Part shown: positions 1 through 64,000 of the stretch, one piece after another
Numbering within the stretch: the stretch's first letter is position 1
Layout: each line of letters starts with the position of its first letter
Made by a program: the position numbers and the translations under genes
Assembly: GCF_030506325.1 (NCBI RefSeq)
Contig: NZ_CP120683.1
Location: forward strand, 1,426,001 to 1,490,000
Reading direction: 5' to 3'
DNA: 64,000 bases
Source: Tunicatimonas pelagia
GTDB taxonomy: Bacteria > Bacteroidota > Bacteroidia > Cytophagales > Cyclobacteriaceae
The notes under the pieces: generated by a model
The model's database searches: none
Seen by the model: the letters and a program-made list of their open reading frames with translations, nothing else
Told to the model about the DNA's origin: nothing

Positions 1-1868
1 AGAACATTGACCCAAATAACCGAGCCGGACGGCGAACTTACGATGGGGTGAATGTCTACGGGGAACCACTAGTAGATTTAAGATCTCTCATTCCTTCCAG
101 TTCAGCTCTAGCAGCAGTAGAAGCTCTCCTTCCAACAGATGAAACTCGTTTTTTTACTCCTACCGGTTATACCGAGCGAGATTTTGTGGATAATACGACC
201 GAAAGTTTGAAGTTAGGCGCAGCCTTGCATTACCGCATCAACGATGAGCTAGAGGCACTAGCTCAGTTTAACCACGGCTCTGGAAGCACCGTATATACGG
301 CCAACGACCGATTTGTGCTAGATGGTTTATCAATCTGGACTGCTAAAGCCGAACTGCGTAGCAGTAATTTTTTCGTACGGGGCTACCGTACTCAGGAAAA
401 CTCGGGCGATAGCTACGCGGCTAATACGCTAGCTTCGCTTATCAACGCCCAAACGACTATCCCTGCCTATGCGGGTGCATTTGCCGGGGCGCGACTAGGT
501 GGGGCTTCGGTAGAAGAGGCTCACGGAGCTGCCCGTGGAGCCAGCGATGCGTTGCGGGCAGCCAATCTAACTAATGGCGAATATCAACAGCTATTCGATT
601 CACTACGACAAATACCTATCTCAGAAGGTGGTGCTAAATTCCTGGATGAAACCAGTCTGACCCACTTTGAAGGCATGTATAATTTTTCTGATAAGATTGA
701 TTTCGCCGAAGTGGTAGTGGGTGCTAATTACCGCCGGTATGATCTGAACTCGAGTGGAACTTTGTTTGCACTACAGGATAATGGTGAAGAATTTGACATT
801 AACGAATGGGGGGCCTACGTACAGGTTTCTAAATCAGTAGCCGACGATAAGATCGATCTCAGTGGGTCAGTACGTTACGACAAAAACGAGTATTTTGAAG
901 GACAATTTTCTCCCCGTTTGTCAGGGGTACTGAAGGTGGCCAACGGGCATAATGTGCGAGCTTCATTTCAACGAGGCTTCCGTATTCCTACCACCCAAGA
1001 TCAGTTTATTGACTTAAATGTAGTTACTCGTCGTTTGATTGGAAGCAACTCGGTCTTGGTAGATCGCTATAACTTTGAAAGTAATCAGGTATACTCCACG
1101 CCGAGTGTACAAGCGGCTCAGGCTAATTTTGCCGCTACTGGCGATGTAGCTGCTTCGGTAGACTTACTAGACCCGATAGAATTTGAAGAGTTTGACACTG
1201 AAAAAGTTAATACCTATGAAGTAGGTTATAAAGGATTGATTAATAACAGGTTACTTATTGACGCTTACTACTACTACAGCTCTTACCGCGATTTTATTGC
1301 TGAGGTTGACTTTACGCAAACGGTTACTAGCGATGGGCTGCCTCCCTACGAAGGCCCGGCTAACCCCGAAGGAATTGTACAGCAAACGGTAGCCACCCAG
1401 CGTTTCGGATTTGATATCAATACTGATGGAACAGTAGATGCCCACGGATTTGCCGTAGGCTTAGACTATTCATTAGACAAAGGATATACACTGGGAGGCA
1501 ATGTTGCTTTTAATCAGCTTTTAGACCAAGATGACCTAATCCGACAGGGCTTCCAAGCGCAATATAATACTCCGGAATGGCGCTATAACATCCGGTTTGC
1601 TAACCGAAAAGTTACGGACAACATCGGGTTTAATCTGGTTTGGCGGTGGCAAGATGCATTTCTCTGGGAATCATCATTCGGGCAAGGGATAATTCCAGCT
1701 TTCCAAACATTAGATGCTCAGGTAAGCTACAAACTACCTTCTCTGAAGTCAATCTTGAAGATCGGAGGCTCTAACGTTCTTAATGAACGATACACCACTT
1801 CCTTTGGCAACCCTCGCATGGGAGCTATCTACTACGTTTCCATCACCTTTGACGAATTCTTAAACTAA
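1..1868 (+). CDS. TonB-dependent receptor, 5' end outside the window
   Basis: Outer-membrane beta-barrel receptor that would import a ligand with TonB energy. The reading frame is open from base 3, with no stop before a GTG at 48, and runs to TAA at 1866-1868, so the signal peptide, any carboxypeptidase-like domain and most of the plug lie upstream of the window. The visible part starts with the plug-to-barrel region (NRAGRRTYDGVNVYG) and continues with alternating aromatic/polar strands. A conserved FQRGFRIPT stretch lies near residue 310 (counting from base 48), and the last strand ends YYVSITFDEFLN. Only 4 bp separate it from the GDSL-type lipoprotein, which implies one operon and a shared substrate, perhaps a lipid or acylated compound (inference). 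The ligand cannot be named. Confidence 0.88.
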   Translation, partial: NIDPNNRAGRRTYDGVNVYGEPLVDLRSLIPSSSALAAVEALLPTDETRFFTPTGYTERDFVDNTTESLKLGAALHYRINDELEALAQFNHGSGSTVYTANDRFVLDGLSIWTAKAELRSSNFFVRGYRTQENSGDSYAANTLASLINAQTTIPAYAGAFAGARLGGASVEEAHGAARGASDALRAANLTNGEYQQLFDSLRQIPISEGGAKFLDETSLTHFEGMYNFSDKIDFAEVVVGANYRRYDLNSSGTLFALQDNGEEFDINEWGAYVQVSKSVADDKIDLSGSVRYDKNEYFEGQFSPRLSGVLKVANGHNVRASFQRGFRIPTTQDQFIDLNVVTRRLIGSNSVLVDRYNFESNQVYSTPSVQAAQANFAATGDVAASVDLLDPIEFEEFDTEKVNTYEVGYKGLINNRLLIDAYYYYSSYRDFIAEVDFTQTVTSDGLPPYEGPANPEGIVQQTVATQRFGFDINTDGTVDAHGFAVGLDYSLDKGYTLGGNVAFNQLLDQDDLIRQGFQAQYNTPEWRYNIRFANRKVTDNIGFNLVWRWQDAFLWESSFGQGIIPAFQTLDAQVSYKLPSLKSILKIGGSNVLNERYTTSFGNPRMGAIYYVSITFDEFLN

Positions 1869-1872
1869 GATC

Positions 1873-3456
1873 ATGATGAATAAGCAATATTTTCTAGTAG
1901 GTGGCTTAAGCCTGCTTATCAGTTTTTTTGCCTGCAATACCGAAGATGAACTAATTGAAGAACGATTAGAGAATAACCCCACCCCTAACGTAGTGCTTAG
2001 CGGCAGTCCGGGTTCGGTAGATTTTAGTAAGTATGTAGCCGTAGGTAACTCACTCACCGCCGGGCTAATGGATGCCGCTTTGTACACCAAAGGCCAGCAA
2101 AATTCATTTCCTAACATTCTTGCCCAGCAGTTTCAGATTGAAGGAATAGGCGGTGGCACCTTTAACCAACCAGACGTCAATTCGGTCAATGGGTTTAACG
2201 TTTCGATACAGTTACCTGATGCCGTTCTAGGTCGTTTTCTACTCGATCTAAGCATTCCCGGCCCAGTACCTACGATCGGTGAGTCGCTCTCGCCAACCTA
2301 TGATGGCGATATTAGCCAACTCAATAATTTTGGTATACCCGGAATGCGGGTAATTGATGCAGTTGTTCCCGAATATAGCCAGTTTAACCCGTTTTTTGGT
2401 CGTATTGCAGCATCTTCTGCTAACTCGCTTATTCAGCAAGCCGCTGCTGCCCAAGGCTCTTTTTTTACAGTTTGGTTAGGAGGAAACGATGTTTTAGGCT
2501 GGGCTAACTCCGGTGGTTCTGCTCCCGACGGGGAAATTGACCCACTTGCCCAACTTACTAACCCTAGTACACTAACCAATATCGATAATTTTACGGCTGC
2601 TTATACTGGAGTTATCAACGCGATGCTATCCGTACCTAATGCCCAGGGGGTTGCTATTACTATTCCTCCGGTTACGTTACTACCATTTTATCGGGCGGTA
2701 GCCTTTAACCCACTTCCACTCGATCAGGCAACGGCTGATGCATTGAACGCTGCCTATCAGCAGTACAACGGTGGTTTAGATGTGGCTGTAAACCAGCAAG
2801 CACTTGAGGCGGCCGAAGCGGAGCAACGAAAGATTACATTTTCAGCCGGGCAAGGAAACCCTATTGTGATGCTCGATGAAGACTTGAGTGATGTGATCAT
2901 TATTGTAGATGCCGAAGGGAATACAAATGCACTTCCCAAGCTACGCCAGTCTAATGCTAGCGACCTATTACTTTTTACGATTGCGCCTCGCTTGGGTCAG
3001 GATTTTGGCAATGGCCCCTTCGGTTTGCAAGACCCCGCTACCGATGAATTTGTGCTGACACTGAACGAGCAAATTACCGCTAATACCCGTCTGGCTACTT
3101 TCAATGCCGAGATTGCCCGAATTGTCGCTAGCACTGGTGGGCGAGTCGCTTTGCTAGATATTAATCCAGTATTTGCGGATATAGCAGGGTTAACTTCTCA
3201 GCAAGCAGCTCTGCTAGGCATGAGTGCCGAAGCCCAAGCAGCAGCGGATGGTCAGCGAGGATTAGTCTTGGATGGAGTAAACTACCAACCGGATTTCTCT
3301 CCCAGTGGTATCATTTCTACCGATGGCATCCACCCCAACCCCAAAGGGCACGCCATTGTAGCGAACGAAGTAATTCGAGTAATTAATGAAAGCTTTGAGG
3401 CCAGTATTCCCTCAGTAAACTTATCACCCTTTAGTACGGTGGAAGTCGCGCCTTGA
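1873..3456 (+). CDS. SGNH/GDSL-type hydrolase lipoprotein
   Basis: Predicted surface or periplasmic esterase/lipase of the SGNH family (527 aa). The N-terminus is a lipoprotein signal with lipobox SFFAC (Cys21). Catalytic blocks are visible: GNSLTAG with candidate nucleophile Ser60 (GDSL variant), GGND at 203-206 (block III) and DGIHPN with Asp484 and His487 (block V). The long region between blocks III and V is larger than in compact GDSL esterases. The ATG follows the receptor stop by 4 bp. I chose the first of two adjacent ATGs; either gives the same lipobox. It probably acts on a ligand taken up by the upstream receptor; the ester substrate is unknown. Confidence 0.85.
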   Translation: MMNKQYFLVGGLSLLISFFACNTEDELIEERLENNPTPNVVLSGSPGSVDFSKYVAVGNSLTAGLMDAALYTKGQQNSFPNILAQQFQIEGIGGGTFNQPDVNSVNGFNVSIQLPDAVLGRFLLDLSIPGPVPTIGESLSPTYDGDISQLNNFGIPGMRVIDAVVPEYSQFNPFFGRIAASSANSLIQQAAAAQGSFFTVWLGGNDVLGWANSGGSAPDGEIDPLAQLTNPSTLTNIDNFTAAYTGVINAMLSVPNAQGVAITIPPVTLLPFYRAVAFNPLPLDQATADALNAAYQQYNGGLDVAVNQQALEAAEAEQRKITFSAGQGNPIVMLDEDLSDVIIIVDAEGNTNALPKLRQSNASDLLLFTIAPRLGQDFGNGPFGLQDPATDEFVLTLNEQITANTRLATFNAEIARIVASTGGRVALLDINPVFADIAGLTSQQAALLGMSAEAQAAADGQRGLVLDGVNYQPDFSPSGIISTDGIHPNPKGHAIVANEVIRVINESFEASIPSVNLSPFSTVEVAP

Positions 3457-3549
3457 TAGTGTTTTGGTGCTTAGCATACTATGGTGATGGTGTTATAGGT
3501 CGTCCAGCACGACTCTCAAGCACTATAACACCAAAATACATTAACACTA
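3457..3549. repeat. nested intergenic palindrome between convergent genes (GTGTTAT family)
   Basis: The whole spacer between the convergent GDSL and YpdA-like genes folds as nested arms: tagtgtt (3457-3463) with aacacta (3543-3549), ggtgttatag (3489-3498) with ctataacacc (3523-3532), and gtcgt (3499-3503) with acgac (3509-3513). The same GTGTTAT/ATAACAC words recur near 46.4 kb and 53.1 kb. It may serve as a bidirectional terminator, but there is no T-tract, so this is an inference. Confidence 0.65.
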
Positions 3550-3551
3550 CA

Positions 3552-4544
3552 CTAGGCATTAGAAGCCATTCGCTCCGATAACTTCTGCTTGATGTCTTGC
3601 ATAATGGGCTGAGCGTGCAGTTTACCATTCTCAATAAAGATTTTCTTGGTTTCTTCCCCGCCAATAACCGAACCACCCAGGTAGATTCCCGGAATGTTAC
3701 TTTCAAACGTATCTGCGTTGATTTCGGGAATCAGCATTTCTCCGTTTAGGCGAATACCTACCTTTCGTAAGAACTTCGCATCAGGATGATAACCGATCAT
3801 CAGAAAAACAAAATCAGCGGGCAGGGATTGCAATTCTCCGGTTTGAAGATTCTTGATTTTCACCTCTTTCTCAGTGATTTCGGTCACTTCACTGTTAAAG
3901 TACGATTGCACTTCACCTTTCTTAATTCGGTTTTCCAAATCGGGAACGATCCAGTACTTAGCAGTTTTATCAATGCCATCAAAAATATGAACCAGCGTTA
4001 CGTTTACACCATTGCGGTATAAATCCAGCGCAGTCTCTACCGCCGAGTTAGCTCCGCCTACCACTACCGCATTCGTACCCGTGTACCGATAAGGCTCGTC
4101 GTAGTAGTGAATCACGTGCGACAACTCTTCACCCGGCACCCCTAGTTCCCGCGGAATATCGTAGTAGCCGATCGCCAGCACTACTTTTTTTGTCCGATAA
4201 GTGCCCTGATTTGTTTGTAAGACAAATACACCATCTGTTTGCTCAATATTTTCTACCTCCGTAAAAATATGCACGTTGAGTTGGAAGTGATCTGCTACTT
4301 TACGATAATACTTCAGAGCTTCTACCCGGCTCGGACGCAAATTCAAGGAAGTAAAAGGAACATCACCAATAGCAATATTATCTGCACTAGAAAAAAAGGT
4401 CATATCTACCGGATAGCGCCGGATCGACTCGGTAATGCTCCCTTTATCCAACACTGCGTACGTTAACCCTTGTCGTTGAGCTTCAATTCCGCACGCTAAT
4501 CCGCAGGGACCAGCTCCTACGATGAGCACATCGTATATTTTCAT
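3552..4544 (-). CDS. YpdA family FAD-dependent disulfide reductase-like protein
   Basis: FAD/NAD(P)H flavoprotein of 330 aa resembling YpdA, the enzyme family that reduces oxidised bacillithiol with NADPH in Firmicutes. Visible signs are the FAD-binding GAGPCG at 10-15, a second dinucleotide fold VVGGANSAVE around 161-170, and the C-terminal SNIPGIYLGGSV block. The thioredoxin-reductase CxxC pair is missing, as is normal for YpdA. Cys14 in GAGPCG sits where YpdA proteins carry their conserved cysteine. It is transcribed convergently with the GDSL gene. A bacillithiol role is inferred from the family; no bshA/bshB/bshC is in the window. Confidence 0.82.
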   Translation of the reverse strand: MKIYDVLIVGAGPCGLACGIEAQRQGLTYAVLDKGSITESIRRYPVDMTFFSSADNIAIGDVPFTSLNLRPSRVEALKYYRKVADHFQLNVHIFTEVENIEQTDGVFVLQTNQGTYRTKKVVLAIGYYDIPRELGVPGEELSHVIHYYDEPYRYTGTNAVVVGGANSAVETALDLYRNGVNVTLVHIFDGIDKTAKYWIVPDLENRIKKGEVQSYFNSEVTEITEKEVKIKNLQTGELQSLPADFVFLMIGYHPDAKFLRKVGIRLNGEMLIPEINADTFESNIPGIYLGGSVIGGEETKKIFIENGKLHAQPIMQDIKQKLSERMASNA

Positions 4545-4560
4545 AGAAATAAGTCAGTTT

Positions 4561-4638
4561 AAGTGAATGAGTGAATTGTTGAACGAAGCAGTAGATGAAT
4601 AAACCCTCCTATTTCATTATTCATTCAACAACCCACTT
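4561..4638. repeat. nested intergenic palindrome (ATGAATAA vocabulary)
   Basis: Nested arms aagtg (4561-4565)/cactt (4634-4638), ttgttgaa (4576-4583)/ttcaacaa (4624-4631) and atgaataa (4595-4602)/ttattcat (4617-4624) fill the spacer between the SDR gene and the YpdA-like gene, both on the minus strand. The ATGAATAA words also occur in the palindrome at 60.2 kb. No T-tract follows on either strand. Confidence 0.55.
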
Positions 4639-4695
4639 TACAAAGGTACAACAATACCACGTATAAAGCTGTTCACTAAAACGTTTATCTGGCTA

Positions 4696-5568
4696 TTAAG
4701 CTGAGGCAGCCTTCTTTTGAGGTAAGAATGTAATTTGTAGTAGTTGCTCACTTATCTCCCACAAACGCTTAGCGTTATAATTATTAGAAGCCTCTTTGTT
4801 GGGGCTCACTACTTTTTTATCCTTAAAATACTGACCAGTTGCGGTGAACCCTTCTTCACTGGTCGCTAAATAGATGCTGGTTTCGGCTCCTTTCTCCTCG
4901 CTAATCATAAACGGACGCGCCAATTGCATAACAATACCAAAGAAGCCAGGCACCCCGCCACCAAAGTTACTGGCCACCGCTCCCGGATGCAGAGAGTTGG
5001 TTACTACGTGGGCTGGCAGTCGCTGACTCAACTCACGAGTAAAAAGAATATTGCATAATTTAGAAGAACAGTACGCTTTCAATCCATTATACTTACGCTT
5101 CTCATATTGTAAGTCGCTGAGGTCGAAGCTAGCAAAGCGGTGCGCTTCCGAAGATACGTTAATGATGTTACCTTGTTTACTCGCCAACACCTTATCCAAT
5201 AATAATTGCGTGAGTAGAAAAGGAGCTAAATGATTCACCCCAAAGGTCGTCTCAAAACCGTCATCAGTGGTTGTTCGTGTATTGCTGGTAATTAGTCCGG
5301 CATTGTTAATCAGCACATCAATTTTAGAACAATCTGCATTAATACGTTCGGCAGCCGAGCGTATCTGCTGAGTTGAAGATAAGTCAGCCAGCACAATATC
5401 GACCCGGCTATGACCACATACCCGCAGAATACCTTCTTTAGCCCGCTCAGCTTTTTCTTCATTACGACAGAGCATCACCACGTGCGCTCCTTGTTTAGCT
5501 AACTCCCGAGCGGTTACTTTTCCGATACCAGAATTAGCTCCGGTAATCACACAAATCTTATCGTTCAT
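4696..5568 (-). CDS. short-chain dehydrogenase/reductase (retinol dehydrogenase-like)
   Basis: NAD(P)-dependent SDR oxidoreductase of 290 aa. The cofactor motif TGANSGIG is at 9-16, NNAG at 88-91, a catalytic Ser at 139/140, and the YxxxK pair Tyr166/Lys170 (YCSSK). Length and the C-terminal region match the retinol dehydrogenase/WW-oxidoreductase-like branch, whose bacterial substrates are mostly unknown. It sits behind the YpdA-like gene on the same strand but 150 bp away across a palindromic spacer, so co-transcription is uncertain. Confidence 0.85.
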   Translation of the reverse strand: MNDKICVITGANSGIGKVTARELAKQGAHVVMLCRNEEKAERAKEGILRVCGHSRVDIVLADLSSTQQIRSAAERINADCSKIDVLINNAGLITSNTRTTTDDGFETTFGVNHLAPFLLTQLLLDKVLASKQGNIINVSSEAHRFASFDLSDLQYEKRKYNGLKAYCSSKLCNILFTRELSQRLPAHVVTNSLHPGAVASNFGGGVPGFFGIVMQLARPFMISEEKGAETSIYLATSEEGFTATGQYFKDKKVVSPNKEASNNYNAKRLWEISEQLLQITFLPQKKAASA

Positions 5569-5642
5569 AGCGTTGGTCTTTACTCTCTTGTACCAAGAAG
5601 CTACGGCTTTTGTTTAGAAATAGTGCTCTAAAAATCTTAAAA

Positions 5643-5666
5643 TAAAAAAAGGCGGAAAATCCGCCC
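5643..5666 (-). terminator. Rho-independent terminator of the 5721-6479 gene
   Basis: Stem ggcgga (5651-5656)/tccgcc (5660-5665) with a 3-nt loop. On the minus strand it is followed by a run of seven T (5650-5644). It lies downstream of the minus-strand membrane protein gene. Confidence 0.8.
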
Positions 5667-5720
5667 AAAACACTACAAAAGTAATTGCAGTTTTAAGTCA
5701 AGTACATGCACTTTGAACTC

Positions 5721-6479
5721 TTAAAACGTCCAATGCTGATTCCAGTTATGGCAACTAAACCGATGTTTTTGCTCTTCAAAGTTATCCCGCAGGGTAGAAT
5801 AAAAACCCCAACCCACTAAAAAGGTGAATACCGAAGCAATTGTAAAGGCATTTACTACCGACTCGGCTAAGAACCCAAATAGCAGCATGGTTACCAAAAA
5901 CGTAACAACCGTCCAGTAAACCGTCATATTGGTTAAGTTGCGGTGCCGCCACGACCGAATGTAGCGCAGCGGATGCAAATCGTCACCCCACTGGTGTACT
6001 AGCTTAAAGTGATGTTGATCAATGCGGTACAACAGTAAAGGATCAATGATCGGCCGTTGGCGTTGTTCCAAATCAAATGTTTCTGCCGGAGCCACAATGT
6101 AAAAATCGTACTCCAAATCTTCTTCACTCAGCGCGTGTTCTTCCTGAAACCGATTTAGTTTAGTACCAAACTCCGGATCAATCGGCCCGTGGTACAGCCG
6201 ACTGGAGAGCATACGCATTCTATAAGCCACGCAAACCTGTTTAATATCATCTACATGATACACCTCACCATCGAACTGCCGATTAAGCAACCACTGTCTC
6301 AGCCATCGTTGTTTAGGATCATGAATTTGGTGTAAGCTTCGCTTTAAACCTAATTGCCGAATGGCTTTTTCCTCTTGCATTCCCTGCTGTTGTAGCAGTA
6401 CTTGGGCTTCCTGGGCAGGATCATTAATTACTCCTTGCCGTTTTTGGTCTTCTCTGATGAGTGCATCGTGTAAATTCAT
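5721..6479 (-). CDS. uncharacterised protein with two C-terminal membrane segments
   Basis: I do not recognise this 252-aa protein. The first ~180 residues are soluble, Gln/Arg/His-rich and probably helical at the start (residues 1-70). Two hydrophobic segments follow at about 188-206 and 210-228, with a short charged tail ending HNWNQHWTF. That suggests a cytoplasmic domain tethered by a membrane hairpin. It is transcribed away from the HD-domain gene, from which it is separated by 125 bp, and ends at a clear terminator. There are no motifs to support a function. Confidence 0.65.
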   Translation of the reverse strand: MNLHDALIREDQKRQGVINDPAQEAQVLLQQQGMQEEKAIRQLGLKRSLHQIHDPKQRWLRQWLLNRQFDGEVYHVDDIKQVCVAYRMRMLSSRLYHGPIDPEFGTKLNRFQEEHALSEEDLEYDFYIVAPAETFDLEQRQRPIIDPLLLYRIDQHHFKLVHQWGDDLHPLRYIRSWRHRNLTNMTVYWTVVTFLVTMLLFGFLAESVVNAFTIASVFTFLVGWGFYSTLRDNFEEQKHRFSCHNWNQHWTF

Positions 6480-6604
6480 GGCAAAAAATTAAAAAGGATA
6501 ATTTAGATGTTATCTGGCTAATCAATTTAATAAAAACGTTGAATAATGTCTCATTTCTCAATAAAAATGTTTGGAACTTTGAAAAAAATAGACTACCACT
6601 GAGC

Positions 6605-7258
6605 ATGACGCGCACCAACCTCATTCAAACAACTACTGAATTTGTTCAATCTACGTTGGCGGACGCCGAAGCGGGACACGACTGGTGGCATACGTATCGG
6701 GTGTGGCAAAATGCCCGGCAAATTGCCCAATCCGAAACGGCCAACCGATTAGTGGTAGAGCTGGGTGCTTTACTGCACGATATTGCCGACGCTAAATTTC
6801 ACGGAGGGGATGAGGAAATCGGCCCGCATACCGCCCAACAGTTTTTAGAAGAGCAAGCAGTTAGCCCAACGATAATTGAGCACGTAACCAATATTGTACG
6901 CCATATTTCTTTTAAAGGCGGGAATTTTCAGCAAACGTTTCACTCACCAGAGTTAGCGATAGTACAAGATGCTGATCGCCTAGATGCATTGGGGGCTATT
7001 GGCATTGCGCGCACTTTTCACTATGGAGGCTTTCGCAACCGACCGCTCTACAACCCAAACGTACCGCCTAACCTAAACATGAGTCGCGAAGAATATAAAA
7101 GCAGTCAGGCGCCTACCATTAATCATTTCTACGAAAAGTTACTGCTATTGAAAGACCGTATGAATACCGCAACTGGTAAACAACTGGCTGATAAACGCCA
7201 TCAGTTTATGGAGCAATTCTTGGCGCAATTTTACCAGGAATGGAATCCTGAAGGGTAA
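6605..7258 (+). CDS. HD-domain phosphohydrolase (YedJ/YpgQ-like)
   Basis: Metal-dependent phosphohydrolase of 217 aa. His29 (HDWWHTYRVW), His58-Asp59 (LLHDI) and Asp122/Asp127 (QDADRLDAL) form the expected HD metal-binding set. Homologues include E. coli YedJ and B. subtilis YpgQ, the latter known as a nucleotide pyrophosphohydrolase. The frame is open further upstream to 6461, but that extension (MHRVNSW...) overlaps the start of the divergent gene, and the conserved domain begins just after the ATG at 6605, so I use 6605. Confidence 0.85.
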   Translation: MTRTNLIQTTTEFVQSTLADAEAGHDWWHTYRVWQNARQIAQSETANRLVVELGALLHDIADAKFHGGDEEIGPHTAQQFLEEQAVSPTIIEHVTNIVRHISFKGGNFQQTFHSPELAIVQDADRLDALGAIGIARTFHYGGFRNRPLYNPNVPPNLNMSREEYKSSQAPTINHFYEKLLLLKDRMNTATGKQLADKRHQFMEQFLAQFYQEWNPEG

Positions 7259-7325
7259 GGAGTAGAAGGTAAGAGGGTTTATAATCAGACAGTGACAACC
7301 TTACACCTTCTACCCTTTATCTTGT
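7253..7325. repeat. imperfect palindrome at convergent 3' ends (GTAGAAGGT words)
   Basis: The perfect 9-bp arms gtagaaggt (7262-7270) and accttctac (7305-7313) sit inside a longer imperfect match built from aagg/agggta words. It lies between the convergent HD and acetyltransferase genes; the left arm overlaps the last codons of the HD gene. Possible bidirectional terminator. Confidence 0.5.
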
Positions 7326-7345
7326 ATCTCTTGCTTTCAGATTAG

Positions 7346-7873
7346 CTAAGTAGGTAGCACTGCTGATGGGTCAGGCCAGATAATGCGTAGTACTGAGGCT
7401 ACTCCCCCACCTGGGTTTTCTACCGTAGTTGTCTCGGCTACTGTGCCCCCTATCCGTTCGTAAAAGCTACGGGCTGCTGTATTTTCTTCGTACACCCACA
7501 AGTACAAACCAGAATTACAATTACGCTGATGCACCCACTGAGCAGTGAGTTGCATTAATCGGTACCCAATACCTTGCCCCTGCCAATGGGGTAAAACGTG
7601 CAAATTATCGAGCAAAGCACCGTAGCGAGCATCGTCTTCCGCATAGGTGCAGGCAAAACCGCATACTTCTTCACCATCTACCGCCACTAAAATGTGCTGA
7701 TTGCCTTTCGGATTCTGGAACCGCCCCTGCCACAGTTGCAATCGGTCAGCAGCAACATCTTGGTCAAGATATGTATCTCGCAGTATGCCTCGGTAGTGTT
7801 TTTGCCAGCTAGCAGCGTGCAAACGAGCAATTGTCTCAGCCTCATTAGCGTAAGCACTTCGGTAAGAAATCAT
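7346..7873 (-). CDS. GNAT family N-acetyltransferase
   Basis: Acetyl-CoA-dependent transferase of 175 aa. The fold is complete: an N-terminal ETIARLHAASW helix, the beta4/motif A segment LHVLPHWQGQGIGYRLM around 92-108 with the Q/RxxGxG/A pyrophosphate loop (GQGIGY), and motif B FYERIGG near 139. The substrate (an amine on a small molecule or protein) cannot be told. It is convergent with the HD gene and has no partner on its own strand. Confidence 0.85.
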   Translation of the reverse strand: MISYRSAYANEAETIARLHAASWQKHYRGILRDTYLDQDVAADRLQLWQGRFQNPKGNQHILVAVDGEEVCGFACTYAEDDARYGALLDNLHVLPHWQGQGIGYRLMQLTAQWVHQRNCNSGLYLWVYEENTAARSFYERIGGTVAETTTVENPGGGVASVLRIIWPDPSAVLPT

Positions 7874-7988
7874 TCAGTAAAAATACAACCCTAAAAATTG
7901 TTCTCAAATATTGCATCTTATTTCCAAACATTATATATTAGCTTTCGTATATGATAGTAATACTATTAACTAATAAATTTTAGCTATC

Positions 7989-8165
7989 ATGTTGTTAACC
8001 CTTAAAAACTCAAATACAATACTGCGAAACTCAGAGAACAAAGGTCAGAATTCACCAACTACGGTTGATGCACCGCGCTACCGTCAGGTAAGCCGATTGG
8101 CCGATATGTCAGTAGGACGAATACGTCGGTGGGGTATGCCATTCCGACGACCATTTTCGCTATAA
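7989..8165 (+). CDS. possible small Arg-rich protein (58 aa)
   Basis: A 58-codon ORF from ATG 7989 to TAA 8163-8165. Its C-terminus is Arg-rich and reads RIRRWGMPFRRPFSL. It lies 31 bp upstream of the 60-aa gene on the same strand and ahead of the same terminator, which suggests one short transcript. I do not recognise a family, and the ORF could be chance. Confidence 0.35.
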   Translation: MLLTLKNSNTILRNSENKGQNSPTTVDAPRYRQVSRLADMSVGRIRRWGMPFRRPFSL

Positions 8166-8196
8166 AATTCTATTCATAAACTAAAATACATAGCCC

Positions 8197-8379
8197 ATGA
8201 AACCGAGTATGTTAGCCTACACTAAACTTATTCTAGAGAAAGTGAGCTTTAACCGAGAGTTGTACGAACGAGAATATCGCAAGGCACTTACCCGGCTTTC
8301 ACCTCACGAGGCAAACATGCTTGAGCGATGGACTCGCTGCCAAAGGCAACAGCTAGTGCCAATAGCAGTGGTAAAATGA
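8197..8379 (+). CDS. small conserved-looking hypothetical protein (60 aa)
   Basis: A 60-residue, charged, helical protein (starts MKPSMLAYTKLILEKVSFN, then ELYEREYRKALTRL). The opening resembles small hypothetical proteins I associate with Cytophagales, though I cannot verify this here. It has an ATG start, ends 45 bp before a strong intrinsic terminator and lies in a 590-bp gap that is otherwise unoccupied. No function can be assigned. Confidence 0.6.
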   Translation: MKPSMLAYTKLILEKVSFNRELYEREYRKALTRLSPHEANMLERWTRCQRQQLVPIAVVK

Positions 8380-8424
8380 TATTGGATAGTGAGTAGTTAC
8401 GTTAATACTTTTGCTTACTAGGCT

Positions 8425-8460
8425 GACCAGTGTGCTTTTGGCGCGCTGGTCTTTTATTTT
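8425..8460 (+). terminator. strong Rho-independent terminator after the two small ORFs
   Basis: An 11-bp stem (8425-8435 with 8441-8451, two G-U pairs) closed by loop ttttg is followed by a T-rich tail (cttttattttttt). The direction fits the plus-strand small genes at 7989-8379, which supports their being transcribed. Confidence 0.85.
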
Positions 8461-9225
8461 TTATACAATCCTAAAAGAGTTAGCCATTAATGCTTGTACC
8501 AGCGTAAATAACGCTAACAAACCGTACAAAACAGCTACCCAAATTGTAATGCTAGTGTTTTTAAGCCCATAAAAAGCAAGAAATGGTAACACTTGCAAAG
8601 CGTGCATACCAATAAAATGGGCAATGCGTAGGTCACCGTACGTATAGCTCCAATTAAGAAAGGGCAACCCCACACTACCATCAGAACCACCAATAGTGTG
8701 AGTGAGTTTCGATCCCATGACAAAACCTTCAAAGGAAAAAATCACAAAAATGATCATTCCTAGCCGAATAGCCCAGACGTAATACATCGGCAATTCAGAA
8801 AAATCTTCCCTAAAAAATAACACGCAAATGTAGGCAACATATAGTGTTACCAAGGTAGCGGCTATTGCCATTAAGGAAAATAATAAGGCGTATCCGGGAG
8901 TGCTGGTATTATAATGTGATAACTGCCCTCTACCAGCCTGAGTAGCAATGTAGGCTACCTCAAATCCTAACAGAATAATGACTGACCAACTGAATAAAGT
9001 AGGATTGAAATTTTTTAGGTAATAACAATACCACGCCATTGACCAAGAAAAGAAAGTAGTGGACAGCGCAAATTTTGCCGGCTTGTACCAAGCACTTACA
9101 TTGTAGACCTGGGTGTCAGTAATTTTAGAAAGCACTAAAAACAAAATGGACGCTATAAGATTTGCCAAACCAAAGTAATACAGTAGCTCATTTCGCGTAC
9201 GGATTTCTTGAACAACTTCTAGCAT
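8461..9225 (-). CDS. multi-pass membrane protein of unknown function
   Basis: A 254-aa integral membrane protein with about seven hydrophobic segments. Two His residues lie in one helix region (RIAHFIGMHALQVLP, in the last third), a pattern that could bind a metal or heme (inference). I start it at ATG 9225, not the upstream in-frame ATG at 9279, because 9225 lies 4 bp after the stop of the upstream lipoprotein gene and gives a normal N-terminus (MLEVVQEIRTRNEL). It forms an operon with the SRPBCC lipoprotein and probably the Crp-like regulator. Confidence 0.72.
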   Translation of the reverse strand: MLEVVQEIRTRNELLYYFGLANLIASILFLVLSKITDTQVYNVSAWYKPAKFALSTTFFSWSMAWYCYYLKNFNPTLFSWSVIILLGFEVAYIATQAGRGQLSHYNTSTPGYALLFSLMAIAATLVTLYVAYICVLFFREDFSELPMYYVWAIRLGMIIFVIFSFEGFVMGSKLTHTIGGSDGSVGLPFLNWSYTYGDLRIAHFIGMHALQVLPFLAFYGLKNTSITIWVAVLYGLLALFTLVQALMANSFRIV

Positions 9226-9229
9226 AACC

Positions 9230-9796
9230 TTAATTATTGTTTTCCGCTTTCTCCTTGATAGCAGCCAGCCATACATCATGTAACCGCCGTAGTTTTTTGG
9301 GCTGGAACGTCTTCTCGAAAAAAGTTAACCAGCCACGTTGAGATTCGCTAGTAATGAGCTGGCATCCAGTATCGGTTGGAACAATGAGCCAAGCATGGTA
9401 CCCCGTAATGCTCTTCTTTTCCGATTCCCAGCTTAGCCGATAGGGGGGAACAAATTCTCGGATAGATGATGTAAAGTTTAACCCCATCGTTTGCCAAGTA
9501 AAAATTGCACGCTCAGTCAGTATTCCGCTTGTAGTATTTTGCACGTTGACTTCACTTGCCCCTTCGTACCATTCCGGCCAGGCTTCAGCCTGAACTAGAA
9601 TATTCCACACAACGTCTGGCGAAGCTTCTATTTCAATTTCGTTATGTACAAAGAATTTAGCTTCAGTAGGCTTATAAGTCTTCGGCCAATTAATTTCCTC
9701 AGAATAAGGTAAGCTAGCCTCTACTGATTTCTCGAGTGAGTAGCAGGAAGATAAAAAACTAGCGATGATGAAGAAGAGCGATATTTTTCTTGCCAT
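9230..9796 (-). CDS. SRPBCC (START-like) domain lipoprotein
   Basis: A 188-aa lipoprotein: signal peptide with lipobox LSSC (Cys18), then a polyketide-cyclase/SRPBCC fold. The fold opens with IEIEASPDVVWNIL at about 54 and contains the WPEWYEGA turn, typical of helix-grip proteins that hold hydrophobic ligands. It is unusual in being exported and lipidated. It lies 62 bp after the Crp-like gene and 4 bp before the membrane protein gene. Ligand unknown. Confidence 0.75.
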   Translation of the reverse strand: MARKISLFFIIASFLSSCYSLEKSVEASLPYSEEINWPKTYKPTEAKFFVHNEIEIEASPDVVWNILVQAEAWPEWYEGASEVNVQNTTSGILTERAIFTWQTMGLNFTSSIREFVPPYRLSWESEKKSITGYHAWLIVPTDTGCQLITSESQRGWLTFFEKTFQPKKLRRLHDVWLAAIKEKAENNN

Positions 9797-9858
9797 AATT
9801 AATACTTAAACTACGGCAAAGTTATTTGTTAGTGCTCCTTCAAAACGATAACATTTGT

Positions 9859-10437
9859 TTATACTTTCTCCCGACCCTCTTTTTTTAACCGACTTAGGTG
9901 GATAGGAGTAATTTCCAAATATGAAGCAATCATGTGCTGGGGCACCCGATTATGGATATTTGGAAAAACCTCGGTGATAGTATCGTAGCGCTCTTTAGGT
10001 GTACGGGTATACTGATTCCTGATCCGATGGTCTTGATAAACAAAATAAAATTCAGCGATCAACCGGCCTAGTTTATCACCTTCTACTAAATTTTTATATC
10101 CCCACTCAACCGCAGATCGGGTTAGAATAACTACTTTAGTTTCTTCTAGTGCTTGTAAAGTATACATGGAAGGCTGTTGCTGAAGGAAGCAAGAATAATC
10201 GGCAATAAATTGATTTTCTAAAGCAAAATGAATTGTGTGTTCCGTACCCTGCTGGTCAGTAACTAGCACTCGAACAATTCCTTTATTAATAAAAAAAATT
10301 TCATTTGGAACTTGATTTGAATGGCTTAACGCCTCCTTTCTACCAAACTTTTTAGTAAAACACTGACTCAAAAACTCATGTATTTCAGCTTCTGAGATTT
10401 GTATCATTTGCCTAATTACTTGTTCTATTTGTCTCAT
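9859..10437 (-). CDS. Crp/Fnr family transcriptional regulator
   Basis: A 192-aa regulator with a cyclic-nucleotide-binding-type beta-barrel (about 20-115: FFINKGIVRVLVTDQQGTEH) and a C-terminal helix-turn-helix (MIASYLEITPIHLSRLKKEG). The acidic/arginine residues that contact cAMP are not obvious, so the effector is uncertain; Bacteroidota have many such single-copy Crp-like proteins. It heads a minus-strand run with the SRPBCC lipoprotein and a membrane protein, which it may control. A perfect palindrome TTGGCTAGCCAA lies about 100 bp upstream. Confidence 0.82.
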   Translation of the reverse strand: MRQIEQVIRQMIQISEAEIHEFLSQCFTKKFGRKEALSHSNQVPNEIFFINKGIVRVLVTDQQGTEHTIHFALENQFIADYSCFLQQQPSMYTLQALEETKVVILTRSAVEWGYKNLVEGDKLGRLIAEFYFVYQDHRIRNQYTRTPKERYDTITEVFPNIHNRVPQHMIASYLEITPIHLSRLKKEGREKV

Positions 10438-10533
10438 AGATTGTTTGATGCTTGGGATTTTCTATAAATGCTGTTTTTAACCCTCGCTACGAAAAAAGAA
10501 TGTTTTTTATACGTACAATTAGATTTGTCATGT

Positions 10534-10545
10534 TTGGCTAGCCAA
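10534..10545. promoter_or_regulatory. perfect 12-bp palindrome upstream of the Crp-like gene
   Basis: TTGGCTAGCCAA is a perfect two-fold symmetric site about 97 bp before the start of the Crp-like regulator. The symmetry would suit a dimeric HTH protein such as that regulator, but the sequence is not a known Crp/Fnr box, and a 12-bp palindrome can occur by chance. Confidence 0.25.
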
Positions 10546-10728
10546 TGGATACCGACAAACTAAATCGGCAAACTTGTTACTATCTATTTAGTAGTATCTA
10601 CTTTTTCCTAAGCAGAGTGTTATGAATTAGGTCTGCTTTACTCTGTTCTGCTAATAAAATAGCAAGTTGCAAGTCTATAAAAAAGTATCTCCATAACTAA
10701 TCTGGCTAAAAGCGTCCGTTAAATACCA

Positions 10729-10936
10729 TCCGACTAACTAGGAACGGTAGTTAGACCTACGGAATAATTTCCTGCTAACTGGGAGCTATATTGTAGCCCC
10801 TATGGAATGCTCCCTGCTAATAAGGAAGTACTTTGTAAGCCCGCTTTGCTATTCCCTACTAAAAGGGAAGAGCATTGCAACCCCTCTGAATGCCTCCCTA
10901 ACGAAGAGGAAGTACTTTGCAGCCCCGCTTTGCTCT
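10729..10936. repeat. five-unit tandem array, 42-bp period
   Basis: Units begin at 10729 (diverged, 40 bp), 10769, 10811, 10853 and 10895; the last four are exactly 42 bp. The consensus begins TCCCTgcTAA, has a GGAAG core, then CTTTGcAgCCC, and ends either GCTTTGCT (units 2 and 4) or TGGAATGC/TGAATGCC (units 1 and 3), so there is also an 84-bp alternation. Several units can form a hairpin, for example gggagc...gctccc in units 1-2 and aggga...tccct in units 3-4. Because 42 is a multiple of 3, both strands carry ORFs with 14-residue repeats; these are by-products, I think. The array lies in a 713-bp gap between the Crp-like gene and the helical protein gene; outside the array I see only the palindrome above and a -7 element near 11.1 kb. 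Confidence 0.8.
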
Positions 10937-11108
10937 TCCGATCAGTATAGTTATTTGGTTGCAATATTTTGGATAAGCACTTACGCAAGAATTGGCTTTA
11001 GTATAGGTCTATCTAAGTATTGTCAGGGTGTTTTTAATTTATTTGAGCTAAATATTACGCATAATAGGTTTAGCAGTAAAACCAAAAACACTTTTCTGTA
11101 GCTTATAC

Positions 11109-11116
11109 TATATTTG
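11109..11116 (+). promoter_or_regulatory. Bacteroidota -7 element (TATATTTG)
   Basis: A perfect TAnnTTTG lies 34 bp before ATG 11151, but no clear -33 TTTG is present at the right spacing. It supports a start at 11151 rather than the in-frame start at 11118, which would lie too near the expected transcription start. Confidence 0.4.
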
Positions 11117-11150
11117 AGTGTTATTGTGCGAATACACGAAATTATCAGGC

Positions 11151-11798
11151 ATGGTGAAGATTAAAGAGACATACTTTTTAAATCAGGTAGATGTAGCAGT
11201 AGACAATGCGCTAAACACCCCAGAAATTCTTGATCAACTAGCAATATACGGTTACGATAAAAAGAAGATCATGCAAGGTCGGACTATGCGATTGGCATTG
11301 GATGAACTAATGATGCAACAGGAAGATGCTCATTTGGCTGCTAAAGATGCCACCCGAATACTTAACGAAGCCCGCCAACAGGTAGATACCTTATTTAGTA
11401 CTCATTTATCTATTGCCCGAATTGCTTTTCGAGATGATCCTACTTTTTGGAATGCTTTAAAACTAGGGCAAGCCCGAGAGCGTAATTTGCCTGATTGGCT
11501 TACGCAGGTACAGCGTTTCTACACCCGCATTGCAGTAGTAGCCAAGCAAATGGAGAAATACAACGTCCCTCAGAAAGAACTAATAGAAACCCGTAAGCTA
11601 ATTGCCCAGATTGGTGGATTGCAGCGCCTACAAAAAAAGGCAAAAGGGCAAGCTCAAGTAGCTACTCAAGACAAAAATAACGCTATTAATGATCTGGAAC
11701 TCTGGATGCGTCGCTTTATGCGAATTGCTCGGGTAGCCCTAGATCAAAATCCTCAGCAACTAGAAATGCTCGGCGTAGTTGTGCAGTCAGCTAAATAG
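11151..11798 (+). CDS. uncharacterised helical protein with an internal duplication
   Basis: I do not recognise the family of this 215-aa, almost entirely helical, soluble protein. Two segments repeat: IARIAFRDDPTFWNALKLG at 88-106 and IARVALDQNPQQLEMLG at 192-208, each after a basic/aromatic helix. That suggests two copies of a four-helix-like module separated by a Lys/Gln-rich linker (about 140-180). There is no signal peptide or membrane segment. It is a single gene with its own putative promoter element. Confidence 0.7.
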   Translation: MVKIKETYFLNQVDVAVDNALNTPEILDQLAIYGYDKKKIMQGRTMRLALDELMMQQEDAHLAAKDATRILNEARQQVDTLFSTHLSIARIAFRDDPTFWNALKLGQARERNLPDWLTQVQRFYTRIAVVAKQMEKYNVPQKELIETRKLIAQIGGLQRLQKKAKGQAQVATQDKNNAINDLELWMRRFMRIARVALDQNPQQLEMLGVVVQSAK

Positions 11799-11902
11799 TA
11801 TTAATAGCCCGTCGTAAATAGTTAGCAACAGAAGTCTATTCTGCTTGTGGTCTTTACTAAGTTGTTTACTACAGTATTCTTACTTACTTTTCGGTTTGAA
11901 CT

Positions 11903-11943
11903 ACTGCTAACAGTAGTATTTACTAGATACTACCGCTAGCAGT
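11903..11943. repeat. intergenic hairpin before the GMC oxidoreductase gene
   Basis: Arms 11903-11918 and 11928-11943 match at 14 of 16 positions (actgctaacagtagta and its complement) with a 9-nt loop. There is no T-tract. It lies 45 bp upstream of the GMC gene and may be regulatory or another member of the word-palindrome class. Confidence 0.5.
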
Positions 11944-11987
11944 ATTAGGTAAATCATTTACATCTACTGCACATTTCTCCCTACCCT

Positions 11988-13703
11988 ATGGCTAATCTTA
12001 ACATTACGGCTCAAGATCAAAACACCTACGATGCAATTGTGATTGGCTCTGGCATTAGCGGGGGCTGGGCGGCTAAAGAACTCTGTGATAAAGGGCTGAA
12101 AACCCTAGTACTAGAACGGGGAAGGGAAGTAAAACACATACAGGACTATCCCACCACTACCAAACGCCCCTGGGAAATGCCCTACCGGGGACGAATGCCC
12201 GAATCAGCCGAAGAAGCTAATCCTATCGTTAACCGTTGCTACGCATACGATCAGTACACCAAACACTTCTTTGTAGAAGACGATAAGCACCCCTACGTAC
12301 AAGAAAAGCCCTTCGATTGGATTCGGGGCTACCAAACTGGGGGGAAATCCCTGATTTGGGCTAGACAAACCCAACGCTGGAGCGACTACGAGTTTGAGGC
12401 ACCCGCCCGCGACGGCTTTGCGGTGGACTGGCCGATTCGGCATAAAGATTTAGCTCCCTGGTATTCCCACGTAGAAAAGTTCGTCGGTATCAGCGGCAAT
12501 CGCGATGGTATCAAAAACCTGCCCGATAGTGAGGTGTTGCCCCCCTTTGAGCTGAATTGCCTGGAGAAACATATTCAGCAGAAGGTCAAGGAGAGCTATG
12601 ATGACCGTCAGGTGATTATTGGCCGTTGCGCCCACCTAACCGAACCGCAGGAGATACACTTACAACAAGGACGAGGGCAGTGCCAAGCCCGGCACTACTG
12701 CTACCGGGGTTGTCCCTACGGAGGCTACTTTAGTTCCAACTCCTCTACCCTGCCCTGGGCGGCTAAAACGGGCAATATGACTCTGCGCCCCCACTCGGTA
12801 GCACACTCTATCATATATGATGAACAGGACGGTCGGGCAACAGGCGTGCGGGTGATTGATGCCGAGACTAACGAAAGTATTGAGTACTTTGCCCGTATTA
12901 TCTTTGTTAATGCGGCGGCTCTGAATACCAACTTATTACTACTCAACTCTACCTCATCCCGGTTTCCTAACGGCTTAGGTAACGATAATGATTTGTTGGG
13001 TCGCTACGTGGCTTTCCACAATTATCGGGGTAGTATGTTGGCCTCGTTTGATGGTTTTGAGGATCAGTATTACTACGGTCGGCGCCCCACTACGGCGTTT
13101 ATGCCTTCATTCCGCAATGTATTCCGGCAGGAGACAGATTTTCTACGCGGATACATGGTGGCGTTTAGTGCTTCCCGCCAGAGTTGGCAGCGTGGTATGC
13201 TTCAGGAAGGCTTTGGTACAGATTGGAAAGAAGGACTAAGTGAACCGGGCCCCTGGCAAGTATACATGATGATGCAAGGCGAAACTGTGCCCCAGTACGA
13301 AAACCATGTTCGCCTCAGCGACACGGAAAAAGATGCCTGGGGCATTCCGCAACTGGTCGTTTCCGTTGATTATACCGAAAATGATGAGGCAGTACTAAAA
13401 GATTTCCTAGAACAAGGTAGTGAAATATTAGAAAAATCGGGCTGTACTGATATTCGCACGATGGATAGTGGACAAGCCCCCGGCCTAGACATCCACGAAA
13501 TGGGCGGAGTACGCATGGGGCATGACCCCAAAACCTCGCTGCTCAACAAGTGGAACCAGTTACATGTCTGTAAGAATGTATTTGTTACCGATGGAGCCTG
13601 TATGACCTCGGTCGGCAATCAAAATCCTTCCCTTACCTTCATGGCGTTGACTGTCCGAGCCGTAGACCACGCAACCAAAGAGATAAATCGGCAGAATTTG
13701 TAA
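11988..13703 (+). CDS. GMC family FAD oxidoreductase
   Basis: FAD-dependent oxidoreductase of the glucose-methanol-choline family (571 aa). The Rossmann motif GSGISG is at 20-25 and ends in LVLERG, the second GMC region and the Cys-rich stretch CQARHYCYRGCPYGG come mid-protein, and the C-terminal NQNPSLTFMAL segment carries the substrate/FAD domain. It resembles gluconate/sugar dehydrogenase large subunits, which usually pair with a small (subunit 3) gene and a cytochrome c; neither is adjacent here. There is no Tat signal at the N-terminus. The substrate is probably a sugar or polyol (family inference). Confidence 0.88.
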   Translation: MANLNITAQDQNTYDAIVIGSGISGGWAAKELCDKGLKTLVLERGREVKHIQDYPTTTKRPWEMPYRGRMPESAEEANPIVNRCYAYDQYTKHFFVEDDKHPYVQEKPFDWIRGYQTGGKSLIWARQTQRWSDYEFEAPARDGFAVDWPIRHKDLAPWYSHVEKFVGISGNRDGIKNLPDSEVLPPFELNCLEKHIQQKVKESYDDRQVIIGRCAHLTEPQEIHLQQGRGQCQARHYCYRGCPYGGYFSSNSSTLPWAAKTGNMTLRPHSVAHSIIYDEQDGRATGVRVIDAETNESIEYFARIIFVNAAALNTNLLLLNSTSSRFPNGLGNDNDLLGRYVAFHNYRGSMLASFDGFEDQYYYGRRPTTAFMPSFRNVFRQETDFLRGYMVAFSASRQSWQRGMLQEGFGTDWKEGLSEPGPWQVYMMMQGETVPQYENHVRLSDTEKDAWGIPQLVVSVDYTENDEAVLKDFLEQGSEILEKSGCTDIRTMDSGQAPGLDIHEMGGVRMGHDPKTSLLNKWNQLHVCKNVFVTDGACMTSVGNQNPSLTFMALTVRAVDHATKEINRQNL

Positions 13704-13831
13704 TTAACCGTTCGCTTTCGAACACTTTTGCTCGCTTGCGAACAATAGGCTACTCGCAAATCACTGTTGGAAGCCTTGCAGAGGACTTTTTTGCCTTGGC
13801 ACAGCAATTGAACTTGCTTTGATACAAACTT

Positions 13832-14635
13832 ATGTTACTCAAACTCTTTCGTGCTATGCGACTACTTTGCTTACCTATTATTTTATTTGCTCTTTCTGCT
13901 TTAGCTACCGCTGGAATTGCCCAGCAGCGCGTTGATGCCGATGAGGTTATCCGTCAAATTAATGAAGGGCAAACCGTCACTTATCAAGATGTAGAAATCT
14001 CCGGCGATCTGGACTTAACTAACTTGGATACTCGCGAACGTACTGAGTCGTCGGAAGGATGGTTTGGCTTCGGCAACAATGATACTTACGAAAGTGTAGT
14101 AGAGGCATCTATTAGCTTTATCAATTGCACTTTTTTGGGCGATGTAATCGCGTATTACCACGACGATCGGGAAGAAGATACATTCATCGCCCACTTTGAA
14201 GGTGACGTGGTGTTCCGCAAATGCACCTTTCGCGAAGGTAGTGAGTTCAAATACTCTGAATTCGCCGGTGAATCTGACTTCTCTGGTTCCGTTTTCGAGG
14301 AAGAAGCTAATTTTAAGTACGCCGAGTTTTCTGAGGCTCCTTCTTTCGCCCAATCGGTATTTAGTGATGAAGCTAACTTTAAGTACGCCGAATTTCCCGA
14401 AGAAACTAACTTTACAGCAGTAGTTTTTGATGATGAAGCTGATTTTAAGTATGCTGAATTTCCTCGTGGTGCTTCTTTTAAGGAAGCCGTTTTTAACAAT
14501 CTAGCCAATTTTAAATACGCCAAGTTCCGCACCCCACTCAATATGCAAAATGTATCGTTCAACGGCGACGAAGACTTTAAGTATACCAAAGTAGATGGGC
14601 GTAGTTTTACGTCTTATCTGCTCAATAATCGCTAA
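13832..14635 (+). CDS. exported pentapeptide-like beta-helix protein with a 22-residue repeat
   Basis: A 267-aa protein with a signal peptide (hydrophobic core about 11-27, cleavage near AQQ). The C-terminal half holds six FKY(A/S/T)(E/K) motifs starting at residues 139, 161, 183, 205, 227 and 249: an exact 22-residue spacing. Between them lie SxFxxxVF segments, giving the alternating F/A-centred pattern of a pentapeptide-type quadrilateral beta-helix. The acidic surface (many E/D) is notable. A second start at Met9 is possible. Function unknown; a structural or protein-binding role is likely. It ends before a bidirectional terminator. Confidence 0.72.
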   Translation: MLLKLFRAMRLLCLPIILFALSALATAGIAQQRVDADEVIRQINEGQTVTYQDVEISGDLDLTNLDTRERTESSEGWFGFGNNDTYESVVEASISFINCTFLGDVIAYYHDDREEDTFIAHFEGDVVFRKCTFREGSEFKYSEFAGESDFSGSVFEEEANFKYAEFSEAPSFAQSVFSDEANFKYAEFPEETNFTAVVFDDEADFKYAEFPRGASFKEAVFNNLANFKYAKFRTPLNMQNVSFNGDEDFKYTKVDGRSFTSYLLNNR

Positions 14636-14664
14636 CCTTATCCCGAAACAACATTTACCCTCAC

Positions 14665-14697
14665 AAAAAGCGTAGTCGTATTGGCTACGCTTTTTTA
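14665..14697 (+). terminator. Rho-independent terminator
   Basis: Stem aaaaagcgtag (14665-14675)/ctacgcttttt (14685-14695) with loop tcgtattgg and a following T-run, 30 bp after the beta-helix protein gene. A/T flanks on both sides would let it work in both directions. Confidence 0.85.
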
Positions 14698-14883
14698 TTG
14701 GGCTACAAATCCATCTTTGATAATAGTACTTTACCAATTCTATCCGTCGTAGCTCCGGCTATGCCGCCAAAAATTGGTGCACCCCATAGCCAAATCCCGG
14801 ATTTCTGCCCCCAAAAATAAAATCCAAAAGTACTCTCAGTTCGCACCAATTAATTTATACTTTGCATCAAAGTCTGAATAATT

Positions 14884-15477
14884 ATGAATGAGATTAACCG
14901 GGTATGCGTGTACTGCGCTTCCAGTGCAAAAATTGACCAAAAATACTTTGATGCTACCGAACGATTGGGTAAACAGCTAGTGACAAACCAAATAGAGGTT
15001 GTCTACGGCGGGGGCGCGGTAGGACTAATGGGAAAACTGGCCGATACGGTGCTAGAACACGACGGTGAAGTAATTGGCATTATGCCGCAATTTATGCGTA
15101 ATGTGGAGCTGCATCATAAAAAAGTATCCCGCTTTCACTTTGTAGCCGATATGCACGAACGCAAAAAACGCTTTCTGGACGGAGTAGATGGACTGATTGC
15201 CCTACCCGGCGGGTGCGGTACCCTGGAAGAACTGATGGAAGTTCTAACCTTGAAGCGATTGGGTATCTTGACTCAGCCAATCGTGATTCTTAATACTGAC
15301 GGCTTTTACGACCCGCTGGAAACGATGCTGGAACGCTGCATTGACGAAAACTTTATGGCGCAGGAACACCGCAATATGTGGACTTTCGTTCGTGAACCAG
15401 AAGAGATACTGAATGCTTTACGCGAAGCCCCGCCTTGGAGTAAAGATGCTATCCAGTTCGCTACTTTCAAGGAATAG
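14884..15477 (+). CDS. LOG family nucleotide phosphoribohydrolase
   Basis: A 197-aa LOG (lysine decarboxylase-like) protein; characterised members release bases from nucleoside monophosphates, including cytokinin ribotides. The signature PGGCGTLEE is at 108-116 and the conserved R94-K95 (HERKKRF) precede it. The length is normal for the TIGR00730-type family. It is a single-gene unit; annotation as a lysine decarboxylase would be wrong. The physiological substrate in this organism is unknown. Confidence 0.9.
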   Translation: MNEINRVCVYCASSAKIDQKYFDATERLGKQLVTNQIEVVYGGGAVGLMGKLADTVLEHDGEVIGIMPQFMRNVELHHKKVSRFHFVADMHERKKRFLDGVDGLIALPGGCGTLEELMEVLTLKRLGILTQPIVILNTDGFYDPLETMLERCIDENFMAQEHRNMWTFVREPEEILNALREAPPWSKDAIQFATFKE

Positions 15478-15593
15478 TTTTTTATTTGAAATTCCTCGTT
15501 GATTTCTAAGAAGTCAGTAAGTTAGTTCTCCAACTACCTGTTAAACACCTGGTAAACTTGACAGTTGGTTGCTGCAAAACCATTGCAGTAATT

Positions 15594-16028
15594 ATGAACA
15601 AGTTTATTCAGAATTTTAAGGAGTTTGCGGTAAAGGGTAACGTCGTTGACCTAGCCGTTGGTATCATCATCGGAGCCGCATTTAACAAGATTGTATCCAC
15701 CCTAGTAGAGAAGGTGATTATGCCTCCGTTTGGGTTGCTGTTTGGCAATGCTCATTTTAATCAATATGAGTGGATACTTCGCCCGCGTGAATTGAATCCG
15801 AACGGAGATGTAATTCAAGAACAGGTAGCTATTGGCTACGGAGCCTTAGTGCAGGTCACCTTCGATTTTCTGATTATAGCTTTATCTATTTTCGTCGTGA
15901 TTCGTCTTATCAATTCTCTAAAGCGCAAAGCTGAAGATGAGAACGAAAAAAGCGTACCAACCCCCAAAGACATTCAACTATTAGCTGAGATCCGTGATTT
16001 AATGAAAAAACAAGCTGCCGTTGAGTAG
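15594..16028 (+). CDS. mscL: large-conductance mechanosensitive channel MscL
   Basis: A 144-aa channel subunit that opens under membrane tension to release solutes on osmotic downshock. The N-terminal amphipathic helix and TM1 (FKEFAVKGNVVDLAVGIIIG) and TM2 (TFDFLIIALSIFVVIRLIN) are diagnostic, followed by the charged C-terminal helical bundle. The frame is open to an ATG at 15558, but family members start with the MNKFIQNF residues at 15594. Transcribed convergently with pgi. Confidence 0.95.
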   Translation: MNKFIQNFKEFAVKGNVVDLAVGIIIGAAFNKIVSTLVEKVIMPPFGLLFGNAHFNQYEWILRPRELNPNGDVIQEQVAIGYGALVQVTFDFLIIALSIFVVIRLINSLKRKAEDENEKSVPTPKDIQLLAEIRDLMKKQAAVE

Positions 16029-16048
16029 AAGATTATTCTAACCCGATA

Positions 16049-17722
<1,674 letters not shown>

Positions 17723-17751
17723 CTACTAAAATTGCGAATATAAAAAAACGA

Positions 17752-18108
17752 ATGACGAAAACTTCTCAACAGCAAACCGGACAACGGGGTGAAGACATCG
17801 CACTTAATTATCTAAACCAGCAAGGCTTTACTTTAGTTAAGCGAAATTTTCGCTACCGCCGAGCTGAGGTTGATTTGATCGTGCAAAAAGATAAATTACT
17901 GGTATTCGTAGAAGTAAAAACCCGCCACGATACCAGCTTTGGCTTTCCCGAAACATTTGTCAAACCCGAACAAACTGAGTTGATCGTCGCTGCGGCTGAC
18001 CACTATGTTCAAGAGAATAATTGGGAAGGAATGATTCGCTTTGATATTGTAGCAATTACTTTACTGCCTGACTTAGAGATCGAGCACTTTGAGGATGCTT
18101 TTTACTAA
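17752..18108 (+). CDS. yraN: YraN family (UPF0102) PD-(D/E)XK-like protein
   Basis: A small (118 aa) predicted nuclease-fold protein of the YraN/UPF0102 family, often near replication or cell-envelope genes and linked to recombination or DNA processing. The nuclease-like residues are intact: E39 and D41 (RAEVDLIV) and E54-x-K56 (FVEVKTR), with the preceding GEDIALNYL helix. Its exact role remains unproven. It is the gene immediately before the GxxExxY element. Confidence 0.88.
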   Translation: MTKTSQQQTGQRGEDIALNYLNQQGFTLVKRNFRYRRAEVDLIVQKDKLLVFVEVKTRHDTSFGFPETFVKPEQTELIVAAADHYVQENNWEGMIRFDIVAITLLPDLEIEHFEDAFY

Positions 18109-18118
18109 CATATAGATA

Positions 18119-18185
18119 CAGTAGGGCCCATAGGATGTAATTATTAGGGTAAAAGAGATAACCATGTAGGCACACAGGGCATAGT
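18119..18185. repeat. left inverted-repeat arm flanking the GxxExxY gene
   Basis: The segment at 18155-18185 (gagataacca...taggcaca...catag) matches, inverted, 18612-18648 on the other side of the GxxExxY gene; identical blocks are gagataacca, taggcaca and catag. A second partial copy of the word (cagtagggcccatag, 18119-18133) matches the continuation cagtaggacacatag of the right arm. The arms enclose exactly one gene. Confidence 0.7.
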
Positions 18186-18203
18186 AGTTGGGCTGATGAT
18201 TGA

Positions 18204-18611
18204 ATGACAAAAGCTGAACTTAAGGAGCATACGTATAACATTCTTAGTGTAGCGATTGAGGTGCATAAACAGTTAGGTCCTGGCTTATTGGAAAGTGTTT
18301 ATCACCGTTGCATGGAACAGGAAATGATACTTCGCCGCTATCCGTTTCAGAGTGAATTAATTGTTCCGGTTACTTATAAGGGGTTGGATTTACATACCGG
18401 GTTACGCTGTGACTTTCTGTTTGCTGACTGTATTGTGATTGAACTGAAATCTGTACAAGCTATGGCTCCCGTTTTCGGTGCTCAGTTGATGACCTACATG
18501 AAACTCTTACAAGTACCCAAAGGCATTTTAATCAACTTCAATGTCACCAATATTTTCAAAGAAGGCCAAAAAACTTTCGTAAACGACCTATTTCGCGATT
18601 TGCCCAACTAA
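18204..18611 (+). CDS. GxxExxY protein (PD-(D/E)XK_3-type)
   Basis: A 135-aa GxxExxY family protein. The name motif is Gly27-LL-Glu30-SV-Tyr33, and the PD-(D/E)XK residues are Asp70 (LRCDFLF) and Glu80-Leu-Lys82 (IELKS), so a nuclease fold with a complete active site is plausible. Members are common in environmental Bacteroidota and their role is not established. It is bracketed by imperfect inverted repeats (18155-18185 and 18612-18648), with start and stop within about 20 bp of the arms, as if gene and arms form one unit. There is no transposase motif. Confidence 0.9.
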   Translation: MTKAELKEHTYNILSVAIEVHKQLGPGLLESVYHRCMEQEMILRRYPFQSELIVPVTYKGLDLHTGLRCDFLFADCIVIELKSVQAMAPVFGAQLMTYMKLLQVPKGILINFNVTNIFKEGQKTFVNDLFRDLPN

Positions 18612-18670
18612 CAGTCTATGTGTCCTACTGTGCCTATGTGGTTATCTCGCTAAGTCACATAGAACCTCAC
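18612..18670. repeat. right inverted-repeat arm flanking the GxxExxY gene
   Basis: Starts one base after the GxxExxY stop codon. It reads, on the minus strand, gagataacca-cataggcaca-gtaggacacatag, matching the left arm with small gaps (about 27 of 33 aligned bases). It lies directly against the 3' end of the convergent permease gene. Confidence 0.7.
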
Positions 18671-20058
18671 AATACAAATTTCAACACAAAAAGACCCGCT
18701 AGTAAATAAAGTACAATCGGTATCTCACTAAACTTTCCTTTCACCACTTTAATCAATACATAAAAGATAATTCCGGCGGCAATCCCGTTGGCAATACTGT
18801 AAGTAAAGGGCATCAGCACCATTGTTAAAAAAGCGGGAAGAGCTTCATCAAAATTGTTAAAGTTTATCTTTTGAATGGATTGCATCATGAGCATTCCGAC
18901 AAGAATCAAGGCCGGAGCAGTAGCTGCTGCTGGAACCATGCCGGCTAAAGGAGCTAGAAAGATAGAAAGTAAAAACAGAATGGCTACTACTAGTGCGGTA
19001 AGCCCGGTTCTTCCTCCGGCCACTATTCCGGCATTGCTTTCAATGTAGGTCGTCACAGTAGAGGTACCCAACAACGCTCCGAACGTAGTAGCCAGGGCAT
19101 CAGCCAGCAATGATCGTTTCATACGAGGTAAGTTGCCCTTTTCATCTAAAAAACCAGCTTTGTCAGCGGTACCAATCAGCGTCCCAATGGTATCGAACAG
19201 ATCCACCATTGAAAAGGAAATTATTACTACCAGCAGCGTAGCAATTACTTGTCCTAAGCTACGATTCTCAGTACTGAATAATCCGGCAAAATCTAGTTGG
19301 AACCAAGTTTTAGAAAGACTGACATCCGCCATACTCATGCTCTCTGGAAGTTGAGTAATCCCAAATAGTAAGCCTACTACTGTAGTAAGAATAATACTAA
19401 ATAAAATTCCTCCGGGAACTTTCAGTGCGTACAGTATACCAATAATAATCAAACCAATACAGGCGACCAGTACCGACGGCGAACCCAGATTGCCCATCTC
19501 CAGAATTTGGGGTGGGGCTTGCTGAATCTGCTCAATGAGTGCGCCCACTTCCAAGGTTTCAGCTCCTAAGATAATGTCAATAATGGGACCCTGATTCATC
19601 CGAACAATTCCCGCATTATTTAGCCCAATTAGCGTTATGAACAGGCCAATACCTGCCGGAATAGCGTAGCGCACTGCTGCTGGTAACGCTCGCACAATTG
19701 CCGAACGGGCTCCGGTAACTGTCAGAATGATAAAGAACACTCCCGAAATGAAAACAATGGCCAATCCCTGCTGCCAGGTAAAGCCATTTTGCAGCACTAC
19801 GGTAAAGGCAAAGAAGGCATTCAATCCCATGCCGGGGGCTTGGGCAAATGGGTAGTTCGCAACCAACGCCATCATCAGCGTGCCTACTGCGGCGGCTACA
19901 CAGGTAGCAATTAATACTCCATTAAAATCCATCCCAGCCTGCTGTAAAATGCTGGGATTCACGAAGATAATATAGGCCATCGTGAAGAAAGTCGTCAGTC
20001 CGGCGACTACTTCAGTACGTACGGTGGTTTGGTTTTCCCGTAGCTTAAATAAGTCCAT
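18667..20058 (-). CDS. NCS2-type purine permease (AzgA/PbuG-like)
   Basis: A polytopic membrane transporter of 463 aa with 12-14 hydrophobic segments. The AzgA/PbuG-like (hypoxanthine/guanine/adenine) branch is indicated by the opening FKLRENQTTVRTEVVAGLTTF, by GMGLNAFFAFTVV near 75 and by VTTYIESNAGIVAGGRTGLT near 315. It probably takes up purine bases with protons. It is divergent from the OmpA/PD40 gene across a 280-bp spacer that contains a large palindrome; I see no purine riboswitch there. Confidence 0.9.
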   Translation of the reverse strand: MDLFKLRENQTTVRTEVVAGLTTFFTMAYIIFVNPSILQQAGMDFNGVLIATCVAAAVGTLMMALVANYPFAQAPGMGLNAFFAFTVVLQNGFTWQQGLAIVFISGVFFIILTVTGARSAIVRALPAAVRYAIPAGIGLFITLIGLNNAGIVRMNQGPIIDIILGAETLEVGALIEQIQQAPPQILEMGNLGSPSVLVACIGLIIIGILYALKVPGGILFSIILTTVVGLLFGITQLPESMSMADVSLSKTWFQLDFAGLFSTENRSLGQVIATLLVVIISFSMVDLFDTIGTLIGTADKAGFLDEKGNLPRMKRSLLADALATTFGALLGTSTVTTYIESNAGIVAGGRTGLTALVVAILFLLSIFLAPLAGMVPAAATAPALILVGMLMMQSIQKINFNNFDEALPAFLTMVLMPFTYSIANGIAAGIIFYVLIKVVKGKFSEIPIVLYLLAGLFVLKFVL

Positions 20059-20171
20059 AGTTAGGTAGTAGTAGGCTTGGTTAGGCTGCCAAAAATATCA
20101 CTTCCTATCCTAATTGCTAGTAACCCGAAGTGAAATGATTTAAGTAAGACTTGGTTGTACGATTATTGTAA

Positions 20172-20327
20172 ACGGTTAACAATGTACAGTTAGCAGTGTA
20201 CAATGAACAACGAAGGAAACACAAAATGCAGTTGTCTACTGTATTCTATTCTTTGTTGTATTGCTAATTGCCCTCTGCACATTGTTAATTGCTAATTGTT
20301 CACTGTACATTGCACATTGTTAATTGC
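20172..20327. repeat. large (~155 bp) nested intergenic palindrome
   Basis: Imperfect arms run from about 20172 to 20327. The centre is atgcagt (20226-20232)/actgtat (20238-20244) with loop tgtct; next outward is acaacgaag (20207-20215)/ctttgttgt (20251-20259, one G-U); further out, words such as AACAATGTACA on the left pair with TGTACATTG and ACATTGTTAATTG on the right. It occupies most of the spacer between the divergent permease and OmpA/PD40 genes and almost touches the ATG at 20337. Confidence 0.7.
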
Positions 20328-20336
20328 TTGCGACCT

Positions 20337-21986
20337 ATGAGATACACTTTTTTTCTATTTTTGATCTGCTGTTATTTCAATGCCAATTCTCAAAGCGAAC
20401 ACGAAAAGCTAGAGGGTAATCTGAATTCATCGGCTAACGAAGCTGCTCCAGTACTTAGTCCCGATGGGAAAACGCTATATTTCGTTCGGCAGTACCATCC
20501 ACAAAACGTAGGTGGTGTTACCGACCCCGGTGATATTTGGTACAGCGATTTACAAGCCAATGGTCAGTGGGGAGAAGCTACACACGGAGGAACATCCATT
20601 AATAATCGTTTCTACAACGGAATTATTGGTTTTGCTAATGAGCAAACGGCTTACATTCATGGGCACTATCTAGATGGAAATAAGAGGCCGACTACTCAGG
20701 GAATTTCTATGACCAGTGGTCAAAAGAATCAGTGGAATACTCCTGAAGCCGTGAAGATTCCGTATTACTACACCAAGTCTAAACACCAGAGTGGTTCGTT
20801 ACACGCTAGTGGTCAAATTATGCTCTCGACTTTGCAGTCTTATGATTCACGGGGAGCCGAGGACTTATACGTTCTGTTTAGACAAAGTGATGGTTCTTGG
20901 TCGGAGCCGAAGAATTTAGGTAACGACGTGAATACGGCGTACCAGGAGATGACTCCCTTTTTAGCACCCGATGGGAAAACCCTATTTTTTGCTAGCAATG
21001 GTTACGAGGGCTTTGGCAGCAGGGATATTTTTATGTCAGTTCGGCTAGACGATTCCTGGCGCAGTTGGTCGAACCCTAAGAATCTAGGAGCATCCGTGAA
21101 TACTCCCGGTACTGAACTGTACTATGGCATTCCCCAAAACAGCGATTATGCCTATTTATCGTCTACTCAAAATAGCGATGGTATGGCTGATGTTGTGAAA
21201 GTCAGAGTTAATCCTGAAGACGAAGAAATATTGGCCGAAGCCGATTCTGCACTGGATATTCCCGAAGAAAAACCACTACCTAATCCCCCACTTGTAGCTG
21301 AAAATACTGCTGATTCTGAACCAGAAGAAGTAGTTGAGGAAGTTCCAGAAGAGCCCGATGTACCAATGATTACTATTACGGGTAAAGTGATTAACACAAA
21401 AGCCCAACAGCCATTAAACGCTGAGCTAGTAGTCCAATCAGTTCGCAACGACACTACTTTAGTCGAGACTGTACAGACCGATGCCCAAGGTGTATTTAGC
21501 GTTTCGTTACCATTGGACGATAACTACGAATTATCCGTAGCAGCGGAAGGGTTCATTCGCCAGCGAGATAAAATTTTATTGGCTGCAACTTCAGAAGCAA
21601 ACACACTGGAACGCAATTACCAGCTTACTCCCATTGAAGTAGGTTCCACGGTTAATTTAGAAAACGTACTATTCGACCGAGGTACCGCCGATATGCTGCC
21701 CGGTTCTAGCGAACGACTAGATGAAGTAGTTAACTTTCTAGACGAAAATCCCGAAGTAGCCATTGAAGTAGGTGGCCACACCGACAACCGAGGCCGAGCC
21801 GATCTAAATCTAGAGCTATCCAGCCAGCGAGCCGAAGCGGTTCGGGAGTACTTGATTCAACAAGGCGCCGATACTGATCGGGTGACCGCCAAAGGCTACG
21901 GAGGCACCCAACCCATCGCCAGCAACGCCATTGAAGAAGAACGCCGCAAAAACCGCCGCGTAGATTTTACGATTGTGAGGAAGTAG
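20337..21986 (+). CDS. OmpA-family protein with PD40 beta-propeller repeats
   Basis: A 549-aa cell-envelope protein. Signal peptide MRYTFFLFLICCYFNANSQ; WD40-like PD40 propeller strands (LSPDGKTLYFVR near 38, LAPDGKTLFFASN near 204); an acidic Pro/Glu linker (about 280-345); a carboxypeptidase-regulatory-like Ig fold; and a C-terminal OmpA domain (VGGHTDNRGRADLNLELSSQ) that binds peptidoglycan. The frame is open upstream to an ATG at 20289, but those 16 codons fall inside the palindrome and hide the signal peptide, so I use 20337. Similar proteins occur in gliding and type IX-secretion contexts, but none of those genes is adjacent. Confidence 0.88.
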   Translation: MRYTFFLFLICCYFNANSQSEHEKLEGNLNSSANEAAPVLSPDGKTLYFVRQYHPQNVGGVTDPGDIWYSDLQANGQWGEATHGGTSINNRFYNGIIGFANEQTAYIHGHYLDGNKRPTTQGISMTSGQKNQWNTPEAVKIPYYYTKSKHQSGSLHASGQIMLSTLQSYDSRGAEDLYVLFRQSDGSWSEPKNLGNDVNTAYQEMTPFLAPDGKTLFFASNGYEGFGSRDIFMSVRLDDSWRSWSNPKNLGASVNTPGTELYYGIPQNSDYAYLSSTQNSDGMADVVKVRVNPEDEEILAEADSALDIPEEKPLPNPPLVAENTADSEPEEVVEEVPEEPDVPMITITGKVINTKAQQPLNAELVVQSVRNDTTLVETVQTDAQGVFSVSLPLDDNYELSVAAEGFIRQRDKILLAATSEANTLERNYQLTPIEVGSTVNLENVLFDRGTADMLPGSSERLDEVVNFLDENPEVAIEVGGHTDNRGRADLNLELSSQRAEAVREYLIQQGADTDRVTAKGYGGTQPIASNAIEEERRKNRRVDFTIVRK

Positions 21987-22031
21987 AATGCGGATACACA
22001 TCATATCAGAATTAGAATAGAAAGAACACTT

Positions 22032-22835
22032 ATGGCAACCTGGCCACATACCAAGATTGAGCGTTGGACTGATTTCACAAGATTTATTGATTCTATCAAT
22101 ACTGAGAGCAGCTACTTATCTCACTGGGCCTTTCGCGGCCAATCCAATTCTAGTTGGACCTTAAAACCCTCGATTTCGCGGCTACTCGAGAGTCATTGCA
22201 TAGAACAAGAACTTGGCAATAAATTTGAACAAACAGTTTTTCGTGAGTTCATCTCAAAGGCACACCTCTACGAAGATTTTGGAGTTCGGCACTTTGAAAG
22301 TGGAAATACATTTGTCACCTTCACAATAATGCAACACTATGGTTGCCCAACCAGATTATTAGACTGGACAACTTCACCTTATATTGCATTGTACTTCGCA
22401 GTTAATAGCAGCTTTTCAAGTGACGGCGCTGTGTACCTATTTAACCAGACAGCTTTAAACGATGCGAATAAAAATGAAAGATTTGATAATGGAGATGAAA
22501 TTTTCTCCAATGACGAAGAGAGTGATCATATTCAAACCTTCATGACAGCCTTTGCTACAAAAAGATTAAATTCTCAGCAAGGCATCTTTAGTATTGGTGC
22601 AAACATTGATAAAGACCACGAAGAGTTAATCTATAAGTCTCTAATCAACAAAAACACTATCGGACAATCATTTTTTGCTAAGCTAATAATTAACAAAAAG
22701 CTAAAAGTTGAATTTCTAGCAAAACTAAGAACTATGAATGTCCGAGCGGATCAATTGTATCCAGATATATACGGGTTCTCATCTTCTTTAAAAGACTTAT
22801 TAGAAATCAGAGGTTGGGAAAAGAAACTGAGCTAA
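22032..22835 (+). CDS. FRG-domain protein
   Basis: A 267-aa protein of the FRG family. The naming motif is in WAFRGQS (33-39), and the diagnostic block QHYGCPTRLLDWT is at 101-113, followed by SPYIALYFAV. These proteins are of unproven biochemical function; many sit in mobile or defence-type neighbourhoods. Here it is a single gene 45 bp after the OmpA/PD40 gene, and its codon use is AT-richer than its neighbours, which hints at transfer (impression only). There is no signal peptide, so it is cytoplasmic. Confidence 0.85.
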   Translation: MATWPHTKIERWTDFTRFIDSINTESSYLSHWAFRGQSNSSWTLKPSISRLLESHCIEQELGNKFEQTVFREFISKAHLYEDFGVRHFESGNTFVTFTIMQHYGCPTRLLDWTTSPYIALYFAVNSSFSSDGAVYLFNQTALNDANKNERFDNGDEIFSNDEESDHIQTFMTAFATKRLNSQQGIFSIGANIDKDHEELIYKSLINKNTIGQSFFAKLIINKKLKVEFLAKLRTMNVRADQLYPDIYGFSSSLKDLLEIRGWEKKLS

Positions 22836-22904
22836 TATTTTTTTTTGATTCTATTGAAGTCTCCAATTCTATCTTTTGCATAATAGCTCAAACCTTTCCA
22901 CCAA

Positions 22905-22942
22905 GCAAAAAAATAGCAAGCCAGATTACTCCAGCCTGCTAT
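22905..22942 (-). terminator. Rho-independent terminator of gapA
   Basis: A 12-bp stem with three G-U pairs (22913-22924 with 22931-22942; loop attact) is followed on the minus strand by a T-run of seven. It is placed 24 bp after the GAPDH stop. Confidence 0.85.
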
Positions 22943-22965
22943 TACAATTATTTACAAAATCGTTT

Positions 22966-23967
<1,002 letters not shown>

Positions 23968-24142
23968 TTATTTAAATAAATGAATAATCGGGTAAATAAA
24001 TTTTTGTGAAGTAACTTCGTTCAGAGCCTACAAAAAATTATACTAAGTTTGGGAAAACTTGTTGTCTCAATTGCGTGTTAGAGAAGCGAAATTAGGAAAT
24101 AAAGCAGATATATGGCAGCGCATCGCAAATTTTGTCAGTTTT

Positions 24143-24174
24143 TTTGATAATCTAAGAAGCTCCTTCTATATTTG
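24143..24174 (+). promoter_or_regulatory. Bacteroidota sigma-A-type promoter for the tRNA-Glu genes
   Basis: -33 TTTG (ending at 24146) and a perfect -7 TATATTTG (24167-24174) are 20 bp apart, the known consensus for the primary sigma factor of this phylum. Transcription would begin near 24181, 13 nt before the first tRNA. Confidence 0.75.
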
Positions 24175-24193
24175 CACTCTCAAAAAATTAGCT

Positions 24194-24265
24194 GCTCCGT
24201 TCGTCTAGGGGTTAGGACGCCAGGTTTTCATCCTGGTAACAGGGGTTCGATTCCCCTACGGAGTA
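24194..24265 (+). tRNA. tRNA-Glu (anticodon TTC), copy 1
   Basis: A 72-nt cloverleaf: acceptor GCTCCGT/ACGGAGT, D-arm GTCT...GGAC, anticodon stem CCAGG/CCTGG with loop TTTTCAT (anticodon TTC), variable TAAC, T-arm AGGGG-TTCGATT-CCCCT and discriminator A. The first acceptor pair would be G-U. CCA is not encoded. It is identical to the copy 40 bp downstream. Confidence 0.95.
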
Positions 24266-24305
24266 CTATTTTATTGTTTAACTTTCCCACTGCTTGCACA
24301 GTGAC

Positions 24306-24377
24306 GCTCCGTTCGTCTAGGGGTTAGGACGCCAGGTTTTCATCCTGGTAACAGGGGTTCGATTCCCCTACGGAGTA
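24306..24377 (+). tRNA. tRNA-Glu (anticodon TTC), copy 2
   Basis: Base-for-base identical to the copy at 24194-24265, including the G-U first acceptor pair. The 40-bp spacer and shared promoter and terminator imply one bicistronic precursor, a recent tandem duplication. Confidence 0.95.
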
Positions 24378-24388
24378 CCTTTCTTTTT

Positions 24389-24420
24389 CCCTTCCACCTT
24401 CGGGTGGGAGGGTTTTTTAT
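24389..24420 (+). terminator. terminator of the tRNA-Glu operon
   Basis: A 10-bp stem cccttccacc (24389-24398)/ggtgggaggg (24403-24412) capped by a UUCG tetraloop and followed by six T, 12 nt after the second tRNA. Confidence 0.92.
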
Positions 24421-24505
24421 TTTAGAAAAAATCGGCATTTCTTACGTATGTAATAGCTCACCCTATTGCACACCCTCACCTTCTATCAAACCAAATAGTT
24501 ATTCA

Positions 24506-24513
24506 TAACTTTG
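24506..24513 (+). promoter_or_regulatory. -7 element before the histidine kinase gene
   Basis: TAACTTTG fits TAnnTTTG and would start transcription near 24520, just before the TTG at 24544. No clear -33 is seen 19-20 bp upstream. Confidence 0.35.
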
Positions 24514-24543
24514 TTTACCCCCAATCAGCAACTATGATTAGCT

Positions 24544-26688
24544 TTGAATAGTAAGGTGCCCTTTAACTGGAGTCTTCTATGGTGGCGAAAGCCAGCGATA
24601 ATGCTTATTGTAGTATTATCAACAGTATACACTTCTTCAGCCGTTCCTACGCTAGATATTGCTTATTACCGTGATACTACCAATCAGCTAACCCTTCAAG
24701 AAATAACGGACACTTCCTTTGCTCCTCATTTTCAGACAGCCTCGTCACCCCAGCTTAATTTTGGCATGTCTCCCGACACTTATTGGATGAGAATTAAAAT
24801 CAGGAGTAGTGATACAGAGGTAAGATCATGGTACATAACGATAGGTTACCCACTATTAGATACAATATATTTCTATCAATCTACCCCCCAAGGGGTTGAA
24901 CTGCTATATTCAGCGGGTGATAAGTTAATATCTGACCAGATTATTGATTACCGTCAACCACTGTTTCCGATTACACTCAGTGATTCATTACCAAATACCT
25001 ATTATCTTAAAGTACGAACCCAAGGCACTACCCAAATCCCTCTTAAAATACACGCTCAAGACGACATGCTCTCTACCATAGTTCGCTCGGAGCTACTTGA
25101 GGGCCTCTTCTATGGTGCTATGCTACTGATGGTAATGTACAATTTATTTTTGTTCGCATCTTTACGAGAAAAAAGTTATCTGTTCTATTGCCTATTCGTA
25201 GCTGGTAATACCTTCGTTCTAGCAAACCTTCAGGGACAACTAACTATCCACTTTTTTCAACCAAGTGAGTGGTACGATCATTTTTCTGTTTCCAGCTTTT
25301 TTTTCACTGTTTTCTGGGCCTTGGTGTTTGGTATATCTTTTTTACAGGTTCGCCGATATGCCCCCCAAATGTATATTGCTTTGCTTGTATCGGTAATTAT
25401 TAGTGGTATAGGTTTCCTGGCATCCTATATCTTACCGTATTACCTAAGCGCTAGATTAATTGTAGGTTTAGTCGCATTTACCCCATTGGTTTTATGGTGG
25501 ACGGGCGTAACCGCTTGGAGAAATGGTAATACTTCCGCTCGCTTCTTCGTATTTGCCTGGTCACTGTATCTGCTAGCAGTCATATTTATTAGCTTTAGAA
25601 ATTTAGGGTTGATTGACGATCAAGTTCACTTAGAAAATATTATTCAAATAGGAGCTGTAACGGAGGCGCTTCTCCTTTCTATAGCTTTAGCCGATAAAAT
25701 AAACCTATTCCGGGCTGAGAAAATTGATGCCCAGCAAAGAGCACTACAAGTATCGTTAGAAAATGAGCAAATTATACGGAATCAGAATCAGGTACTAGAA
25801 GACCGCATTCAGGAGCGTACCAGCGAAATACTAGAACAAAACGAAGAGCTGCACCAGCAACAAGAAGTGATTGAAGAACTAAACCGACAGCTCGTTCTAT
25901 ACAGCGAGAACCTGGAAAATGAAGTATCAGCCCGAACAGTAGAGCTTACCAAAGCGAATAAGCGGTTAGTGCAGCAAAATAGCCGACTTGATCGATTTGC
26001 CTATATCGTTTCTCACAACTTACGTGGCCCAATTGCCCGAATACAGGGAATGATAACTATTTTAGATAAAAATAACCTTACTGCTTACAATCTTAACTGC
26101 TTCAGCCATTTAGAAAAAACTGCCGATAGGCTCGATGCAGTTATCAAAGACTTGAACCAAATTCTTATTTATAAAAACAGCACTGATTATCAGTCAGCAC
26201 GCGTTCCACTTAGGGCAACGATAAAGAAAGTGCTGAAAGAGATGCAAGCTACGCTCGTTGAGGAGAAAGTAACGGTTCATAACAACGTAGGCTCAACAAT
26301 TGCGGTCTTGGCTATTGAGTCATACCTCAAGAAGGTAGTTGAACAACTGCTTAGCAATGCCATACAATACCGCTCAGAAGAAAGGCCGATTGAGATTGAG
26401 TTCGATGCTTACCCCCAAGGTAACCAAATTGTATTTTGTATCTCAGATAACGGTATGGGTATCGATTTGGAGAAACACCAAGACAAAGTTTTTGGTTTGT
26501 ATCAGCAGTTTCACCTTCAGCAAGAAGGACGAGGTGTTGGATTATATCTAGCCAAAACCCAAATTGAAACGATGGGTGGACAAATTGGGGTGAGCAGCAC
26601 CGTTGGGGAAGGAACTATTTTTAGAATACACCTAGATACATCTACCTCGAACCAGGAGGTAGCTCAGGAAGAACGTTCTGATTTCTGA
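24544..26688 (+). CDS. 7TMR-DISM sensor histidine kinase
   Basis: A membrane histidine kinase of 714 aa. Order: signal/anchor (1-35), an extracellular 7TMR-DISMED2-like sugar-binding-type domain (about 36-170), seven membrane helices (7TM-DISM, about 185-395), a long coiled coil (400-485), HisKA with His491 in SHNLRGP, and HATPase_c with N box EQLLSNAIQYR, G1 DNGMGID and G2 GRGVGLYLAK. The start is uncertain: TTG 24544 gives a basic n-region before the hydrophobic stretch, while ATG 24601 does not. The signal is unknown. No fused receiver and no adjacent partner; the nearest response regulator is at 27.7 kb. Confidence 0.88.
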   Translation: MNSKVPFNWSLLWWRKPAIMLIVVLSTVYTSSAVPTLDIAYYRDTTNQLTLQEITDTSFAPHFQTASSPQLNFGMSPDTYWMRIKIRSSDTEVRSWYITIGYPLLDTIYFYQSTPQGVELLYSAGDKLISDQIIDYRQPLFPITLSDSLPNTYYLKVRTQGTTQIPLKIHAQDDMLSTIVRSELLEGLFYGAMLLMVMYNLFLFASLREKSYLFYCLFVAGNTFVLANLQGQLTIHFFQPSEWYDHFSVSSFFFTVFWALVFGISFLQVRRYAPQMYIALLVSVIISGIGFLASYILPYYLSARLIVGLVAFTPLVLWWTGVTAWRNGNTSARFFVFAWSLYLLAVIFISFRNLGLIDDQVHLENIIQIGAVTEALLLSIALADKINLFRAEKIDAQQRALQVSLENEQIIRNQNQVLEDRIQERTSEILEQNEELHQQQEVIEELNRQLVLYSENLENEVSARTVELTKANKRLVQQNSRLDRFAYIVSHNLRGPIARIQGMITILDKNNLTAYNLNCFSHLEKTADRLDAVIKDLNQILIYKNSTDYQSARVPLRATIKKVLKEMQATLVEEKVTVHNNVGSTIAVLAIESYLKKVVEQLLSNAIQYRSEERPIEIEFDAYPQGNQIVFCISDNGMGIDLEKHQDKVFGLYQQFHLQQEGRGVGLYLAKTQIETMGGQIGVSSTVGEGTIFRIHLDTSTSNQEVAQEERSDF

Positions 26689-26828
26689 ATCGATAAGACT
26701 GCTTCCAGGTTATAACTTTATTGTGTTTACAGAGCTTTTATTGATAGTTTGGCTTAAAAAATAGTCTGTATTACGCTATCTTTAGTCAAACAATACACAC
26801 TTTACTAACCTACTAAACTTTTTGAACT

Positions 26829-27686
26829 ATGCGCTGGCAAGGCAGAAGACAAAGCACGAATGTTGAAGACCGACGAGGCAGTCGGGGAGCAGGAAAGAGA
26901 GTCGCCATCGGTGGTGGTCTGGGGACTGTTATTTTGTTAGTAATCGCTCTGCTCTTCGGCGGCGATTTTACTGATTTACTTCAGGTAGACGCGGGCGGAA
27001 GTATGCCCACCTCACAGACTACTACTTCTACCAGTCCGGAAGAAGATCAATTAGCTGAATTTGTAAAGGTGGTGCTAGCCGATACCGAAGATGTCTGGAA
27101 CAAACTTTTTCAGCAGCAAGGACAGCATTATCAGGAACCTGTACTTGTGTTGTTTACCGGACAAGTGCAGTCTGCTTGCGGCTTTGCCCAAGCCGCAACT
27201 GGCCCATTTTATTGTCCAGCGGATAATAAAGTATACATCGATTTAAGTTTTCAGCAAACGCTAAGTCAGCGGCTAGGTGCCCACGGCGATTTTGCCATGG
27301 CTTACGTAATTGCTCACGAAGTGGGACATCACATTCAGAACCTGCTGGGTATTAGTCGTCAGGTACAATCGCAGCGAGGTCGGATTAGCCAAGCGGAGTA
27401 TAATCGCTTGTCAGTGAAACTAGAGTTACAGGCTGATTTTCTGGCCGGAGTTTGGGCGCACCACGCCGACCGTATGTTTGATATTCTTGAGCAAGGCGAT
27501 ATTGAAGAAGCTCTCCGCGCAGCAAATGCGATTGGCGATGATCGCTTGCAAAAACAGTCCCAGGGCTACGTAGTACCCGATGCTTTCACCCACGGTACTT
27601 CCGAGCAACGGATGCGCTGGTTCCGCAGGGGCTACGAAACCGGTGACCTGTCGCAGGGCGATACTTTTGAGGCTGAGGTGTTGTGA
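26829..27686 (+). CDS. neutral zinc metallopeptidase (YpfJ/PF04228 type)
   Basis: A membrane-anchored predicted zinc peptidase of 285 aa. A basic N-terminus is followed by one membrane helix (about 25-45), a linker and the catalytic domain with HEVGHH (His163, Glu164, His167) and the downstream [12 protein letters not shown] that supplies a third metal ligand. The family usually has 280-290 residues. The substrate is unknown. It is convergent with the response regulator gene. Confidence 0.9.
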
Positions 27687-27701
27687 AAATTTTTCTTTGA
27701 A

Positions 27702-28088
27702 CTACGGCTCAGCCGATAGAAAGTCCATTAATTTCTTTCTTGACAGCGGTTTGCTGATAAATTCACTAACACTCGCCCGCTCCAAGGCTTCGCGTTGGTC
27801 TTTTTCTCGCACCGAACTGGTAAGTACAACAATTTTTGTGTTTAGTTGACGGTAGTTAATCTCTTTTTCAAAAATTCTCAGAAACTCAATGCCGTTCAGA
27901 TCAGGCATGTTAAGATCCAGCAAAATGTACCGAGGAAATGAGTCAGGATGAGAAGCTTGCTCTTTTAACCACTGTAACGCTTTGTTTGGGTCATTTTCTG
28001 TAACAAACTGATCTACGTAAGGCGTTTTCTCGACCAATAACCGATAGATCTCCAGCGTATCATTATCATCATCGATCATCAGTACCAT
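27702..28088 (-). CDS. single-domain response regulator
   Basis: A receiver domain of 128 aa with no output domain: acidic pocket D6-D8, phosphoacceptor Asp58 (LLDLNMPD), switch Thr90 and Lys113 (SKP). Such CheY-like proteins act by binding partners. It is not next to a kinase; the 7TMR kinase at 24.5 kb is the nearest candidate, a guess only. Confidence 0.92.
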   Translation of the reverse strand: MVLMIDDDNDTLEIYRLLVEKTPYVDQFVTENDPNKALQWLKEQASHPDSFPRYILLDLNMPDLNGIEFLRIFEKEINYRQLNTKIVVLTSSVREKDQREALERASVSEFISKPLSRKKLMDFLSAEP

Positions 28089-28418
28089 ACTTTAGGTCAG
28101 ATTAGAGAGCGAATTTAATCGTTAGGTATATAGTGGCATGTTAGCTTTTTTTTGACTATTGTCTCAATTTATTAGTATAATTTTTATCTGAAGAGCTTTC
28201 CAGATATTGGCTAACCACCGTGAATAATTATACCAATCGTTAACACAATTGTTCTACATTGCATGTAAAATATCCGCTAGGTAGCTATGTTAGTTACATT
28301 CGCTTGGTCTGGCAATGTTTTAGATCCCTCGGCATCCCTACCCTAAATTATAGTGTTTTGGGTTCCTGAAAACTTCGTATTTTAGGGATTCAAGTAATAC
28401 TGTAAACCATTAATCTAC
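28089..28418. other. 330-bp spacer with no gene seen
   Basis: AT-rich spacer between the divergent response regulator and TrpB-like genes. I found no ORF of note, no tRNA-like fold, and no consensus TAnnTTTG with a matched -33. It may hold both divergent promoters, but I cannot place them. Confidence 0.4.
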
Positions 28419-29786
28419 ATGACCAAGCAAAGAAAAATCTCTCTATCGGAAGCAGAAATGCCAGAAAGCTGGTACAATATTGTGGCCGATATGCCGAACA
28501 AACCGCTGCCTCCACTACATCCTCAGACCCAAGAACCCATTGGCCCGGATGCCTTAGCTCCCCTATTTCCGATGGGGTTAATGCAGCAAGAAGTTACTCC
28601 CGAAAAATGGGTAGCCATTCCCGATGAGGTGCGGCATCTGTATTCTTTGTGGCGACCTACTCCTCTTTACCGAGCTTACGGTTTAGAAAAAGTACTAGAT
28701 ACTCCCGCTAAAATTTACTACAAGTACGAAGGAACTAGCCCATCAGGTTCGCATAAGCCAAATACGGCTATTGCCCAAGCGTACTACAATAAGCAGGAAG
28801 GGGTAAAGCGTATTACCACTGAAACCGGAGCTGGCCAATGGGGCAGTGCACTTAGCTTTGCCTGTCAACACTTTGGTATTGAGTGCGAAGTGTATATGGT
28901 GAAAATAAGTTATCACCAAAAGCCCTATCGCAAGTTGATGATGAATACCTGGGGAGCTAGTGTCATTGCTTCGCCTAGCAATAAAACCCAGGCCGGGCAA
29001 AAAGTATTAGCCAATGATCCCGACTCACCAGGTAGCTTAGGTACTGCTATTTCGGAAGCGGTAGAACGCGCCGCTACCGATGAGCATACCAAGTATGCGC
29101 TGGGTAGTGTGCTGAACCACGTACTAATGCACCAAACCATTATTGGTCAGGAAGCCGTTCTTCAGATGGAGAAAGCGGGAGATTTGCCCGATGTGGTAGT
29201 GGCACCATTTGGCGGCGGTTCTAACTTTGCTGGTATTGCGTTTCCGTTTTTGCGCTATAACCTAGAAGAAGGCAAAAATATCCGCTGTATCGCCAGCGAA
29301 CCTGCTTCTTGCCCTAAATTAACGAAAGGAATTTTCCGCTACGACTTCGGCGATACCATCGGGATGACTCCGCTCCTACCGATGTATACGCTGGGCCATA
29401 ATTTTGTACCTGCTCCTATTCACGCGGGTGGTTTGCGCTACCACGGTGCGGGAGTGGTGGTTAGCCAACTACTGAAAGATCAGTTGATTGAAGCGCGATC
29501 GCATCAGCAGTTAGAGTGCTTTGAGGCAGGAATTCAGTTCGCTCGAGCCGAAGGCATTATTCCCGCCCCAGAAGCCAATCATGCTATTGCTACCGTTATT
29601 GCCGAAGCTGAGCAAGCAAAGAGGGAAGGTAAGTCTAAAATCATATTGTTCAACCTTTGCGGCCACGGTAATTTTGATATGTCTGCCTATGAAGCTTATT
29701 TATCGGGCAAATTAACGGAACACGAGCTTACCGATCAGGAAATTCAGCAGGCTATTTCAGGGATTGACACTCCCGAGATTGCTTAA
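28419..29786 (+). CDS. TrpB-like (TrpB2) PLP-dependent tryptophan synthase beta
   Basis: A 455-aa PLP enzyme of the TrpB2 group, longer than canonical TrpB (about 400). Lys113 in GSHKPNTA binds PLP, and the glycine loop is GGGSNFAGI. TrpB2 enzymes can make tryptophan from indole and serine, often without TrpA. No trpA or other trp gene is next to it. It has its own terminator. Confidence 0.9.
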   Translation: MTKQRKISLSEAEMPESWYNIVADMPNKPLPPLHPQTQEPIGPDALAPLFPMGLMQQEVTPEKWVAIPDEVRHLYSLWRPTPLYRAYGLEKVLDTPAKIYYKYEGTSPSGSHKPNTAIAQAYYNKQEGVKRITTETGAGQWGSALSFACQHFGIECEVYMVKISYHQKPYRKLMMNTWGASVIASPSNKTQAGQKVLANDPDSPGSLGTAISEAVERAATDEHTKYALGSVLNHVLMHQTIIGQEAVLQMEKAGDLPDVVVAPFGGGSNFAGIAFPFLRYNLEEGKNIRCIASEPASCPKLTKGIFRYDFGDTIGMTPLLPMYTLGHNFVPAPIHAGGLRYHGAGVVVSQLLKDQLIEARSHQQLECFEAGIQFARAEGIIPAPEANHAIATVIAEAEQAKREGKSKIILFNLCGHGNFDMSAYEAYLSGKLTEHELTDQEIQQAISGIDTPEIA

Positions 29787-29805
29787 ATAATACTAAGCTA
29801 GTTAC

Positions 29806-29834
29806 AAGCCACCGTGAGCGGTGGCTTTTTTCTT
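29806..29834 (+). terminator. Rho-independent terminator after TrpB2
   Basis: A 9-bp stem aagccaccg/cggtggctt with loop tgag, followed by a T-run, 20 bp after the TrpB2 stop. Confidence 0.9.
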
Positions 29835-29855
29835 TAACCAATAACTAACCTAACA

Positions 29856-30296
29856 ATGGAGGATGAATCTCTCGATGAAATCTACTATTTTCTAATGGAG
29901 CGATTAATGCGTAAAGCCCGCGAGGTCACTAAGCTTCGGTTTGCCGAATTTGGTAATCCAGTTACGGTGGATCAGTGGATCATTATCAAGAAAATTGCCG
30001 AAAAAGAAGGTATTAGTCAACGGGAAGTTTCTGATGAAACTTTTAAAGAACCAGCCGCAATCACTCGTTCATTAGATATTTTGGATAAGAAGGCACTGAT
30101 TGAAAGAAGAGCGGTAAAAGGCGACCGCCGTAAATACCAGTTGTACCTTACTTCTGGAGGGAAAAAGCTTTACCAGCAACTTCTCCCTGCGGTTATTGAC
30201 ATCCGCCAGACTGGATTACGAGATCTGAGCGAAAATGATAGAACAATGCTAAAAGAATTTCTTCGAAAAATTTATCACAATCTAGAAACTTATTAA
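29856..30296 (+). CDS. MarR family transcriptional regulator
   Basis: A 146-aa winged-helix regulator. The recognition helix lies in ISQREVSDETFKEPAAITRSLDILDKKALIERR (about 50-85), followed by the basic wing GDRRKYQLYLT. MarR dimers bind palindromes and are released by small ligands. The gene sits 54 bp upstream of the NTF2-like gene; that gap holds a strong palindrome, so it likely represses the downstream pair and perhaps senses a phenolic or redox signal (inference). Confidence 0.88.
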   Translation: MEDESLDEIYYFLMERLMRKAREVTKLRFAEFGNPVTVDQWIIIKKIAEKEGISQREVSDETFKEPAAITRSLDILDKKALIERRAVKGDRRKYQLYLTSGGKKLYQQLLPAVIDIRQTGLRDLSENDRTMLKEFLRKIYHNLETY

Positions 30297-30311
30297 AATT
30301 TTTACGTATAA

Positions 30312-30338
30312 TTGATATATCAATAGTATATATATCAA
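30312..30338. promoter_or_regulatory. palindromic operator in the MarR-NTF2 spacer
   Basis: TTGATATATCAA (30312-30323) is a perfect 12-bp palindrome, and its left half TTGATATAT pairs again with ATATATCAA at 30330-30338. Two overlapping or tandem MarR dimer sites are thus available, 13-39 bp before the ATG at 30351. The spacer is A/T-rich, but the exact arms exceed simple composition. Confidence 0.6.
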
Positions 30339-30350
30339 ATTAAAATCACT

Positions 30351-30782
30351 ATGAATTTACTAATTGCACTAGCACTTGGATTATTAAGCACAACAGAACG
30401 CCTCTCACTAATAACTTCCTCCGACCAGGAAGCAGTAGAAGAATGCGTAACCCGATTTGTAAAAGGGGCCGATCAGCAAGATTTGGAAAAGATAGACGCA
30501 GCCCTACACAATCACTTTCGGGTAATGCTCCACTCTGACGACAGTGAGGTCCAACTGATTGATAAAAACGCGTATCTAACCCTTATTAAAGAAGAGAAGA
30601 TTGGTGGTACGCCACGTACATTTAGCATTGAACAAATAGATGTGTACGGCGCAAAGACGGCTAAGATTAAAGCGAAACTTAGCAGTGGAGAAATGAATTT
30701 TTACAGCTACTACTCGCTAATTAAAGTGAATGGTAACTGGAAAATAGTTCAAGATTTAGTCCATATAACCACCTCTAACTAG
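30351..30782 (+). CDS. exported NTF2-like protein (Lumazine_bd-type)
   Basis: A 143-aa protein with a hydrophobic start (about 1-15, weak signal peptide) and the NTF2/SnoaL-like cone fold: helix AVEECVTRFVKGADQQD, then RVMLHSD and a late FYSYYSLIKVNGNWKIVQD strand set. Family members bind or convert small hydrophobic ligands, but many have no known activity. It is followed 8 bp later by the DOMON gene, so the two are co-transcribed. Confidence 0.75.
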   Translation: MNLLIALALGLLSTTERLSLITSSDQEAVEECVTRFVKGADQQDLEKIDAALHNHFRVMLHSDDSEVQLIDKNAYLTLIKEEKIGGTPRTFSIEQIDVYGAKTAKIKAKLSSGEMNFYSYYSLIKVNGNWKIVQDLVHITTSN

Positions 30783-30790
30783 CTTCTATT

Positions 30791-31297
30791 ATGCTCTCAT
30801 TACTCTTCTTCCTTCAGGGTTTACTTGGTTGGTCAGTCAACCCAGAATTAGCAGCCACTAATAATCCGGTTACAGTAAGCAACATTACTTTTCAGTACCG
30901 TTTGCACGCCGACTCGCTGGAAATACAAGTAAGTGCCCCTACTCACGGTTGGGTAGCAGTAGGCTTTCACAATGATGCGAAACTAATTGGCAATGATTTA
31001 TTGATGTTTTCAGTCATAGATGGAATGGTAGTCTACCAAGAATACATACGCAATTGGAACGATCACCCGGAAGACACAGCCCTCGGGGGAGAAAATAGCA
31101 TTGATGTTATCGGTTATCTAGAAGATGAGACAAGCACCACGGTAAAATTTAAAATCCCGATTAATTCTGGCGATTCGTTTGATACAATTCACCAACCTAA
31201 TCGGGATTTTTATCTATTACTAGCCTACTCCGTAGAAGATGACTTCAATCATCATTCTATGGTGCGAAAGCAGATTCCCTATCGATTTATTCCCTAA
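30791..31297 (+). CDS. DOMON domain protein
   Basis: A 168-aa exported DOMON protein (signal about 1-20). The beta-sandwich core GWVAVGFHND...LIGNDLLMFSV is typical of heme- or sugar-binding DOMON domains seen in periplasmic redox chains and dopamine beta-hydroxylase-like proteins. His at GWVAVGFH and the late HHSMVRK could serve as heme ligands (inference). No cytochrome is adjacent. Confidence 0.8.
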   Translation: MLSLLFFLQGLLGWSVNPELAATNNPVTVSNITFQYRLHADSLEIQVSAPTHGWVAVGFHNDAKLIGNDLLMFSVIDGMVVYQEYIRNWNDHPEDTALGGENSIDVIGYLEDETSTTVKFKIPINSGDSFDTIHQPNRDFYLLLAYSVEDDFNHHSMVRKQIPYRFIP

Positions 31298-31302
31298 GAA
31301 TC

Positions 31303-31893
31303 TTATTGAGTAGACCGTTTCGGCAGTGGGTTTTCTAATTGAACCGGTTCGGTAGATAAACCGTAGATTTTGGCTACTTCGTAGTAATCGTCGTAGTTAA
31401 TATCAGTACGCGCATTCGGAGATGCTTCGGAAGGAATCACTACAATTCGCACTACCTCGCCATTGTATACATCCAATTCTGGATCTAAGGTAAATCCTGC
31501 CTCAGCGAAAAATAATACGTCGCCCCCCGTAAAATCGTAGCTAATCTGCAGTAAACCCGCATCAGTAAAAAAACTAACGGGCATTGGTCGCCAAACATCA
31601 ATCAATCCACCATCGGTAGCTTCAGCTTGCTCCCACAGCAGAAACCCTAATACTACATCAGTAGGTAAAATCTCATCCTCAATTGGAAACTCAAAGCCTG
31701 CTTGCCAATCGTTCCCGGCATTGAGATCAATAACTCTATCGTAGGTTATCCCCAACAGGCCAGGCTCGCCCGGAGGCCCTTGGGGACCGTCAAATCCACG
31801 AGGGCCAACTGGTCCAGGAACATCACTTTCGATACTACAACCGGCTAATAATAGTAATCCTAAAACGTAAGTGAAAATATGATGAGATCGCAT
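31303..31893 (-). CDS. lipoprotein with a short collagen-like stretch
   Basis: A 196-aa lipoprotein (lipobox LAGC, Cys19). Right after the lipid anchor come about six Gly-X-Y triplets (GPVGPRGFDGPQGPPGEPG, 27-45), then a compact domain with no recognised motif. Short GPxG stalks in this place are common in Bacteroidota lipoproteins and may lift the domain off the membrane. Single gene. Confidence 0.78.
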   Translation of the reverse strand: MRSHHIFTYVLGLLLLAGCSIESDVPGPVGPRGFDGPQGPPGEPGLLGITYDRVIDLNAGNDWQAGFEFPIEDEILPTDVVLGFLLWEQAEATDGGLIDVWRPMPVSFFTDAGLLQISYDFTGGDVLFFAEAGFTLDPELDVYNGEVVRIVVIPSEASPNARTDINYDDYYEVAKIYGLSTEPVQLENPLPKRSTQ

Positions 31894-32015
31894 AGTATAA
31901 TTATTTATTGTGATGAATAATTATAACTATGGCAAAAAGAGTGCCTTAATGACCACTCATTTAGGGATTAAAGCAAATATCATCCCTCTTTTGATGCTGT
32001 AATCAAAAGATAATA

Positions 32016-32870
32016 CTACTTCTTGAGGTCAGCGTAATCAATAAGTTCAATGCCAAGACGATCAATCGTTTTCTTTACTTCGCTGTTAGTTAGCAGGTCA
32101 GTAACCCCCTGACGATCAGCAGCTACATTAGTGTAACCGGTGTGATATACAGCTTGTACTTCGGGGGTATTGTAGGCCGGATGATCTACAAACATATATG
32201 TGCCCGATGTTAAGCTTTCCAGCATTGCAATAAAGCTGCTAATTTTTTCTTCGGTCGTTTCTTTTGATCCCTGATAGCGAGCCGGTTTCACCTCCAAATC
32301 TTCGGGGAAGATAGCTAATCCGTACTCTTCCGTTAGTTTCCTAACTAATACCTCTACCTGTTCGTCCATGTTGGTGCAACCCATATGCCCGGTTACGTGG
32401 GTAAGCTGGGGAATTTCTCGTTTAGCTAGTTCAATTTGAGCTCGGAATTCCTGTTCAATTTCTTCCAGTTTCCAATCTTGGGCGTGAAGTGCCTGATCTT
32501 CCCCGTAATTATCATTCGGCCAAATCATCGGATAAAAGTAACCATAGTCATCCGTCAGGCTTGGTGCCAAAGTCAGAGGTTTCCACTTGATATTTTCCCA
32601 CTCGCTGGTAAGGGTTAAATGAACTCCTACATCCAGGTCAGGGTATTCTTGGAGCATTTTTACCGCCTCGGAAAACCAGGGCGTAGGCACCATCACTTCT
32701 ACTGAGGTAGTAATACCATTCTTGTAGGTTTTGATAATCGCCTCATTAGCCGCATGGGTAAAGCCCATATCGTCGCTACGAACGATAAGTTGGATTGACT
32801 GGGCAGAGCTAGAAAAAGCAAGCAATACAAAGCTCCCTACTATACAAATGGCTTGAGAGAAATAGGTCAT
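32016..32870 (-). CDS. ChbG/HpnK (YdjC) family deacetylase
   Basis: A 284-aa polysaccharide-type deacetylase; the family includes ChbG, which removes an acetyl group from chitobiose or related sugars. There is a signal peptide (residues 1-23), followed by IVRSDDMG (metal-binding Asp pair) and DVGVHLTLTSEW. Further on, HVTGHMGC carries the later His. It lies 230 bp downstream of the SusD gene on the same strand, so the SusCD system may import an amino-sugar or acetylated glycan (inference). Confidence 0.85.
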   Translation of the reverse strand: MTYFSQAICIVGSFVLLAFSSSAQSIQLIVRSDDMGFTHAANEAIIKTYKNGITTSVEVMVPTPWFSEAVKMLQEYPDLDVGVHLTLTSEWENIKWKPLTLAPSLTDDYGYFYPMIWPNDNYGEDQALHAQDWKLEEIEQEFRAQIELAKREIPQLTHVTGHMGCTNMDEQVEVLVRKLTEEYGLAIFPEDLEVKPARYQGSKETTEEKISSFIAMLESLTSGTYMFVDHPAYNTPEVQAVYHTGYTNVAADRQGVTDLLTNSEVKKTIDRLGIELIDYADLKK

Positions 32871-32932
32871 ACAAATAAGATTGTACCAATATTAACTGAT
32901 TTGTGCGCTCTCTTAGTAAGACCCTCAGAAAA

Positions 32933-32962
32933 AATCCCCCTAACTCCCTTTAAAAAAGGGGA
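32933..32962. repeat. AATCCCCCTAACTCCC...GGGGA intergenic repeat
   Basis: The motif aatccccc-taactccc-tttaaaaaa-gggga resembles a C-rich repeat (consensus like AATCCCCCTTAACCCCCTTT) I know from cyanobacterial and other intergenic regions. It can form ccctt/aaggg with a taaaa loop. One copy was seen. It lies in the spacer between the deacetylase and SusD genes. Confidence 0.4.
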
Positions 32963-33049
32963 ATGGATTCAATGCATGTCTATTAGAAGCGCAATACTGA
33001 CTCGATATTGGTATTAGTCAATAGGTAATGTGTATAGTAAGGTAATTAC

Positions 33050-33082
33050 AAAAAAAGCCACTGCAAAAAATCTACAGCGGCT
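33050..33082 (-). terminator. terminator of the susCD transcript
   Basis: On the minus strand: an 8-bp stem agccgctg/cagtggct with a T-run of seven behind it, 23 bp after the susD stop. Confidence 0.85.
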
Positions 33083-33104
33083 CTCTATACATCAAATTTT
33101 ACAT

Positions 33105-34697
33105 CTAATAACCATCGTTTTGGCTTAGATTAGCGTTATTATCAAGTTCCCGTTGGGGAATGGGTTTGAGTAAGTTACGTTCGCCCCAATTCTGATTAGC
33201 TAACGCATTACCAAAATCTACGTCGGTAGGAATATTGATAATTCCGGCTCGGTGCCAGCGCACTAAATCATCGTAGCGGTGTACTTCCAGTGCCAATTCT
33301 ACTCGGCGCTCATGGCGTAGCCACTCGTGCATTTGATCGGCACTGGCCGAAGCCGGACGGTCGGGAAGCAAATCGGCTGGGGCGGTTCCTTCGTAGACAA
33401 TTTCGTAGTTGTTGCGGGCCCGCTCCCGTACTTGGTTAATCAGTTCAGCCGCCCGGGCTACGTTACCATTGCCCAACAATTCCGCTTCGGCAAGTAAAAG
33501 CAGTACATCAGAGTAGCGAATAACCCGCTCGTTATTGGTGGAAATATTAGGCGGAAACCCTTCAGCAGCAAACGGACGAACATATTTAGCGGGAGTAGAT
33601 CCGGTTACTGACCAAGTAGCCCGGAATACTGTATCAGCATACTGATCACCTTCCTGATAAAAAGTATGAAAGATACGGGGATCATTCGGCTCGAACTCAT
33701 TCCGTAACGAGCTAGTAATGTGTACTCTACCGTACCCAAACTGGTTACCCCCCGGTGCACACTCTCCTTGATTACAACCCGCCGCCGTAAAGATTTTCCG
33801 ACCCGTTCCGGCAGCCCCTTCATTAGATACATGGTCGGCTGGTAGCCAAGGGTTAAAGTCGCCCCGGGTCATCTGTATTTCAAAAATGGATTCAGCGTTA
33901 TTTTCAGCATCCTCACTAAAGTTGTCGCCGTAGTCATCCATTAAGCTATATTGTCCGCCATTTACTACGGCTTGTAAGTTCGTAGCCGCATCCTGATACT
34001 TACCGGTTTCACCTAGCCACTGGGCGCGGTAAATTTGGGCTTTTCCCAGCAAAGCCGAAGCAGCGTAGCGAGTGGCTCGCCCGGTGTTATCATCGTTCCA
34101 GCTTTCGGGCAGGTTCTCGGCGGCGAAAGCCAAGTCAGCCTCTATGAGATCCCACGCTTCCCTCACCTGGGAGTTTCCTACTCGGGTATCTTCTATGGTA
34201 GTAAGCACTTTATCAATTACCGGAACCTCACCAAAATTACGAGCTAGAATAAAATAGAAATAGGCTCGGATAAACCTAGCTTCTCCCTCGAAGCGTGCTT
34301 TGTTGGATTCATCAGAAAAGCCATTAGCATTTCCCAACTGATCGATTACCACATTAGCACGCATCACCCCTTTATAACTCTCATCCCACACATTACGGAA
34401 GTTGCCATTGGTGGAAAGCCAGTTAAACTCCTCTATATCATTGTTACCTAGCGCATTACGAACATCGTCGTCGGGGTACATAATCGGCTGGAACCATCCT
34501 CCCCCATTCTGGTCGTAGTACAGGTTTAAGATGGTAGAATAAGGAGCTAAGGATGCAGCCTCGAAATCTTCTTCGTTATTATAGAAATTTTCGGAGTTGA
34601 GTTCACCAATGGGTGATAGATCTAGCTGATCGTTACAGGTAGCGAAGGCTAACATACAAGCTAAGCCAATCGGAATAGACTTTATATACATTCTCAT
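33105..34697 (-). CDS. SusD/RagB family nutrient-binding lipoprotein
   Basis: A surface glycan-binding lipoprotein of 530 aa that caps the SusC channel. The lipobox FATC gives lipidated Cys21. The SusD-type TPR-like N-terminus (LDLSPIGELNSENFYNNEEDF) and C-terminal RHERRVELALEVHRYDDLVRW block are diagnostic. It follows susC by 11 bp on the minus strand. The substrate is unknown; a saccharide is assumed from the family. Confidence 0.93.
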   Translation of the reverse strand: MRMYIKSIPIGLACMLAFATCNDQLDLSPIGELNSENFYNNEEDFEAASLAPYSTILNLYYDQNGGGWFQPIMYPDDDVRNALGNNDIEEFNWLSTNGNFRNVWDESYKGVMRANVVIDQLGNANGFSDESNKARFEGEARFIRAYFYFILARNFGEVPVIDKVLTTIEDTRVGNSQVREAWDLIEADLAFAAENLPESWNDDNTGRATRYAASALLGKAQIYRAQWLGETGKYQDAATNLQAVVNGGQYSLMDDYGDNFSEDAENNAESIFEIQMTRGDFNPWLPADHVSNEGAAGTGRKIFTAAGCNQGECAPGGNQFGYGRVHITSSLRNEFEPNDPRIFHTFYQEGDQYADTVFRATWSVTGSTPAKYVRPFAAEGFPPNISTNNERVIRYSDVLLLLAEAELLGNGNVARAAELINQVRERARNNYEIVYEGTAPADLLPDRPASASADQMHEWLRHERRVELALEVHRYDDLVRWHRAGIINIPTDVDFGNALANQNWGERNLLKPIPQRELDNNANLSQNDGY

Positions 34698-34708
34698 AAT
34701 CTTATTAA

Positions 34709-37700
34709 TTAAAATCTGGCTTGAACACCTAGTTGGAACATTCTGGTTTGGGGGATATTCCCTCGATCAGTACCCGCCTCAAGTTGACTTCCGGTATTAT
34801 CCGCCCGGGCATTAAATACTTCAGGATCAGGTCCGGTGTAGGGGGTAATAGTTAATAAATTAGTGGCGGTAACGTAAAAGCGTAAGTTAATTTTATCAGT
34901 TACAGTCTCCGGTAAAGTATACCCTAACTGAATATTTCTTAGACGAAGGAAGTCACCATCCTCAATCCACCGATCTGAAAAGCGGTTATTATCATTAGGG
35001 TCAGTAGCAACAGCCCGGGGCATGTCGTTACTGGTGTTGGGACCAGTCCAACGGTTCTGGGTAGTGGCTTGCTCAGCGCGAATACCTCCGGTCATTGATT
35101 CGGCATCCCTTCTAAACTGGTTGTATAGTTGCACACCTTCTACGCCCTGAAACAGAATTGATAAATCGAAATTTCTGAACCCGGCATTAATATTTAGCCC
35201 GTAGAAGAAATCGGGGATTGTTTTACCCAGGTAGGCGCGGTCGTTAGGGTCAATTACACCATCAGATTCGCCCGAGAATAGCTGCCCTTCGGGGGCATCT
35301 TCGGAAGCCGGTCCATTAGTATCTACAAAGCGAATATCTCCCGGCTGGGCTCCCTGCGAATTTACATCTTCCAAAGCGTTGGCCGCCTCAGCATCATTTT
35401 GGTACAATCCATCCGTTTTGTATCCGTAGAAATAACCAATTGGGAAGCCTACTGCGGTGCGGTAGCCCTCACCTTGAGTGAACTCGCTAATACCGTCGGT
35501 TATGCTAACTAACTCATTATTAATAGTAGTTAAGTTACCGCTTACTCCAAGACTAAATCCATTATTAAATACTGTATTGTAGCCTAATTCCAGTTCAATT
35601 CCAGTATTTCGTACTTCACCCACGTTGGCTGGGGCATTATTAAACCCAGAAATACGGGGTAAAGGCAAATTAATTAGGAAATCTTTGGTAGTACGCTGAT
35701 AGTAAGTAGCTAATAAGCTAAGCTTGTCATTGAAGAAGGATACATCAATCCCGGCATCCAAGGTCTCTACCGTTTCCCAAATAATACTTTCATTTACAAA
35801 GTTGATTGGTGCCGGGGCCTGAAGGGTATTGTTACCTCCTAAGCCGTAGTCAGGATTAGCCGAAATTCGGAAAATATGCGGGAATGATGTAGTGGCATCA
35901 TTACCCAGTTGCCCCCAGCTTCCCCGGATTTTAAGGTCAGAAATAAAAGGCACGGTAAAAAAGTCTTCTTCACCTACCCGCCAAGCAGCCGAAAACGAAG
36001 GAAATGTACCCCACCGTCGGTTATCTTCCGGGGAGAAGCGGGAAGTACCATCGCGACGAACCGTAGCAGTGAACAAATACTTGTTGCGGAAATCGTAGCT
36101 CAATCGGCCAATGTAGCCAACAAACGAGTTTTCACTTGCCCCACCTCCTAAGTCGATAGCATCTTGTCCGTTAGCAACAATTTGGTAGAAGTCGGGGTCG
36201 GCACTCAAGAAGTTTTCGGCTCGTCCGCTTAACGATGTGCTGCTAATTTTCTGATACTCGATACCCGCTAAAACATTAATGCTGTGGTCACCGAACGTAT
36301 TCTCGTAAGTAAGGGTGTTGGTAAAAATTTGACTTACGTTTTCGCTGCGACTATCCCTTCTTTCCTGAGCCCGCTCCAGTCCCATTTCCTGGGCGGTATG
36401 GCCTGGGTTCCACTGATCATCTCGTGCCAATATAAGGTCAACGGAAGCCTGGGATTTGAAGGTTAAGCCCGGTATCAGCATAACTTCAGCGAAGACACCG
36501 CCTAATAGTCGGGTGTCGCGTTTATAGTAATCCCTGATTTCGTTTAATCCATTCTGGTTACCAATGGTGCCCCCAGCTACATCCAGGTTACCCTCATAAC
36601 CGTAGCGATTACCAGTTACCGAATTATCAGTATCAAATATTTCGTAAAAGGGAGGCATCTGAGCGGCATTTGCCAGTAGAAAACCATCGCCAGCACTATT
36701 CACCCCATGAAAAATATTCTGATGAGAAACGGTAAATGTCTGGCCGAACTTGACGCGGTCGTTTATCCGATAATCACCGTTGGCGCGGAATGAGAAGCGC
36801 TCTAAGTCCCACTTATTAACTACCGATTCTTGACCAAAGTAGCCCGCGGATACATAGTAGTTGAGGTTATCGTTCGCTCCGGATACCGATAGATTGTAGT
36901 TCTGGATGGGAGCGTTGTTGTTCGTGACATTATCAACCCAAGGGGAATTTATATCACGGTAGCGGCTACCTGGTAGCAAATCGGGGTGCAGCTCCAAAAA
37001 GTTTTCGCCTCCGGCCGCAAACCCATTTTGTACATTGTAATTATTCTGGGCGTCTTCTATCAGGGCTATTTGCGCGGCAGTGTTGTTCATGTTGTAGAGT
37101 TCGGGTAACTGCTGTACACCGTAGTAGCCATCAAAACTGATGGTAGGTTTACCAAGCTTGCCTCGCTTCGTGGTAATCAGTACAACTCCGTTAGCAGCTC
37201 TCACTCCGTATACTGCCGCTGCTGAAGCATCCTTCAGTACCGAAATGCTTTCAATATCATTGGGGTTAATGGTTGAGAGCGGGTTAGTAGTAGGATCACT
37301 AGAGTTGCTTCCTACAGGAACTCCGTCGATTACGAATAGCGGCTGGGTATTACCTACGGTACCTATACCACGAATTCGCACGGCAACCCCAGCACCGGGC
37401 GTACCGCTAGTGTTGGTAATTTGCACGCCCGATACCCGCCCCTGCAAAGCTTGATCGGCCGAGGCTACGGGCACTTTCTGAATTTCTTCTGCGTCTACCG
37501 TACCGATTGATTCAGTGAGTAATTTTCGGCTTTTTTCACCGTAACCAATCACCACAATCTCAGATAGCTGTTCTATACTAGGCGATAAGGCCAAATTGAT
37601 GACGCTTTGGCCGCCAATGGTTACCTCCTTGGTTTCGTAGCCGATAGAAGAAAAAACTAATATTCGAGCATCGTCAGATATTGACAGGTTATAATTACCT

Positions 37701-38284
37701 TCGGCATCGGTGATTGTTCCAGTGCTGGTTCCTTTCACTACTATATTGACTCCCGGAATGGGGGAATTATCCGCGAGATCAGTAACACGCCCGGTTATTG
37801 GTCTATCCAGAGCGATTGGAGCTACCGCTTGGTTTATGCTTGTTTGGATTTGAAGCATGTTTTTAGTGGGGGAGGTAGAACCTTCCTGTTCGCTAACCTT
37901 CCTCCTGTCGAGTTTCTGAAGATCATAAGGCTTATCTTCAGTAATAAAGACCAGTTCTTTGCTGAGCTTTTCGTACTTTAAGCCTAGCGGAGCCAGCAGT
38001 TTAGTAAGTGACTCATCTAACGTAGCTGATTGATCCTTTTGATAACGCACATACTTATTACTAATAAGCTTGGCCGCGTAATTAAACCTAACTTGGTACC
38101 TCTCTTCGTGTTCTTTAAGCACTACTTTCAGTGCCTGCTGCTTTTCTCCTTGCGAGTAGTAGTTGGAGACGCTAAGAGAATTGTGGTTGAGTGCCACCTT
38201 TTGTGCTAACAAAGGGCTTTGTAACAATAGCCAAGTAGCTATCAGCATCAATGTTGGTCTCGGTTGGGATACAATTCTAATCAT
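34709..38284 (-). CDS. SusC/RagA family TonB-linked outer-membrane protein with STN domain
   Basis: A 1191-aa TonB receptor that pairs with SusD. Signal peptide (1-27); an STN (secretin/TonB short N-terminal) domain at about 50-115, the part that signals to FecR-type anti-sigma factors; a carboxypeptidase-regulatory domain (PITGRVTD...GTSTGTITDAEG, about 163-235); a plug with GRVSGVQITNTSG and the SusC signature ASAAAVYGVRAANGVVLITT; then the barrel, ending QLGVQARF. The STN domain and gene order with fecR and the ECF sigma gene indicate trans-envelope regulation. It follows fecR by 50 bp. Confidence 0.95.
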   Translation of the reverse strand: MIRIVSQPRPTLMLIATWLLLQSPLLAQKVALNHNSLSVSNYYSQGEKQQALKVVLKEHEERYQVRFNYAAKLISNKYVRYQKDQSATLDESLTKLLAPLGLKYEKLSKELVFITEDKPYDLQKLDRRKVSEQEGSTSPTKNMLQIQTSINQAVAPIALDRPITGRVTDLADNSPIPGVNIVVKGTSTGTITDAEGNYNLSISDDARILVFSSIGYETKEVTIGGQSVINLALSPSIEQLSEIVVIGYGEKSRKLLTESIGTVDAEEIQKVPVASADQALQGRVSGVQITNTSGTPGAGVAVRIRGIGTVGNTQPLFVIDGVPVGSNSSDPTTNPLSTINPNDIESISVLKDASAAAVYGVRAANGVVLITTKRGKLGKPTISFDGYYGVQQLPELYNMNNTAAQIALIEDAQNNYNVQNGFAAGGENFLELHPDLLPGSRYRDINSPWVDNVTNNNAPIQNYNLSVSGANDNLNYYVSAGYFGQESVVNKWDLERFSFRANGDYRINDRVKFGQTFTVSHQNIFHGVNSAGDGFLLANAAQMPPFYEIFDTDNSVTGNRYGYEGNLDVAGGTIGNQNGLNEIRDYYKRDTRLLGGVFAEVMLIPGLTFKSQASVDLILARDDQWNPGHTAQEMGLERAQERRDSRSENVSQIFTNTLTYENTFGDHSINVLAGIEYQKISSTSLSGRAENFLSADPDFYQIVANGQDAIDLGGGASENSFVGYIGRLSYDFRNKYLFTATVRRDGTSRFSPEDNRRWGTFPSFSAAWRVGEEDFFTVPFISDLKIRGSWGQLGNDATTSFPHIFRISANPDYGLGGNNTLQAPAPINFVNESIIWETVETLDAGIDVSFFNDKLSLLATYYQRTTKDFLINLPLPRISGFNNAPANVGEVRNTGIELELGYNTVFNNGFSLGVSGNLTTINNELVSITDGISEFTQGEGYRTAVGFPIGYFYGYKTDGLYQNDAEAANALEDVNSQGAQPGDIRFVDTNGPASEDAPEGQLFSGESDGVIDPNDRAYLGKTIPDFFYGLNINAGFRNFDLSILFQGVEGVQLYNQFRRDAESMTGGIRAEQATTQNRWTGPNTSNDMPRAVATDPNDNNRFSDRWIEDGDFLRLRNIQLGYTLPETVTDKINLRFYVTATNLLTITPYTGPDPEVFNARADNTGSQLEAGTDRGNIPQTRMFQLGVQARF

Positions 38285-38334
38285 ATTGTTGTTGTTATAG
38301 TAAGAATTTTCTACGAATTGATTTTTGACGGTAT

Positions 38335-39357
38335 CTACTTCTTAGCAAAGCTCATTCTTTTGCCTTGCTGCTGTATTGCAAGATCAAACGACCTTTCTAG
38401 CATAGGAATTAGCATTTCTATTTCATCGGTCTTAATGTTTCCGGTAAAGCTGTAGTGCTTAATATCTTCCGTTTCAAAAGTGATGGTATAGCCATAGGCA
38501 TCTTCCAAAATTTGGGCAATTTCCTCTATTGGCATCTCATCAAAAATCAGTTCATGATTTCGCCAAGCCGTGGGTATAGCCGGATTTACCTGCTGAATTT
38601 CCCACTCTTGTTTGCTAGCTGAGTAAGCCAGACGGTCACCAGGACTCATGGCAATAGGGGCGGTCTGCTGCTCCAATTGAGGAGTAACACTCACTTTACC
38701 AGTGTTCAGCACTACTTCTGAATACTCAGTCCGGTCTTTCACGTTAAATGTAGTGCCCAGCACTTCCACATCCATGTTTTGGCTATGCACTACAAAAGGG
38801 AGCCGAACATTACTACTGCTGTTGGCGAGCGGTATATGACGAACATCAAAAAACGCCTCTCCTTCTAACCAAACCTCCCGCACTTCGGTAGTATCCCAGT
38901 TTGAGGCAAAGTGAATCGATGAGTTTGCGTTTAAGGTCACCAACGACCCATCCGGTAACACAATCTCTTGGGTTTCTCCGTAAGCAGTACGGTAACTACT
39001 ATTGGTACTGAAGTAATACCAAGAAAAAAGAACGCTGGCAGCTAGTAAAACTGCCACTGAGGCGGCTACTTTACTTCTAAGCTGATGGCTTAGTACCTTA
39101 TGTTCTCGAGTGCTCTCTTCCAACACAGGCTTTACTTTTGCCCATACCTGCTGTTGTAATTCCGAAGGAGCAGTATCAGCTTTAAGATGTAAGTTTAGCA
39201 GTAGTTGCTTGGCCTGACTAACTGTATGCTTATGTTCCGGGTGGTTTCTAATCCATCGGCTCCAATGCTCATCGGCTTCGGGAGATGGATGCAATACCCA
39301 GCGTTGGAAGGATTCGTCGGCAGCTAGACTCTCTACCGATATTTTTTGGTTGGCCAT
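38335..39357 (-). CDS. FecR family anti-sigma factor
   Basis: A 340-aa inner-membrane protein: a cytoplasmic N-terminus (1-90) that should hold the sigma factor, one membrane helix at about 95-110, a periplasmic FecR domain (TAYGETQEIVLPDGSLVTLNANS) and a C-terminal DUF4974-like domain (FDEMPIEEIAQILEDAYGY) that contacts the STN domain. It sits between the ECF sigma and SusC genes. Confidence 0.94.
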   Translation of the reverse strand: MANQKISVESLAADESFQRWVLHPSPEADEHWSRWIRNHPEHKHTVSQAKQLLLNLHLKADTAPSELQQQVWAKVKPVLEESTREHKVLSHQLRSKVAASVAVLLAASVLFSWYYFSTNSSYRTAYGETQEIVLPDGSLVTLNANSSIHFASNWDTTEVREVWLEGEAFFDVRHIPLANSSSNVRLPFVVHSQNMDVEVLGTTFNVKDRTEYSEVVLNTGKVSVTPQLEQQTAPIAMSPGDRLAYSASKQEWEIQQVNPAIPTAWRNHELIFDEMPIEEIAQILEDAYGYTITFETEDIKHYSFTGNIKTDEIEMLIPMLERSFDLAIQQQGKRMSFAKK

Positions 39358-39473
39358 AGTAGGTGCGTTCTACTATTACTAAGGCAGACTATTACATAAT
39401 CTCGTCGGGTTCAGAAAACTTTTTTCTGTTTTTACAAAATGAGTAACAAAAAGAGGATTACATTACTATTTCT

Positions 39474-40100
39474 TTAAAAAAAGGAATGAGAATTAACGAC
39501 AAAAAATAGTACAAGAGCCGAAGATGTTAACTCATTGTAATTGCCACTATCTTTAATATTTTTTCGCAAAGCTTTCAGTGCTTTGTACATATAATCGTAC
39601 GCCTGAGCCGATGAGATACCCATCACTTCGCTGATTTCGGCGTAGGTTAACCCGTCGTAAAACTTTAGGTAGATCACTTCGCGTTGCTTCTCGGTTAATT
39701 GAGCCAAGGCTTGCTCCAGATGATTGAGCTGCTCAGCAGTATGCTGTTGCTGAATAAGGTGAGCTTCGTGCGATAAGCATACTAAGAAGGGAATTTGGAT
39801 ACTTGACTGCTCCGCCTTTTCTTTCTTTGCCAAGTTGCGTAGCAATGCCCGCCGAAAAGATTTATACAAGTAGTTTCTAATCTGATTAGTAGAACCCAAC
39901 CGCTTTCGTCGCTGCCAAAGTTCGGTGAATAGCTGCTGAAGGGTATCGCCAATTATTGCATCATCACTGCTGAACTTGCGTCCGTAGTTGTAAAGGGGCT
40001 GAAAGTACGCTTGATAAATGTAGGCGAAAGCCGCCTGATTTCCACTTTTGAATGCATTCCAGGTTTTTGTATCATCAATATGGAGGAAGCGGCTTTGCAA
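39474..40100 (-). CDS. ECF sigma factor of the FecI/SusC-linked type
   Basis: A 208-aa sigma-70 family ECF factor. Region 2 (AFAYIYQAYFQPLYNYGRKF...TLQQLFTELWQRR) and region 4 (LTEKQREVIYLKFYDGLTYAEISEVMG) are clear. The last residues (ALVLFFVVNSHSFF) are a hydrophobic tail that family members often show. It should be freed from the FecR protein when SusC binds its ligand, then activate the susC promoter. It lies 117 bp upstream of fecR. Confidence 0.94.
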   Translation of the reverse strand: MQSRFLHIDDTKTWNAFKSGNQAAFAYIYQAYFQPLYNYGRKFSSDDAIIGDTLQQLFTELWQRRKRLGSTNQIRNYLYKSFRRALLRNLAKKEKAEQSSIQIPFLVCLSHEAHLIQQQHTAEQLNHLEQALAQLTEKQREVIYLKFYDGLTYAEISEVMGISSAQAYDYMYKALKALRKNIKDSGNYNELTSSALVLFFVVNSHSFF

Positions 40101-40307
40101 AGAAAGTAGATTAAGGGTGCGACTTTAGATTAGGCGATCAAATCGAACCTAATAGTAACCATTATTAATAATATAGCAAAATATTCACTAAAAAGACGAA
40201 TCCTATTTGAAGATATGTATCAGACTTACCCGTAAGTTGCACCAGTTACTAGTCAGAGCAGTACGGCATCTGATATAAACTCCGGTTATCATTTTTATAT
40301 TCGCGCT

Positions 40308-42503
40308 ATGGCTTTAGATGATTCATCTCGTCGCACCTTTTTACAACAAGTTAGTTTAGGCTCTTCTTTACTTCTTGGGAGTTGGCCTTCTGGTTCTAAA
40401 CCGCTCTTCTCACCCAATGCTGAGTTGTATCCTACCCTCGCTTCTTTTCAGAACGAAGCCGGTGATTACCTAATTAACGTTAGCGTTCGGTGTAAGCAAT
40501 TGCTGCCCAACGGTATCGCGGCCTCCCTAGAAGTTAGGAACGGCAGCATTCAGCAAGTCAAATCTTACTTTATGCCGATTCAGAATCAGCAATTTACGTC
40601 CAATAAGCTGTCTTGGCAAATACCCGGATTAACTGCTTACCCTTACGTAATGGTCTGCTGGATACGACCTGATGACCAGACTGAGCTACATATTCAAATC
40701 GATAGAAAAACGACTATTTCATTGCCCGAACTATTTGCTCAGCAAGGGCTAGAGTACGCTACTGATGCATTGGATGTATCAGTTGGTTTACTGGGGTCGC
40801 AGGAGATTGGTACTGTTGACCAGTCTTTTTTCAATGTTTCGCCTGCCAATAACCAGTTTCAATTTGCGGTAATGGCCGACCCGCAGGGAGGAGATGCCCA
40901 GGATATGACCAATGGTAGCATTACGCGGATGAAAATTCATAATGCGTTTATCGAGAACAGTGTCTCATTGGTTTCTTTGCTAAATGATCCGGCTTTTTGT
41001 CTGGTGCTGGGCGATATTGTAGATAGCCAGGGGCAGGAAACCAACTTTGAGCAGATGCTTACTTACTTTAAACAAGCAGATGTTCCTTGGCTATACAGTG
41101 TAGGTAATCACGAAACCAAGTATCGCCTCACCTTCGGAGCAGATTACGACTTATCAGGATTCAGTAGCTACTTAGCCGCCCAAAAGAAAATTAACGGGTT
41201 AAACAAATTGTTATACTCCTTTAATCTGGGCAAGTGGCACTTTGTTATTTGGCTCGACCCGCTACGAAAAAAATTTTGGGACACCCATCCTCACTACTTC
41301 GCTTGGTTAGAGCAAGATCTGGAGCAGCACCAAGATCGCCCTACTTTCTTTCTTCAGCACATTCCCGTCCATCCTATTGGCATCAATCCACTCATCAATT
41401 ACGCTGAGTCGGTTGCGGTAAAACGTACTTTGCTAGCTATATTAGCTAAACATGGTAATGTAAAATATGTGCTAAGTGGCCACGTGCATATTCCGCTTAA
41501 AGCTTCGCTAAAAACAGCCGTTACTCACCGAGGTATGAATTTAATCAACCTGCCAGCCGCAGGATTTCGCCCTAGAGGGTTTGGTGAGGAAGATGTTACT
41601 GGCGGCCCGGTGCAGGGAATTGCTGTAGCAAATATTGATGGCGAAGAGGCTCAGGTAGCGTTCCATACCGTAACAGATGAAGTATACGACTACCCGAATA
41701 TTTTCCGAAAATTCACCCCTGACAAGTACCCGCTCTGGCTGAACCATAAATGGGAATTAGAAGCAAGTGATAAAATTCAGAACGGTGATTTTTCGGAAGG
41801 ATTAGAAAGCTGGCACCATCGGTTTGTGTACCAAGAAGATGAAAATCCGTCTAACATCTGTGAAGTCCGCCCCTGGCAAAACCAGTCGGCTTTATACCTG
41901 TTCTCCGCTAGTCGGGGCTACCGAGTACCGGGACAAGATCGTCTCCCGCAAACTGTTAACCGAATATGCCAGGCCATTTCATTAGGTATCGATCAGCGGC
42001 CAGCTCTATCGTTTCAGTACCAAGTAGATAATGAAAGTTCTAATCCCGAGGAGTGGACGGGGGCTTTTGTTTGGATAGAAGGCTTTGAAAAAGACCTGAA
42101 AAAGCTGAATCAGGTATACGCCGTAGGCAAAGCTTACGGTAATTTACGAGACAACCACCGGGAATTGAATCCACCACCTACTAACTATTTTAGTCTGCCG
42201 ATAGCTTCTGAGACTAAGAGTGCCCAACTCAACATTGCCCAGAATTATGAAGAAAATCAGGAAGGTAGTTTTTCCTCGCTCAATCTGGATAGGCTGGTGA
42301 TAAACTTAGGTATCTGGACTGCCAACGAAAAGCCCGATCAACGGATGGGTGTATACTTTACTAATTTTCATTTGAGTGAAAGTAGTAATGAGCGCTCTAC
42401 CACTGCCTTAAACCCTGCGAATATTTGGCGAAAGGGAATTGACCACATTGCCGGAGAGCATATCAACGTAGAAGAACGCTACGTACCACCGGAACGAAGC
42501 TAA
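40308..42503 (+). CDS. Tat-exported metallophosphoesterase
   Basis: A 731-aa exported metallo-dependent phosphoesterase. A twin-arginine signal (SSRRTFLQQ, Arg8-Arg9) opens it. The catalytic motifs follow: ADPQGGD (about 191), GDIVD (about 236), GNHE (about 266), HIPVH and GHVH (about 391). The C-terminal half (about 485-731) is a separate beta-rich region that could bind a ligand. It is divergent from the sigma/FecR/SusCD unit and may serve it, but no direct link is visible. Substrate unknown. Confidence 0.9.
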   Translation: MALDDSSRRTFLQQVSLGSSLLLGSWPSGSKPLFSPNAELYPTLASFQNEAGDYLINVSVRCKQLLPNGIAASLEVRNGSIQQVKSYFMPIQNQQFTSNKLSWQIPGLTAYPYVMVCWIRPDDQTELHIQIDRKTTISLPELFAQQGLEYATDALDVSVGLLGSQEIGTVDQSFFNVSPANNQFQFAVMADPQGGDAQDMTNGSITRMKIHNAFIENSVSLVSLLNDPAFCLVLGDIVDSQGQETNFEQMLTYFKQADVPWLYSVGNHETKYRLTFGADYDLSGFSSYLAAQKKINGLNKLLYSFNLGKWHFVIWLDPLRKKFWDTHPHYFAWLEQDLEQHQDRPTFFLQHIPVHPIGINPLINYAESVAVKRTLLAILAKHGNVKYVLSGHVHIPLKASLKTAVTHRGMNLINLPAAGFRPRGFGEEDVTGGPVQGIAVANIDGEEAQVAFHTVTDEVYDYPNIFRKFTPDKYPLWLNHKWELEASDKIQNGDFSEGLESWHHRFVYQEDENPSNICEVRPWQNQSALYLFSASRGYRVPGQDRLPQTVNRICQAISLGIDQRPALSFQYQVDNESSNPEEWTGAFVWIEGFEKDLKKLNQVYAVGKAYGNLRDNHRELNPPPTNYFSLPIASETKSAQLNIAQNYEENQEGSFSSLNLDRLVINLGIWTANEKPDQRMGVYFTNFHLSESSNERSTTALNPANIWRKGIDHIAGEHINVEERYVPPERS

Positions 42504-42546
42504 AGAAGCCGAGAAGGTACTTTGCTCAACGCAGTAGTAGAACAAA

Positions 42547-43311
42547 CTAGTCATAATTATCATAACGGCGACCACAGCGCGCGAAAGAATAGACAAATCT
42601 AAGGGCTACGTTAAAACTTTCATTGTTTCTGATTGGGGATAATCCAAGAATGCCAACACCATGTTGATTTTCCCACGATTCTTCTCGTAAATGGTAGATG
42701 TAGCCTACTCTGAAACCAATATCAAACCGATTTTTTTTATTCACTACAGCATAGAGTAATTCCAGTGCTGGTTGTACTGTTCGATTACTGGAACGGGCTA
42801 AGATAGCTTGCGAGCTATCTAACAAAGGACTTACGTTCCGATCAAAAATTGTTGCTCTGGACATTCGTAAGTCATACCTTGCGGTATTTAGGTCAGCCGA
42901 TGCCATCAAAGAAAGTCTATTCTTTAAAATGGAAAAAACTGTACCCCTTATCCCGAAACCAATATAGTTTCCGTTCAAAGTGGATGACAGAAAAAGACGG
43001 TCTGCCCCAATTATTCTACTAAAACTGTTGGTAGCTAACACTGTAAACGTGTTATAGAGCTCGAAGTGAGTTAATCCAAATCCGACTTGGAAAGTAAAAT
43101 TGTTAGTATAAGGGTCTAATTGAAGCAAATCGAGCTGATCCAGTTCTTGATTGAGCGTCTCGATATCCAAAAAATTAGACCCAATCTCAAATCCTACGAC
43201 TACATGGGAAAAAATACTATACCCTTCTGTTGTAGGCTCATCTGGTAGCGGCTGAGCGAGAACGATGTTTAGCGTACAAAGGTATACAAATAGACAGGCA
43301 ACTTTTTTCAT
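42547..43311 (-). CDS. putative outer-membrane beta-barrel protein
   Basis: A 254-aa protein with a signal peptide (MKKVACLFVYLCTLNIVLA) and alternating hydrophobic strands rich in Tyr/Phe, ending in VALRFVYSF followed by a short RCGRRYDNYD tail. This looks like a small outer-membrane barrel, but no family motif is recognised. I take the ATG at 43311 over the upstream one at 43425, because only then is a signal peptide present. Confidence 0.6.
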   Translation of the reverse strand: MKKVACLFVYLCTLNIVLAQPLPDEPTTEGYSIFSHVVVGFEIGSNFLDIETLNQELDQLDLLQLDPYTNNFTFQVGFGLTHFELYNTFTVLATNSFSRIIGADRLFLSSTLNGNYIGFGIRGTVFSILKNRLSLMASADLNTARYDLRMSRATIFDRNVSPLLDSSQAILARSSNRTVQPALELLYAVVNKKNRFDIGFRVGYIYHLREESWENQHGVGILGLSPIRNNESFNVALRFVYSFARCGRRYDNYD

Positions 43312-43452
43312 GTGATTTAAAGAACAGATTTTCTTTAAAACGCATGCGTAACTTTTCAATTGTCTACGTATCAAGTAGAAAATGTAGATCATTCCCCTGC
43401 TGCTGGTAGTGTTCCATGGGTACACTCGGTCAAGCTTGGAGTCAAGAAGCTG

Positions 43453-44478
43453 CTAAAGCGATGGGCGGCGAATGAGGTAAAAGGGATTATGCACTTTTTC
43501 GCTACGCTTTTCTAAAATGAGTCTAGCAGCAGTTTCACCCATTTTTTCAAAGTCGGTAGAGATTACCGCGATACCATCGTGCAATACCTCCTTCAGCGGA
43601 GTATCGTTAAATGAGACAATGCCTACGTCCTGCCCTACTTTCAGCGAGTGGTTTTTGCAGTATTTAATTATATCTACCAGATCATCATCTTCAATAACCA
43701 AATATAAATCTTGCGGACGCACCAGCGTAGGGTCAAACACATTGGTAATGCAGTACTCAAAATGATGCTCAGTACAAAACCGCTTGAAACTGGTAATCAA
43801 TTCGTGCCGATACTGATTTCCATCCGGAAAAACAAAGTATAGCTTTTTGTACTTATTGATTGCATCTAGCGCGGATGTTAGTACCCGGTACGTATCTTCT
43901 TCGAAGTTCTCGCAAACGGCTTTGTACTTGTTGGGTAATCCATCTATGTCTTTATCAATTAATACTAGCTTATCACTAGGGATTTTCTCTATGATTTTCT
44001 GGGTCTTATCAGAAAAGTCTTTGAAACAAGGGATGATAGCGTAGTAATTAAACTTCCCCAGGTTTTCGCTGATAATTCGCTCTAGCTTATTGGTGCTGTA
44101 ATGATGCACAAAGGTTTCTACAACAGCATCGTCGCCCAGAGTCTCTACAAAAGCACTAACAATTTTCTTCTTATGAGCACTAATTTTGTTAATAGCAATT
44201 AGCACCCGCAGCGGCCCGGTTGGCTGAGTCGTATTCACGTAGTAGCCTTTGCCCGGCACCGAAACCAACACTCCTTCTTCCCGAAGTTTGTTGTAGGCTT
44301 TCTCTACCGTATCCCGCGAGAGGTAAAAGTCTTCGCTGGTTTCGTTAATAGAGGGTATCCGTTCGCCCTGTTTGAAAATACCCAGCTCAATATCTGACTT
44401 GATTAAATTAATTACTTGCTGATACTTCGGAATACGGGAGTCGCCAAAGATGATGGATTCATCGCCAGAGGAGGTCAT
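43453..44478 (-). CDS. GntR family regulator with a periplasmic-binding-like sensor
   Basis: A 341-aa repressor/activator. The GntR winged helix is at about 15-90 (YQQVINLIKSDIELGIFKQGERIPSINE, then YLSRDTVEKAYNKLREEG), followed by a LacI/sugar-binding-type domain (about 95-341). Bacteroidota use such proteins to sense sugars or signals. No obvious target in the neighbourhood; the adjacent barrel gene is on the same strand. Confidence 0.88.
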   Translation of the reverse strand: MTSSGDESIIFGDSRIPKYQQVINLIKSDIELGIFKQGERIPSINETSEDFYLSRDTVEKAYNKLREEGVLVSVPGKGYYVNTTQPTGPLRVLIAINKISAHKKKIVSAFVETLGDDAVVETFVHHYSTNKLERIISENLGKFNYYAIIPCFKDFSDKTQKIIEKIPSDKLVLIDKDIDGLPNKYKAVCENFEEDTYRVLTSALDAINKYKKLYFVFPDGNQYRHELITSFKRFCTEHHFEYCITNVFDPTLVRPQDLYLVIEDDDLVDIIKYCKNHSLKVGQDVGIVSFNDTPLKEVLHDGIAVISTDFEKMGETAARLILEKRSEKVHNPFYLIRRPSL

Positions 44479-44546
44479 GCTAATGTTGCTTTAGTAGGAT
44501 AGTATGGATCAAAATACGGATTATCGTTGTATTCTCTGCCTAAAAA

Positions 44547-44578
44547 TAAAAAAAGCCTGAATAAATCAGGCTTTTGGT
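44547..44578 (-). terminator. terminator of rng that overlaps its stop codon
   Basis: Stem aaaagcctga (44551-44560)/tcaggctttt (44566-44575) with loop ataaa; the minus-strand T-run follows. The right arm includes the rng stop TGA (44566-44568), so the last codons of rng fold into the terminator. Confidence 0.9.
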
Positions 44579-46125
44579 AGTTCAATTTGCTCTCCGACTT
44601 TGTTATAGAAATGATATTCCATCATCCCTAAAGAAGAGTCTTTTTCTAGCCGAACCCACTTTTTGTACTTAAAGAACCAATCTACCTGCCTAGAGAACAA
44701 GCCATTAGTGAAATAGGCGTGCAAATACGGATGCAACGAAATAGTCAGGCTCTTCTCATTTTGCTTACTCAGCAGGTAGTCCACATCGCGCTCTACCTGA
44801 TCGGAAATCAATATGGAAGGAGTAACCTTACCGGTACCTCCGCAGGTAGGGCAAATTTCTTTAGTAACAATATTCAGCTCAGGACGCACCCGTTGCCGGG
44901 TAATTTGCATGAGGCCAAACTTAGTAAGGGGCAAAATGGTGTGCTTCGCCCGATCGGTTTTCATCACCTCCCGCATTTTCTGGTAAACGGCCTTCTTGTT
45001 TTCAGAACTTCGCATATCGATGAAGTCCACTACAATAATGCCTCCCATATCGCGCAGACGAAGTTGACGGGCAATTTCCCCCACGGCCTGCAAATTCACG
45101 CTCAGAGCCGTTGTTTCCTGATCTTTCTCAGAGTTAGATTTATTACCACTATTCACGTCAATTACGTGCAGGGCTTCGGTATGCTCAATAATCAGGTAAC
45201 CACCACCCGGCACCGTCACCGACTGTCCGAATAACGACTTTAGTTGCTTCTCAATACCGTAGTTCTCAAATAACTTGGTTTTGCCGTGGTAGTGCTTAAC
45301 AATTTTTTCCTTCTTCGGGGCAATTGTCTGAATGTAAGACTTCACCTCTGAAAATATATCATCATCGTCGGTAACAATGCTGTCGAAAGATTCATTAAGG
45401 ACATCGCGCAGTAGAGAAGATGCTCGCCCTACTTCGCCGATAATCTTCTCCCGAGGCTTGGCGTTTTGCAACTTTTTCATGCCTTCTTGCCAAGTTTCCA
45501 CCGAATTACGAAGGTCACGGTCTAGTTCGGCTACCTCTTTACCCGAGGCTACGGTTCGGATAATTACGCCAAACCCTTCGGGTTTAATGGAAGATACTAA
45601 GCGACTGAGCCGCTTTCGCTCATTCTTATCGGTAATTTTTTTCGATATATTTACTACGCTCGAGAAGGGAACTAAAATAAGATACCTTCCGGCGATAGAC
45701 AACTCACAGGATAATCGTGGCCCTTTCGTTGAGATGGGTTCCTTTACAATTTGTACCAGTACCGATTGGTTGCGATTCAGCACCTGATTGATTTTTCCTA
45801 ACTTATCAATATCAGGTTCGGCATCCATCTTACCAAGATGTTGCCCATTATGTTTCTTCGCAAGAACACCCCGAACATATTTATTCAGTGTTCGGATCTG
45901 GGGTCCCAAATCCAGGTAGTGCAGAAAAGCATCTTTCTCGTAGCCAACGTCAATAAACGCGGCATTCAATCCTGGCACTACCTTACGGACGGTTCCCAAG
46001 TAGATGTCACCAACGGTAAATTTGTTGGTATCAACCTCCTGATGAAATTCTACAAGGCTCTTATCTCGTAAAAGTGCTATACGACATCCTTCTTGAGTTG
46101 AATTTATAACCAATTCATTGCTCAA
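44566..46125 (-). CDS. rng: ribonuclease E/G family protein
   Basis: An endoribonuclease of 519 aa that processes rRNA and mRNA. The S1 domain lies at about 36-130, the RNase E/G catalytic domain carries metal-binding Asp323 (HVIDVNSGN) and Asp367 (IVVDFIDM), and the Zn-link CPTC (Cys425, Cys428) allows dimer formation. Length matches RNase G-type proteins (about 490-520). It lies in the conserved Bacteroidota block with HU, mutY, ssb and gldE. Confidence 0.94.
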   Translation of the reverse strand: MSNELVINSTQEGCRIALLRDKSLVEFHQEVDTNKFTVGDIYLGTVRKVVPGLNAAFIDVGYEKDAFLHYLDLGPQIRTLNKYVRGVLAKKHNGQHLGKMDAEPDIDKLGKINQVLNRNQSVLVQIVKEPISTKGPRLSCELSIAGRYLILVPFSSVVNISKKITDKNERKRLSRLVSSIKPEGFGVIIRTVASGKEVAELDRDLRNSVETWQEGMKKLQNAKPREKIIGEVGRASSLLRDVLNESFDSIVTDDDDIFSEVKSYIQTIAPKKEKIVKHYHGKTKLFENYGIEKQLKSLFGQSVTVPGGGYLIIEHTEALHVIDVNSGNKSNSEKDQETTALSVNLQAVGEIARQLRLRDMGGIIVVDFIDMRSSENKKAVYQKMREVMKTDRAKHTILPLTKFGLMQITRQRVRPELNIVTKEICPTCGGTGKVTPSILISDQVERDVDYLLSKQNEKSLTISLHPYLHAYFTNGLFSRQVDWFFKYKKWVRLEKDSSLGMMEYHFYNKVGEQIELPKA

Positions 46126-46199
46126 GGGATTATTATTTTAATGATGTGGTGCTACTACTGCTTCAAGGGTAGTTTAGTTAACCCCGTTGATAGTAGAGT

Positions 46200-46253
46200 T
46201 TGAAATAAAAATGAAGGGTAGGTTAGCGCAAGAAAATGTGCAGCTTCCTACCC
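46200..46253 (-). terminator. hairpin between the 29-aa protein gene and rng
   Basis: Arms 46216-46230 and 46237-46253 start with seven perfect pairs (gggtagg/cctaccc), and the minus strand continues into a T-rich stretch (ttcatttttattt). It fits a terminator of the small basic protein gene. Confidence 0.6.
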
Positions 46254-46269
46254 AATGAAGAGTCTTGTG

Positions 46270-46359
46270 TTACTTCTTCTTATGACGATTCTTTCTTAAA
46301 CGCTTCTTACGCTTATGCGTAGCAATTTTGTGTCGTTTTCGTTTTTTTCCACAAGGCAT
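46270..46359 (-). CDS. 29-residue, extremely basic small protein
   Basis: An ATG-to-TAA ORF encoding MPCGKKRKRHKIATHKRKK and ending LRKNRHKKK: 21 of 29 residues are Lys, Arg or His. Short proteins of this type occur across Bacteroidota near rng and look like ribosome-associated or RNA-binding proteins; I have not verified a name. It lies 145 bp upstream of rng with a hairpin in between. The composition is far from random and the start and stop are clean, so I consider it real. Confidence 0.72.
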   Translation of the reverse strand: MPCGKKRKRHKIATHKRKKRLRKNRHKKK

Positions 46360-46400
46360 ATTCTTAATGTTTTAGTGAAACAAATGATTTTATACTTTTT

Positions 46401-46505
46401 GGTGTTATGGTATTAAGGTATTCTGTGTTATGATTCCCTGCTTTGTTATAGCTTACGCTTAACCGTATTAAACTTTAACACTCTAACACCATAATACTCA
46501 AACAC
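46401..46505. repeat. imperfect palindrome (GTGTTAT family) upstream of the small basic gene
   Basis: Words ggtgtta (46401-46407) and taacacc (46484-46490) pair, with shorter runs inside such as atggtattaag against cttaaccgtat. The same words occur at 3.5 kb and 53.1 kb. It lies between the TPR gene and the small basic gene, both on the minus strand. Confidence 0.5.
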
Positions 46506-46517
46506 TATATTGCTCAA

Positions 46518-47330
46518 TTAAATTCTCTCCAAATAATTATCTACGTTAGCGATTACCTCAGGGTCGTCGCTAATTGTTTTAACGTATTCAAGCTGCTCAC
46601 GCGATTTTTCATTCTCCCCAGCCTCCAAATAACTTACTCCCAACAAAAATTGCGCTTGCAAATTGTCAGGATTAATTTCTTTCACTTTTTCAAACCGCTC
46701 TACTGCCTTCTGGTATTGCCCCGACTGCATTGACAACAACCCTAAATTATAGGTAGCTAGTTCGTGATTTTCGTTGGTATCTACTATTTCACGCAGCATC
46801 CGAATGCCCGCCATTGGATTTGATGAGCCAATGTAGGTCATCGCCGATTTAGCCTTAGCATCTAGGTCGTCGGGGTCTGCTTCTATCACCTTGTCGAAGT
46901 AGAAACGAACTTTCTCTCCTAACTGCTGGCGTTGTCCATTGCTAATGGCTCGCATAAAAGCCTCGTAGTACATTTCTCCTGCTTTCTGCTGATCCTCTAG
47001 GGCTCCGGTTTGATTTGCTACTACTTCAGCATAATAGGAGGCACTATCATAGCGGTCGGCCCGCGCAAATAGCTCAACCAAAGAATTGGCAAAGATAGCA
47101 TTTTTTTCGGTACTCTCATTAGCCAGATATAATGTCCGAAGGCTATCGGCTTCTACTTGTACGGCGGGAGCGAGGGGAGGAAGGTGAACGTCTTCTTCAG
47201 TTTCGGCCACCGGCGACGATGGTTCGCTTACTGCTTGCTCATCGTTGTCTACCACAATGCGGGGCAAACTGAATAAAGCCACTATCACCAGCACGGCCAC
47301 CACCACTACAATCAACTGTTTTTTAGCCAT
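46518..47330 (-). CDS. membrane-anchored TPR protein
   Basis: A 270-aa protein with an N-terminal membrane anchor (LIVVVVAVLVIVALFSL, 4-20), an acidic Pro/Glu linker and about four TPR repeats (for example ATYNLGLLSMQSGQYQKAVERF and LQAQFLLGVSYLEAGENEKSREQL). It is a scaffold of unknown partners and part of the rng-HU-mutY neighbourhood. Confidence 0.85.
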   Translation of the reverse strand: MAKKQLIVVVVAVLVIVALFSLPRIVVDNDEQAVSEPSSPVAETEEDVHLPPLAPAVQVEADSLRTLYLANESTEKNAIFANSLVELFARADRYDSASYYAEVVANQTGALEDQQKAGEMYYEAFMRAISNGQRQQLGEKVRFYFDKVIEADPDDLDAKAKSAMTYIGSSNPMAGIRMLREIVDTNENHELATYNLGLLSMQSGQYQKAVERFEKVKEINPDNLQAQFLLGVSYLEAGENEKSREQLEYVKTISDDPEVIANVDNYLERI

Positions 47331-47379
47331 AATCTAATAAATCATTGTGCTAGGCAGTAATGCCTGGGAACGGGAGCTA

Positions 47380-47697
47380 TCAGCTAGGCTCAGTGACCTT
47401 GAGTTTTCCACTTAGCTTTTCGCTATTCTTAATTTTTTCTACAAAAACCTTAGATGGTTTAAAACTAGGCACGAAGTGTTCTTCAATAACAATGGCCGTG
47501 TTTTTAGAGATGTTTCGCCCAATTTTCTGGGCTCGTTTTTTATTTACAAAGCTTCCAAATCCGCGTACGTATATATTCTCCCCTTCGGCCATTGAGTTTT
47601 TAACTACAGTAAAGAATGCTTCTACAGTGGTATAAACGTCTGCTTTGTCAATACCGGTCTTGTCAGCAATCTGTTGAACTACTTCTGCTTTGGTCAC
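47380..47697 (-). CDS. HU/IHF family DNA-binding protein
   Basis: A 105-aa nucleoid protein of the HU/IHF fold: MTKAEVVQQIADKTG, the IYVRGFGSFVNKKRA arm root and the GRNISKNTAIVI arm. The C-terminal tail (KIKNSEKLSGKLKVTEPS) is longer than in E. coli HU. Its gene stands 49 bp upstream of the TPR gene start on the minus strand, divergent from mutY. Confidence 0.94.
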   Translation of the reverse strand: MTKAEVVQQIADKTGIDKADVYTTVEAFFTVVKNSMAEGENIYVRGFGSFVNKKRAQKIGRNISKNTAIVIEEHFVPSFKPSKVFVEKIKNSEKLSGKLKVTEPS

Positions 47698-47859
47698 GTT
47701 TTATCTAGGTTTTAGTTAAGTACTGGATTTTTGGCTGCTACCCGAATCTGGGGAGCGTAAATTTAATGGTAAATCATAAATTAGAAAAAAAAAGAGTTAA
47801 AATCTCCCCCATCTCTCGTGCATTCTTTAAAGATTCTATCTCATTACTAGCCAATTAGT

Positions 47860-48918
47860 TTGGAACGAACGCCTTTTGCCCAAGAAATTATTCAGTGGTA
47901 CCAAAAACATCATCGCGATTTACCCTGGCGCCATACGCTCAATCCCTATCAAATCTGGTTATCGGAAGTTATACTACAGCAAACCCGAGTAGCTCAAGGA
48001 CTGCCTTACTACCAAAAATTTGTGGAGGCTTTCCCTACGGTGTACGACTTGGCAAGTGCTTCGGAGCAAGAAGTGTTGCGGCTTTGGCAGGGACTGGGCT
48101 ACTACTCCCGAGCCCGCAATCTACACGCTTGTGCTAAAAGTATTGTAGCCGATTACGATGGCGAATTTCCTAAAACCTACCAAGAGCTACTGAAATTGAA
48201 AGGTGTGGGAGTGTATACTGCCGCGGCCATTGCTTCTTTTGCTTTCAATGAAACCGTGCCCGTAGTAGATGGCAATGTGTATCGGGTACTCTCCAGGGTG
48301 TTTGGTGTCGAAGATGATATTTTATCCACCACTGGTCAAAAGAATTTTCGGAAGTTAGCGGAGCAATTGGTTCCTGAAGGGAGAGCCAATGTGTACAATC
48401 AAGCTATTATGGAATTTGGTGCACTGCAATGCACTCCAGCCAACCCGGCTTGCTTGCTGTGTCCACTATCTACTATGTGCTACGCCTATCAGCATGGTAA
48501 GCAAAAAGACCTGCCGGTAAAGATCAAGAAGGGAAAAATTAAAGATCGCTATTTGCACTACTTAGTAATAAAACTGGATGATAAGCTACTAATGAAGCAG
48601 CGACCAGCGAAGGGTATTTGGGCCGGGCTGTACGATTTCTATCTGATCGAAACTAACCAGCCGCAAAAGTGGGATGAGTTGGATGATTCCGTGTTGGGCG
48701 AACTGATGCAGCAGCAACCCCGCGTAGAAAAATCAGAACTATATCAGCACCAATTGTCGCACCAGCGGTTGCACGTCACTTTTTACACTCTTTCCTTAAA
48801 TAGCCATCTAGTGCAGGAACCTCGCTATTCAGACGGTAAGTTCTACTCTCGGGAGGAAATAGAAGCATTACCCAAGCCTATTCTGATTGATAACTTTTTG
48901 CGAAATAACTACTCCTGA
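47860..48918 (+). CDS. mutY: A/G-specific adenine glycosylase MutY
   Basis: A DNA repair glycosylase of 352 aa that removes A opposite 8-oxoG. Catalytic Glu36 (SEVILQQT) and Asp137 (VVDGNV), the helix-hairpin-helix LKGVGVYTAAAIASF at 113-127 and the 4Fe-4S ligands Cys191, Cys198, Cys201 and Cys207 are all present, followed by a NUDIX-like C-terminal domain. It starts at TTG 47860; no in-frame ATG gives a full N-terminus. Confidence 0.95.
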   Translation: MERTPFAQEIIQWYQKHHRDLPWRHTLNPYQIWLSEVILQQTRVAQGLPYYQKFVEAFPTVYDLASASEQEVLRLWQGLGYYSRARNLHACAKSIVADYDGEFPKTYQELLKLKGVGVYTAAAIASFAFNETVPVVDGNVYRVLSRVFGVEDDILSTTGQKNFRKLAEQLVPEGRANVYNQAIMEFGALQCTPANPACLLCPLSTMCYAYQHGKQKDLPVKIKKGKIKDRYLHYLVIKLDDKLLMKQRPAKGIWAGLYDFYLIETNQPQKWDELDDSVLGELMQQQPRVEKSELYQHQLSHQRLHVTFYTLSLNSHLVQEPRYSDGKFYSREEIEALPKPILIDNFLRNNYS

Positions 48919-49047
48919 CATTAAATAATTTACTAACTTGTTGTAGAGCAAATGACGATTGTTTTCTCAATTTTTGTCAACTTTGCTAATTGTTGGAACA
49001 TTCACTTCGTTTTTTGAGTACTAAAATATAGATCAACATTAATCATT

Positions 49048-49548
49048 ATGGCCGGAGTCAATAAAGTGATATTAGTAGGTAATTTAGGGGCTGACCCGGA
49101 GGTTCGTCATCTGGAGAGTGGCTCGAAGGTGGCTAATATCAGCATTGCTACCTCAGAATCGTATACCAACCGTAACGGTGAGCGAGTAGAGCAAACCGAG
49201 TGGCACCGGGTAGAACTGTGGGATCGATTGGCCGACCTCTGCGAAAAATACCTCGCCAAAGGGCGCACGGTGTACATTGAAGGAAAAATTAGAACCAACG
49301 AGTATCAGGATAAGGAAGGTATTACCCGCTACGATAAGCGCATTCGAGCTACTAACATGACGTTTGTAGGGGGAAGAAACGAAGAAGGTGGCAATAGCAA
49401 TTACCAGCCTTCATCTACTAACACCTCCTCACCAAACGCTTCAGAACCCAGCCCGGCACCACCTAGCACTGCACCAGTGGCGAACACTACCAGTACCAGT
49501 AGTGCCGGAACAGCAGCCAACAGTGAGATGGATGACCTGCCGTTCTAA
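49048..49548 (+). CDS. ssb: single-stranded DNA-binding protein
   Basis: A 166-aa SSB. The OB fold (VNKVILVGNLGADPEVR, WHRVELWDRLADL, AKGRTVYIEGKIR) is followed by a disordered Ser/Thr/Pro linker and the acidic tip MDDLPF that binds partner proteins. In the conserved mutY-ssb-gldE order. Confidence 0.97.
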   Translation: MAGVNKVILVGNLGADPEVRHLESGSKVANISIATSESYTNRNGERVEQTEWHRVELWDRLADLCEKYLAKGRTVYIEGKIRTNEYQDKEGITRYDKRIRATNMTFVGGRNEEGGNSNYQPSSTNTSSPNASEPSPAPPSTAPVANTTSTSSAGTAANSEMDDLPF

Positions 49549-49570
49549 TTGATCATCTAATCCTAATCTA

Positions 49571-50992
49571 TTGGAACCTCCCTCAGACGACGGGGCTACC
49601 TCCCGCCTCTTCTCGCAATCGCCACTTTTTTTATTTACCGAGCCAATTTTAGCTGATCTAATCGCGGTGCTTGATCCTTTTTACTTAGGCATTGGGATAC
49701 TTGTACTAGTTCTACTATTCTGTTCAGCTATGATTTCTGGTTCGGAGGTAGCTTTCTTTTCGCTATCGCCCGACGAAGTAGATACCTGTAAGGACAGTCA
49801 ACATCCGGCTGAGCGCCATATCACCGAGCTACTAGCGCGCCCTAAATTACTACTGGCAACCATTCTGATTCTCAACAATCTAATTAATGTTGCTATTGTG
49901 ACTCTATCGACCTACGCTACCTGGCAGTACTTTGGAAAAGATGCCGACGGCAGTGTGATTGTAGTTCTTACCACATCCATTACGGTTGCTATTTTATTTT
50001 TTGGTGAGATTTTGCCCAAGCAGTACGCGGTACATTACTCGCTAATTTTTGCCAAACGCACTGCTGGTGCTTTACATGCTTCCGCCCGATTTTTTAAACC
50101 GCTCTCTCTGACACTAATGTCGTTCAGCAGCCTGGTAGAAAAGCGACTAGACAGAAAGGGCTACCAAGTTTCGGTAGATGAACTGAACCAAGCCCTGGAA
50201 ATTACCACCCGCAATGATAAAACGGCGACCGAGGAAGAAAAAGGTATTCTGAAAGGGATCGTTAACTTCGGCACACTTTCCGTAAAGCAAGTGATGCGGT
50301 CTCGTATTGATATTACCGCTATTGATATTGAGATTGACTTTCATGAATTGATGGACATTGTTAATAAAACGGGCTACTCTCGCCTGCCCATCTACCGCGA
50401 AACTATCGATAGCATTGAGGGTATTTTGTACGTAAAAGACTTACTCCCCCACCTCGATCAGGAAGACACCTTCACTTGGCAAGATTTACTACACAAAGGT
50501 TTTTTTATCCCGGAAAGCAAAAAAATTGACTCTCTGTTAAAAGATTTTCAGGAGAAGCGGGTGCATATGGCCATTGTGGTGGATGAATACGGTGGTACTT
50601 CCGGCTTAATTACGCTAGAAGATATTATTGAAGAAATTGTGGGTGAAATCAACGATGAATTTGATGAAAACGACATCCACTACAACAAACTAGACGATAA
50701 TACCTTTGTGTTTGAAGGGAAAACCTCGCTGAATGATTTCTGTAAGGTTCTGGACGAAGATATTTCCCTGTTCGATAGCGTGAAGGGAGAAAGCGAGTCG
50801 CTCGGTGGATTGTTATTGGAGATTCACGCCAAACTGCCCCGAGCCGGAGAGAAAATTCAGCACGATAAGTACGTATTTACGGTGGTAGCGGTAGATAACA
50901 AACGAATTAAACGCATTCGGGTGTTCCGGCAATATCCCAACCCAATGCCTTCTCAACCTTCACCAAATATCAAATCATCCGTCAACCGTTAG
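49571..50992 (+). CDS. gldE: GldE-like CNNM/CBS-pair transporter-type membrane protein
   Basis: A 473-aa CorC/HlyC-type membrane protein: a CNNM transmembrane part (about 35-210, starting LDPFYLGIGILVLVLLFCSAMISGSEVAFFSL), a CBS pair (about 230-350: GYSRLPIYRETIDSIEGILYVKDLL and HMAIVVDEYGGTSGLITLEDIIEEIVGEI) and a CorC_HlyC cap. Gene order mutY-ssb-gldE is the known Bacteroidota arrangement, which supports the GldE name. The start is TTG 49571. The usual next gene, gldD, is absent. Confidence 0.88.
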   Translation: MEPPSDDGATSRLFSQSPLFLFTEPILADLIAVLDPFYLGIGILVLVLLFCSAMISGSEVAFFSLSPDEVDTCKDSQHPAERHITELLARPKLLLATILILNNLINVAIVTLSTYATWQYFGKDADGSVIVVLTTSITVAILFFGEILPKQYAVHYSLIFAKRTAGALHASARFFKPLSLTLMSFSSLVEKRLDRKGYQVSVDELNQALEITTRNDKTATEEEKGILKGIVNFGTLSVKQVMRSRIDITAIDIEIDFHELMDIVNKTGYSRLPIYRETIDSIEGILYVKDLLPHLDQEDTFTWQDLLHKGFFIPESKKIDSLLKDFQEKRVHMAIVVDEYGGTSGLITLEDIIEEIVGEINDEFDENDIHYNKLDDNTFVFEGKTSLNDFCKVLDEDISLFDSVKGESESLGGLLLEIHAKLPRAGEKIQHDKYVFTVVAVDNKRIKRIRVFRQYPNPMPSQPSPNIKSSVNR

Positions 50993-50993
50993 C

Positions 50994-51755
50994 ATGAAAC
51001 TGCACTACCGCACCCTGGGCGAAGGCCCACCTGTTATTATTTTACACGGTATTTTTGGCACCTCCGACAATTGGCAAACCTTCGGCAAGCAATTGGCTAC
51101 CGACTACCAAGTGTTTCTGATCGACCAGCGTAACCACGGGCTTTCTCCGCACAGCAATACCTTTGATTATCCGGCAATGGCGGAAGATCTGCACGAATTC
51201 ATTCAGCAGCACCAACTAGAGAGTCCTATTATTTTAGGACACTCTATGGGAGGCAAAGCCGCGATGTTTTACGCAACAACGCATCCGAATGAATTTGATA
51301 AATTGATTGTGGTAGACATTGCGCCTCGCTCCTACCCGGTTCATCATCAGCATATTTTATCGGCCATGAGCGGGGTTGATTTAGCCTCAGCCAGCAGCCG
51401 AAGAGACATAGAAGATCAGCTCAAGCCTCACTTACCTGATTTTGGGGTGCGGCAGTTCATTATGAAAAACTTGAAGCGGGAAGATAATAATTCTTTTTCG
51501 TGGAAGCTCAACCTATCGGCTATTCAAGACAATATAGAAAATGTGGGTGTCGCAGTAGATACGGCAGCACCTGTAGAGAAAACTGTTTTGTTTGTCCGAG
51601 GAGAAAAGTCAGACTACATTCGACCGGAAGATGAAGCGTTAATCCAGCAGATTTTTCCGCAGGCTTCGGTCATCACAATAGAAAACGCCGGACATTGGGT
51701 TCATGCCGAGCAACCAGAAGCACTTTACAAAGCACTGATGAAATTTTTGGGATAG
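50994..51755 (+). CDS. alpha/beta hydrolase (YbfF-like esterase)
   Basis: A 253-aa serine esterase-like protein: oxyanion HGIFGTSDNW at 18-27, nucleophile Ser84 in GHSMGG, and a late NAGHWVHAEQP with the catalytic His. Its ATG directly follows the gldE stop with one base between, so it is co-transcribed with gldE and occupies the place where gldD is expected. It is not a GldD homologue. Substrate unknown. Confidence 0.88.
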   Translation: MKLHYRTLGEGPPVIILHGIFGTSDNWQTFGKQLATDYQVFLIDQRNHGLSPHSNTFDYPAMAEDLHEFIQQHQLESPIILGHSMGGKAAMFYATTHPNEFDKLIVVDIAPRSYPVHHQHILSAMSGVDLASASSRRDIEDQLKPHLPDFGVRQFIMKNLKREDNNSFSWKLNLSAIQDNIENVGVAVDTAAPVEKTVLFVRGEKSDYIRPEDEALIQQIFPQASVITIENAGHWVHAEQPEALYKALMKFLG

Positions 51756-51783
51756 TAGAACAATAAAATTGAGGATTACCCTT

Positions 51784-52137
51784 ATGATCGCTTTTTACCT
51801 TAGTATGGCCTTCTTAACGGTTCATGAGTTAGATGCGGTTAGGTGTAAGAAGTGGAGAATATTGCCCGGGCTCTCCTCACTAAATGATGAGTACGGCATG
51901 TTAGTATTTAATTTTGCTCATATCCCTTTGTTTATTTGGATTTTCTATAACCTTTCTAGCCTTCAAATCGAGTCAACTAGTTCATTTAGAACAGGCTTTG
52001 ATATATTTTCAATAATCCATGTAGGACTGCATACGTTGCTGTTACGAAACCCAAATAATGAATTTAAGGATTGGGCATCTTGGGTATTAATTATTGGAGC
52101 AGCAGCTTTCGGATTTATCGATTTGTTGTTCAGGTAA
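51784..52137 (+). CDS. small membrane protein with HELDAVRCKKW motif
   Basis: A 117-aa protein with about four hydrophobic segments and the N-terminal motif HELDAVRCKKWRI; a DUF6713-type membrane protein is my best guess. The frame can also start at TTG 51769, five codons earlier; I prefer ATG 51784. Function unknown. It comes 28 bp after the hydrolase gene. Confidence 0.65.
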   Translation: MIAFYLSMAFLTVHELDAVRCKKWRILPGLSSLNDEYGMLVFNFAHIPLFIWIFYNLSSLQIESTSSFRTGFDIFSIIHVGLHTLLLRNPNNEFKDWASWVLIIGAAAFGFIDLLFR

Positions 52138-52160
52138 AGCTGATTCAAAAGATATGATTT

Positions 52161-52391
52161 TCAACTAAACCGCCGAATAAAATAAATCACTAACGAGATT
52201 ACTACACTCAACAGAATACTGGTTGCTAATGGAAAATAGAAAGTAAAGTTCTCACGCTTAATACGAATATCTCCCGGCAATTTCCCGATCATCGGAATAC
52301 CATCTGAAAAATAGAAGAACAGTCCGAAAAGCACAATCACCATTCCGACTACAATAAGTATTACCCCCATATTCTTGCGTTGACTTCTCAT
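52161..52391 (-). CDS. DUF2905 family small membrane protein
   Basis: A 76-aa protein with two membrane helices and the family block IPMIGKLPGDIRIKRENFTFYFPL. DUF2905 proteins have no known function. A start at Met8 (52370) is also possible. It is divergent from the MTase gene, with only 5 bp between starts. Confidence 0.88.
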   Translation of the reverse strand: MRSQRKNMGVILIVVGMVIVLFGLFFYFSDGIPMIGKLPGDIRIKRENFTFYFPLATSILLSVVISLVIYFIRRFS

Positions 52392-52396
52392 TAACT

Positions 52397-53122
52397 ATGC
52401 ATGACGCTTCATCAAAAGGTATTATCTACCTAATTCCCACCGTAATCGCAGCGGACACTCAGGCTCAGGTCTTAGCACCACAAATTCGGGAAATTGCTAA
52501 CCGGCTCACCTATTTCCTGGTAGAAAATGTGCGAACGGCTCGTCGTTTTTTAAGTTCCTTATCCATTCAAACTCCCATTAGCGAACTTCAGTTTGAACTA
52601 CTTAGCAAAAAAACGGCAGCTACAGATTTACCCGGTCTAATGAAACCCGCTTTATCTGGCCAAGACATTGGCATTATGTCGGAAGCAGGTTGTCCGGGGG
52701 TAGCTGATCCGGGAGCGCGAGCGGTGGCTTACGCTCATCAACAAAATTTACGAGTGGTTCCTCTAGTTGGTCCGTCTTCCATCCTACTGGCCTTGATGGC
52801 ATCTGGCTTTAGCGGGCAATCGTTTACTTTTCAGGGCTATTTACCGATTGATAAAACCCAGCGTATTCAAGCAATTAAACGATTAGAAAAGCAATCGCAA
52901 CACCATCGGCAAACCCAGATATTTATGGAAACGCCGTACCGAAATAATCAGCTATTAGCCGATGTAGTAAAGCACTGCCAACCCAAAACCTTGATCTGTG
53001 TCGCTAAAAACATCAATGGTTCCGACGAGTACATTAAAACACAACCCGTTCACACTTGGCAAAAGAACTTACCAGACTTACATAAAGTACCTACCGTATT
53101 TTTGCTGTATTCGGTTAGGTAA
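52397..53122 (+). CDS. tetrapyrrole-methylase-fold SAM methyltransferase (RsmI-like)
   Basis: A 241-aa SAM-dependent methyltransferase of the tetrapyrrole methylase fold, related to the RsmI 16S rRNA (cytidine-1402 2'-O) methyltransferase but shorter. The EAGCPGVADPGA block and the VPLVGPSSILLALMASG block are typical. It is the short Bacteroidota paralogue; its RNA or protein target is unproven. Confidence 0.82.
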   Translation: MHDASSKGIIYLIPTVIAADTQAQVLAPQIREIANRLTYFLVENVRTARRFLSSLSIQTPISELQFELLSKKTAATDLPGLMKPALSGQDIGIMSEAGCPGVADPGARAVAYAHQQNLRVVPLVGPSSILLALMASGFSGQSFTFQGYLPIDKTQRIQAIKRLEKQSQHHRQTQIFMETPYRNNQLLADVVKHCQPKTLICVAKNINGSDEYIKTQPVHTWQKNLPDLHKVPTVFLLYSVR

Positions 53123-53200
53123 GGTGTTATTGTGTTATACGTTAACTCAGTCATGAACACAAGAACACTTCGCACTATAACACATCTTAAACATCACACT
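53123..53200. repeat. imperfect palindrome (GTGTTAT family) between convergent genes
   Basis: tgtgttata (53131-53139) and tataacaca (53176-53184) are perfect 9-bp arms, surrounded by further GTGTTAT/AACACTT words. It fills the whole spacer between the MTase gene and the convergent Uma2 gene. It shares vocabulary with 3457-3549 and 46401-46505. Confidence 0.6.
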
Positions 53201-53204
53201 AAGT

Positions 53205-53798
53205 CTAAACTTCCGTACGTGGACCCAGTAAATCATCTACACTTACCGTAGCAGACACATCCGGTACTGGCAAAGATAGTTCGTCGCCAGATTGTAAGAT
53301 ACTAATACTTTTGTAGGTGCCCGGAACCGGATTGCGATGCACCTCTATTTCGTGCTTGTTGACATTAACTAGCCACAATTCGGGGACACCAGCGGTGGCA
53401 TACAGTGGCCGCTTTATTTCATAGTCTCGATTCCAAGTAGTATCGGCAACTTCTATCATTAAGAACACATCCTCTGGCTGAGCGGGCTGAGTGGCGTAAA
53501 AGTCATCACTTGGCTTCAGCAGGGTGATGTCCGATTCGGGTTCGCTATGATCGGGAATTACAATTGGGCTTTGCACTCTCACAATGGCTTGCTCACCTAT
53601 CAGCCTTGTAATTAGATTACTAATACGATCAACAATAGCAATATGTAATATTCCAATGGGGCTCATTTGAATAATTTCTCCGTGAATAAGTTCTACCCGC
53701 AGTGGCGACTGTCGGTCGCGCTCGGTCAAAATACCAGCTTCAATCATCCGGTGGTAGGTATCCACATCAAATGTATGCCGCTCTAATGTTACTTCCAT
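53205..53798 (-). CDS. Uma2 family (DUF820) PD-(D/E)XK-type protein
   Basis: A 197-aa Uma2 family protein, with a restriction-endonuclease-like fold. Family blocks: PLRVELIHGEIIQMSPIG, ESDITLLKP and VFLMIEVADTTWNRDYEIKRPLYATAGVPELWLV, containing the E/D and E-V-A-D region of the active site. Uma2 genes are common in cyanobacteria and Bacteroidota, and their role is unsettled. Its 3' end abuts the palindrome at 53123-53200. Confidence 0.88.
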   Translation of the reverse strand: MEVTLERHTFDVDTYHRMIEAGILTERDRQSPLRVELIHGEIIQMSPIGILHIAIVDRISNLITRLIGEQAIVRVQSPIVIPDHSEPESDITLLKPSDDFYATQPAQPEDVFLMIEVADTTWNRDYEIKRPLYATAGVPELWLVNVNKHEIEVHRNPVPGTYKSISILQSGDELSLPVPDVSATVSVDDLLGPRTEV

Positions 53799-53852
53799 AC
53801 TGTAGAGTTTTCAATACTGCTTTAATATACAAATTATAGGCATAATATTAAG

Positions 53853-53882
53853 TTTGAGTTTATCCGCATTTCATTAACTTTG
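53853..53882 (+). promoter_or_regulatory. Bacteroidota promoter for metK
   Basis: -33 TTTG (53853-53856) and a perfect -7 TAACTTTG (53875-53882) are 18 bp apart; transcription would start near 53889, about 116 nt before the metK ATG. I see no SAM riboswitch in this leader. Confidence 0.65.
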
Positions 53883-54004
53883 GCTTCTAAATTTTACCGC
53901 AAGGTTTGTATCATTTCATTCTTTAGATTGCGTACATATTTCTACTAAATATTGATTCACAACTGTTTATTCATTATCCACTTTTCATTTTCAATTAGCA
54001 TTAT

Positions 54005-55309
54005 ATGCCATATTTATTCACGTCTGAGTCAGTCTCCGAAGGACATCCGGACAAAGTAGCTGACCAAATTTCTGATGCTATCTTGGATGCTATGCTCACC
54101 CAAGATCCGAACTCTCGCGTAGCTTGCGAAACATTTGTTACCACTGGTTTGGTGGTAGTAGGCGGTGAAGTAACCACCACTGCCTACGTAGAAATTCCTG
54201 ATATTGTCCGAAAAACGATTCATAAGATTGGGTATGACTCGGGCAATTACATGTTTGATGCCGATTCTTGCGGAGTAGTCGTTACTTTACACAGCCAGTC
54301 GCCCGATATTGCTCGTGGAGTAGATGAAGGCGAAGACAAAGAGCAAGGAGCCGGCGACCAAGGAATGATGTTTGGCTATGCCAATCAGGAAACTCCCGAG
54401 TACATGCCAATGGCACTGGCCTTCTCGCATCGGTTGGTGCAGGAGTTGGCGCGTATTCGTCACGAACAGCCAGACTTAATTCCTTACCTACGCCCCGATG
54501 CGAAGGCGCAGGTTACCATAGAGTACGATGACAACAAGCAACCTACTCGGGTGCATACGGTAGTAGTTTCTACGCAGCACGATGATTTCATTCAGCCGGA
54601 AAACGATAGCACTCAGGCCAAAGACGATGCCGAGAAGCAAATGCTGGCTCGCATTCGCGAAGATGTTATCGCACAGGTGGTAAAAAAAGTAATTCCTGAG
54701 AACTTACTACAAGACACCATTTACCATATTAATCCGACCGGAAATTTCGTAATAGGCGGACCGCACGGCGATGCCGGACTGACAGGGCGTAAAATTATTG
54801 TGGATACCTACGGAGGACGAGGAGCACACGGAGGTGGAGCTTTTTCTGGTAAAGACTCTAGCAAAGTAGACCGAAGCGCAGCTTACGCAGCCCGACATAT
54901 TGCCAAGAATTTAGTAGCGGCTGGAGTAGCCAACGAAGTGTTAGTGCAGGTAGCCTACGCTATTGGAGTGGCCGATCCGGTATCGCTGCTGGTAGATACC
55001 TACGGTACCGCCCAGATAGATAAATCAGATGCAGAAATTGCTGAGATTACGCGCGAGCTATTTGATATGCGCCCGAAGGCCATTGTAGAACGGTTTGGCT
55101 TGAAGCAGCCTATTTTCTCACCTACGGCGGCTTACGGGCACATGGGCCGGGAACCCTACGAGGGCGAAGTAGCCATTGAAGTGATAGAGGTACAGCAAGA
55201 AGGAAACGTTAACCGAACGGTTAACACTAAAATTAACAAGAGCGTAAGCTTTTTCGGCTGGGAAAAGCTAGACTATGTGGATAAAATCAAAGCAGCATTT
55301 GGTATTTAA
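54005..55309 (+). CDS. metK: S-adenosylmethionine synthetase
   Basis: Makes SAM from methionine and ATP. 434 aa, longer than the E. coli enzyme (384), as in other Bacteroidota. Motifs: [18 protein letters not shown] at the N-terminus, the ATP-binding [12 protein letters not shown] and the P-loop-like GGGAFSGKD. It ends before a bidirectional terminator shared with hpf. Confidence 0.97.
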
Positions 55310-55385
55310 GCACTACAGGTTGGTAGCCGCCAACCTTGTTAGGTAGCACCTTGCCTACGCTTCGTTTTTTTTCTCCGTATGAAAT

Positions 55386-55419
55386 AAAAAAGGATTTGGC
55401 TTCACCCAAATCCTTTTTT
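55386..55419. terminator. bidirectional terminator between metK and hpf
   Basis: The 14-bp stem aaaaaaggatttgg/ccaaatcctttttt (loop cttcac) carries T-tracts on both strands, serving metK from the left and hpf from the right. Confidence 0.92.
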
Positions 55420-55424
55420 CTGGT

Positions 55425-55724
55425 TTAATACGCGGATTGTTTCTCTTTATGTTTTTTCAGTTGTCGTTTTAAAACCTCCACTGCATTGTCAGCAGCGGCT
55501 TCAAAAGAATCGCTCTGCTCTTTCACAAAAAGCTGGTTGCCCGGAATATTAAGTTTGATTTCCACGATCTTATTATCAACCGCTTCACCATTCTCGAGTT
55601 TTAGAAATACCTCTCCGTCTACTATTCGTTCGTAAATAGCTTCTAGCTTATCAACTTTTCGCTGAACGAAATCAATCAATTTAGAGTCAGCGTCGAAATG
55701 GACGGCATGCACTTGTAGCTTCAT
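55425..55724 (-). CDS. hpf: ribosome hibernation-promoting factor, short form
   Basis: A 99-aa HPF/RaiA-type protein (short form: no C-terminal dimerisation domain). The pattern VHAVHFDADSKLIDFVQRKVDKLEAIYERI is typical. It stalls ribosomes in stationary phase. It lies 86 bp downstream of the Xer gene and 1 kb from rpsU, the usual Bacteroidota order rpsU-xer-hpf. Confidence 0.9.
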   Translation of the reverse strand: MKLQVHAVHFDADSKLIDFVQRKVDKLEAIYERIVDGEVFLKLENGEAVDNKIVEIKLNIPGNQLFVKEQSDSFEAAADNAVEVLKRQLKKHKEKQSAY

Positions 55725-55810
55725 ATCAAATAGGGTTAAGTAAAAAATACTTTATCTATCCAACTACTTTTACGTAAGAAGGATTTAAGAAATCTAAATT
55801 TCGGAAAAAA

Positions 55811-56695
55811 TTAGGCTTTTGGATGAGCTTGCTTGAATATTTTTTTCAGCTGCTCAGTAGAATTGTGGGTGTACACCTGAGTGGCGGCGAGCGTTGCGTG
55901 CCCCAGCAGATCCTTAATGGCGTGCAGGTCAGCACCATTGTCTAGTAAATGGGTAGCAAACGTGTGACGCATTACGTGCGGGCTTCGCTTATCAATGGTA
56001 GTATACTGATCCAAATATTTTCGCACCGTGCGGTAGACCATCATGGGGTACAATTGGTCGCCCTTGTTGGTGACCAGCAGAAAATGGCTATTGCTATCGC
56101 CAGCAAAAAATTCGCATTTTGCTTTTACGTAATGTTCTATTAACGTAGCTATACTTTTCGGAAAGGGAATAATACGCTCTTTAGCTCCTTTACCACGCAC
56201 CTTCAAGGTAGCATCAGATAAATTTACCAGATCAGTTTCCAGATTAATCAATTCCGATAGGCGGATACCCGCTCCGTAAAAAAGCTCTAAAATCAGACGG
56301 TCGCGGTAACCTGGAAAATCTTTAGTGAATTTACACTGCTCGAGTAGTTCAAACAGATCATTATTCTGCACAAAATGCGGTAGCGGATAGTTTGCTTTTA
56401 ACGCTCGCACTTTATGCGTGGGGTTCTGTTTAATATACTCCCGCTGCTGAAGAAATTTGTAGTAAGATCGCAGCGTGCTAATTTTTCGATTAATTGAGCG
56501 GGCCGTATTTTGCTTGTTAGCCAAATCCACAATCCAGGCTCGAATCTCTTGGTGATCGGCTTTTTCGGTAGGCAAACCAGGTGCGTGATGCTTCAAGAAA
56601 GCATGAAACTGTAATAAGTCGGTATGGTAAGACGTAATGGTATGCGGACTGGCTCGCTTCTCGTAGGTCAAAAACTTAACAAACGTATCAATCAT
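55811..56695 (-). CDS. tyrosine recombinase (XerC/XerD type)
   Basis: A 294-aa site-specific recombinase with all catalytic residues: Arg145 (GIRLSEL), Lys169 (RGKG), His240 and Arg243 (HVMRHTFATHL), His266 and Tyr275. The N-terminal SAM-like domain starts KFLTYEKRASPHTI. It may resolve chromosome dimers at dif; I did not find a dif site nearby. XerC or XerD cannot be told apart here. Confidence 0.9.
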   Translation of the reverse strand: MIDTFVKFLTYEKRASPHTITSYHTDLLQFHAFLKHHAPGLPTEKADHQEIRAWIVDLANKQNTARSINRKISTLRSYYKFLQQREYIKQNPTHKVRALKANYPLPHFVQNNDLFELLEQCKFTKDFPGYRDRLILELFYGAGIRLSELINLETDLVNLSDATLKVRGKGAKERIIPFPKSIATLIEHYVKAKCEFFAGDSNSHFLLVTNKGDQLYPMMVYRTVRKYLDQYTTIDKRSPHVMRHTFATHLLDNGADLHAIKDLLGHATLAATQVYTHNSTEQLKKIFKQAHPKA

Positions 56696-56716
56696 AAAAA
56701 AAAGGGCTAATGCCCT
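56695..56716 (-). terminator. terminator between rpsU and the Xer gene
   Basis: Stem agggc (56703-56707)/gccct (56712-56716) with loop taat and a minus-strand T-run of eight, ending against the Xer ATG (56693-56695). It would cut rpsU transcripts before xer, so read-through sets xer level. Confidence 0.75.
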
Positions 56717-56751
56717 GAATATAAGAAAAAAACCAGCAAGTACATTACTTC

Positions 56752-56946
56752 CTAGCCATTTTCCATAGACTGCATACGCTGACGATAAGCGGCTTTGATT
56801 CGCTCAGTGCGACGAGATACCGAAGGCTTCTCATAGTGAGTGCGCGAGCGTAGCTCACGAAGTGTACCAGTTTTCTCAAATTTTTTCTTAAATCGCTTGA
56901 GCGCGCGATCAATTGATTCGTTTTCTTTTACATTTACAGTAATCAT
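56752..56946 (-). CDS. rpsU: 30S ribosomal protein bS21
   Basis: A 64-aa ribosomal protein (bS21) of the small subunit. [26 protein letters not shown] and the basic C-terminus are diagnostic. The frame is open to an ATG at 57015, but bS21 starts with the MITVNVKEN at 56946. Confidence 0.95.
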
Positions 56947-57160
56947 AAAATATTTTTTATTTTCGCGATTCTTTAACAAGTTTGCAAACTTACTAAATGA
57001 TTCTAAGTCAGACAATGCTTTTACATTAAACTAACTTAGAACCTGGTCTAAATAACACTGTATACCGTAATAAGGTTCTTCGCAGTGGTAGTCACTTGTC
57101 AATAAATCGCTTTTTGTTTAATTAAATTATTGAAATAATATAATTTTATTACATTTTTAA

Positions 57161-57168
57161 TATATTTG
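57161..57168 (+). promoter_or_regulatory. -7 element TATATTTG before ugd
   Basis: A perfect TAnnTTTG 42 bp upstream of the ugd ATG. The -33 TTTG at correct spacing is not clear; TTG at 57130-57132 is 28 bp away. Confidence 0.45.
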
Positions 57169-57209
57169 CAGTATACCATCTTTGTTTATAAACTAAACTA
57201 TAAAAACTT

Positions 57210-58523
57210 ATGAAGTTAGCAGTAGTAGGAACAGGGTACGTTGGTCTAGTAACCGGAACATGTTTTGCCGAAACGGGCAATACCGTCACCTGTGTTGATA
57301 TTGATGAGAGAAAAGTAACTAAGCTAAGAAATGGCGAAATTCCGATTTATGAGCCTGGTCTAGATGCCCTTTTTGATCGTAATATTAAGCAAGGCCGCCT
57401 TCATTTTACCACCAATCTGAAAGAAGGTATTGAAGGAGCCAAAGTTATTTTCTTAGCACTACCTACTCCTCCCGGTGAAGACGGCTCGGCCGATCTACAG
57501 TACGTGCTAAAAGTAGCTTCTGATTTAGGTCCTCTTTTAGAAGACTACACTGTGATTGTAGACAAAAGCACCGTTCCGGTAGGTACTGCCGAGAAAGTAC
57601 GGGCTAAGATTGCCGAAAAAGCTAAGGTAGACTTCAACGTAGTATCCAATCCTGAATTTTTGCGAGAAGGGGTAGCAGTAGAAGACTTTATGAAGCCTGA
57701 CCGCGTAGTTGTAGGAACGAATTCGCCTAAAGCGCAGGATGTTATGGATAAGCTCTACGCTCCAATGGTGCGACAAGGTAACCCGGTAATCTTTATGGAT
57801 GAGGCTTCGGCAGAACTTACTAAGTACGCTGCTAACTCATTCTTGGCTACCAAAATTACGTTCATGAACGAGATTGCCAACCTATGCGAATTGCTAGGGG
57901 CTGATGTAGACATGGTACGCAAAGGTATTGGTACCGACACTCGAATTGGGAAGCGATTTTTATTTGCGGGTATTGGCTACGGCGGAAGTTGCTTTCCTAA
58001 AGATGTACAAGCACTAGCCAAATCAGCCAAAGATGCCGACTACAACTTCAAAATTTTAAACTCAGTAATGGATATCAACAAAGGCCAAAAGACTCGCCTT
58101 ATTGATAAAGCTAAGCAGTACTACGGTGGTGATTTAAATGGTAAAACGATCGCTATTTGGGGATTAGCCTTCAAGCCTTACACTGACGATATCCGAGAGG
58201 CTCCTGCATTGTACAACATAGAGCAACTGCTAGAAGCCGGAGCAAAAGTAAAGGTATATGACCCCGAGGCTATGAAAAATGTGCGGGAGATTGTAGGCGA
58301 TAAAATTGAGTACTGTGTAGATGAGTACCATGCGGCCGAGCAAGCCGATACTATCTTCATCATGACTGAGTGGCCCATTTTCCGTACACCAGATTTCGAG
58401 AAACTTTCGTCAATTCTGAAAGGAAAGGTTATCTTTGACGGCAGAAACCTTTATGAACCAGATGCTATGAAAGAACTCGGTTTTGTGTACTATAGCATCG
58501 GAAGAAAAGACATTCATGAGTAA
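57210..58523 (+). CDS. ugd: UDP-glucose 6-dehydrogenase
   Basis: Oxidises UDP-glucose to UDP-glucuronate with two NAD. 437 aa. The N-terminal [10 protein letters not shown] nucleotide-binding site, catalytic Cys261 (GSCFPKD) and the late [15 protein letters not shown] block are intact. It overlaps the following UDP-glucuronate decarboxylase gene by 8 bp, so the two steps are translationally coupled. Confidence 0.95.
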
Positions 58524-59454
58524 AAAACGAATATTGATTACAGGGGGAGCCGGATTTCTCGGCTCCCACCTTTGTGAACGTTTCCTGAAAGAGGGCTACT
58601 ACGTCATTGCGATGGACAACCTGATTACCGGAAACATCAAAAATATTGAACACCTTATGCATTGCTCTGATTTCGAGTACTATCACAGCGATGTTTCTAA
58701 TTATGTGCATGTCTCGGGCGACCTAGACTATATTTTGCACTTTGCCTCCCCTGCCAGTCCTATCGACTACCTACAGATGCCGATCCAAACGCTGAAGGTA
58801 GGTTCGTTGGGAACGCATAACTGTCTGGGACTAGCCCGAGCCAAAAATGCCCGCATTCTGGTGGCTTCCACTTCAGAGGTATACGGCGATCCTAATGTTC
58901 ATCCTCAGCCCGAAACCTACTGGGGCAACGTGAACCCAATTGGCCCTCGGGGGGTTTATGATGAGGCTAAGCGGTTTCAAGAAGCCATTACAATGGCCTA
59001 TCATACGTACCATAAGTTGGAAACCCGGATTATCCGAATTTTCAATACCTACGGTCCGCGTATGCGCTTAAATGATGGTCGAGCACTGCCTGCTTTCTTA
59101 GGACAAGCTCTACGCGGACAAGATATCACCGTGTTTGGTGATGGTTCCCAGACTCGCTCCTTTTGCTACGTAGACGACTTGGTGGAAGGCATTTATCGTT
59201 TGCTTCTGAGCGACTATCCGCACCCTGTAAACATTGGTAATCCTGACGAAATCAGCATCAAAGATTTTGCGGAAGAAATTATCAAATTAACCGGTACCGA
59301 TCAGAAAATTGTGTACAAACCGCTACCGAAAGATGACCCTATGCAACGTAAGCCGGATATTTCCCGTGCCAAAGAAATCTTAGGCTGGGAACCTAAAGTG
59401 TCCCGCGCCGAAGGGCTGAAGATTACCTACGAATATTATAAAGAGCGAGCGTAG
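58516..59454 (+). CDS. UDP-glucuronate decarboxylase (UDP-xylose synthase)
   Basis: Extended SDR of 312 aa that converts UDP-glucuronate to UDP-xylose. Rossmann [10 protein letters not shown] at 10-19, the UXS-type TSEVYGDP at 119-126 (Thr119, Glu121), Tyr148-Lys152 (YDEAK) and the [10 protein letters not shown] block are present. I start at ATG 58516 ([11 protein letters not shown]) as this is the family start; an ATG at 58483 lies inside ugd. With ugd it makes a UDP-xylose donor for glycan synthesis. Confidence 0.93.
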
Positions 59455-59474
59455 CCGAAAGCGGCCGTTATTAG

Positions 59475-60188
59475 CTACGCTAATTGCTTCCGATACATCT
59501 GAATAGTATTCTCTAATCCGTAGTAGAGTGCGTCGCAGACCAATGCGTGACCAATAGAGACCTCATTCATAAAAGGAATTTTCTCTTTTAGATAGGCTAA
59601 GTTTTTTAGGTCTAGATCGTGCCCAGCGTTAATTCCTAAACCCAGCTCTTGGGCTCTATTGGCAGCACTTACGTAAGAGCCAACTGCTTTCTCTCGATCT
59701 TTGGAATAGTAACTAGCGTAAGGCTCGGTATATAATTCAATGCGGTCGGTGCCTACTGAAGATGCCCCTTCTACAATTTTTACGTCGGGGTCTACGAAAA
59801 TAGACGTTCTCACCCCCCATTCTTTAATTTGAGCGATAATGTCTTTTAGAAAATCAACTCGCTCCACAGTATCCCAGCCTGCGTTTGATGTGAGCACGTG
59901 CGGAGGATCAGGAACTAACGTGGCCTGGGTGGGTCGTACTTTCTCAATAATCTCTAAATACCGCGCATCAGGATAGCCCTCAATATTAAATTCGGTAGTT
60001 ACTACATCCTTTAGTTGCATCACGTCATCGTAACGGATATGCCGCTCATCAGGTCGGGGATGCACCGTAATTCCCTGAGCACCAAACCGCTCAGCATCTT
60101 TGGCTACTTGCGTCACGCTAGGGTTATTTCCTCCGCGGGCATTACGCAACGTAGCAATTTTATTGATGTTTACGCTTAACTTCGTCAT
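59475..60188 (-). CDS. pdxJ: pyridoxine 5'-phosphate synthase
   Basis: Makes pyridoxine 5'-phosphate from 1-deoxyxylulose 5-phosphate and phosphohydroxythreonine-derived aminoacetone phosphate. 237 aa. [17 protein letters not shown], the HPRPDERHI loop (catalytic His and Glu) and INAGHDL are family marks. The upstream ATG at 60275 would add a tail translated from the adjacent palindrome; 60188 is the family start. Confidence 0.95.
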
Positions 60189-60205
60189 TACTTCAAATTT
60201 ACGTA

Positions 60206-60324
60206 TACTTGAAATCAATAATGAGTAGTGATTGATGAATAATGAATAATGTTCAGTGCTTCGTGGTACAAGCATCTATATTAGTCATCAGTCATCAGTC
60301 ATCAGTCATCAGTCATCAGTCATC
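60206..60324. repeat. AGTCATC heptamer array inside an intergenic palindrome
   Basis: Six perfect copies of AGTCATC occupy 60283-60324. On the left side, 60210-60255 holds words such as gagtagtgattgatga and aatgaataatg, which match the complement of the heptamer array at about 12 of 16 positions, making an imperfect palindrome. It lies between the divergent pdxJ and YqeY-type genes, and its heptamer unit is not a multiple of three. Confidence 0.75.
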
Positions 60325-60359
60325 AAAGATCCATAACTTTATCAACTTAGCAAAGAGAT

Positions 60360-60809
60360 ATGAGCCTTAAACAGCAAGTAGAAGCCGACCTAAAAGAAGC
60401 CATGCGGGCCAAAGACCAAGATACATTGCGAGCCCTGCGAGGCATTAAATCTATGATTCTTCTGGCCGAAACTGAAAAAGGGGCTGAAGGTGAGCTTACC
60501 GAAGCTACTGAAATGCAATTACTTACTAAAGCCGCCAAGCAACGGAAAGAATCGTTGGAAACTTTTCAGCAGCAGGGGCGGGATGATCTAGCGGAGAAAG
60601 AGCAAGCCGAGCTAGAGGTTATTAACCGTTATTTGCCTCAGCCTATGACCGAAGAAGAAATAAAACAGGCTCTCCAAAAAATTATTCAGGAAGAGGGAGC
60701 CTCGGGAATGAAAGACATGGGAAGGGTAATGGGACGCGCTTCTAAGGACCTAGCGGGGCGCGCCGATGGAAAAACAATGTCTACTATTGTCCGACAACTT
60801 CTAGCTTAG
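60360..60809 (+). CDS. GatB/YqeY domain protein
   Basis: A 149-aa YqeY-like protein: SLKQQVEADLKEAMRAKDQDTLRALRGIKS at the start, the MTEEEIKQAL segment and a C-terminal GMKDMGRVMG block (tail domain shared with GatB). It probably binds tRNA-dependent amidotransferase-type partners; its role is not settled. The following CvpA gene starts 5 bp after its stop. Confidence 0.9.
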   Translation: MSLKQQVEADLKEAMRAKDQDTLRALRGIKSMILLAETEKGAEGELTEATEMQLLTKAAKQRKESLETFQQQGRDDLAEKEQAELEVINRYLPQPMTEEEIKQALQKIIQEEGASGMKDMGRVMGRASKDLAGRADGKTMSTIVRQLLA

Positions 60810-60814
60810 TAAGT

Positions 60815-61354
60815 GTGACTGGCTGGGATTGGGCACTGGTTGTTATTCTTTTTTTGGGGGCGTACCGAGGATACAAAAAAGGTATTCTGTTGGAGGTAAT
60901 TGCCATTATTGGCTTTGTAGTGGCTATCATTGCTGCGTTGCACCTTCTGCCCCAATCTACTGCTTGGCTAACTGACCAGTTTGGTTCGGAAAGCAACGTG
61001 CTGCCCATACTAGCGTTTCTGCTAACGTTTATCGTAATTGTTGTGGTAGCTACTATGCTGGGGCGACTGCTTAAAAGCGTTATTCATCTCACTCCCTTTG
61101 GTTTTGCTGATGAAATACTTGGTGCCGCTTTGGGAGCTATAAAGTGGGCGTTTATCCTAAGTTTACTTTTAGCCGGTCTGGATTGGGCAGAAATAGAGAT
61201 AGAATCACTCAACAGTGGTCAGCTTTACGGATTATTGCGCCCGTTCTCTTCAGTAGTAATCGATCAGATTATTCTGTGGTTTCCGGCGGTGGAGGAGATG
61301 GTGAAAACTATTGACAACTTTTTTAAAGAAAAACAGTCTTTATCATTACATTAA
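60815..61354 (+). CDS. CvpA family membrane protein
   Basis: A 179-aa membrane protein with four hydrophobic segments of the CvpA family (colicin V production). GTG start at 60815 (MTGWDWALVVILFLGAYRGYKKG). Known members affect envelope stress and purine pathways, but the mechanism is unclear. It lies 5 bp after the YqeY gene. Confidence 0.85.
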   Translation: MTGWDWALVVILFLGAYRGYKKGILLEVIAIIGFVVAIIAALHLLPQSTAWLTDQFGSESNVLPILAFLLTFIVIVVVATMLGRLLKSVIHLTPFGFADEILGAALGAIKWAFILSLLLAGLDWAEIEIESLNSGQLYGLLRPFSSVVIDQIILWFPAVEEMVKTIDNFFKEKQSLSLH

Positions 61355-61427
61355 GCTCACGAAAATCAAGATTGGTAAACGTATTGCCCTACATTTTATG
61401 TTTACTTCAAGTAATGACCTTTAATTT

Positions 61428-62192
61428 ATGAATTATCAGATACACGAGAAAAATGGCTATCGGTACGTAGATGAAGGGGAAGGTGAGATTATGTTGCTGC
61501 TGCACGGTTTATTTGGTGCGCTGAGCAATTGGGCGGGAGTGGTAGAACGCTTTAAGCATCAGTACCGCGTACTCATTCCGATGCTGCCGGTTTACGACAT
61601 GCCCGTACGCAAGGCGGGCTTAGGTGGGCTGCATACTTACGTAGAAAAATTTGTTGCTGAGATGAATATTCGCGACCTAACGGTAATGGGAAATTCACTG
61701 GGTGGGCATATCGGACTTATTTTTACCATTTCAAACCAAGACTTGGTAAAACAATTAATTCTGACCGGTAGCTCCGGTTTGTTTGAGAATTCTATGGGTG
61801 GGTCATTCCCCAAACGAGGGAATTACGAATATATCAAAGAGCGGGTAGAGTATACTTTCTACGACCCAACTACCATCAGTAAAGAATACATTGACGAGAT
61901 TTTTGAAACCGTAAGTAGCATTCCCAAGTGTATGTCTATTGTGCAAATCGCTAAGTCTGCCCAACGGCATAATATGGCCGACAAACTTCATCTGATTGAA
62001 GTACCAACACTGCTTATTTGGGGGTTGAATGACACAATCACTCCACCCATAGCCGCCCATGACTTTAACCGTCTACTCCCCAATTCTACCCTACGCTTTA
62101 TTGACCACTGTTGCCACGCCCCCATGATGGAACAGCCAGAAAAATTTAATGCTGTGCTATCTGAATTTCTAGAAGAACCCTCCTACGTATGA
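61428..62192 (+). CDS. alpha/beta hydrolase
   Basis: A 254-aa serine hydrolase fold: oxyanion HGLFGALSNW near 26-35, nucleophile GNSLGGH (Ser in GxSxG) near 92-98, acid WGLNDTITPP and catalytic His in HCCHAPMMEQP. Substrate unknown. It is the first gene of the conserved order hydrolase-CBS-nadK-DUF6089. Confidence 0.88.
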   Translation: MNYQIHEKNGYRYVDEGEGEIMLLLHGLFGALSNWAGVVERFKHQYRVLIPMLPVYDMPVRKAGLGGLHTYVEKFVAEMNIRDLTVMGNSLGGHIGLIFTISNQDLVKQLILTGSSGLFENSMGGSFPKRGNYEYIKERVEYTFYDPTTISKEYIDEIFETVSSIPKCMSIVQIAKSAQRHNMADKLHLIEVPTLLIWGLNDTITPPIAAHDFNRLLPNSTLRFIDHCCHAPMMEQPEKFNAVLSEFLEEPSYV

Positions 62193-62854
62193 ATACTTTC
62201 AACTTTGTTAATCCGCTAATACCAATACTCAAGCCGGAAGATAATATTGCCAAAGCTACTGCTTTGCTAGACGATCAAGTGCTAAACCAACTACCCGTCG
62301 TACACGAGGGGCAATTTCAGGGGTTCATCACCAGCGATATGCTATTTGATGATCTATTTGATCACTCTACTGTTGGCGAATATCAACTTAACCCCAACCA
62401 ATGTATTGTCTATTCCAATCAGCACTTTTATGAGGTAGTAAAAGCATTTTCTGATTGTGACTTTAATATGTTAGCCCTTGTAGACGAGAACCAAGAGTAC
62501 CTAGGTGCATTTGATGCCCAAGATTTACTGAACGCCTTCTCTAAAACCACAGCCGTTCAATCACCAGGTAGTATTATTGAAATATCTATTAAGCAAATTG
62601 ACTATTCCCTGGCGGAAATTACTCGTCTGATTGAATCTGATGGAGTTAAAATTATGGGCTGCTTTCTGCAAAGCGATGCTATTGATTCCAATCTTATTCG
62701 GCTAACGCTAAAACTAGATCGTAAAGACGCATCGCGCACCGTTGCTACGCTGGAGCGATTTAGTTACAATGTTGTTTCTTTATTTCAGGAAGCTTCGGTA
62801 GCTTCGTACGACAAAGAGCGACTTGATGCATTGCTTCGCTACCTAGATATCTAA
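62189..62854 (+). CDS. CBS domain protein
   Basis: A 221-aa protein with a CBS pair (about 1-125) that may bind adenine nucleotides, and a C-terminal ACT-like part (IIEISIKQIDYSLAEITRLIE...). It overlaps the hydrolase gene by 4 bp (ATGA) and lies 10 bp before nadK, so it may sense the nucleotide state for NAD(P) formation (inference). Confidence 0.85.
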   Translation: MNTFNFVNPLIPILKPEDNIAKATALLDDQVLNQLPVVHEGQFQGFITSDMLFDDLFDHSTVGEYQLNPNQCIVYSNQHFYEVVKAFSDCDFNMLALVDENQEYLGAFDAQDLLNAFSKTTAVQSPGSIIEISIKQIDYSLAEITRLIESDGVKIMGCFLQSDAIDSNLIRLTLKLDRKDASRTVATLERFSYNVVSLFQEASVASYDKERLDALLRYLDI

Positions 62855-62864
62855 ATGACCATGA

Positions 62865-63740
62865 ATGAGGTTTGCGATTCACGGAAGAAAGATTAATGAA
62901 AATAGCCTAAACTGTATTCAACATCTGCTGGAGGAACTCCGCAAGCATCAAGCTGACGTAAAGGTATCTGACACTTTATTTACTCACCTCCAAGATTCTT
63001 CAATCAACCATCCGGCGGAGCTAGTGTACTCCGCTCAAACCGGTGTGCCGGACGTAGACTTTGTTGTTAGCATCGGTGGAGATGGTACATTACTCGAGAC
63101 CGTTACTCACATTCGCAAAAAAGAGATACCCGTGCTGGGTATTAACGTAGGTCGCTTAGGCTTTCTGGCTACTGTACCCCAAAATCAGATCACTACAGCT
63201 ATTGATGCCTTGTTTCGGGGACAGTATTCGTACGATCATAGAACACTGATAGAAACCCACGGAACGGCCAGCATACCTACTGCGCTTAACTTTGCCCTAA
63301 ATGAGCTAACCGTTATTAAAAAGGATACATCAACCATGATTGTAGCTCACGCCTATCTGGATGATCGTTATCTAAACTCCTACTGGGCAGACGGACTTAT
63401 TATCTCCACCCCCACTGGGTCTACTGGCTACTCACTGAGTTGCGGCGGGCCAGTCGTTTCACCACAATCCAGCAACCTAATAATTACCCCTATTAGTCCA
63501 CATAATCTCACTGTACGTCCCTTGGTAGTTTCTGATCAGAGTCAGATTACTATTCGGGTCGAGAGCCGCAGTGATAGCTACTTAATTGCCCTAGATTCTC
63601 GCTCGTACGGGGTCAATAGTGAAGAATCTTTCCAATTACGTAAAGCTCCTTTTCAGGTTAAATTGATAAAGTTTGAAGGAGATGATTTCTTAGAGACATT
63701 ACGTCAGAAGCTAAATTGGGGACTTGATGTAAGAAATTAG
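62865..63740 (+). CDS. nadK: NAD kinase
   Basis: Phosphorylates NAD to NADP. 291 aa. The signature GGDGTLLE with Asp73 at 71-78, ALNELTVIK with the conserved NE, and STPTGSTGYSLSCGGP are present. Located between the CBS gene and the DUF6089-like gene, as in many Bacteroidota. Confidence 0.96.
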   Translation: MRFAIHGRKINENSLNCIQHLLEELRKHQADVKVSDTLFTHLQDSSINHPAELVYSAQTGVPDVDFVVSIGGDGTLLETVTHIRKKEIPVLGINVGRLGFLATVPQNQITTAIDALFRGQYSYDHRTLIETHGTASIPTALNFALNELTVIKKDTSTMIVAHAYLDDRYLNSYWADGLIISTPTGSTGYSLSCGGPVVSPQSSNLIITPISPHNLTVRPLVVSDQSQITIRVESRSDSYLIALDSRSYGVNSEESFQLRKAPFQVKLIKFEGDDFLETLRQKLNWGLDVRN

Positions 63741-63813
63741 CTTTTAATAAGTTGTTTCACGGTATAAATCCCAGTAAACTTGCCCTGGCTATCTATACCT
63801 TATCACCCTTTAT

Positions 63814-64000
63814 ATGTTGACTATTTGTTTTCATCCTCGATCAGTTGCTGCACTGGCTCTTCTCGTTATATTCATGGTTATTAATCCGTGGAATAGTGAA
63901 GCACAAAATCGTCGAAAAAAGCGACTCTACCGCAATCAGAGCAGTCGGGTAGCTCAGTTCTCGGGGAAGAGATTAGCTTTCGCTAACGCGAAGCAGTATA
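63814..64000 (+). CDS. DUF6089-like protein, 3' end outside the window
   Basis: Partial gene, 62 codons visible from ATG 63814. A signal peptide ending near SEAQ is followed by NRRKKRLYRNQSSRVAQFSG, matching the start of the DUF6089 outer-membrane protein family found between nadK and uppS/bamA in Bacteroidota. The next genes should then be uppS and bamA. Confidence 0.65.
   Translation, partial: MLTICFHPRSVAALALLVIFMVINPWNSEAQNRRKKRLYRNQSSRVAQFSGKRLAFANAKQY

Follow-up and report, generated by a model that had tools for sequence, protein, structure and literature searches.

The closest described counterparts of the locus analysed here are the REP/REPIN-RAYT systems (REPtrons, TnpA-REP). As in those systems, inverted copies of a palindrome stand on either side of a small nuclease gene, further copies of the palindrome lie between genes without it, and a single genome can hold several gene/repeat pairs with separate vocabularies. 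However, the GxxExxY enzyme belongs to the PD-(D/E)XK nucleases rather than to the HUH Y1 transposases, its arms never both contain GTAG and are built of 7-10-nt words, and the gene-free hairpins that were aligned are 91-150 bp long with an inner motif. Bacterial IS MITEs, such as the Cardinium MITE (PMC9769881), offer another comparison: inverted repeats at both ends, intergenic dispersal and apparent derivation by internal deletion from a gene-bearing parent recur here, but the GxxExxY parent encodes no recognised transposase and no target-site duplication was seen. A Bacteroidetes subclass of HUH enzymes is reported (PMC6006769) to have "atypical secondary structures" on its flanks, copies of which occur at other places in the genome, and the matches listed for REP/RAYT and MITE literature with Bacteroidetes concern HUH- or insertion-sequence-based repeats. 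The Rpn proteins (YhgA-like, transposase_31) are linked to recombination, horizontal transfer and phage defence (PMC5350276, PMC10327210). GxxExxY, PF13366 or TIGR04256 turn up in three PMC papers: in an algal-virus gene table, in a remark on a reverse-transcriptase neighbour, neither passage dealing with arms, and in PMC9756366, where PF13366 is mentioned once. Twelve arm strings are absent from the PMC open-access literature, a scope that leaves preprints and most subscription papers outside.

The window, a stretch of 64,000 nucleotides from Tunicatimonas pelagia, holds a GxxExxY gene between yraN, which served as the anchor for locating the orthologous site in relatives, and a permease gene convergent to it. 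The features of the locus are as follows.

17752..18108, plus strand: yraN/UPF0102, upstream host neighbour, outside the unit (PF02021, 7.5e-26)
18109..18146, no strand assigned: putative decayed outward-facing left arm, recognised by comparison; 18109-18138 pairs 77% with 18611-18640
18155..18184, plus strand: left inward arm GAGATAACCATGTAGGCACACAGGGCATAG; its first 20 nt are 90% complementary to 18629-18648
18204..18611, plus strand: GxxExxY gene, 408 bp, 135 aa, predicted PD-(D/E)XK nuclease fold with D70/E80/K82/Q94/Y98
18616..18648, minus strand: right inward arm CTATGTGTCCTACTGTGCCTATGTGGTTATCTC, beginning 4 bp past the stop codon
18649..18671, no strand assigned: possible decayed outward-facing right arm (GCTAAGTCACATAGAACCTCACA); 18651-18663 pairs 85% with 18615-18627
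18667..20058, minus strand: xanthine/uracil permease, downstream host neighbour, outside the unit (PF00860, 5e-48)

The coding content of the unit is GxxExxY alone. An earlier note on this DNA had described the gene with arms close to both ends, which is what we find: the left arm, as read from the sequence, ends at about 18184, 19 bp upstream of the ATG, the right arm lies 4 bp off the stop, and the blocks that it quoted (gagataacca, taggcaca, catag) are all present in the arms. The cleanest pair joins 18155-18174 with 18629-18648. Arms were scored by aligning the left flank locally to the reverse-complemented right flank, dinucleotide shuffles serving as the null. The window arms score 15.0 against a shuffle mean of 7.3, a value matched by 1 of 2000 shuffles with 100-bp flanks, by none of 2000 at 150 bp and by 2 of 2000 at 200 bp, and none of 629 other window positions taken with the same geometry reaches it (maximum 12.5). 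Given these shuffle and position controls, the window arms are real, and the location of the gene between inverted arms is confirmed. The second related word that the earlier note saw on the left likewise holds up, as 18109-18138, and it has a clear counterpart in a congener (L142), where a clear back-to-back arm pair with an outward CTATGTGTCCTACTGTGCCTATGTGGT stands at the position of the window's putative decayed left arm. By likeness to the two-sided arm pairs in L142 and L009, an outward arm is possible on the right of the window gene as well. The words flanking the inverted GxxExxY copy of the congener G297 resemble the window's right arm (L360, score 20.5).

The protein itself is placed firmly by profile. 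It matches TIGR04256 GxxExxY (E 4e-36, 123.8 bits against a cut-off of 35) and PF13366 PDDEXK_3 (E 1.6e-34, 119.2 bits against a cut-off of 22), the latter being the sole Pfam match on the gene. In an alignment of 36 proteins, namely the window protein and 35 picked from the 80 fetched loci described below, the PD-(D/E)XK residues D70, E80 and K82, already noticed as kept, are invariant, as are Y98 and the G27, E30 and Y33 of the G-x-x-E-x-x-Y motif, and Q94 is present in at least 90%. The AlphaFold2 model (pLDDT 95.1, pTM 0.87) has as its closest structure 4ic1 (SSO0001, a Cas4) with Z 9.2 over 100 residues and an rmsd of 3.9 A; the next entry has Z 7.7, and restriction enzymes and Holliday junction resolvases appear among the lower rows. 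Foldseek places LHK-Exo and lambda exonuclease nearby, with a best E of only 6e-3, and a Cas4 profile matches faintly (E 0.003). Both the catalytic triad and the core fold expected of the PD-(D/E)XK superfamily can be recognised in the sequence and the model, and nuclease activity is predicted. The Cas4/RecB-like/lambda-exonuclease group thus provides the best structural neighbours and shares with GxxExxY a QxxxY motif after the triad, a feature of the RecB group; unlike that group, GxxExxY is short (135 aa) and, at the window, solitary between yraN and the permease. The Rpn proteins, which also have a PD-(D/E)XK fold, belong to a different Pfam family (PF04754). By sequence, no solved homologue was found at E up to 10. 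A phage origin was rejected, with no match among 50,697 phage records and no PHROG, as was membership of a known defence family, for which the weak Cas4 match was the only one.

How general the arms are was assessed in the best 80 of 270 relatives from GTDB genomes, many of whose contigs are MAG contigs; 75 of the 80 loci were usable, with a whole gene and at least 150 bp on both sides. Arms equalled by none of 100 shuffles flank 57 of these 75 homologues, and 54 of 75 score at least 15, against 3 and 0, respectively, of 113 control ORFs from the same contigs; 18 homologues have no arms exceeding every shuffle. A second set, chosen by profile score only (the 30 best among 296 genomes of the phylum, 29 of them readable), has significant arms in 21 of 29, and yraN control genes have them in 0 of 29, a comparison from which L124 (no intact frame) and L143 (contig ends) were left out. 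Across nine whole genomes, 24 of 27 copies carry arms. These 27 were taken from 30 listed copies, L363 (the window copy), L368 (under the cut-off) and L376 (a fragment) being set aside; raw flanks were used for the broken genes L372, L375 and L355, and L364, with an internal stop, was taken as a 94-aa frame. The passing copies include L372, L355 and L364, and the failing ones are L365, L375 and L353. The arms are tied to the GxxExxY family, and the earlier note's expectation of inverted arms with similar words around most copies was borne out. The second copy in the window genome (L001/L004), which passes too, has arms of a different word, TGTCAGAATCAGGATTCAAGAGAT (score 16.5, z 8.7).

Plasmid copies were viewed at five of six matches (H6 was left out). 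A complete Gemmatirosa plasmid (Gemmatimonadota) carries a full AACCGCAGAGGACGCAGAGG hairpin on each side of the gene, and arms are present around the Bacteroides and Bernardetia plasmid copies; a Treponema copy has only a weak arm match (p 0.05). The gene at L342, where hairpins are present, was matched in two pieces and is therefore possibly broken. On a Sphingomonas parapaucimobilis plasmid (L343), an armless GxxExxY gene sits between fabD and fabG, a copy that is possibly domesticated. The window genome also holds a single arm, ATTACCACATAGGCACATAG, without a gene, at G000:C1:3479951-3479973 (L008/L092).

The arms consist of short rows of 7-10-nt words (ACCACATAGNCACATAG, AACCATATAAGGCATATAAG, ACCACAGAGGCACAGAG, CCGCAAAGAGCGCAAAG, GCCACGGATTAAAGGATT and others), which agree from left to right within a copy and vary between copies. 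A survey of the words covered 77 of the 80 loci plus the window (L026 was short, and L034 and L082 had truncated frames). The left and right word classes, called independently, are the same in 52 of the 53 classifiable loci among the 78 examined, where 34.4 would be expected (p 1e-4); an alternative comparison of classes, giving 75 of 76, is partly circular because an alignment served to choose the arms. Over 78 arm-bearing loci, the arms become more alike as protein identity increases (Mantel rho 0.58, p 0.0005), a correlation for which co-inheritance alone could suffice. The stronger point is that paralogues within one genome have words of their own: G373 has four GxxExxY paralogues with four different word sets, and the vocabularies of the paralogues in G461 and G381 differ likewise. 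The words of one of the G373 copies (L352) match a gene-free hairpin, GCCACGGATTAAAGGATTC, of the same genome.

Gene and words are also associated at the level of genomes. GxxExxY is matched in 152 of the 296 genomes drawn from the window's phylum, 149 of them over the cut-off. The pattern ACCACANAGN{1,3}CACANAG has 381 matches in 85 of the 296 genomes, and the reversed pattern 12. At least two matches occur in 43 genomes, of which 42 have GxxExxY; the association holds when stratified over four large families (one-sided p 2e-4), no single family being significant alone. GxxExxY is missing from nine of the 85 genomes that bear the words, and one of the nine has 3 matches. The earlier note would have taken arms recurring without any link to the gene as evidence against its reading, an objection that the data touch only in part: at 19 of 21 strict-pattern sites (7 of them belonging to one tandem array) the nearest 1.5 kb or so contain no GxxExxY gene, but 370 of the 381 wider-pattern matches come from genomes in which GxxExxY is matched.

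Gene-free copies were located in five related genomes of the Flavobacterium type. A 115-nt hairpin without the gene is matched 9 times in G461, 10 in G381, 16 in G413, 2 in G373 and 8 in G362, counts which take in the ends of gene-bearing units. Each of G461, G381 and G413 has a GxxExxY copy with CACATAG words. In G373, one CACATAG word lies near one GxxExxY copy and there are otherwise none, and G362, despite its 8 matches, has two GxxExxY copies, neither with CACATAG words nearby; either the cognate gene was lost from these genomes or a partner is not needed. Of the 45 places, 30 were inspected. GxxExxY is absent from the surrounding 1.5 kb at 24 of them; the strict two-arm pattern is shown by 12 of the 24, the rest being half-arms or degraded. 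In the full gene-free hairpins, arms resembling TTGAAACACATAGTCACATAG...CTATGTGTCTATGTGTTTAA enclose an inner motif, AAGTGAAACGNCT, which is also present within the 3' interior of the gene-bearing unit, so that gene-free hairpin and gene-bearing unit have both arms and inner motif in common. At L226/L254, such a hairpin directly follows a gene-bearing unit, with arms and inner sequence common to both. Given the motif in the 3' end of the unit and the adjacency in L226, the hairpin looks like a deletion derivative, and it has the makings of a MITE, being short and gene-free with terminal inverted repeats in common with a gene-bearing parent. Nineteen hairpins, 91-150 bp long, were selected by arm patterns and then aligned. 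Arm pairs are kept in 94.1% of cells, a figure partly built in because the hairpins were picked by their arm patterns. Double changes that preserve pairing occupy 12 cells, a count that none of 500 shuffles attains, and come from two pairs only; counted by pairs, double changes (2) do not exceed the shuffled value (2.1). Elsewhere, G076:C1:794641-796987 (L090 onward) is a tandem array in which about eight half-arms (ACCACATAGACACATAG) alternate with AAACCGCAGAGGCGCAGAG-type words.

Presence varies at orthologous sites, and the unit comes, goes and inverts. At the window site, the gene of the congener G297 is inverted and stands between clear arms, and the nearest congener, G298, has neither gene nor arms and no GxxExxY match anywhere in its genome; the contig of a third congener ends at the site. 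The earlier note had looked for relatives lacking gene and arms precisely. G298 does lack both, but a 101-aa minus-strand ORF (L141:1868-2173) occupies the gap between yraN and the permease. In Flavobacterium-type genomes, the site at radC holds the gene in 5 of 30 loci viewed (L225, L226, L228, L238 and L242; 128 genomes had a match), L224 has a single arm, and L227 has a short arm-free spacer before the same next gene. The copies in L238 and L242 are of a different GxxExxY lineage with ACAGATT words, just past the same radC stop. Over ten pairs of orthologues at this site dN/dS is 0.09-0.20, so that the protein is kept by selection there, radC being the one site at which purifying selection was measured. 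Gene-free hairpins are present in some species and absent in others at the site groups S266, S274, S267 and S270, and S273 shows a mixed, degraded state. S283 is occupied by a CACATAG hairpin in two species and, at the same place, by a hairpin of other words (GCCACGGATTAAAGGATTC or close to it) in three; these words match the arms of L352 in G373. This double occupancy, together with that of radC, hints that gene ends or existing hairpins may be preferred. Target-site duplications are not evident at the six orthologous site groups, where junctions and empty sites are ragged. The earlier suggestion that gene and arms form one mobile unit is partly supported, in that the unit comes, goes, inverts and has gene-free relatives, but neither a target-site duplication nor a precise empty site for the window copy was found.

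The scenario that we favour, with somewhat better than even confidence, is that gene and flanking arms together make up a single copy of a REPtron-like nuclease-palindrome module in which a PD-(D/E)XK enzyme replaces the HUH transposase. Gene and arms are paired, and flanking palindromes with gene-free copies elsewhere are found as in REPtrons, G362 being an exception with no gene copy of the same words. The gene-free repeats scattered in the same kinds of genome suggest a mobile repeat that is served by a nuclease, not by a transposase. We infer that the nuclease cleaves and that it has a part in the spread of the repeats. A RecB/Cas4-like PD-(D/E)XK nuclease, encoded between inverted copies of its own palindrome, would recognise the hairpin or cruciform form of its own arm, most probably while that arm is single-stranded, for instance behind a replication fork, and would nick or trim it. 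The resulting end might then be copied or joined elsewhere by host repair. In this way the arms, with or without the gene, could be moved to intergenic sites, perhaps preferentially beside existing hairpins, and a transposase of a known type would not be required.

It is also conceivable that the arms are palindromes which another enzyme, for example a RAYT/Y1 transposase, mobilises in trans, and that GxxExxY is a passenger caught between copies, like the four-helix-bundle genes. The 23S rRNA IVP four-helix-bundle genes of PF05635 (L170-L199), a family with 13 matches in the window genome, resemble GxxExxY in being small orphan genes of many copies bracketed by inverted word arms (14 of 30, e.g. 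AAGTATCAAGATGTAAGTATCAAGAT, GAGTCATGAGTCGTGAG), and differ from it in Pfam family and vocabulary. The arms are therefore not unique to a nuclease, and the same layout around two unrelated orphan families, PF13366 and PF05635, is what passengers would show. A passenger role would also fit the Y1_Tnp (PF01797) profile matches in 18 of 21 chosen genomes, the CACATAG hairpins of G362, which has no GxxExxY copy with CACATAG words, and the Bacteroidetes HUH subclass with its flanking structures, as reported in PMC6006769. The Y1_Tnp genes of chosen word-rich or hairpin-bearing genomes do have arms in 17 of 29 loci (of 30, L334 being left out for its short flank), a signal comparable to that of GxxExxY, but these arms differ. 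Several are of the classical REP kind (e.g. GTCCCGTAGGGAC..GGTAGA), they hold 3 GxxExxY-type words in all, and GTAG or CTAC stands in both arms at 7 of 15 armed Y1_Tnp loci against 0 of 78 armed GxxExxY loci, the window having one GTAG inside a word of its left arm and none in its right. The Y1_Tnp test serves as a positive control for the method, and it reveals distinct palindromes for the two enzyme families. The window genome, G413 (16 hairpin matches) and G362 (8) have no match to Y1_Tnp, the only profile of this kind searched, and copy-specific words and a dN/dS near 0.1 would be needless for a passenger. A RAYT acting in trans as the owner of the arms was rejected on the differing arms and on the three of 21 genomes, the window's included, that have no match. 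We regard a passenger role for GxxExxY as unlikely.

Less likely still is that the arms are RNA or transcription devices kept by selection, be it as terminators, as elements that stabilise mRNA or as a cap that restrains a harmful nuclease in the manner of an RNA antitoxin, with the gene-free copies as independent terminators. As DNA strands the hairpins fold well (four of five with z between -5.4 and -7.4, the other with -1.6), 18 of the 19 lie wholly outside ORFs of at least 100 aa (one overlaps by 8 bp), and the S266 insertion abuts a T-run, all of which would suit such a role. However, terminators need no set words, and like words occur in other phyla, as on the Gemmatirosa plasmid; presence/absence polymorphism and an inner motif in common with the gene-bearing unit point to dispersal instead. 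A known RNA family for the arms was rejected, since Rfam on five loci gave four matches, all in one tRNA region of L270 and none on an arm. Finally, low-complexity words that are common in these genomes might by coincidence produce apparent inverted repeats around any gene. The words are indeed short and repetitive, and a few control ORFs pass the shuffle test, but no control ORF attains the score of 15 that most GxxExxY genes reach, yraN genes have no significant arms, and the reversed pattern is rare in the 296 genomes, which makes coincidence hardly credible.

A broader and more tentative proposal, to which we give somewhat less than even credence, is that the GxxExxY proteins are founders of a class of palindrome-dispersing enzymes unrelated to HUH/DDE transposases, each recognising and spreading its own word-built hairpin, with new vocabularies arising as the enzyme diversifies. 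The PF05635 genes might then be a second independent case, and the orphan gene inside its own hairpin a general minimal mobile element. GxxExxY is a widespread family named from a sequence motif only, and the copy-specific palindromes provide it with a concrete candidate substrate. Since the words differ from copy to copy, they constitute a ready series of enzymes and targets for how a compact nuclease changes its DNA specificity. If the nuclease drives the spread, repeats would be dispersed here without a transposase, in parallel to RAYT-REP but by an unrelated enzyme, and a number of intergenic hairpins in Bacteroidota, and in at least one phylum besides, would find an explanation.
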